Origin: Atopsyche davidsoni | Taxonomy: Eukaryota > Arthropoda > Insecta > Trichoptera > Hydrobiosidae | Direction of reading: 5' to 3' | Assembly (NCBI GenBank): GCA_022113835.1 | Contig: JAILWY010000029.1 | Location: 134,001 to 198,000 of the forward strand | DNA length: 64,000 nt | Shown: one piece after another, positions 1 to 64,000 of the stretch | How the letters are laid out: each line of letters starts with the position of its first letter | Position numbering within the stretch: the first letter of the stretch is position 1 | Notes under the pieces: generated by a model | Database searches by the model: none | Told to the model about the DNA's origin: nothing | What the model saw: the letters and a program-made list of their open reading frames with translations, nothing else | Position numbers and translations under genes: made by a program

Positions 1-3000
1 ATATTTCAATAAATTCAAGAAATTAATGACAAGAAATTTTAAATATGTGAATTTGACGGTGTGCCGACGGTTGAAAACGTTTTTAAATTTGAAACAAAAT
101 AATTCTCATCCAAAAATTAAAAAAAAGCCTTATTTGAAATTGTTTTTTTATTTGTGTCAACTTTGTAATTTTGAATCAAATTTAACTATGGCAGCCGATA
201 ATTTTAAAGGGATTTTTTGTGTTTTTAAATTTGCTTTGCCGAGGCGCATCACTCTCGCGGAAGCCCGATTTTTTTCTAAAGAAAATTAATAAATTATTTT
301 AAAACTTGATCACTAAACTGTAACAAATATTAATTTAAAATAGATACAGTGTAATTAATAAACGGTGTTTAAATAAATTGCGTGCAGTATTTTATTATAA
401 AATGACGCTACGGCCTCCCGCGACGCGACGGCGCACACGGCTTACTTATAAGGTCACGAGGATTGGGTTACTGCGGCGGCTCCGTCCCGCTCGCGCGCCC
501 GCACCCGTCCGTAGCGCTGTCTCGTTCGCGCGCGCGTCCGCCCGCCTGCCGGCCGTCTCGCTCGCGCGCGCGCCCGCCCATAGCGCCGTCCCGCTCGCAC
601 CCGCGCCCGCCCGCCGGCCGTCTCGCTCGCGCGCGCGCTCGCCCATAGCGCCGTCCCGCTCGCGCGCCTGGCCGCCGCCCTCGCGGGCTCGGGCTGATTT
701 GATATTCAATACACTCGGTCGGGGAGCAGTCCCTTTCCTCGGCGCAGTCTCTGCGGGCATCTTGTATCGGAGAAGCGACAAAGAGACTCCCTTTTCTTCG
801 AAGAACATTAGCTTTCGACCGCTTCTGTTGCAATTTAAACGGTCCCCTCATTTGCATGCGTTTCCAAGAGACCCGTCTCGCTGAAACTCATTTTGGGCTG
901 GGTTGTTTTGTCGGTACACATAACGTAATGCTTTCATTGCATTTTGCAGGTTTTTTTTTATAATCCTTTTGTTTGAGATACATTGTAGACTTTTGACAAA
1001 TTAAAATTAAAAAAAATATTTTGTTGATAGTTTTGGTGAAGCAGAATGCAGCAAATGCCTCCTCGAAACGACAAAATGCTAAATATCGTACGTCTGGTAG
1101 TTTTGTAAAGACGCGCTATTTCTTTATGAAAAAGGTGCGATTCAAATTGTTTCATTGAATGGTGAAATTCAATTTTTTTTTCTTTCTTAATGAGTAACCC
1201 AGTTTGATTATGCCAATGGGAAAAGTTGGCTAAATCGGTCACTGATAAAATTTAACAAAAATATTGTAAATTTGTTTTTAAATCAAGTCTTTTCCTCCAA
1301 TCTTGCCTGCTATATACTTATTTACCTAAAGGGAGTATTGATAAAATACGGCCGACGACCCTCGCAACCTTTGTGTACCTAGACACGCCGCGTGTCCACA
1401 TATTTCCATGTAAATTTTTTACATTCTGATAAATGATGAGTTATTTTACCGATTAAAAGCAAGTAAAACCGTTTCAGAAGGAAATTTTCGCTGATACGGG
1501 CTTCCGGAGTTTGCAAGACGAAACTGCTCCCGACCGCCTCCCCTGCCTGCCCCTCTCTCGGGACGCAGTTCTAGACTTCTCATTTTGAGATTATTTGAGT
1601 TTGGGTGTCTCCCACTCATACAATGGGGTACTCTAGAGTCGACACCTGTGCAATCAGGGGTGGCACTGGCGGAGCACAGCCCCGAGTATATTTAGTCCAT
1701 TTATCTGTAATGCGTATTCCTCAACGGAAGCTATTCTCGGACGCCAGAGACTCCCTCGGGCAGCGCAGACTAAGCCACGCGACACGAGAGCGACACGCGC
1801 CTCGTATCCATCCAATATATAGTATATATAATATACTATATTTCTAAATTTTATATTTTTCAAACAAGCATCAACCGATATGTCCCATACTCGAGTGTTT
1901 TTTATCATTTTCTGGTCCGTTTTGCGAAAAATCGACGGCACCAATCAAAAAAATTTAAATGCAAATAGTTAGATACACCCCTTCTTCCGAACAGAATATA
2001 TTTTTATTTCTTGTAAATTTACTTTTAATATGATAAATATGTGTTTTTCCGATTGAAGTGTAGGAATTTGGAGATTCGTCATGTCCCTGTTCTAAGAGTC
2101 CTAAACATTTAAAAGTCTTTTTTTCAATTGAAATTAAAAGATTAAATATAAACCCTGTGCGATTTATTATTTTAAAAATAAAAAAATAAAAAATCTTTAA
2201 CAAACTTTGGTTTTGAAAAGTCATCTTCAAGATTTCATTTTACGCTGAAAATGGTCGTTAATTAAATAATAAAAATAGATAAATATAATTTTTAGTTTTT
2301 TCAATACTCCATAAAAAAATCAACTTTCGACATAAAAATAAAATAAATAAAAATAAAGTGACAATTAAATTAATTAAATGACACGATTTCGCCAGGTAAA
2401 ACGGTACTTTTTTTGTGGCAGACGGGGGATGGACACCAAGCAAGGTTAGGTAGCAAGACCCTTAACCTACAGTCACGCTTCGTCCTATAACGGTTCCCAG
2501 CTCTCCTGGTGCGCGGTTTTTGAGCTCCGAATTCAGTTTGTCAAAGTAAGGATGCCTCTCGTGTTGGGATTCTAACAGTTGCAGTAAGTTTTCTGCCCAA
2601 ACTGGCTGACTGTCTGCTCGCGCGCGTCCGCCTGATCTATTTTCAGTCAGCTGTTTCGGCGCACCTGTTGCAGCGGGCGCGGCAACATCTTTCTTATATT
2701 TCAATGTTGACTAAAAATAGTAAACTACAATCCTTAATTTTTTCTTCAGATTTATGAGTTTTGCCGTGCGTTGCGATAAATCACGTAACAAATATCGACA
2801 ACAGAGACATCGGCAGCTTGTCCGCCGAAGTCTCTGTCTTTGGTCAGGCCCATAGACCTATAGACCGCTGCTTTGAGACGAATAGAGTCTAGAAGCTTTC
2901 GACCCCCCGTGTCGTGTTTGATTGATAAATGAAACAATAAATAACGAGCGGTAGACATACAAACTGGCATTATACGAAAATTAGGAGTGCGCAACTATTT

Positions 3001-6000
3001 TTATTTGTAAGAGTTTGACTGATTAACATTATATTGATTATTAAAAATTATGTTAAGGTTTTTGATAAAAAACCTTCTCCTGTTTTTTCTACAGTGTAAC
3101 GATTATAGGACAAGTTGTGCTAACACGTTTCGGGCTCCAAAATCTGTATTGAAGAGTGTTACTAAAATTATATCGACGGAAGTGCGAAAGTTCCACGCCA
3201 CCACATTGCAAGTAAAGTTGACACGGGACGACTTCCTCGCGATGTCAAGCACAACTCGAAAGCAAACCAAAGCTGTTTCTGTTATTAGCCTCGAAAAGTT
3301 GCCATTTAAAAAAATATATTCTCTGTTTTCGGATGGCGACGTGTTCGTCTCCCCGACCCACATAGACACAAATATGTCAAAGTCACGCAAAGCATAAATA
3401 CGCGTCGATCTGCACGAGTCCCTCGTCGCCGTCGAGCACTAAAAGTTCAGGGCGATTATAAGCACTACATAAATCAGAGTGATGGATGCGTTTTAGTTAT
3501 GTTCAAACACGATAAAAGAGACCATAAATTATCACTAACATAATATTTATGAAAAATAAAAATTTGAGTTCCAATCAGTGGTGTGCGGACAATACAAGCA
3601 ATAAAGCATTGCTTAGGTATTTACCGTATCTATAAAGTGATATTTGTGATTTATCAAGGTCATTTATTGTTGGTCAAAAGAACTGCTTACCTTGATTTTG
3701 GATTCATCGCCCGCCACTGGTTCCAATAAATTTAGCATATCAATATAATTAATGGGTATTGAATCCGATATGTGTCCAGTAAAAAAAATCAAAGGCTTTG
3801 TATTGTACAATACAATGTTGAGGATCTGTCGATTCACGTATGAAACGACGATAAAAATCCTCGGTATTCCTCGCCACCGGGTCGATGCACGCAACGAGTC
3901 GAACTCCAGTTCAGGGGCGGCGAGTGCGGAATTAAATTAATATTAGTATACGAATATGTTAGTATATGAATTATATTATTTATATATAATTTAATATAAT
4001 TTGTAACAAAATTTAAAAACAATCCGTTGTAATATCTGCGATCGAGTCAAATGCCAGCTTGAGATCTCATTTTACCGCTTGCCTGCATGTCTCTTCTGCT
4101 TGCGCCTTCTACTCTGCGGCGTGGTGTAGTTTCGAGACGCGATTGCGCATTCTCTGTAATTTGTGTGGTCCTGTCTCTGTCATTAAATTCATGCCCTGGA
4201 TCGGGGCCTTCCGTTTTAAATCGGCCAGAAATGCGACACTGCGACATTTTTGATGCTAAACGAGGGGGAACCGGACAAGGCCGGGCGAGGAGCCGCCATT
4301 GCGCTCTCGATTCGTATCGCCCGAGTATTAAAAACATGCCAGGCGACGGAAATAGCTTCAGAGCGAGAGGAAATCGTTTTATCAATAGAATTATGACACT
4401 TTTTAAAAATGATTATTCAAGTATAAAAGTTGGAAATAAAAATCGGACGCGTGTTTTAAATTCATGGTGCAAAAACTACCTCGAAGCACCAACCGAGTGC
4501 CACATAGTTGGCAGCCGATCACTTTTCTTATTTCGCTTGTAGCATTTCTGCTTTTATAAGCAAAACGATTTATACTTCCGTCGTTCAGATTGTACGAGCT
4601 CGAGTGTCTTCGGCACGATCTTTGCTCCAAGAGCGATAACGATTCGGGTTAGATAAGGTTAGGCTTGTATTACTCCTCCATTAGATATTTATGTAAAGTA
4701 TGATATTATTCCACTATTGAGTATGTATTTGTGTTGATTAGGTATTACCAGCCTATTGGGTATTTGGGTAGTCTATGAATCATATTGCGTTGCGACAGGT
4801 GAATGAGGTGCAGGTGGTCGCGAGCTTCTCCTTATTTATGAGATACTGTCCCATTAGCATTGCCTGCTGGCGGGTGAAGTAGCTTTGGCTTTTAGCCTTC
4901 ATGTTCAAAGGTGGAGAAAAAAAAACACCCAAAGCTGTTGTGAGGTATTTGTAAATGTTCGTAGATTTTGGCAGCCGTTGTCATGAGTAAATTTGGTTTA
5001 TTGCGTGTTGCTTGAGGTTTTGATTCCATCGACAAACATCCCTAAATATATATATCAGATATATCAAAGGCATCCCGAGCCTCAAATTCAAGGCAAGCAG
5101 CCTTACTCACTTAGTTTGAAAGAGCCTAAAATCATCCTAATGGCAGATTATGTAATAAAATCATAAAAAATAATACTACGAGTGCTATATACAGTATTTA
5201 ACGTTAAGTAATGTTTTACTTGTGTAGACGCATACTCCTTTTCAGTTAATGTAATTTAATAATGGAAATTACCATAATAAATAATAAATAATGGAAATTA
5301 CCTGTCATATTATTTATGAAAAATCATTGCAATATAACCACGAGTATAAACTAGTACAAATAAAATAAAGCAACACTTAAAATGTATTTTTAATGGGCAA
5401 GGTATCTTGTATTACGCACGCCTCTGATGTTCACCTGATGCCCTGCGGCCGTTTATCTAAAAGATTTAAAATAAAACAAATATTAAAAATGCTGCATTGT
5501 AAATTTTAAAAGTTGTGGTCTGATAAGCCAGATATTTCCAAGGTCAAATGTTTGACCTACCTGACTACGATTTTCAAAGCTACTGCCATAATTGCGTTGA
5601 AATAAATGTTTCATTTTTTTAAGAGGACGGAATTTACATCACTTGCCAAAAGATCGACGCAATAAACCCACAAGCAGCTCACTGCTTCTGAAATAATAGC
5701 GCATCTCCTACAGATGTCTTTATTATATAGTAATTGTATTTTTAAATAACTGAGCTGCAAATACTTGGAGGATTAAAAATGTCCGCATTTATAATTTGGA
5801 GGTTTCTATAAATATTCAATTGCCTATTACATTTATCTATACTGATGTACAATAAATGGCATTGTACTTAACTACGAATCAATTCTACATAATAAAATAA
5901 AACCAAGTGGTTTTGGAGACTACGTTTATTTCACTTGTAGCGAGAGCTCTTTCGCCGAACAAGGCATCTTCAAAACTCTTCAACATCTTCAAAAAGTTAA

Positions 6001-7560
6001 TAATTAATAAAAGGGAGTATTACAAAATAAATACCAGTTCCATTAACGAATCAATTCATCAATGAACATCGGTTTTTGCAATACAATGGATTTCTTGGCA
6101 ACTCAATAATAAGAACACAAAAACAAACATCTTCCAGTAAATTACTAAATAGTAACAATGAAAATTATAAAAATTCTTAAGGCATCCACATTTTCACCTG
6201 CTCGGATCTATTGTATACAAAATATTTTTTGAAATCGATTCACTCGTGAAACGACTAGAAAGATCCTCAAAAAGGTTTTTTCATTGAGGAGTGCTTCGAT
6301 GAAAAATCAGTGTATGGGTTTCGTACCCCCTCCCCTTTCCACGGCTACGGCGGCCGGCACTCTAACCAATTGAGGTACAGCGTCACTGTGGCTGAGCGAG
6401 AAGCGGCCTCGCGTGCTGGAGGCGACCGGCAGCTTTCAGTTTTGAAAAAACAAGTATAATTTACCGAAGATGTGAACCAATTTCTTACTAAAGGTACCAT
6501 GAAATATTTTTAATAAAATCGCATATTTCACCCATAGAGGCTCAATATATATATATATATATATATTATTGGTAGCTTAGTTAGTAAGTAACATAACGTA
6601 GCTTCATCTGTGAATCGATCATCTAAATATTTAATACACAATAAGCTTCACGAGTAAAAAATAAAAATGTAATTAATAAAATTATTGATAAAAATATTTT
6701 TTTTTTTTATTATACGAAGACGTGGTCTTAGTTTACAAAACAATGAATTGTAAATAGTTGAAAGAATTTGTAAAGCTTCGAGTGATAAATCACCATCCTA
6801 CAAACAAAAGCTCACACTTTAGTTATAATGTGCTTGGAAAGCTGCTCTCTAGCCTCGCCTGACGGGCCACTCGGCATTCCAAGCTGATTTATGCTCGAGA
6901 CCTCGAAGACGGGCACGACTTAATTGTACGATAATTCGGCTTTCATCGGTAGCTTGCAGAAAAATCAAATCAAACAAGTTCTCCCAATTCGATTTAGATT
7001 CATTTGCTTTAAAATCAACGTGACTAGAAGACTACCATATTTGCTTTATGGTGCTAAGATCTTCCAAAAGCTTTTTCAGATAAAAAAAAAACTCTTAAAG
7101 GCCGAAAGCGCATACACAACAATATTAGTAATATTCCAGCCATTTGGCTAAGAGATAACCCGTTGTATACTCTGATAAATCTTTGTAATATTTTAGTTAC
7201 ACTTGAACGATAGAAGTTTAATTCCTCAATTTTGGGTTAAATGTTTTTGTTTCAGGTTATCAGGTTTTTGTAATCAAATTAAAAAGCTATATGCAGGCAA
7301 GAAATCCCTGGCAAAATCGTGAAGGTTAATTTCTAAATGTTAATTAAAACTTTATTGTCTCGAATCATTTTGTGTCACCACCCTTGTGATATAATAAAAT
7401 AACATTAATACAAGAAAGCTCTGGTAAGGTTTTGTAATATTTTGTTTAAATTTGAAACTCAATGTTTAATTGATTAATCTTTTTATTAACATTAGGTTAC
7501 GGTATTAGGTTTCAGGTTATCTTAGATATGATATGGTAATGAAAAAAATATTTAGACAGG
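1..7560. other. non-coding AT-rich DNA
   Basis: No supported gene. Open frames are short and lack recognisable domains. The stretch contains a GC-rich degenerate tandem segment at 480-700, degenerate copies of the hammerhead-like motif at 1203-1241 (+) and 5941-5975 (-), and a short (TA)n at 6547-6567. Confidence 0.6.
480..700. repeat. GC-rich degenerate tandem repeat
   Basis: A unit of about 65 bp beginning GGCCGTCTCGCTCGCGCG and containing CATAGCGCCGTCCCGCTCGC occurs at about 552 and about 617, with a partial third copy before. Long open frames here on both strands are by-products of the composition. Confidence 0.75.
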
Positions 7561-7564
7561 GAAA

Positions 7565-7775
7565 CACTGGCAATTTTAAAAATATTTTATTTAGTCTTGT
7601 TGAGAGACAAGGCATTTGATTCGTAAAGATCCATTATTATAATGATAAAAGTAACTTTGTATTTTTGTCTCCAGTTGAGTTTAGGTCCGACCCAGTGTAT
7701 CGGGTCGAAACTAGTAATGCAAATAATTTAAATAAACTCAATGTGAAGACAAAAATACAAAGTTAATTTTATTTA
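7565..7775. repeat. second copy of the 31.5-kb fold-back family, degenerate
   Basis: Contains GACAAGGCATTTGATTCGTA, GATCCATTATTATAATGATA, AAAGTAACTTTGTATTTTTG and the mirrored arm GACAAAAATACAAAGTTAAT. The hammerhead-like centre is reduced to a stem II (GACCC/GGGTC), GAAAC and AATGC. The CTGATGA half is lost. Confidence 0.7.
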
Positions 7776-7974
7776 GATTTAAAAAGTTTAATTACTAAAT
7801 GTTAGGTTAGCCACTATTGCTGCAAATTGTTTTAGGTAAATTTGGATGAATCTTTAAAACAGATAATCTGGATTTGAAATCCAAGATGTGATGTGTGTGA
7901 ATTCGCGCAGCAAAGCATTTTTAAACCGCGTATAATTAGCCCCGTATAAATAGCGCCGCCGCCCACTCGCGCGG

Positions 7975-8105
7975 CGGGGGAGGGGGAGGGGGGAGGGGGA
8001 GGGGGAGGGGGAGGGGAGGGGACGGGGCGAGGCGGGGGGGGCGGGGGCGGGGCGGGGCGGGGGGGGGGGGGGGCGGGGCGGGGCGGGGCGGTGCCGGGGG
8101 GCAGC
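7975..8105. repeat. G-rich (purine/G4-prone) tract
   Basis: GGGGGA, GGGGC and GGGG runs over about 130 bp on the + strand. No larger unit is evident. Confidence 0.8.
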
Positions 8106-8510
8106 TCGTGCTCGCGGCCGCGGCTCTAAAATAATACAACTTCGAGAATAATAATAAAAAAATAGTGCACTCCTTCGGATACATCTGTTCATTTTTTGTT
8201 GAGTTTGTTGATTTAGATATTCACTTTTCATATTAGTTTATTCAATCATAAACATGAATAAATACACTTATTTAAAAAATATATTTAACTTTTTATTTCG
8301 TTCTTGTTTGCCTTTTACGTCATGATAAATCATTACTCTACGAAGACAGTGCAGCGTATTTTCCAAATACATTTCCATTGAATCAGTAGTACAACGAGAA
8401 TATATGAGAACGGGACAAGAAAATTTACCAGATTCACTAAGTGACGAGCTTTTAATTTCAATCCGCAACAGTCAATCTCAAATGAATGGCTTCGACATTA
8501 AGGTAGTAAT

Positions 8511-8665
8511 GTCGACTGGGCTGGGCAGGGCTGGGCTGGGCCGGGCTGGGCTGGACTGGGCAGGGCTGGGCTGGTCTGGGCTGGGCCGGGCTGGGCTGGA
8601 CTGGGCAGGGCTGGACTGGTCTGGGCAGGGCTGGGCCGGGCTGGGCTGGTCTGGGCCGGGCCGCG
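8511..8665. repeat. minisatellite, CTGGG pentamer/decamer
   Basis: About 30 tandem pentamers of CTGGG with variants (CAGGG, CCGGG, GGACT) in decamer patterns such as CTGGGCTGGG. Confidence 0.88.
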
Positions 8666-8779
8666 GCCACTCCGCAATCCAAATAATTGTGTAATTTCTC
8701 TGGCGGCGACTATTTCCGTCCGCGCCGCTATTTCCGTCCGGAGAGTCCGCCAGAACAAAGATTACATCTAGTGCCCGTA

Positions 8780-9390
8780 TTTATAGACGCGCTTAGCGCA
8801 GAGTCCGTCTATAAAGTGCCACCGAATGACTCATGGAAATTAGAAAGCTTCTTATCATAAACGCGTATATGCGACCCATAGCAACAGAAGCTGTCGTGCT
8901 TCATAGACCCCACTTTGCGCAGAATGCCCGTCTGTAAAGTATTTTTGAATGACCCGTGGCAATTGGATTTATAATCATGGTCATAAACGTGTATTTTGAT
9001 GCGCAGCACCAAAATAGATTGAGTATAAAATCTTCTCGGTATAAAAATGTATTTGTAATGTAATGTAATACTTTATCGATTGAAAGAATATTCAATGGGC
9101 GTAAAATGTTCGTCCATATAATTAAATTATGGAATATGGGCAGCATTAAAGTTTTTGCTGGGCACAAGAGACATGTCTATTTTCTATTTTAACTCATAAA
9201 AATTAGACGGCGGATGAAAAAGTTTACAGTCATAAGCATGTATTTATGTATAGTGACAGAATAAATCACGCTTAATAGACCGTACTTTGCGCAGAGTGTT
9301 CTTCTACAAAGTATAAAATAGCACGTGAAAAAGCTTTTAATAAAAAACGTAGATTTGAATGCACAGACCGCACACTGTGTGTAGAGTAAT
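8780..9390. repeat. diverged tandem repeat, unit about 125 bp
   Basis: The clause TTTGCGCAGAGTGCCCGTCT followed by AAAGTAT, GAATGACCCGTGG and CATAAACGTGTATTTG recurs near 8796, 8917 and 9290, with a remnant near 9205. The copies are well diverged. Confidence 0.6.
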
Positions 9391-9959
9391 TTAAATGTCG
9401 TATATATATATATAATATATTTTAAATTGTTTTGCGAGAAAATCAATCCTATAATGATTTTCATAAATATTAATCCACGGAGACGGACGATGTTTCTGAT
9501 AATCAAAAGAGTACTGCTTTGTTGATAAAGTCTCTTAAAACATTTGGTTCTATTTACTTAAAATAGAGAAGAATTATAAAATAAATACACCAACAATAAA
9601 AAAATTATAATAATTACATTTTCGCCAATCCGAACCAAATCTCTTTGTGCCTTTCTCCAATCAATCGGGATCTCGATATCCGAAACTTTGGTCTAGAAAT
9701 ATTCACGTCGTGTATAAAAAAATAAGGAATGTTCTAGAAAATATAAATATTGGTTAAAAAAAAACACAACAGAGCTCTGCGCGCTCTGCCAGGCCGACGA
9801 CAAATTTTCAATCAACTGTCTGGCTTCTGTGCTCGCCGTCCGCCCGTCTGATCGTCGGCCAGGCGCCCCGCCAGCTCCGACTCATGTAGACTTTTCTACG
9901 TTTATTTTCTGATCGTTAAACTAATTATTCTTAATTATAGACCAATTATTACTATAGTG

Positions 9960-10706
9960 CATTGGTTCCCAAAGTGGTCAATATCGACCCCCAGGGATCG
10001 ATTCCACCCTGCAAGGGGTTGATGACAGCGAAAAATTAAATTGGGGGTCCACGAACTGTAAATGTGGGTCTACGAGAGTGGATCCCATTAACCAGGTCAT
10101 CACCAAAATACTACAGTGAATTATCAATCCATACGGCTACATTGAATAATCCGAAGTCATACTACAAGAAGAACTGATTGAAATAAGCACTAATGAACCA
10201 CTGAAGGTGCAATTTAGAAAGGGATATCACCAATTTTGGCTTCAGAGAGACATACCTGCTATTTATCCTGCATTATGGACTATCGCAGGAAGGTTTTTGA
10301 TAGCTTAACCATCTTCATTCCTAGTGGAAAGGGGTTTCAGTGCGGTTGCCATTCTTCTTACAAAAAAATAAATAGATTGGAAATCACTGGACGAGGAGAT
10401 TTAAAGTTAAATCTGACTTATTTGAAGCCAAATGTTGAAAATTTCCTATCAAAGCATAAGACCCATCCCTCCCATTAAAAGTATTGATTTTTTTATTGAA
10501 TGTTACTATATTTGTATTTAGTGTGTTTTTATTTATAATATTCAGTAAAACCTCGATATAACGGACCCCTGTTTAAAGGATTTCAGATATTACGGACAAA
10601 AAATCAGGTCAAATGTAAAAATTCAATACTAGCAAGGCAGGGGGGTCTACGAAAAACAGGAAAACTCGTCAAGGGGTCAACAGGAGAAAAAGTTTGGGAA
10701 CCTATG
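9960..10706 (+). mobile_element. hAT-type element A with 8-bp target duplication
   Basis: 747 bp bounded by inverted ends CATTGGTTCCCAAA and, at the right, the complement of CATAGGTTCCCAAA. The 8-bp direct repeat CTATAGTG flanks both sides (9952-9959 and 10707-10714), the size typical of hAT elements. The interior keeps a degraded hAT C-terminal (dimerisation) coding segment. It is a close relative of the element at 51095-51791. It is too short to be autonomous. Confidence 0.88.
10160..10478 (+). pseudogene. hAT transposase C-terminal fragment, broken
   Basis: The reading frame of this fragment is the same as in the copy at 51235-51594 but is interrupted: a stop follows DSL/IA near 10307, and frame changes flank it. 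The last third still reads NRLEITGRGDLKLNLTYLKP, a dimerisation-domain motif of ZBED5/Buster-like hAT transposases. No zinc finger or catalytic DDE part is present. Confidence 0.7.
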
Positions 10707-11845
10707 CTATAGTGTATTATTCTGTTCAAGTGGGAGACCGCAAGCGTGTGAAGAAGTAGTAATACAGTTTAAAGCGATTTGCGACTGTGTTCGGATCGGT
10801 TGAATCATGCAGATTTTTTTTTATTAAAGCCAGGAATAATATACAAAATAACAAAAATATTTCATGGAGGTATTTAAAAAGATAAAACAGAGAAGAATTG
10901 AAAAGAGCTTGCGCGTGATTAAAATAAGATTATTCAATCAACTACAGGATGCGCACGGAGTGGCGCAATAAAAGTGGCGAGACAGATGGAATCGGGTTTT
11001 ACGGCTTGGCGGCCGAGAGCGTCACGCCTGCAGGATAATTAGCAGCGCCGCCCCCGCCCACCAGGGCCCCTCTACATCGAAATTATCCATATCATAACAT
11101 CCCATCCAAATGAAAAAGCAAGCTGCTCATTTTCCACCTTTAAGGACTTGGAGGTGATTTCTCAGAAGTTGAGCTGCTTGAAGTTTTCAATCAATCATCG
11201 ACTTTCCTACGGCTTGCCTATTTTCAAGCGCACCTTTCCGAGCCAAATAATAGTCTTGGCCTGTTGATGTTTCTGTGATTTGTGGTCAATCAACCGAATT
11301 GGACAAAAATTGCAAACCTAAAAATATCATTACCACAGTTAACCTGCTCTCATAATATATTATATATTATTACCTTGAAAGTTTTCGTTTAAGTCTCGGT
11401 TCTGAGGCCATCCTCAAATATTCAATCAATAAAGTGGGATCAACCCCTAAACACGCTCCCAGTACCGAGCCCGAAACGCAAGAGCACAGCAATTCCAGTA
11501 ACGAAAACGCCGCCAAAGTACACGAACATATTTAATTGAAAGTAAATAAATACATGGTATTTATCTTCATCTTTAATACGGTTCTGTTTCAGTGAGCGTT
11601 GGACGCGAGAGCTCTGCAGATCCCATCTTAACGGTTTTCACTTAAAAAAATAAAACTATCAAAGAGCTGATCTGTCAAATTAAATTTTAAAATACTCTCC
11701 TGCCAGATGACTTTTCATTGTTTTTTTACGCGTGGGTTCAATTATTTCTTATAATTTTTTAAGCCATTAATTAAGCCAGGGGCTATTTAAGACTATGTCA
11801 GAGATGAGCTCGAGCCTGCACATCTCATTGTACGTTTATAAATAT

Positions 11846-11953
11846 TGCGTTGTTTGGTGTTATGCCGCGCTTATTCTTAAAAGATTCGACGTTTCTGAAA
11901 TCCAGACGTCGGAACTATAAAGAATTAACGCGACATAACACCCAAGAATGCAG
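11846..11953. repeat. imperfect fold-back repeat
   Basis: TGCGTTGTTTGGTGTTATGC at the left pairs imperfectly with GCGACATAACACCCAAGAAT at the right. GACGTTTC and GACGTC lie in the centre. The clause 'CAACACCCAAGA' also ends the fold-back at 25878-26003, so the two may be related. Confidence 0.5.
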
Positions 11954-12241
11954 TGTTCATAATGATAATGGCCGCCAAAATCAATGGCGGCCTTCTTATT
12001 TCTACTGTTAGAGCTCAAGTGTCTTACGATTTTCATAATTTAACGCATGAACATGTTAAAATATTTAAATTCAATAATTCAACACGAAGATAAAATATAT
12101 ACTGTCAACCCCTCTCGGTTTTTTTATTAAAAATATAATATTAAAAAAATAAAAGTGTTTTGTAATAATAATTTTGCATAACGCGAACTTCACGGGCAGC
12201 TGCCGACCTTGTGTAAATAAATACGCATTGAAATGCTAAGC

Positions 12242-12526
12242 CTATAAAAATAAGCGATATAAATCGCCTCTGTGAAAGATTGTGTTGAGTGGATCTTGCA
12301 CGTTTATCTCCAGCTCGCTGAAGGGATACGCGATCCACACAAACTGCTGGTCTGAAACAACAGCGACTAGTTCATGAAACGAAACTTCTACGGACTGAGA
12401 TGTTTTCCAACATATTGACTGCTGCGAGACGGATTCCCTTCCACCCTTTGAACTAATACTTTTCAAAGAAATATCAACAGTTATTTTTCTGCCCGCGTGC
12501 TTCTTCGACTCTTTTGGATTCCCAAT
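12242..12526 (-). other. unassigned open frame, possible exon or relic
   Basis: 95 open codons ending in TAG, without an early ATG, reading in part GRKITVDISLKSISSKGG, ELVAVVSDQQFVWIAYPF and EINVQDPLNTIFHRGD. The composition looks more protein-like than neighbouring open frames, but I recognise no family, and no clear partner exons are visible. Confidence 0.15.
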
Positions 12527-13380
12527 TCACTTTGACTAGGTCAGGATGTCACTAAGTTTATTATTATCACCAAATTTGAATTTATAACCCATGTACTGGA
12601 ATGGAATGGAGCCCATCGGGAATCGGGCGTCCTCTCGCACTCGGGTCCACCGATCAGCTGTTCCAGGGGGCAGGTTTCCGTGCGGTCGACGATGTCTCGT
12701 GAGCGAGTACTATATACAATACACAGTGCAGGAAGCGGGCCACGGATGCTCGGGATTCCGTCTGGCTCGAGCAGGGCGCGCGCGAGGCTGCCAAATACTT
12801 GCAAAGGTCGGGCCTCTATCCCTCCCCGCGCCTCGGAGAGTCGACTGCGACGCTGGAAAGGGGAAACGGCTCGAGCACGCCTGGCAATCCAAAACCGGCC
12901 CGCGGTTCAGAGGCTAGCACGCTCGCCGCAATTGTGCTCCTGACGGATCCGGGTGTAAGAAAAATGTAACAATCCAAACAGACGCATTTTTAGATAAACA
13001 CGTTGGCTGGCAATCGACTTTCTAAGAGTAATAGCCAAAGCTTACGAAATGTTGTTTTTTTTCTTCCACGATGCCTCAAATTTTTTTTTTTAAATTAAGC
13101 AATATCTTTTATTGGGTTGCAAAAATTGTACGTTCAGAATAGCAATATCTTATTATCAGACCAAAAATGATTTTATTTCTAAAACGTGCGCTCTCTATCC
13201 GGAAATATTCGCTATTCGAGTGCAGTTTGCCTCTTCCCCGCCCTCGCAAGCCGGCCGCAAGGAATTCCACTCCTCGCCATTGCTGAAGCATTCATTATTC
13301 GACCGACTGTTAGGCTGCCCCTCTCGCGTTATATCCCTTCCCCCTCGAAATTAGCAATGTTTTTCCTATATTATTGATTT

Positions 13381-13700
13381 TTGTGAAGACCGTCTCACAG
13401 TAAGTACGATTTTTGCCTATACAGGTTTTATTGATTGATAATGATTAAGTATATTTTTTCAAAAATTGAAAAATGATTGAAGAAACTCTCAGAAAAATAT
13501 CATCATGATTTGTGTGGTATTTAAATCCACACCCCCAAGCTTACATGGCCGATGCATTCGTTAGTATAATTGGTATGAACCGGTCATGTAAGCTTGGGGG
13601 TGCGGGTTCAAATCCCACACAAATTACGATGATATTTTTCTGAGAGTTTCTTTAATCATTTTTCAATATTATTTAAAAAATGTACTTAATCATTATCAAT
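13381..13700. repeat. fold-back repeat with mirrored tRNA-like B box
   Basis: Two arms of about 110-120 nt form a long inverted repeat around about 13545-13585. The left arm includes ATTGATAATGATTAAGTA, AAACTCTCAGAAAAATATCA, CCACACCCCCAAGCTTACAT. The right arm is its complement. The right arm reads GGGTTCAAATCCCACAC, a T-arm/B-box-like sequence, preceded by TTAGTATAATTGG (A-box-like). The element is related to the MITE at 58551-58765 and shares its left flank with 20565-20703. Confidence 0.8.
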
Positions 13701-13998
13701 GTTTTTTCTAATGTTGCGATGGCTAAAAATTTGAAATTAACTAAAATATTAGTTTTCCTTACGATAATGGAAGCTTTCATAATGTGCCAGCGACTGTTGC
13801 GTTTTCTACTGCCCATCAATCCTCTCCATCTCTGAAATAACCAATAATTTCCTTTATGTTACAATAATCGTAAGTATACAATAAAACAAAAAATGTTTTC
13901 AAAAATAGTTGCGTTAGAAAACGCATGCGTTAAATCTGCCCCCCACCGGAAGTCAGCAGTTTTTATTCCTTAAATTTCAATAATCGTAGGTTTAGTAA

Positions 13999-14200
13999 TC
14001 TATATATATAAAACACAAACTCTAAAACCGGCGGTTATTTGGCCGCTATAGGCTTTAGAACCGTCCAACCGATGTGCCTCAAACCGGTTTCATTTGAATG
14101 CCAATAATACTGAGGTTATTTTAGACCACTTAAATTAAAAATCCATCCATTAAATTAGCCATCACTCAACCAATTGTTACGTTTTAAAAGATCCCTCGCA
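13999..14200 (+). mobile_element. possible Helitron 5' end
   Basis: A then TCTATATATATAAAACACAA resembles the 5' terminus of many insect Helitrons. I found no matching hairpin plus CTRR end downstream, so the right boundary is arbitrary. Confidence 0.25.
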
Positions 14201-14379
14201 ATTACTCGCGACCGACTATTTTTCTTTTCACCCCCCCCCCCCCCCCCCTGAAATAAGTAATATTCATAAAATTACAAAAATCTGAAGTTAAGTAACTTAA
14301 ATATACATAGCAAATATTAATTGGTTTTTCCAATTGCATTCGAGTATTACACTTTTCACGCGTTACGCGCGGGCGAGCC

Positions 14380-14502
14380 AGCCTCGGAGTGCCTCGTGTT
14401 GGCTCGGACTGCCTCGGACTGCCTCGGAGTGCCTCGGACTGCCTCGGACTGGGCCGGACAGGCTCGTATTGGCTCTCAATGGCTCGGACATGCTCGGACG
14501 AC
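14380..14502. repeat. decamer minisatellite, GACTGCCTCG
   Basis: About 11-12 copies of GACTGCCTCG with drift to GACAGGCTCG, TATTGGCTCG and GACATGCTCG toward the right end. Confidence 0.88.
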
Positions 14503-14884
14503 ACAATGACCCAAAATCCACAAAAATGTCAAGTGGTCGTGAAAGGCGCAGGGCTATTCCCGGCGCGCCCCACATCCGCGCTCCCGCTCCATCAACTGCC
14601 GAGTGGCATCTCAGTCAACTATCGGGAATCTTTTCATTGATTTTTTTAATGAAAAAAAAAATCAGCTAAGAGTTTTTCATGCTCCTGAATTGTGACATAT
14701 CAAATATGAGCGAGCCGTGAGTCGTTTTAAAATTTCGAAATCGATAAGCAGGGAGAACAAAATTATTATTGATTATTGAAAATAACGTGTATTCATATAA
14801 AATAAATAATAAAATCCGTGGAGGCGCGCCGGCGGGTCAGTCAGTGGCTGCTGCAGGAGGCGTCGCCGGGCGTCCGGGCGCTCC

Positions 14885-15050
14885 GGGAATAGCCGGGGGC
14901 GGGGCGGGGCGGGGGGGAGGGGGGAGGGGGAGGGGCGCGGGGCGGGGCGGGGCGGGGGGAGGGGCGCGGGGAGGGGGGAGGGGGGGCCGGGGAGGGGGAG
15001 GGGCGCGGGGAGGGGGGTGGGGCGCGGGGAGGGGGAGGGGGGGGAGCGCC
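14885..15050. repeat. G-rich tract, GGGGCGGGG/GGGGAGGGG
   Basis: About 165 bp of G runs separated by single C, A or T on the + strand, similar in style to 7975-8105. It is bordered by ordinary AT-rich DNA. Confidence 0.8.
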
Positions 15051-15365
15051 ACCGGGATATTTCTGTCAATCCTGAATTCCATCGGCTTCTGACACCGCCG
15101 CAGAAATCATATCGCGCGGTTGTGTAACGCCTGACCCGCTATATCGCGGCTATTGTGTATCACACCTTTTAATTGAAATGCGATTTGAATTCAAAACGCT
15201 GTGATATCACACATATTGAATGCAACATGCTGTAATACACTTTGTATGCAATGCGCTGTGATTAACACCACATTTATTATATGGGACACGATGGAGTATG
15301 CAATATATTATATATATTTTATGCGATATGCTGAAATATCACTTTTTAATATATTACAAATATTT

Positions 15366-15820
15366 TTTTTTAATAAAATACTCGAGTGATTTTCCGCATG
15401 TTCGTTTTTTTATTTGTGACCGGTTTCGCCAACCTTTCACGTTGACATTATCAAGCAGATATAGTAAAAGCAACAATAGATGGCTAAATTCATTAAATTG
15501 AATATATTTTAATTACTTGAATAAACTCATCGCTTCTCTCCGATTCTGACCCTTTGACCGCAAGGTCTTTTAAAAAACTGTCGTAATTGTTTAAGGTTTA
15601 GAAATTTTTGACAGAGAGTACTCGGTGGAATTCCATTTTAATATTTTTTTGAATAAAATACATGATACTCTGAAAATACTCTGTTTGATAATGCCAACGG
15701 GAAAGGTTGGCGAAACTGGTCACAAATAAAAAACGAACATGTGGAAAATCACACGAGTATTTTATTAAAAAAAATATCAAAATGGAATTCCACCAAGTAC
15801 TCTCTGTCAAAAATATTAAA
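15366..15820. repeat. nested fold-back repeat with hammerhead-like remnants
   Basis: The outer palindrome has TTTTCCGCATGTTCGTTTTT and ACCGGTTTCGCCAACCTTTC near 15390-15440, with complements near 15690-15760. An inner or adjacent palindrome has GACAGAGAGTACTCGGTGGA near 15608 and its complement near 15790-15815. Two TTGATAA-T-GCCAAC...GTTGGC-GAAAC segments lie at 15416-15456 (-) and 15682-15724 (+). Confidence 0.75.
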
Positions 15821-16779
15821 ATATACATTATTATTAATAATTAGAGGATTCGCATTTTTTACTCGACAGGCAGATTTATTTTATAAAAAAATAGACATTA
15901 AATACAAATGTTTCAGAAACACGTTAAATATTGAGGATAAAAAAAACACATTTTATTCATTGGCCTCTTCGATACAGCCGTGAGGTGAAAAATACATTTA
16001 TGGCCGGTTAAATTTGTAATACTTCATGTGCACTCGAATATAAAACCAAACCACTTCGAAGAGCAACAAAATATTTTTGTACAAAACGAGATGTCATTAT
16101 ATTTCTCTTAATAATGTGCCAGATTGGAGTGTTTAGTTTTTCCTTTATTAGAAAGCGAATTGTTTTTAGTTGCTTGTCAATAAGATACCGAGTGTCTTGA
16201 GTTCTCTCAGCGCAATGTGTTTAAATATTTCGATTAGGAAAAAAAATATTTTTGTTTCCCCCAAACAAAATGTATTCAGTTATACCTCATAAAAGATCCT
16301 ATTTCTCTCTTGCAACCGAACAGATTATTTTACTAAAAATATGTCTCTTAAAATTAAATTTCGAGATTCTGTATTTCTTTTAGTTAATTTACAATAGTTC
16401 TCGGAGCTAGTCTCACAATACGATGTGTAGCTATCCCCTGATCCTGCGCGCAGGTTGTGGGGCTTACAAGATGTGGCTTAGGTGGTAGTAGTGTAGGAAA
16501 AAAAAAATTATGTGTGAAATAAATTAATTATATGTCTATGCAACTACTAAATGCTTTTAATAAAATAACATTTTTTAAATTCGTCAGAAAAAAATGTAAA
16601 CTCGAGACAACCTGAAAAGCTAAATTTGGAATTCAAAAACACTCGCTGTAGTCGAGCCGAGGGGAAGAGCGAAGATGAAATAGATTTCACCCTCGGCATT
16701 TCAATACTGAATTGGAATATAAACACGGCGGGCACTGAAGCACTTGTTTGTGTATTCTTCAGGTCTGCCTTGCGTCCAG

Positions 16780-16915
16780 CTGCCCCCCTGCCCCCCCGGC
16801 CCCGGCGCCCCCGCCCCCGCCCCCGCCCCTGGTGCCCCCGCCCCCGGTGCCCCCCCTGCCCCCCCCCCTGCCCCCCCCCCCCCTGCCCCCCCTGCCCCGG
16901 GAGCACTGCGCGGGG
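16780..16915. repeat. C-rich tract, CCCCCGCCCC/CCCCCCTG
   Basis: About 135 bp of C runs broken by G or TG. It is followed at once by a mixed GC-rich stretch ending in a strong donor-like ACG|GTGAGT at 17047. Confidence 0.8.
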
Positions 16916-19900
16916 CCGCAGTCAGCGTCGAGTGTTGCCACCGCCCGGGACCAGAGGCGCGCGCGTGCCGCCACTTCGCGGCCAGTTCGATACTTTTCGT
17001 CGTTCATATGTATTTTTTTAAGTGATTTAGTTTGTTTATCGAGACGGTGAGTGTTGTGCTGCAGGAGCTTACTTATTTGATTTATAACAAATTAACGGCG
17101 GGTGCACAGTGCTCTATCTTATTAATATTGCGGGTTTTTTTACTCACTCTTGTGGTTTTTTTCTAGGGGTTCGCTCGCCACCCTCGCGGGACTCAGGGCT
17201 AACATTTTTTTAGTTCCGTTAGAAAAACTGTGGTGTCCGTTTTTGGCTCTCTCTCATGAACGATCTATCTACAAGTGAAGTGCTCGAAATGGATTAATTT
17301 TTGCAGTTTTTTTTTACTATATTTTGTGTACACAATTTGACACATTAATGATATCCATCCATCTCTGTACTCGTATTGTGTCCAATATTTGCAGTACGAA
17401 TTGAAACCGCAAACACTTAGAACGTATCGATTGGCATACTTTTGCACTGGAATACCGCGGGTGCGAGTGATAATTTTTATTAGAATGACTATTTCATTCG
17501 ATTCGATAGGAAAGTGTTCGGCTCTTGAGTAAAATAAAAATTGAATTATAAAAAAACGAATGAACAGAGCAGTTATCGAACAATACGTAAGATAAATCGA
17601 CGCAGAGAACATGAAAACATTATCAAAAATCATTAATTTTATTCGCATGTTTAATTTATTGAAAATTTGATTTTTATGACTCGATAGCCGAATGAGAAGG
17701 AAGAAGGGTCTTTTTCAGCTTTTGCGAGTTAAGCAATAAAATATTACTGAAATACACAATATTGAATGTAAAACTCTTAAGTTACAATTTAACTGATTTC
17801 CGCTTGGTTTTGCACATGCTTCCCTGTAATAATACTTAGAATAAATGGATATTTACTATTAAATTTAAAGTATATTTTCGGTTACCATGTTACATAACTT
17901 GAAAGAAATCAAAAATCTTACTGTAGCTCTTGGTGTTTGGAAAATTTTAATACTTCTTCCTCATACCATTTTATAAGCTAAGTCCGTTGATATGCGTAAA
18001 ATATTAATAATTAAAAAATCTTAATGGAAATTTTTAAAAAGTTGGACTTTGATTGATATGACAAGTATTTGGATTAATTCTTGGGATTAATTCTTGGATT
18101 AATTCTTGTTAAATATTTAGATTAAGTCTTGAGATTAATTTTGAACACGTTTGAAAATTTAATTAGTCTAAAAAGGGCGAGGTTGCTTAAATGCCCCACT
18201 AATTAGTGATCTTACTTTAGGTTGTAAATATCTTTTTGAAATTCATGTTGAAAATATCCATAACAGACGAATAATTCAATTGATCGAATTCATTATTTTA
18301 CTAGTAAATTTAAGTATACACCTTTAAATCGAGGTTTCGCATTTTTACCTGTACAGTTATAATCGAGGTCCATGAAGCTCTACTCTAAAGGGAGAGTATT
18401 TTTAATTCATACACTGATTCGGGGAACGTTATGTATAAACATATATTGTTGTAGAAATATTTTAAATAATTGTAATTCACCTTTATGAGTAAGCTTTTTT
18501 TTCTGTGAAAATTAATTCCACTGGAGGAAAAACCTCAGCTAGAAATTATTGATTTTTTTACCGTTAAATATAAATAAACGTATTAAATACATGTTTTCGG
18601 CGATCGGAGGTGACTTCGCAATTATAACAGATAGAAATAAAAATCATACTTTTTAAATTTACTTGTTTAAGCAATATTTTATAAAAAGAAAGCAACATTG
18701 GAAGTCATGTTATGTTGTTGCATATTTTTGACCGACGGGAATGATTATCTGGTTTTCAGAATAAGCGAAAGCACATCCCGTTGAAGCTTTCGCTTCATTT
18801 CGAATACTAAATAAATCCGAATTATCATTCTGTCGAGTGTACAATACAGTGTTGTTTATAGAGAGAAAAACATGCATTTATAAAATATTTATTTTGATTC
18901 GTGTCTTGTTAAGTGAATGAACTTTATATGGTATTAGGAACTATAATAATGCGAAGCGGGTCAATTGGCAAAAGCACTGAGCGCTGATACCCCCAAAGAT
19001 ACATACTTATTCCACATATATCTGATATATTTAAGCAAATATAAATTCACTTGATCAAGTATGTAAAAAATTAAACAGCTCATTTTTTCTTTTATAAGGT
19101 TTAAATGAGTTTTATTGTTTTGTCAGTATTTGTATTATAGTTTAAAAATAGTCTTGCTGGCACATGGAATATAAATAGATCTTTGTTTGTTTATCTGACT
19201 TAATATTAAAAAAGATTGATGAAATATTTATTAAACATTACTTTACCTGCCCTAAGAATAAGAGGGTTGTATCAAGAAGTCTTAAAAAAAATAATTCATA
19301 TTGAACAGTTTACATATTTTATAAACATCACAATAAAGAGAAGTTCATAATATGATATGCTATGTAAAATCAATATAGATGAACCTTTTATACGCTTTTG
19401 AAATCGAATGTATTTTTAATCTAAATTACAATTTTTTGTATAACATATATAATAGAATACAACTTTTAACAACAGGTAAATTCATTTTTTATTTTTTTAT
19501 TTAACTAGGCTTTTGAATGTATTTTAATTAAATCATCAGTGGTGATAATGTTCAGAATTTAGCTTTACCATTAAAATATATCACATGTAAACAATCTTAA
19601 TACACGTTTATCCCTAGTAAATTTTTATTTTATCAAACCAGCTTTCTAAACGGACCAAAAATATTGGTGGATATTGAAAAACGGCAATGGTCACATCCTC
19701 TTATGTTTTTAGTAAATATTGTATTTATACTGATATGTATTTCTTTTATACATAGCAGTGAGGTTTTTGGACAGTTTCGGTTTTTTTATATTAGCCAAAA
19801 TATTTTATATTAAACAAATCATGTTGGATGAGTCATTGATTTTCTTTTATTTTACGAAAAAAGGAATTTTGAACGTATGGGGATGCAATCATCAAATCAC

Positions 19901-20564
19901 GTTCGATACAATTCTTCAATCATTTCATAAAAAGGTACACTGTGTGAAACTAATCAGAATAAATTAATTAAATAAAAATACTTTGAATCTAACGTAGTTT
20001 TGGAAGTCAAGGGATGAAATCATCAATAGTACTGTTCAACAAATAAAGTTATAAAAGTTTTTGTCGGTCGCAACGATTAATTAAACCTGGCTAAATAATG
20101 GTTTTCAATACCGAATTCAAATTTAAATTGACTAACAAAAACTCAATGAACAAAAGATAAAAAATAACAAACAATACCAAACACTTTAAACTCCTAATAA
20201 TACTAGGGGAAAAAAAATATTGTGCTAAAACACATCAACTAAAATAGTAAAAATAATGATTAAAAACATTATATTTTAGTGAAAACTATATTTCATATAT
20301 TTTTACTATTCAAATTTATTTAATACTGAATAAGTATTGTACTGGTGTATTATTTTCGAAAATAGACAAAAATCAAATAGATTTCAGGAGTTTTCAAGAA
20401 GTTTAATTTAATAAACAAGTCGATATGCTTTTTTGAAGGAATAAATATAAAAAATAATGACAATATCTTTTAAAATGATGTATGGTTATTGAGTTGAGCA
20501 AACGATTCATGGTATACACAGGTAGTAAAAAAATAATAAATACTTAAAATTATTATTGATTTTT

Positions 20565-20703
20565 TGTGAAGACCGTCTCACAGGAAGTACGATTTTGCCT
20601 ATACAGGTTTTATTGATTGATAATGATTAAGTACATTTTTTCAAATATTGAAAATTGATTATAGAAACTCTTAGAAAAATATCATCGTGATTTGTGTGGG
20701 ATT
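20565..20703 (+). repeat. partial copy of the 13.4-kb fold-back family
   Basis: Shares GTGAAGACCGTCTCACAG, CCTATACAGGTTTTATTGAT and AAAAATATCATCGTGATTTG in the same order as 13381-13520. It stops at the point where the tRNA-like part would begin, so it is one arm only. Confidence 0.75.
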
Positions 20704-23700
20704 AAAAGTATTTTAATGATTTATTAATACATGCCTTTTTCTAAAATTATACATACTATTTATAAATGACAGAATAATTGAACTCATTCCAATACATAAT
20801 ATGATTAGCTCAACGGATGTCAGACAACTTATTGTTTTTTTTGCTGTGATGTTTTACCAGAGCAATATTTTATTTAATGACTTTTCATGGAATTCATTAA
20901 TGTATTTATGAGTACGATCATTTTATTTAAAATGTACTGCGATATATTACTAATAATAAATTAAGCAAACCGTAGTTGTATCTGTGGGTTCCAATTTATT
21001 GTTTCTATTCTTTTCGGCATGCAGCGCTGTTTTCGTATGAATTGCATATTTAAAATATATTTGCTGTATTTTAACTTGATTATTAATTATATATTTATAA
21101 ACACACATTGTTTATTGTGTAAACAATCTGTAATTAGGTTCTCGATACGCTCATGAAACGAAGAGAAAATTTTTCATCACTTTTTTTCGAATCCCAGTAG
21201 TATAACGATGTTTCACATGTAAATCGCCTAAAATCATATCTTGTACGAAATAGATATATACGAGTGGAAAATGCGAATTTATCCAATATTTAGTTTAAAC
21301 CGTTAATTGGAAATCGCAGAGATTTTTGGCTTTTTTTTAATAAACAATGCTTGTATAATTTAAAGTACATTTACGCGTCCAAGAGCTCTCGCCGTCAATG
21401 AAGCATACTGAGCCTCATTTTTATTATTATTAAAAATAAATAAAAATCTAGATATAAAGTATGTTTTCATTCGTTATATACAAGCGAATAAATTTAATTA
21501 TGTTTTAATTTTATATGGAGTAATTGATTTGATATTATTTAAAATTTAAAACTGCTTTATACGTTTTTACAAAATGCCCATATGGTTTGTTTTGATAGAA
21601 TTTATTATTGAATATTTATATGAAAAAGGCAAGTAAATAAAAATGATCTATGACGTTGCTTGAATACCGTGAACGCACAATTAATCGATTTTGGCATATT
21701 TTATTTAAAAAAATCCATAAAATCATATTCAGTTGCATGACACGGGGCTCCAGGTTCGGATCTCGGTGGGGATATATATTTTTAATTTATACAATTAAAA
21801 ATATACATCTCCAATACATTAGTTTAAAACAAGAAATTGTAATTATTATTTTCTTGTTAATCTTAAGAAATGTCTGAACTAAACGAGGATGATGTCGGTT
21901 AAAACTGACAAATATGTTATATAGTAAATGCTATGGAAAATCTGAAAGAAAGATGAAAAGCGTCGGCTATCCCGAGTGTCCGTTTATTTGTTGGAACATC
22001 TTGTAAAGTACGTCATATTGAGTAAGTTACCACCGCTTATCCCCCGTAAGCGTTAAACGTAAAAGCCCTGAAACGTGTCAATGAATGAAGTAGAATATTG
22101 TTTATTCGAGTTGTCCATTACTCCCAAAACATCTTGCTTAGAAAAAGTTAAGGATGTCGGTAATCCCGAGTATCCGTTAGTTGTCGCCAACGTCCGGTAA
22201 ACTTTATTTAGCGCAGGGAATCAGAAGGACGCAAGTTATGTTAGGAAGATGATTGTAACTCTTGCATTGCTCTGACGAGAAGGTCAATCTTCTTCTTCGG
22301 GAACTCCTCCTCGCGAGAGGACGGCGATCATCTCTCTGAACGTATCCATATCTTATCATATCGTATCATATATTTTCTTCAATGAGTAGGCTGTATTTGG
22401 AATTTCGGAAAAGTATCAGGACGTGGTCCGAGTAGCTCCGAGTTGAGAGGCGGGTTGTTTCGGCGGGCGGCGGGCAGCGGTTGTGGGCACAAAGGTGGCG
22501 TGGGCGGCGGCACACATTCTGCCTCGATTAATAAGCGCGGCGTATACACATAAAAGAAGAGAAATCGGAGATAAGCGCGCAGCCCGCGTATTAATAGCCG
22601 CGCGGACGCAAATACCGGCGCCGCGTAACCCGAACCAGTCGCGCGCCGCCAAGCACTCCGCGCACTCCTGCCCTCCTCGCCCTCCTCGCCCTCCTCACGC
22701 TGCACGGAGGCTGCCTTCAATTAAAGAAAGGAAAAAGATATTCCGAATGTTCGGGACTTATCTCCTCCCTCTGATAAAATACCTCGTATTGACTCGGAGA
22801 GTGGGAGTGGCTGCAGCGCCCGCGCCTCGGGTGTGCATCGTATCCGCCGTTTTCCATGACTTCAGGGATTCGGCTTAAATAAACGATGACCATCATTTTG
22901 TGACTTATTAAGTTTTATCGTATAGGTCCAGTATGAACTCCCGCATAGTAGATACTTGTTTCTCAAAAAATCAAAACTTTTTTTCTATTACTCTTCAAGA
23001 GTCACCCAAGAAGAAGACCACCCCCTGTCCCCATCCCCCGGCAGGCTCTATCTCAAACCGATGTGCCACCCGGCCTCATTGACTTCCTCCGCTAGTATCC
23101 TACTAATTAACCGACTGACAAGGAGCAGAAATAGAGTTTTACTGAAATTAGCTAGCTTCCGACCCTCAAACGAACCATAGGAGATGGTAGCTGCGATTCT
23201 GCTAAATTAAAAAAAAACTGAAATAATATTTGCTCTACCCAGAAGCAGATTTAAAAACCTTTGTCGAACAAGCAAGCGAAAATGTGTGATTGCCTAAGCG
23301 CGTGAATGTCTTAGATGTTTTTATTTTCTCATTACTTTTCCTGAATACCGGTTCAATTTTGGCACAGCGACGACATAAAAATTGTCATTTTTTTATTAGA
23401 CGAACACCTGAGTGAATAGGAGGCAGTGATGCAGTTACGTGCTCGTGTCCCCGAGGTCACTCGTTGGTCTCTGTCGTCTTAGAAGGATTTTTTATATGAT
23501 CGGACGTTTTGTATGCTTACTAGATCACGAGATGTTCACATTTGGCACAGTGACGACTTACAAAAAAAGATCGCCTGAGCAGTAAGAGAAAACTATGCAC
23601 TCTCTTGAAATGTTTGCAGACTAGTGACGGTTAAAAAAATTACGAAAAGTGATACACCTTCCTCTTTGTGCTCGTGTTCTTCTCGAGGGTCGCGAAGGCT

Positions 23701-25356
23701 AAGTCGTTTCCTTTCAGAAATCTGTTGTGACTTAGCAAGTGAGAAATTGAGATAATTTATATGACCACTGGACGTCTTGCGAAGACTTGAAGAGAAGGTG
23801 GCGCCGGTGCTCGCGCAGGAAGTGGGTCGCCCGGCGGCCTCCGAGGTTCTTGCTGGGAAACGTTTCCTTTCTTCAGCCAAGAATCTAAATCCAGCCAGAG
23901 CGCAGAAGAATGCGCCGCTTGGCAGCCGCTGGCGTTTTTTCCCGTTGGAAATATATTTTATGAGAAAACTATCAATTATTTCATAAACCTGCCCGAGTGT
24001 GTAAGAAATCCAACATTTTAATCAAAAAATTATATGCAGGGTGGGTTCACGCGAGCTCGCAGGCATTATCCACAAGATACTGAATTAATTTGTGATATTT
24101 TTTTTTATTTAAAATTATTAACGAATATAACTAAATGGCTAGTAAGTAACCATAATTTTTATTCCAGATAGCTCTTAAAGACGAAAAAGCCCAGAAGTAA
24201 AAATGTTCGTAATTTCCTAGCTATTTGTATATCTTGTTTAAATATGAAGTATTATTAATTAAATCAGTTTGCAGTAGATAATCTACACGAACACGGGGAC
24301 AGTGAGAACTCTTTCGTTCTTTAGCTCGTTCGTCAAGCAAATGATCCAAGGTTTTCAGTTGTATTTAAAAACCTTCATGAAAATGTGACAAACATGATAT
24401 TTTTAATGCATTATAGAAAATTAAATACCGATGTGAGGCTTTTGGTAGCCAAAATGCATTATCGGTTATAAATATGATATTCGTTAAAGATGTATTTATT
24501 TCATAGCACTCCTCTTTATAAACATAAATACATCTAAATGCTTTGTAAGAATACTGAGATTTACTTTACATCATCGAGACTCCATTAAGTGCCCAATCAG
24601 TTTCACGTTGCCACTTTAGAGCGAATGAGTTCTTAAGATCTCAACGAAAACTAGAAATTAAAATTAAAACCTAACCTTGTAAAATTTATTATTTTGTTTA
24701 ATATGGCAACCATTCTCAGCACTCCTGGAATGTATAATAGCTATAAAGTTACAAAACCCGCTCGGAGAGTATTCATAAAGTTTAGGTATGTCGAGTTTTT
24801 TTTTAACATTTTATTTATTTAAATTATAGGAAAAGGAGAGCTTATAATTTTTTTTAACAAAATGCTGATAGCAAAAAAGGCAGTGTGGATTTAAATATTA
24901 ATTATTGCGGCTTGTACTTGACAGCTGATCTAAACTTTGCGGGCCCCTGCGAGATGATTCACCTTACAAGTTGTGGGCAACTTGCAAGTGGGCACGCACA
25001 AATTGCACCAAAGCAAAACGGTGCCAACGATTTCTTATGCACTTTTATAATCTACGCGGCAGCGCTGCCCGGCATTTATTGATTCATTAGAGTTTAATTA
25101 ATAGAGGGTCTGTTGTGATTAGTCTTCTTGGACTAAACTGAAACAGGTTTGTGCCTAATTACGCTAGAAGTTCTGTGTTATTGAGTGATTTACCGTTTTT
25201 TTTTGAACATTTGTATAAATGGCATGACACTGCTCTCGTCTTGTTTACTAATTATTATCAAAAACAAACCATTTTAATGTTTAAATTTTACATACATTGC
25301 TTGCCCTTACAGTTCTAATACGTACAATGATTCATAATACCACAATAAGCATTACG

Positions 25357-25424
25357 CGAGTGAGCGAGTGAGTGAGTGAGTGAGTGAGTGAGTGAGTGAG
25401 TGAGTGAGTGAGTGAGTGAGTGAG
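25357..25424. repeat. (GAGT)n microsatellite
   Basis: About 17 copies of GAGT, preceded by two GAGC units. Confidence 0.92.
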
Positions 25425-25877
25425 GGCGGCATCACAACAGGTCGCCCGGTCTCGGCAGGTGTGGAGCACGCAGGGTTGCGCAACCCGCCCGCGCCGCATG
25501 CCCGCCTGCCTGGCGACAGTGCGCGATCGCTCATGTGGCGCAACGGGCCCGCTGTTTGCGACGCTGACCAAATCAGCTGTTGTAGATCATAATGCGCTGG
25601 GAATATTCTCGGACTGCTTATCTTCTCGATCGAAAGCTCACTCTTTGAAACAATCATCAATCTACTCGAGCGCGCTTTCTGTTGTTTCATATTTTGGGAG
25701 GCAGGGGCGTGCGGCAAAAGCATCCCAAAATATTTATTTTAAATTAATTATAATCCGATTAAATAAATTTCAAATAAAATAAATTTCAATAAATAATTTT
25801 ATAAAAAAATATACCCGGGAGGCTCATTTCATATTTGACAAATCAAACTTTTTCATTAATACACAAATTACGTCTTC

Positions 25878-26003
25878 AGATTTACTTCGTCCTTAGTGGA
25901 GCTGGTATTGCTCGGATTCTCCAAATATGGCTCAGCACCAGAACCGAAACGTCGGACGAATCAAAGTACAACGCGGCGCAACACCCAAGAGCGAAGTAAA
26001 TCT
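25878..26003. repeat. short fold-back repeat with GAAACGTC
   Basis: Perfect 12-nt end arms AGATTTACTTCG and CGAAGTAAATCT. The interior contains CCGAAACGTCGGAC, a clause common near Penelope-like and retrozyme-like repeats, but no CTGANGA core could be found upstream of it. Confidence 0.5.
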
Positions 26004-27554
26004 CACAACAACGGCTGCTAAAGCGTTCTTTAAAACAATGAAATAAAAATTTAGGGTCGATAGTTACATGAAACGACGTAAAGTTCTTCGCTTTGCGGCG
26101 AATCTTAAAAAAATTCTACAGACGAACGGTTTTACTTTTTGCGTGATGTGTTTGAAACATTTATCAAAAGTGGACGTCCATCGATTATCTGCCAACGTTT
26201 TGTTTTAAATACCGATTTAAGTTGCGAAAAATGTTGGCACAAGTATTTGTATGTTTCCCCCGCCATGCCGGCGTCCTCGGGCCAAGCCCTCTCGGCTGCC
26301 CACAGGTGTCTCCGGCAGTCTCTGTTTGCAGGTGTCTATAACTCTATAATTTATTTTAAACCTATGAATAGTAATAGCAAATATTCTTTAATAAAAAAAA
26401 ATATTTACTTTCACCGGCAGTATGATAAGTATGATAAATAATCAAAAAAGTGACAGAAAAAGTTATTTCACAATAAATAAATCGTACATAAGTTCTTATG
26501 AATATTAACAACATGTTTTTAACAGTAATTATATTCATAAGAATAAGCATTTATTCCATGTACTATTGAGGGTGATGCAGTCATGTATTATCCATTTAAG
26601 CAAACACATAAAAATTAAATATAAAATAAAAACAACAGTTCGGTAGTCTAGCCGTTAGTTCAATTGATTGGTAACTGAAGAGTATACAATCATTATTTAA
26701 AATAAAAATAGTTTATGCGACTCACAACCGACTCTCTACCATCACCGTGTTCTTCGAATACAATAATTATAAGTATTAAATAAATATGATTTGATATTTT
26801 AAAGCGATATCTTTCTCAGCGAAATATACAATGTTTACTTGTTTTTTTTTCTAAATTAGAAAAATAAAATTTAAAATGAATTTTTGTGTTTAAAAACGTC
26901 CTTGACAAGTTGACTGCGAGATGTTTCTTTGCGGAAGAGCCTCACGATCGTGGACATCCAGACACTGTAAAATAGAATTTCATCGGGGTATTAATGTTAT
27001 GGATTGTTCATGATTTGCGCTAAAAATAATACTATATTGGCGGTGTAATTTCCACATGTGGCATACTTAAAAATATATTTAATTGATATATTTGAAGATA
27101 ATTTTATTTAGTTTTTTGCCGAGGGCTCACGAGAGTGCTGTAAAAATACTATCTCTTGACGAATCAAATGAGGAGAATAGAGGACAGACCACATTTTCTA
27201 ATGTCGTCAATCGATTAATTTTCCTAGAAATTTATTTAGATTTTGAAATGCAATTGTATGTTCTTATACAAGTTATGAAGTCATAACGTGGTGGCATTGT
27301 AAATAATAGCTTCTCTAGATTTTGACAGGAGCTTAAATTCATAGTCACAAGCCGGGTCAAAAAATAAACTAGATAGTATTTTTTAAACAAAAAAGTAAAA
27401 TTTTAACATCAATATTCAATAATCAATCTACGCCAATGACTGGAAGTTGGAAGTATGGCCGAATGAATGAGACTGTCTAAATATATTCGATGAAACGGTC
27501 ACCAACCTCCTATGAGACTAATCAGACTGATATATCTTAATAAATATTAAACAA

Positions 27555-27862
27555 ATAGATATAATAAAAGCAATGACAGACGGGTAAATTTATTAAATTT
27601 AATATATTTTAATTACTGGAATAAACTTATCGCTTTTCTCTGATTCTGACACTTTGATCGCAAGGTCTTTTAAAAAACTGTCGTAATTGTTTAATGTTTA
27701 GAAATTTATTATTTTTGACAGAGAGTACTTGGTGGAATTCCATTTTAATATTTTTTGAATAAAATACTTGATACTCTGAAAATACTCTGTTTGATAATGC
27801 CAACGTGAAAGGTTGGCGAAACCGGTCACAAATAATAAACGAACATGTGGAAAATCACTATT
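27555..27862 (+). repeat. second copy of the 15.4-kb repeat
   Basis: Co-linear with 15460-15765: GCAAGGTCTTTTAAAAAACT, GACAGAGAGTACTTGGTGGA, TTGATAATGCCAACGTGAAA and AACGAACATGTGGAAAATCA. It ends next to a poly-A tract (27870-27890). Only one arm is present. Confidence 0.75.
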
Positions 27863-28103
27863 TAAAAAAAGTATTTAAAAAAAAAAAAAAAAAAGATTAT
27901 GGTTTGTTTGTATTTAATGGAACTGGTATTTATTTTGTAATACAACAGGAGCAAGCTTCGCTTATTTGTAGAGAAGCAATATATTGGGAATATATTAAAA
28001 TGTTGAATAATTGTTAGAACAATCTAAGAAACGGTGAAATAATACTAATACTTTTTGAATTACAAAAACCTATCCTAATCGTACCAAATTTAAAATATAT
28101 ATA

Positions 28104-28676
28104 GGGTGTCCAAAAAGAGTATCGGGTGAATGTGAATAGTGACCGTTATTGCGATATGCTGTGAAAATTTTTGGGCCCTGAGTTGCAGGAGTTTCAAGGT
28201 TTCAACTCAAGAACGTGCTTCCAACAAGATCACTTGCCATACATCCAATCAATCAATTGAAGCTTTTAACGAATTATTCCCTTATGAGGTCATTTCACGT
28301 AGAGGTAACATCAACTGGCCTCCCAGAAGCTCCGACCTTAGCCCTCTTGACTATTTCGTATGGGGATACCTTAAAAGTAAGGTTTATGAAAATAATCCGA
28401 CGAACCCAACGGAATTGAAACAAAACATCAGGTCAGAAATGGCAGCAATATCGAGGGCTATGCGTCAGCGTGTTATCAACAATCTTCGTTCCAGATTAGT
28501 AGAGTGCCAGCAGCGTAACGGTCACCATTTGGATAACATCATCTTTTTGAAATAATTTTCCATTTTGTCAACATTAAAAAAAAATTCTTATAGTCAACAT
28601 TAAAAAAAAAAACTCGATTACTAGTAGTTTTTGTTTTACCGAACTAACAAATACCCGATACTCTCTTTGGACACCT
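28104..28676 (+). mobile_element. Tc1/mariner-type element, internally deleted
   Basis: 573 bp with inverted ends GGGTGTCCAAAAAGAGTATC and, as complement of the right end, AGGTGTCCAAAGAGAGTATC (22 of 24 nt match over the full arm). TA lies on both sides (28102-28103 and 28677-28678), the target duplication of this superfamily. A full element would be about twice as long. Only the C-terminal transposase part remains. Confidence 0.88.
28139..28555 (+). pseudogene. mariner-like transposase C-terminal fragment, frameshifted
   Basis: The open frame carries HTSNQSIEAFNELFP, NWPPRSSDLSPLDYFVWGYL and a tail QQRNGHHLDNIIF. PPRSxDLSPLDY(F/L)xWGxLK contains the third catalytic Asp of mariner-type DDE transposases. 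The preceding QQD motif is encoded just upstream in another frame (around 28218-28232), so a small deletion has shifted the frame there. The N-terminal DNA-binding part and first Asp are gone. Confidence 0.82.
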
Positions 28677-31531
28677 TATTTTATATATATAATCAATTTC
28701 ACTTTCGTGCGTTGAAGTTCATATTTATTTAGAATTTTGGCAAGTGCGCTCGAGTTGGACAGCTATACAAATTGCCAGAGCATTAGTGCGGGGGTATTTT
28801 CATGAGTCTATGAAACAAGCGGGGCGTGGCTTCACGCCCTGATATAGCATTTGGATTACAAAAACTGCAACACAAGTTCACATGAGCTGGTGGCCGTTGA
28901 AGGTGGACACCATCGCATTAAAAGCCAGCAACATCGAAGTTTGATTGCCGCACTAACATGTTAACTTCAGTTTTAGTCCCATTTGTAAGTAGTAGACTTC
29001 TCAATTTTTTAAGCTTATTTTTTATTAAAGTAAATACAAATAAAATAATCATCATCAGGGTGACTGGATACAAGCGAGTGCATGGATATTGCTGATGCTC
29101 AGCTCAGCCAACAAAAGCCGAGCACTTTGTAGATACAGGTCACACATTTAATTTATTAAGTCCAATGTTTTTTTAAATGAACATAAACATTATTGTACAT
29201 CAAGTCACAGAAGCAAACAAAATATATTAACCTTCTAAAATGATCAATATAGTCGATGGGTTGAAGTTGAAAACTTGCTGTAGGCTCTACTCGCGCTCGG
29301 AGAGGTGCATTCCTTGAAAATGGCTCGATCAGACACAAAACTTTAGAACATTAATAAAAATTTGATGCAGCTAACTATTTATTTGTAAATGTTTATTGCA
29401 TTACAAATAAGACCCGAATGTGCGATTTTTTCGATACTGATGCAAGTAAGTGGTTGGGCGTTATGTTGGTATTATTTCTTTACAAGCCATGGTCGGAAGG
29501 CGCACTAAAACAGAAAAACTATGGAATTCGTGTTTAGTTTATGGATCATTTTCCACCACGCGTACAATAAATTATAGTAAACGGAATAATAATAATAGCA
29601 TGTCGGAAACCATGGAAAATTGTCGGCTTGATTTGCCGCAACCTGCACTGCGCTACGTGCCTGATGTTGCCTATGGCAAAGCTTTGTTTCCTTTTAGAGC
29701 TTTCATTTTTATTTACAAACTACAAAATATATATAATATCGCTATTTACAGTACAATCCAAGAAAAGAATATTGAGTGATATATTAATGCTTATAAATTG
29801 TAAAAACTTTGTAGCATTGATTGGATTTTTATATTAAATAATACCACATATAAATATTTCCCAATGACAGTATATGGTCGCAGTAAAAGTAAAAGTTCTT
29901 CTTTCCCATATAATCACATTTAAAAACTTACGTCCGATAGTGAAAAGACAAAAGCGTATTTTTAGTTATCCCGTGAATCATTCTGTCAAATTATATTTTA
30001 TGAAACATTACACAATAAATATCTATGCAATTGTTCATTTCAGTGCCAAGCTACTTAACAAGGATGTTTGCAAAGTTCACCTCTTCTGACGCTTCAACAA
30101 GATATTCGATTCACGTTGTTTGTGATTAACAAATGCAATGTATTTCCGGTTGAAAGAACGAAAAACATATATAGACTGAATATCATTCGCGTGCTGTTCA
30201 TTCATTCTGAACAGAAATAATCCTCCTCAACAATGAGCCAAGAATTCCATGACACTTTGGCCAAAATTAGCATCCGTTCTATAATTTGGTGACCAAAAAA
30301 GAATCGCCTAGAAAAAAACGACATGAGTCACTCGGTTATATTTAAACCTATTGATGCTTTGATTTTAAATAAATAAAACATAAAAATTATATGTTAAGTA
30401 TAAGAAAATCAAAGAATATCAGTATCTATTCAATTATTGTTCCTTCTTTTAGAACTATGGGGGAAATTTATATTGAAGCAAATGTTGAGTTACTATGATA
30501 AGAATGAAACTTAAAGCTAAGCAACTAGCATATTCGCTTACTAAATAAGAGGTTACTGGTTCGAATACCGGAAAAGCTACCAAGCAATCAAGATAGAAAA
30601 CCCTGGCAGCATTGGATGGAGATGCAAAAATTAGTTAGTAATGTAACGTAAAATGGAAAAAAATAGACGGATTGATCTGAACACTGCTGCAATTGCTTTC
30701 CATGCTTATCTATCTATCAACCCCCTTACGATCTCCCATACTTACAGAAAAGTCTTGTTTAGTCACTTAGCGAAAGCTGTTAAATAGTTCAAATCAGTCA
30801 AAAGTTAATCGTTTTTTTTATTTAAGTTAAATCGATTGATTATTTCAATACGCCGAGTGAGCCCATCACTACTGCGTTCACGTGAAAGTGTTGACGAGCG
30901 TGAGTGTGCGTGAAAGAGTAAAAACAAGAGTTGCATCTCCGGGCAAACAAATACTTGAGCTGTGACGTCTCCTCGCACAGCTGTTCATCTGCTAATCTTA
31001 CATCACCATATACTTTACACCTGTTATTATAACTCATTTTTTCAATTTACACTCAATTAAACACCGAAAATCAAAGCTAACACGTACGAAGAGCCAAATG
31101 ACAAGAAATTTTCTAAACATAAAATTAATTTATTGTTAAGTGGGTTTTCACTTTTCGAGGGCATCGCCAGACAAAAGGAAGCATTTCGTGCTGAAATAAA
31201 TATGCAGTATATTTTAAGATAATTGATTCACGTATGAAACGTTGAGGTGAGCACGTCGAACAAAAAAATATTGCTATCGATAAAGGTTGGGTTCAAATTC
31301 ACACTATCGCAGCCTGCTGATTTAACTAATTTAGTCACCTGTCACCAAAGAAAATATGAACTGTTACATACAACTCGGAACTGGTGTTCTCGGGCTACGA
31401 GGCAAACACACGGGAATCGTAATGCTCTTGACCTATAGAGAGTCTCGGCAGGACATTTACGAGTATATATTTATATATAATGATAAAAGTAACTTTGTAT
31501 TCTATCTTCACTTTGAGTTTATTATAATTTT

Positions 31532-31577
31532 TTCATGACTAGTTTCGATCAATTAGACTAGGTCATCATCAGATGCA
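31532..31577 (-). ncRNA. second hammerhead-like motif, opposite strand, weaker
   Basis: On the minus strand: TGCAT, CTGATGA, T, a stem II with two mismatches (GACCTA against TGATC-side changes), GAAA, C-TA-G, TC, then ATGAA. The core is intact, but stem II and stem I (3 pairs) are damaged. It sits head to head with the + strand motif as the other arm of the palindrome. Confidence 0.4.
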
Positions 31578-31596
31578 CAACTAAACAGTTTAATTA

Positions 31597-31642
31597 TGCA
31601 TCTGATGATGACCTAGTCTATTAGGTCGAAACGAGTCATGCA
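31597..31642 (+). ncRNA. candidate hammerhead ribozyme (type I, minimal stem III)
   Basis: In order: stem I strand TGCAT (31597-31601); core CTGATGA (31602-31608); one extra T (31609); stem II GACCTA (31610-31615), a 6-nt loop and TAGGTC (31622-31627); GAAA (31628-31631); stem III A-C/G-T with a 2-nt GA loop; GTC ending at 31637 as the predicted cleavage site; and stem I strand ATGCA (31638-31642), complementary to the first. All nucleotides of the conserved core are present. Very short stem III is known in hammerheads of Penelope-like elements and retrozymes. An extra nucleotide after A9 has precedent in natural hammerheads. Activity is inferred, not shown. Confidence 0.6.
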
Positions 31643-32204
31643 AAAAATATAATAAACTCAAAGGGAAGACAGAATACAAAGTTACTTTTATCTTTATAAT
31701 AATGGATCTTCACCAATCAAATGCCTCGTCCCTCGACAAGAGTATAAATTTAAAAGCTTATTTTACTTAGCGAAGACGCAAACCGAAGTTTTAAGAAAGT
31801 CTTTTTCCACTCAAAACAATGAGCGAAAACGTCGAAAATTGAGACGCGACCCTGAGGAGGATTTGCAAACAGCACTAGTATTTTACTGTCGTTTGATTAT
31901 AGATTACAACGATTCGATTTCTCGTCCGATTGGAGGTCGACAGCGGCACAATCGGTTGCGGTTCGAGTCCAGTTGCGTCAAAATATTTTATAACCCAGAG
32001 CCGCATCGAAAGCGCAATAGATCGACGTGCGGGAAAGGTGATGATTTGTTCAAGATATTGAGCGAGGATCACAAGTCGGGATCGCTCGTCGCCGATTCCC
32101 ACGCAGCGGCCGGGGGCGGCGCCTCCCACGCGCGCCACAAAACCGCGGGCCGCGGCCGCCGCCAGCCCAGTCGGCCCGAGAGCATCGACCACGACCGACC
32201 GAGC

Positions 32205-32265
32205 CGCCTCCCGAGCGCCCCCGAGCGCCCCCGAGCGCCCCCGAGCGCCCCCGAGTGCCCCCGAG
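32205..32265. repeat. decamer minisatellite, CGAGCGCCCC
   Basis: About six copies of CGAGCGCCCC within a 400-bp GC-rich island (31.93-32.35 kb). Confidence 0.85.
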
Positions 32266-35200
32266 CAGCCGAGCCCCGCGCCCCGCGCCCTCCTCAAAGT
32301 GAAAAGCCTCCTGAAGTTTGTTGCGCTGCAAAACGCGGTACGGTAATGTGAAGTGATTTTTCAGAATACTAAAAGTTGCCCAATAATTTATTTATCAAAC
32401 ACATATTAAAATATTATTTTTAGAATAGCTATAAAAAAATATATAGAATATTTTTCAAAGCAACCGTGTCTCGCATATTCGGAACATTCAAGTGGCAGAT
32501 GTGTTGAGCGGGTTTTTTTAAAATAATTTTTGAGTGCTCCTCAGTGAAAGTTCGCTAGCCAAAAATGTGTGACGTTTTCGTGTAGGTGTGCACGAAGGCG
32601 GCGAGTGTCACCCCGGGGAGTCGAGAGTGATCAAACCTACGATACCTTTGAAAAAAAACCTACAAACCTATGAAAAGTTACGTTCGATTGACGAGAGTAG
32701 TAATGTCGAAGGTGTCTTGAACCGGTTGTCAAAATTAATCGCAAGAATTCTTAAATTGATCTCCGGGCTTTGTGTGAGTGAAAATAATCAATATCTCGGT
32801 AATCGAGAGGAACAATGCGTTATAATTTAATTGATTTGAATTGTAGATAATTTATTCACAGATGCGCTTTCTATGAGTCACAAAAGAAATGCACAAACAT
32901 AGAATAAAATTAAAAAATATATATATCCCGGATAATCGAGATTAACATTTTATAGCATTGATTTTTTTAGCCGAGAAAATATTTCGGGTTGAGTTTCAGT
33001 CGATATTGAGAATAATTGAATACGGTCGGTTAGCCATTCTAATATTTCCGAATATACTTTCAATCGATTATTGCCAATGAAAATTGTACGGGTAATCAAA
33101 TTTATGACTGAGTTTTGTGCGAGCAAAACAAAATTTGTACATCAAATAATTACATTTGCTTTACCGGGCAAGATTATTTTTTTTACTAACTTTATATCCG
33201 GTTGAATAAATTTATAATAAGAATTAGAAAATTAATGCTAAGTTTTGTCCGAGTAAAAATGCAATATACCTGTTGATCGATAGTAAAACAATTAATTTAG
33301 TTCGATTGACATGGAGAGTATTTCAGGTTGTGCGCTCGACCAGTTGTCAAAACGAGCCACACGGGTGACCACCCGGTAATGCATATATAATAAAACATTT
33401 GTTTTATTAAATATGCATTGCATATTAATTTCTTACTAAAAATTGTGCTTATTATTTAAAAAGGTAATATGCATTAATTGATTTATTTTTAACTGAATTT
33501 CATAAATATTCTGTGCGTTAGCAAGTTTTGATGACTTATCATTACAAAGACTCAGATGTCGGGTTCATTTTATGTTACAAAGTTTCAGGCCCGGTACTAG
33601 ATCCATATTCATGGATGTCCATTCACAATTGATCGTTCTCACTTAATACACTAACAGCGCTTGTTAATACTTTTATCATAATACTCCGAATACTGAGAGG
33701 TACCTTTAGATTGCGTTAGTGAAAAAAAAATCATATGGATACTTCGATAATTTAAACGCTTGTTTATCGACCGCAAAGGTTTGGGCAAATAAACTTATAA
33801 ATTTGGTGAGCATAATAAAAACATTTCTAACTTAATTTTTTAATGATATCTCAATATGCAATAATTAGATCAGACTCTTTTAAGCCCCTCGCTTACGTGT
33901 TTCTTTTGATTCGCGTACACTTTGACTTGGATTATAGATTTCTATCAACTACTCAGTTTGGATGATTTCAACTCGTATATTACGAAATGAATCAAATATT
34001 TATTTGACCCAAATTATTGAGCAGAGATTCGGTATTTTTTTGCAGCAACTCCTTAACTTCTTAGCGGTTTTTTGACGTAGCAATGTAATATGGTGTAAAC
34101 AACGATTCGCAGGTCGTACACGAGGCACTGCTCAGCCCCGCCGCTGACAGCCGGCTTTTTATTTTTAGACGGCTTCGTGATTTCTCGAAGCTGGCGGATT
34201 TCAATCCAACGTGTGATGTAATGAACTCACTCTTATTAATAAGTCTGCGAAAATGACACCTGAAATATCCGCGTCAAAATCTACTAGCAAACATCGACGG
34301 AGTCAAAAATTGAAGACTGTTTTACTGAGAATTCAGTTTTGTTGGGACATGTTACATAATGCACTTACCATAAGTCAAAATCAAATGCAAATGAGAAATC
34401 TTAAATTTTCGCATCAAAATCTATATAAAAAAAACTGTGATGAAGTAAGAATTAAGCAAATGTTTTATTTTAAATTTAAAAATCAGTTTTGTTTAAGCAG
34501 GCTTAATTGTTATGTAATATGAAATTTCAGAAATCTAAAATGACCGTGTCGAAGTAAACGGAGACAGTGATGGAGTCAAAATTCAACCGAAATCTGAAAT
34601 ATTGCGCGTCTGAATCTACAAATATTAATTATTTATGGTGTTTTAATGGTACTATTTCGTTCTTAATTTTATTGATAAAAAATACAATTTTTTACAAAAT
34701 ATTTTGTCGTCCATTTCACCATAATAACTAAAAGCAATTCGTGAAATGTACTTTCTTAAATATTATTGAATTCCAGTCGCCAACTAAGTTACAACGTGAA
34801 TCAGAAATGAAGATAAATATAAGATTACAACAGTGAAAATTTGAGGTCAGTTTGAAGTCTTATTTTTAATTATTCTACTCTATTTAACTGAATTTGATAT
34901 CTATATAAAAATATTTTGGCTATTTGCATTGACCAATCGCATATTTTGATATTCATCGCCATATGACTTCAGTTCCCAGGCTTAGCGGGCGTTGCTTTTA
35001 GAACTAAAAATCATCACTTGCCTTGGCGACAGAGCTATTTCCTCGCGTGCTGGACGGCGTCGAGTTTTGATTATTTGACCGACTTTTCGACGCCGACACG
35101 GCTATTTTCAAGAATGGGATAGTATTTTTAGTCCTCGGAGTGCTCAACTCCAAATAAACCAATGAATATCTTATTAGTTCCTAGAAAAATATCCTTGAAA

Positions 35201-36214
35201 GGCTGGAAGGGCAAAGGAAAAAAGCTCAGAGTGATGGCTCATCGGGCAGCGCCGTCCGCGATGCACAGCGCCTCGGGGAGTGGGTATTCTTGTTTATTTT
35301 TACACCTGGGCACAAGACTCGCTTGTTTTCGAACAGATTTCAGCAACTCTCTACCTACATGCAGATTTGAGGACCGAAATACCCAAAGACTCACAGCGAA
35401 GACACGTCATTGCACACACATACCCGCAGTCGCGTGCTGCTCCGAGGCGGGACGTTCGAGCCGCGCATTGCTTCACGGTTTATTTATTACATCCATTTTT
35501 TAGGATGAGACAAAGTCAGAAGCCAGAAGATTTAGAATTTATAAACGATGAACCGAAACTCACCCTACGAGGGCAGCTTTACATTTGATTTGCCTCAGCC
35601 CATTTGATTAGCCGGTTAGATGCACCCCTCGTTGGGAGACGAAATGCCCAAAAATATTAGAATAATAATCGAGAAATTTCAGGATAGAAAATTAAAGTAT
35701 CGGTTATGTAATAACAAGGAATGCATAACCAAACTACTCTGTCAAAGTAAATTTAAATAAATTACATTCCTTGGATTGATGAGAGCTTGTTATATAAGTC
35801 AAAACTTTTTTTCTCAAAGAAATTTAATCAAACCATTTAAATAAAATATAATTAACAACCAATGAAGATTTACTGCGCGCAGGTGCATTTAATCGCCTAT
35901 TCGTAATCAAAATACGTTTTTATATATTTTTATTTAACAATAAAGCAATTAAAAAACCGAGTAGCTGCCAACAAAGAAAAGAAAAATGCGCAAACGTTTC
36001 GTATTTTGCTTTCATGCGGAGACTCCTGGCCTCTTGCATACATTATGAAATAGTTTTGTATTTTTATTACTTAATGAATACAAACACGTTGGTATTATAT
36101 GAAAAAAATAAAATTTCACACAAAATATATTACAGGCCAAATTTTATAAATTTCAATAATTAAAATTGAAATAAAAGAATCAAAAATACAATTTAACTTA
36201 TATTTAAATACGAA

Positions 36215-36220
<6 letters not shown>

Positions 36221-36258
<38 letters not shown>
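36221..36258. repeat. (TA)n microsatellite
   Basis: About 19 TA units, ending about 20 bp before the target duplication of the 36.3-kb hAT-type element. Confidence 0.9.
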
Positions 36259-36264
<6 letters not shown>

Positions 36265-36939
36265 CAACATAATTTAATGGTTTATGACGGGGGTGACCAA
36301 CCCAAATGATCTCGAGGGCCACTTTAGAAAGGCATCATAACTCCGCGGGCCGCATATAAAATTATATATCCCCATATAAGATTTAGATACACTATGAACA
36401 TTTTTTGGGAGTGAAAAATTGAAACATAATGAGTTATTATTATTGTGTTTATTATTATTCTTATATGTAAACATAGATTATATAATATAAAGATACAAAA
36501 CGTACACTGTAAAGAAAAAAATAACACTAAAAATTAAATATAAAAAAGATTTAATTTTTAAAATTTAAAAGGAATTATTACCTGGCTGTTATTTTTTTAA
36601 ATATATTGTTGAAGTGCAATACATTGGTTTTTTTTACTTTGGCCATTATAAAATAAATATATTTTGTAAAAGTGTGATGAATCTCGGGTTGGCCACGCCC
36701 GCCTTATTGCATGAAATATTTTCGCCAAATCCTGTAATCAAATGGTAAATTATATTGCTATGTATAAAACATTACGTTTTCAAAAGAAAAAAACCAATGA
36801 ATTCATTGCATACAATGCAATCAATATATTTATTCATGTTAGGGAATAATCTCTAATTCAAAGTAAAAAGTACTATTGAATGAATCTGTGGAGCCTTTCA
36901 AGAGTTTAATTTTTTATTCAGCTATGATATGTCAGCAAA

Positions 36940-37655
36940 ACAATGACAGACAAAATAATTGACGGATAAAATAATAGGTCACCAAACAATTGATTGATAA
37001 AATAATTGGTCAACAAAAAATTGTCCGATGAAGTAATTGGCCACCAAAAAAATGTCAGAAAAAAAAATCGGTCACAAAATAATTGACCGATTAATATTGC
37101 CAAAAAAGTTTGGTCACAAAAAAATGTGACTTATAATTTTAGGTCACAAAAAAATTAACTGATAATTATTGTTACTAATATGATTAGGCACATAAGTTCA
37201 TACATATAAGATGATTTAAAGAAACTCTCAGAAAAATATCATCGTGATTTGTGTGGGATATCATATTAGTAAAAGTAATAATAAATAACTAAATTAGTAA
37301 TAATATAACAAACCCGTAATGGGCAATAAATACGCATCTGATTGACGTCCAATCCAAAAAATAGACATTCAATAATTATTCCTCGCAAAAAAATTTACCA
37401 ATTATTATTGGTCACAAAAAAGTTGATTATTAGTAAAAAAAATAGTTGACCGATAAATTATAGGCCACAAAAAAGTTGACCGATAATTTTAAGTCACCAA
37501 AAAGTCGACAGATAAATTATTGGTCACAAAAAAATTGACCGATTATTATTAGTCGAAAAAAAGTTGACCAATTGGTCACAAATAATTTTACCGATAAATT
37601 TTTGGTAACAAAAAAGTTTACCGAAAATTTATTGGTAAAAAAAAAGTTGACCGGA
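36940..37655. repeat. degenerate tandem array, about 30-bp palindromic units
   Basis: Repeated clause of the form GGTCACAAAAAAGTTGACCG followed by ATAATTATT, with variation. Each unit contains its own 5-bp inverted pair GGTCA/TGACC. The array lies wholly inside the hAT-type element and is split by a MITE at 37175-37269. Confidence 0.8.
37175..37269. mobile_element. short MITE copy (TA-flanked) lacking the tRNA-like core
   Basis: Starts CTAATATGATTAGGCAC after TA and ends ATCATATTAG before TA. The interior has the shared clause AACTCTCAGAAAAATATCAT followed by TTTGTGTGGGAT. It has the same termini as the element at 58551-58765 but only 95 bp, with the tRNA-like part and right arm deleted. It is inserted in the minisatellite of the surrounding hAT-type element, so it is younger than that array. 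Confidence 0.75.
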
Positions 37656-39019
37656 AAAGTGTGATGAATTTCGAAGGCCGGAAAAATGTTCAAGGCGGGC
37701 TGCGGGTTGGCCACGCCCGGTTTATGAAATAGTCTTCGTGTTTTTTTTTGTTATCATACAGACAAAACAGAAACTTTTAAAAATTATACTACATACTTAT
37801 TTTTATAATATGTTGATCATTACAAAATTTCAACAGTTTTATTAAGTCACTTTCAGGTGAGCACTAACTCTGTTGAAGTTTGTTTCAGATCAATGTCTGA
37901 CTTTGAACAAAACCATAGAATTAATGAATTTGATGATACGAGCATGTTAAGATCACGAGACATTTTGAAATTGTATATAAAATTATCAAAATTAAAAAGT
38001 AAACGTATTCTTGTATCGTATGTGCTTTGATTTATAAAAAAAATTAAAATTTAGACGAGTTTTCACGATAGTTTTGCAATGTTACCATTCAGTCAACATT
38101 CGTTTTCATCGCTGTCTTTGAAGCATAGCCACGAAATACATTGTACAAGGACCGAAGTCTATAGAAAGTAAAGGTTTCAGTTGAGATAATCAAAAGATGA
38201 GTCACGAGTGGGGGTCGAGTGTCGCCGCGTGAGAGCCCATCTATTCCTGCTGCGACACATTGTAAACAAATTCATGTTTATGACACACAGCAAAGCACGA
38301 ACATAAGCCAAATGCTGCCATTAATCTATATAATTTATTTATTTCTTGTAGTCGGGAGGAGTTAGCAATCTTACAATGTACATATACATTTTTTTTCATT
38401 ATATTTCTCAATACTTGACTAAAGCTGTAATTTTTCCATGTTTATATTAGTTAAAAGAGTTTTAAAGCGTATATACTAGAAAATTTAATTTTATGGTTTT
38501 TTCTGTCGGGATGAAAACCTCTCAAAAAATCGCCATGGGATTTTTTACCGTTAAAAGAAACGAGATAATCGTGATAAGACAGACATCAGAGCGACTACTT
38601 CAAACTACCTTCGTTCCTGAATTTTATCTCAAGCAATTTTCAGGGGTGATTCTGAAAAAGACACAATATTTACTCAAAACAAGTATTTAATGAATATTAT
38701 CTCTCCTTTTATATGCATCATTAGAGATAATCAATTTAAATTGTATTTTTGTACAGAAAATGCAGAACCTGTGCAAAAAGAAAACCGCGGGTATTGAGGG
38801 TGAAGTTGACATTAAAATGTGAGAAAATAAATGTAGCACTTAGTGCTGTAATCGCGCTAATGGAGTACACGAGGTGATGTGTAACGTTGCGTGCAAACCG
38901 AAAATATGTAACGTCTTTCATACACAGCGAGACCGAAATAGTGCAAATCGAGTGAGAGGAGAATGCACGACAGCCCCAAGGCCGCGAGCCTGGACAAGCG
39001 TCCAGCCTGGCCGCCCGCC

Positions 39020-39180
39020 AGACCCCTTGCCCCCCTGCCCCCCTGCCCCCCTGCCCCCCTGCCCCCCTGCCCCCCTGCCCCCCTGCCCCCCTGCCCCCCT
39101 GCCCCCCTGCCCCCCTGCCCCCCTGCCCCCCTGCCCCCCTGCCCCCCTGCCCCCCTGCCACCCTGCCACCCTGCCGACCT
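39020..39180. repeat. octamer minisatellite, TGCCCCCC
   Basis: About 19-20 near-perfect copies of TGCCCCCC, ending in TGCCACCC variants. Because the unit has no stop codon in any frame, several long false open frames arise here. Confidence 0.9.
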
Positions 39181-41826
39181 GCTTCCCTGGCTCCCCGCCT
39201 CCCCGTTACTTCATCGAATCAATTATCCAACATCTTGGAAGAATTCCTAATGCTACCTGTTGCCGTGCACTGCTCCGGAGAGAATTCAACTTCTGGAGTA
39301 TCCCATCCCATCAGGCTTAGATTCTGTCAGGGGAAATGAGGTACACGAAGGCGTACTGTCGATGTTCGTTATGCGATTTTATAAATGCACGACGGCAACT
39401 AATGCGTTGTAGCCCGAAAAATTTGTAAATTAGGTAATGAGCGAAAAAATGTGAATTCGAAGCACGATTAGTTTGCTAGTGGAAAAAAAACGAATTTCTG
39501 GATATGAGTAACCAAAGAAAATTGGGGAAATATCACAAAAAGGTTTTCTGTAGATTTCTTCAATAATTTTTTTTTTAAATATACTTCTTCAAAATGAAAA
39601 ATACACTCTTGATTAAAAGAAGAGAAATATCCCCGAATATATTTTTTTTATGACAAACGCATTTGAACTAAAACCTCCGGTTATCGCGTCCACCGTGCTT
39701 CTATAAACTAAACGAGAATTTAATCGCATCTGATGCATCTGACGCCTCTGATGTTAGGCATAAATCCCAAAACAACTAAAAGTTTAATATTAAATTTTAG
39801 ACTAAAAAATTGAGTGAATTTATTTTCAATAATTCTCCTAGCGCATGCTTTTATGGTATAAAACGACATTTTAAAAATTATAATTGAATTTTTGTATTTA
39901 TTTCTGTAATAGACACCATATGCATCATTTTTTAAATTTTTTTTGTTTTTTTTTTTTTAATAGTATTTAAAAATATAAAAAAACAACCTTTAGGTCCTTG
40001 AGTAAGTTCGCTTTTCATAGCATCTTGGGTGTTTTTCTATGTCAAATGTTATTTTTTTCAATTTTAAAAAAGTACAAAAAAATCCGGTTTTGAAAAAAAA
40101 CATAGTAAGAAAACTATTCCGAAGGTTTCCTATAATTGCCCGGTAGGCAAAAAACCACATGCCGTAGACGGATCTATCAGACCACAGCTGGGATTGCCTT
40201 GATTACTTCTTAATTCTAGTTTATCGGCCACTTTTATAAAGTATTAAAATTTTAAACTCCTTGTTTTTCAGATTATCCATGCATAAAATATCATTGATTC
40301 AAACATATTCATTATTCTGGATGCGCATGAATTAACACCTGTTTAACTAAATTAGGTCTGTTTGAGTAAATAATATAATTAGCATTCCTTAAATATTTTA
40401 TTTAAACAACAAAAAAAGACTCAAAAAAAAGTTCAGGTTAATTCTCGTGTCTCTCGTTTTTTCTTAAAATATTTATTTTATTTTCTTCTTGACACGAAAG
40501 CGACAAATCAATTTATTTTAAGGCACGTCTCTTCCTAATCACCGGGCTCGGAAATACGCTGAATTATAAAGCTCGGCGTTAACAAAATAGCTTCAGAAAT
40601 AAAAGTATCGTAAAACATATTTATCTGCCGGCCCATCCCGCGTTAAGAAAAACACCGAACATCGGCCGCATAACTTAAAACCAGCTCCGAATTATACTAC
40701 AACTGGTAAATGCCTTTTAGCTAGTTACCCCCGCCCCCTGAAAGCCTTCAGCAACCTATAACAATACACATATAAAAGAGAAAGTATATTTTTAAATCAG
40801 TGGTTGCTTTATGTTTATTAAAAGTTCGTATGTTGTTTACATTCTAAATTAAAGAAATCTATAGATAGTGAATTTCAAAAATAGCCATATATATATTTTC
40901 GGCTTCAAATATACAATAAAAAAAAAACGTATTCTTCTGCCTAGCAACTCGGAGTGACCTTGAGAGAAGTAGGTCTCGGCAGGCAATTTTCATTGAAGAC
41001 TTCAAGTTTTTACTTCGAGTTTAATCCAGTGCTAATGACTAAATGCTATTACTTTCCCAAAGCGAATGGAGCCCATAAGACGCGCCATACTAGTTGACTT
41101 CCTTTATGCGTGAATAAGAACAGGAGGATCGCGTGATTGAATTTGCATTCTTGCATATTTAAAGCTTTTTATACTATTTTACTAGAAATAACGCATATTA
41201 ATAAGATTACGAAATGTTACAACTATGCTGATCTGAAAGAGACCTGCCCCGCAAGGGCAAAAAAACTTTCGGTCCACCCGAATTCAAACAAACAAGTGCG
41301 GGAACAATAGGTAAATAAAGTCTCAGGTTTGAAATTCACTTCATGCCCTAGATCGGCATGCGTTGCTTGCCATATCAATCAATTTACAAAAGTCACACGG
41401 TGAATGTTAATCCCCAAGAATCCACCTCTGCCAGGAGCCGTGGGTTTCTTTATATAAGTGTATGAAATCTCTCGAAACATTTGTCTGTGATAAATCAGCT
41501 CTGTCCTTTATGGGTTCTATTTCGGGGAGCCGAGTGGCCGCGGATTCACCCGAGAGCCGGCGGAGACTCCCGAGCAGCGGCGGAAATGCCCGAGGACCTC
41601 GGAGACGCCCCGTGACTCAGTACCACCTGTCGGTTTCACTGGAATTCCTTCACGGTTTTTCCAATTCAATTTTAATTTTTCAAACTGTTTTCGGTATCAT
41701 TTTTCTAATTTTTATAAAATTGTTTTATGGCAACAGGTTCTAATCTTAAGAAGCTTACGTACAGTTAACAATAAATATTAACTATTAAATATATTTCCAC
41801 ATCTTCTCAATCCCACAATAATGTTG

Positions 41827-41913
41827 TTTAACAACAAATACGATAAACCAAATGGCGAAGAGATTACGAACGTGATGGTCATAATCTCCTTGCCATTCGT
41901 ATTTGTTGTTAAA
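41827..41913. repeat. hairpin-forming inverted repeat
   Basis: Left arm TTTAACAACAAATACG plus AATGGCGAAGAGATTA (8 nt inserted between) pairs with the right arm 41882-41913 over about 30 positions, with a loop of about 15 nt. Confidence 0.7.
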
Positions 41914-41959
41914 AACATCTATTTACAATTCTATATTGAAAAAAATATATAATAACTAA

Positions 41960-42195
41960 TCTACTATAATAATAGCCATTGTGTGTTTGTATGTTTGTAT
42001 GTATGTATGTATGTTTCATTTTTCCGTTCTGTATAGAATATCTTAAAAGATACAACGCTGATTTTTTGCACATAAGTTAAGTAAATTTTTCCGCAGCTAT
42101 GTGCCGAATTTCAAGACGATAGGATAATATTTTCATTCATAAACTTTAAAATATGCTCATCAAATACGTCATTTTATGACGGGCTACATTGCTAG
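41960..42195 (+). mobile_element. Helitron-like non-autonomous element
   Basis: Begins TCTACTATAATAATAGCC after an A and ends CTAG before a T, the expected 5'-TC / 3'-CTRR ends inserted between A and T. A 6-bp hairpin with a 3-nt loop (CGTCAT TTT ATGACG) lies about 11 nt upstream of the CTAG, as in Helitrons. A GTAT microsatellite sits near the 5' end. There is no target duplication, as expected. Confidence 0.65.
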
Positions 42196-43589
42196 TATAA
42201 AGATATTAATCACACAACTGTTTAATGCGCTAAGTGCACTAATCAGAATAGTTAGGTAATATTAGAATACTTTTCTACTACCTGAAATCTCCGAACGCCT
42301 GCCGCTGTCTCGGGTCGGGTTTCACGGTTTTCAGGATGTCCTGAAAAATGTCATTATTTATAAAATGCGGATTCCTGAAAATTTAAAACGGAGCACATTA
42401 AATACCGCACGCAGCAAATGGACATATTATGTTTCTTGAAGTTTTAATGTTAGAATGTACGGGGGTGGATTTTCTCTCCTGAAACTCGACGGGTTTTCAT
42501 GACATGAAAATATGAAAGCAACTAATAATCGTGCCGAGATTGACTCGTGAATAATTAGAAGTTATTCCGGTCGCACTGTCCGCCATCTGCAAATAATTCA
42601 GGTTTTAAGATATTTTGATAGGACGGCGCTGCTTGATCGAGAGGAGAATTTACAATTTTACCAAGAAATATCTGTTTTCAGAATTTTTTATTTAATCAAA
42701 TTATTCATAATGTTTGACCGTGTTTGTTATTATAAATGATGAGCTCTCGGTTGATTACAACCGAGGCATAAGCCGCGCTTAGTCTTGAGAGCTTCGACAA
42801 GTCGGTCCCACTACCGGAGCCATCTCGGTTCTTCGATTTCAATATAAAAACAACTGTTTTTTATAAAATGTAAAGTGTCTTTTGTTTCATTTTTAACCGT
42901 TTTACTTAACTGGCAATATAATAAGCAAAAATATGTGATAAATGATTTATCTTACAATTCATATTCACCACTATGACCTTGAAACGATAACACCGAACAT
43001 TGTATACGGCCTCTTTTTTTCAATTACTTTCACCAGTCTGATCGAGTTATCGTATGGCGAAGATGCATATAAATAAAAATCATCGTTATATCTTTGCCAC
43101 TAGACCGTTCGAGTCCGCTGTTCAAATAGGGAGTACTACAGATTATGCCTGTCCGTCGCGGCCAAATTTTAACGCATTATGCAAGTCGAACACTGCATCG
43201 TTATGTTGGGCCGCATTGTGCAATATATCAGAGCGAACTGCTCGAATCGACTTTAGAAATACAGCTGCGGCTTGCAACGGTCCGAGGCGCGCTCTCCCCC
43301 ACCCCACGCCCCTCTAATCAGTGCTCAATCTAAGTCTTGCTGCGAGTCTAAGAACATTTCCCATTACAAATGTTTCATAGCATAGATGAACGATTCGGAT
43401 GAGAAAGATTAAAAATAACATTATTACTTATATTTTGAAAATGCATAATTTATATCAGAGTTTTTAAATTATATGTATTTTTAAAAAAATCGACACTTTT
43501 GTAGAAATTGAAATAGTTGTATTTCAACAGATTGTAGCTTCAGTCGTGTTATTCGAAAGGGGAGAGTGTCACTGGCCGGCGCTGGGCGC

Positions 43590-44000
43590 AGCTCGAGTAG
43601 TCTGGGAATAGAATGGTATTTCTGTAGCGATTCATTCGGTAGAATGGTTGTATTTAAAGTTTTGTAAGATTATTTGAAAGTGAAATATAACTTAGTGGCG
43701 GATCATTCGATACTGCTTCGCCTCGACACTCGAATACGTTTATTTAAAAATGGAACGGTATTTAGTAGCTGACAATGTTTGATTACGTTTTTCAAAAATG
43801 GAACACTGCTGTCTTTAGAGCTTTTTGAAAGTATGACGGTTTCAATGAGTCACACCGGTTGCACGGCTTCAGCGCATCTCGCTTCCTGCTAACGCGATCG
43901 CTTAAAAATAGAATGATGTTTGCGAATTGAGTAATTTGAAAATGGAATAGTCAGATGAGTCACGCAAATACTTTTTGAAAATGGAACGATACGTCGGTAA
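43590..44000. repeat. degenerate array with TTTGAAAATGGAACG clause
   Basis: TTTRAAAATGGAAYRRT-like clauses recur at about 43672, 43742, 43792, 43828, 43903, 43938 and 43973. Most spacings are near 35 or 70 nt, consistent with an eroded tandem array of about 35-bp units, upstream of bt. Confidence 0.5.
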
Positions 44001-45539
44001 TTGTAATGCTTCAATATTGAAATAAAAAGTTACTCACTGTTTACTAGCGATACTGTTGCATTACTAAAACTTACTGTTTACTTTGATTTAAAATTAAAGC
44101 TTGGACGTCTCAGTATTGAGTATCGAGTCAAATTTATTTCACATTTTTAAAGTAGAAAAAATGAGTGTTTCGCAATAGTTAAAAAAATTAAACAAACAGC
44201 ACTCCGGGGGAAGCCCCGTTCGATTTAACTGATTTTTGACATTGACCTTGAGGCTATATTTAAAATGGCAACATTCATCTTTGGCTCCGAAGCGATTGCG
44301 CATCGAGCGATCGGAGGTTAGGTTGGAAATAAACCTTCAGCCGCATTATTTATTGGACAATCCCCCTGCAACTGAGTCGAATTGAACGCAATCTCAAATT
44401 AATTATGAAAATAATTTATTTTGATGTTTTAAATAAAGTGAACTGTGACAGTGATCCGCGAAAATTATTATCAAGCGTGATAGTCAAGGATGGTGTTGGC
44501 TTTTGAGCTCGAGCTTCACATTAATTTTAAATATTTTGATTGTGTGAATCATTCTTTATTACAGTCTGTTTCTGAATTCGTGACACTGCTTTCAAACTTC
44601 CAAAGGAAACTTCATAAAAAAACTAAAAATAATATTTTTAGCACGAATACACGAAAACAAGCAGTGAACTTGGAATAAAAATAAATTGAATTAATTAAAA
44701 ATTTATTTGAAATATACTTTGCAAAATATTTAATCTTTCTTTGTCCTTTTTTTAATTAAATTTATCACGATGAAAAATTTAATTAAATCAAAAGCTTTAA
44801 AAATACTTGTGGCCATATTTAATTTTTTTTTTAAATAATGGCATATTTATTTTTTTAAATGTTTATTTTATTTTTTTTAATCTTGCAATTTTTAAAACAA
44901 TATTGAAATTTTGATGAAAGTTATCATGAATTTCGGAAAAAGATAAAAATATCAACTGAGAATAAATTTTGATAAAAATGCTGAATTTGACCTATTGAGT
45001 TGTATTGTTAAAGGCAACAGGTGGGAGAGCTCACGCTAGTAGACTTCCCGAAAATTGCCAAATATCTCCGGTTGACTTACCCTATATACCTAAAAGGCAT
45101 TGAAAGGAGGAAACCAGCGTGGATGCGGAATTCACGCCAGTGACTGGAATTAGGGAGTACAGCTGAATTAGTAAGACTGGCTCAGGACAAACTTATGTAC
45201 AGTGAAATAGTCACAAACCTCGTCTGACGAGAAGCACTTGGAGATAAAAGTTTTAAAGATTTTAAAGACAAAAGATTTAAGCTCTTGCACCTGCAAGAGC
45301 TTAAAATTGCGGATTAATTTAAAAACTCAATAAAAATATTCGGATAATCGAATTTCAAAACCATATCATTATTTGCTACTATGAAGGAAATTGAATTTCT
45401 TGTTTTCGTTGAATTACTCTGTGATTGCTTTAACGTAGGTTTGTCTACAAAAGGCTGACATTCCACAAATATAAACAGCCAAGTGGCTGGAAGATCTCGA
45501 TAGAAGCCCTGGCTTTTTGGATGTTTGTATTTGTGGGAT

Positions 45540-45590
45540 GGGGGTGTGGGGATGTGGGGATGTGGGGATGTGGGGATGTGGGGGTGTCCT
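45540..45590. repeat. octamer repeat, GTGGGGAT
   Basis: Five to six copies of GTGGGGAT lying 60-110 nt upstream of the acceptor for the bt start-codon exon. Confidence 0.85.
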
Positions 45591-45651
45591 GTGACACGGG
45601 GCACTTCTGGCAGGAGGAGGCTCTTGTCTGACGCGTGTCTCTGTTGCGCAG

Positions 45652-45720
45652 ATAAGCCGGTGACCGAGTGTGCACGCGTCGCGAGACCCCAGTGGGTCGC
45701 CAGAAGCAGACCGAGCCAGG
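45652..45720 (+). other. bt: bt 5' UTR, 3' part of the leader exon
   Basis: A pyrimidine-rich stretch ending in TTGCGCAG at 45651 is a good splice acceptor just upstream of the projectin ATG. The 69 nt from there to 45720 would be leader, ending AGCCAGG before ATGG. Upstream leader exon(s) are not identified. An in-frame ATG lies at 45670, but fly projectin starts at the position equivalent to 45721, so the later ATG is preferred. If the 45670 ATG were used, 17 extra residues would precede it. Confidence 0.55.
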
Positions 45721-63960
<18,240 letters not shown>

Positions 63961-64000
63961 GTCAGTCATTGTTTTTATTTTCAATATCAAATAAAATTAT

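Follow-up and report, generated by a model that had tools for sequence, protein, structure and literature searches.

Minimal type I hammerhead ribozymes of Penelope-like elements were reportedly described by Cervera and de la Pena in 2014 and by Lunse, Weinberg and Breaker in 2017. Penelope-like elements are reported to carry conserved minimal type I hammerheads without helix III (PMC7761336, PMC6155905), and for cleavage as a dimer the stem III loop must be palindromic and, in eukaryotes, the motifs arranged in tandem (PMC6466107). The role of these motifs was still called "still a mystery" in 2020 (PMC7761336). Penelope insertions of Adineta vaga contain inverted pLTRs, mostly head to head and with palindromic junctions; duplications of 8–10 bp accompany three of the described insertions and none of the others, and a 31-bp tail is present on one inverted pLTR (PMC3846280). 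The element PAc (Poseidon, Anolis carolinensis) cuts and extends both strands of its target, prefers AT-rich DNA and begins reverse transcription inside the RNA at two sites bounding a 30–40-bp tail, and its ORF begins at stem II of the hammerhead (PMC11167929).

We analyzed a 64,000-nt stretch of an Atopsyche davidsoni contig (JAILWY010000029.1, positions 134,001 to 198,000; hereafter, the window), in which a small insertion, A1, resembles these systems (Table 1). A1 is probably an old, dead insertion made of two pLTR heads of a Penelope-like element, placed head to head and each carrying a minimal type I hammerhead. Its inverted repeat is longer than a first-pass annotation of the same DNA had stated, with arms of 111 nt that are 90% complementary and separated by 1 nt. 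With A9 taken as +1, the end of the short arm falls at +93 and that of the long arm at +132; the two arm ends (31700 vs 31739) lie 39 bp apart, leaving an unpaired tail of 39–41 bp. The duplications that flank A1 are identical at 12 of 13 positions, and 12 of 2000 placements drawn at random across the window gave equally good flank repeats of the same size, a control applied to direct repeats of A1 and A2 that had been picked by eye beforehand. An open frame (31612–31767) extends from stem II through the A1 tail and has a matching frame in A2, the second family A copy. From an internal ATG at 31702, 13 codons lead to the end of the insertion in both copies; by our reading of the A1–A2 alignment, four of the five base differences in this frame alter the amino acid, and the alignment gave no sign of coding constraint there.

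Table 1 Positions of insertion A1, its hammerhead motifs and the related copies within the 64,000-nt window
Feature	Position	Strand	Description
Whole insertion A1	31474..31739	+	266 bp; head-to-head inverted repeat with unequal ends
Left target site duplication, GAGTATATATTTA	31461..31473	.	11-13 bp; the first GA may be element sequence
Right target site duplication, GAGTATAAATTTA	31740..31752	.	
A1 short arm	31476..31586	-	Outward-reading on the minus strand; about 57 nt besides the hammerhead copy
A1 right arm, inverted-repeat part	31588..31698	+	
Damaged hammerhead copy, A1 left arm (A1L)	31532..31577	-	Core complete; palindromic stem III ACTAGT kept
A1 tail	31699..31739	+	End of the longer arm, missing from the short arm; common to A2
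Type I hammerhead motif, A1 right arm (A1R)	31597..31642	+	Stem I 5 bp, stem II 6 bp, stem III 2 bp; extra T31609
Stem I, A1 right arm	31597-31601; 31638-31642		5' strand TGCAT; 3' strand ATGCA
CTGATGA and following T, A1 right arm	31602-31608; 31609		T unpaired, between A9 and stem II
Stem II, A1 right arm	31610-31615; 31622-31627		GACCTA x TAGGTC; 6 bp, loop GTCTAT
GAAA and C17, A1 right arm	31628-31631; 31637		Predicted cleavage after C31637
Stem III, A1 right arm	A31631-T31636; C31632-G31635		Loop GA
Second family A copy A2	7595..7765	-	Inverted arms; about 7592-7783 in the window self-comparison
A2 hammerhead remnant	7676..7721	+	Stem II GACCC/GGGTC; GAAAC-TA-GTA; 5' core lost
Family B motif B1L	15413..15459	-	Left arm of inverted pair B1; base of stem I unpaired
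Family B motif B1R	15680..15726	+	Right arm of B1; core TTGATAA, extra T, stem I 3 bp
Family B motif B2	27786..27832	+	Single copy; stem III palindrome ACCGGT, stem I 3 bp
Family B motif B3	1199..1245	+	Degraded; core TTGATTA, TAAA in place of GAAA

The right arm of A1 shows the type I arrangement: a CUGANGA and GAAA core is present, stems I, II and III follow one another in sequence, and U-H precedes the cleavage site. Each segment that the first-pass annotation had listed for this motif lies at the position, and in the order and spacing, that it gave, and the damaged mirror copy that it had reported from the opposite strand is found in the left arm. There, 5 of the 46 positions differ from the right-arm motif; these changes break two pairs of stem II and one of stem I, and none of the 12 core positions (CTGATGA, GAAA and C17) is changed. 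The term "intact" says too much of the right-arm motif, because the loop segment CGAG of its stem III looks like a change derived from the palindrome CTAG, which is retained in the A1 left arm and in A2. The 8-nt stem III segment of the right arm has a predicted duplex energy of -2.0 kcal/mol vs -6.2 kcal/mol for the ACUAGU form, and the modelled stems I and II together reach only -9.6 kcal/mol. Taken by itself, the 46-nt RNA has no exceptional stability (z -1.71; 12 of 200 shuffles reach an equally good fold). The folding program, which cannot represent a stem III loop of 2 nt, computes a best fold in which C3 and U4 are bound by the stem III segment and the extra U by G12, so that the core is not open. 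Computed dimer folds were left unused because other palindromes dominated them.

To judge how readily this layout arises, a descriptor of the canonical core with at most one insertion was run on the window, where it matched once, and on 300 random order-1 64-kb single strands, none of which matched. A descriptor that also allowed U3-A8 matched the window four times, with stem I lengths of 5, 3, 3 and 0 bp, and matched none of 400 random strands. A chance origin of the A1 hammerhead layout is very unlikely. The covariance-model check that the first-pass annotation had proposed gave no significant Rfam hammerhead score: the 73-nt stretch with the right-arm motif reached 14.7 bits (E 0.31) against a cut-off of 34, and the left arm reached 10.9 bits. 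At gathering level, Rfam returned tRNA only and no hammerhead from the whole window. Hammerhead rows were likewise absent from a scan of 601 nt at E<=10, which gave many microRNA-precursor rows, all under their gathering scores and reflecting only the long hairpin. Rfam was not given the final say, since the type I consensus of its model lacks an insertion after A9 and includes a longer stem III. Exact pattern scans of viral, bacterial and archaeal contig collections produced no matches, a result given little weight in view of these record types.

Related copies elsewhere in the window fall into two families. The family A copy A2 is flanked by an exact 11-bp target duplication, ATTTTATTTAG, at 7584–7594 and 7766–7776 (equally good in 2 of 2000 random placements in the window). 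The longer arms of A1 and A2 stop at the same point within 2 nt. The short arm of A2 ends near +77 in A1 numbering, about 55 bp before the long end, an estimate that is uncertain because the duplication overlaps similar element sequence. Pair 5 of stem II is T-A in A1 (GACCTA/TAGGTC) and C-G in A2, with both sides changed. Family B has a different stem II (GCCAAC/GTTGGC) and the same overall layout as family A, including the T after A9. In three of the four family B copies (B1R, B1L and B2) C3-G8 is replaced by U3-A8; stem I has 3 bp in B1R and B2 and 0 bp in B1L. The stem III hexamer is self-complementary in four of the seven motifs (ACTAGT in A1L and A2, ACCGGT in B1L and B2), and the palindrome is lost in A1R, B1R and B3. 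No convincing target duplication was found flanking B1 and B2. The family B element at 15364–15821 consists of nested inverted repeats, i.e., the hammerhead pair plus 15597–15661 with 15757–15821 around the right hammerhead; the B2 element (27557–27858) is single-armed and 91% identical over 303 bp.

The window also holds repeats and frames of other kinds. An inverted repeat at 13434–13700 (267 bp, 85%), with a tRNA-like GGGTTCAAATCC box in its arm, has copies at 20551–20707, 37169–37259 and 58556–58690. These copies overlap a tRNA-Thr call by ARAGORN and Rfam (58620–58693), which may therefore mark the head of a tRNA-derived SINE and not a tRNA gene. A direct repeat of about 770 bp (9949–10712 and 51084–51797) is 83% identical between its copies. 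The frame at 28136–28555 had no Pfam match at E 0.01; we take it to resemble the C terminus of a mariner transposase. At 60997–61680 and 63111–63599 lie frames of an Ig-domain (I-set) protein, possibly a muscle protein such as twitchin or projectin; among the best 120 of 171 matches of the first frame, the two with a species name are the Timema relatives P0023 (57% identity) and P0035 (73%), and others without a name are closer.

The two hammerhead families recognize each other in covariance models, with E-values that are rough because calibration was short. The model built from three family B copies alone matched the right arm of A1 at 26.8 bits (E 3.2e-5), the left arm at 20.6 bits (E 0.0018) and B3 at 41.3 bits (E 2.4e-9), with 12.7 bits for its best match of no known relation; A2 is absent from its matches at E<=10. 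Conversely, the model from the two A1 arms alone matched B2 at 27.5 bits (E 1.6e-5), B1R at 26.8 bits, B1L at 19.2 bits and A2 at 22.6 bits (E 0.00044), with 13.1 bits for its best unrelated match and only 8.8 bits (E 5.2) for B3. Pair counts over six motifs, with B3 left out, were compared with 500 shuffles. In this alignment, 88.1% of 84 cells are paired, 16 cells are changed on both sides and covariation is 0.50 (shuffled mean 0.198; 0.038–0.133 in slid registers), all three values being reached by none of the 500 shuffles. The number of pairs changed on both sides (7 of 14; 51 of 500 shuffles as high) and of further pair types (10; 171 of 500) did not exceed the shuffles. Paired positions are thus conserved across copies, as the first-pass annotation had expected of a genuine hammerhead, in three of five measures, with the reservation that the compensatory signal is mostly one split between families A and B, representing few independent events, and that the shuffles ignore relatedness.

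The extra T after A9 occurs in all six motifs with a readable core, and its presence in both families shows that it is old and not a product of local decay. The extra core A of a viroid hammerhead presumably also follows A9. That motif is natural (PMC3705267); insertions at other core positions are known as well, one of which, after A6, cuts poorly, and the swap of U3-A8 for C3-G8 occurs naturally and is active in vitro in other hammerheads (PMC3088659). In A1 and in family B, the extra T completes an ATG with A9 and the first G of stem II, at a position where A2, whose 5' core is lost, has CAG. The frame from this ATG is open for 12 codons in B1R and, by our reading of the sequence, closed by TGA in loop II in B1L and B2. 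In A1, in contrast to PAc (PMC11167929), the frame from ATG 31608 (ATG ACC TAG) stops after two codons, and the overlap of core and start codon is therefore only a lead.

Several features of these copies correspond to Penelope-like elements, and we infer Penelope parentage of A1. The motifs here share with Penelope-like minimal hammerheads the type I order, a near-absent stem III, dispersal outside evident genes and, in four of seven motifs, a self-complementary ACNNGT; as those hammerheads are described in PMC7761336, PMC6155905 and PMC6466107, ours appear to differ in the extra T of both families and in the U3-A8 pair of family B. Both A copies sit at an AT-rich site between target duplications, whose length varies, and have inverted terminal repeats with an optional tail; the tail length (39–41 bp in A1, about 55 bp in A2) accords with 30–40 bp for A1 only. 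The tandem hammerheads of Penelope-like elements are not found, adjacent copies being inverted, and neither reverse transcriptase nor GIY-YIG was matched in the 10 ORFs scanned of the 26 long ORFs in the window. As in Adineta vaga, A1 combines head-to-head inverted repeats, a palindromic junction, a target duplication and a short tail on one arm, even though it consists only of repeat head and tail, 266 bp in total, with no ORF between (PMC3846280); a search of that paper gave no occurrence of the word "hammerhead". The palindromic arrangement, which the first-pass annotation had regarded as unusual, is typical of the Penelope-like group, the most likely family, in which head-to-head inverted pLTRs with palindromic junctions are described (PMC3846280). 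Like PAc, A1 has its hammerhead where the ORF region begins, an AT-rich target and two putative start sites of reverse transcription with a 30–40-bp tail between them; PAc starts 111–118 bp into its ORF, compared to A1 ends at +93 and +132 from A9 (PMC11167929).

Descent of A1 from a self-cleaving retroelement unit, as first proposed, is well supported by its sequence, given the target duplications of A1 and A2, a second family with the same fold, reciprocal model matches and compensatory changes. The other half of the proposal, that A1 is such a unit today, finds no support at this locus: both arms are damaged, they lie on opposite strands, and the stability of the hairpin (-128.7 kcal/mol for RNA 31470–31700 vs -35.06 for the mean of shuffled sequences) far exceeds that of the ribozyme stems. 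Because the arms lie on opposite strands, a dimeric (tandem) hammerhead is impossible within one transcript, and each transcript has one sense hammerhead that is complementary to the other arm. The A1 ribozyme is probably silent at this locus, a fossil that would be buried in a hairpin.

Other origins have to be weighed against this reading. That the resemblance arose by chance within a palindrome would fit the insignificant Rfam score and the unexceptional stability of the 46-nt fold, but no random strand matched either descriptor and the models of families A and B match reciprocally, so that we give this explanation almost no weight. A fold-back or MITE-type DNA transposon, in which the hammerhead layout is a by-product of terminal inverted repeats, would account for a near-perfect 111-nt inverted repeat flanked by direct repeats, and MITEs are common in insects. 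Such an origin is nevertheless improbable because the ends are unequal (the last 39–41 bp of the A1 long arm are unpartnered, and the A2 long arm is likewise longer), pairing of the core, stem II and stem III takes place inside a single arm, something that inverted repeats have no need of, and this layout recurs in a second family whose stem II is different. An animal retrozyme, i.e., a tandem repeat that bears type I hammerheads, is non-autonomous and is propagated through small circular RNAs, seems quite improbable. Like the animal non-LTR retrozymes of PMC7229834, A1 combines a type I hammerhead with a short repeat unit in which no gene is evident, and the same paper reports retrozyme-like repeats from insects, among others. 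However, neighbouring units at A1, A2 and B1 stand in inverted, not head-to-tail, orientation, the self-comparison of the window shows no head-to-tail neighbour of about 150–300 bp at A1 or A2, and minimal stem III, as seen here, is assigned in PMC7229834 and PMC7761336 to PLEs and Terminons and not to the canonical retrozyme form.

A different question is whether the family is correctly identified but its fold was kept for a role other than cleavage, e.g., recognition of the RNA or a DNA end by a protein, with versions carrying the extra U unable to cut. We consider this possible, if on the unlikely side. Every motif whose core can be read has the extra T, the 46-nt RNA has a computed best fold other than that of a hammerhead, and an insertion after A6 reduces activity in another hammerhead (PMC3088659); in PAc, moreover, cleavage depended on the protein, insertion in vitro could do without it, and reads ending at the cut site were not found in vivo (PMC11167929). 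On the other hand, the PAc paper mentions that PLE hammerheads had earlier been seen to cleave themselves at 3–25 mM magnesium, a natural viroid hammerhead has an extra core A (PMC3705267), and the core is unchanged between the A1 arms. The U3-A8 pair of B1R, B1L and B2, a paired swap that is active in vitro in other hammerheads (PMC3088659), is what would be expected if catalysis was selected.

If A1 is composed of two pLTR heads of a Penelope-like element, its structure could be explained by a template RNA, uncut or religated at the hammerhead, that was reverse transcribed into a nicked AT-rich site, synthesis having begun internally on the RNA from either of two tail positions. Either two cDNAs (one per target strand) or one folded-back cDNA would then join the 5' ends of the arms centrally, so that the tails face the target. 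The predicted cleavage site is crossed by unbroken sequence in the five best-preserved motifs (A1R, A1L, B1R, B1L and B2), which suggests uncut or religated RNA as the template. Each A2 arm outruns the other on one side, and arm lengths of this kind would favour two cDNAs over self-priming of one, even though a later central deletion would also fit. Cleavage of tandem transcripts, most effective in a dimer formed via the self-complementary stem III, is probably what the hammerhead was selected for in the parent element. While the layout, the copies, the target duplications and the unequal ends can be read from the sequence directly, the priming route and cleavage in the parent are steps that we infer. 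A more specific joint reading strikes us as doubtful: the extra U would be a fixed design, the overlap of core and AUG would couple self-cleavage to translation start, and the head-to-head copies would be products of two-strand-primed reverse transcription, each begun at one of the tail sites and meeting at the 5' end of uncleaved RNA.

Minimal hammerheads in Penelope-type retroelements are already known, and A1 is a clear, fairly ordinary example of them. The window adds to these motifs two families with an extra core U, one of which has a natural U3-A8 swap. Small two-armed insertions with target duplications preserve both ends and the joint of an insertion event, and, collected across a whole genome, they could reveal the starting points of reverse transcription and whether the template RNA is cleaved before insertion.
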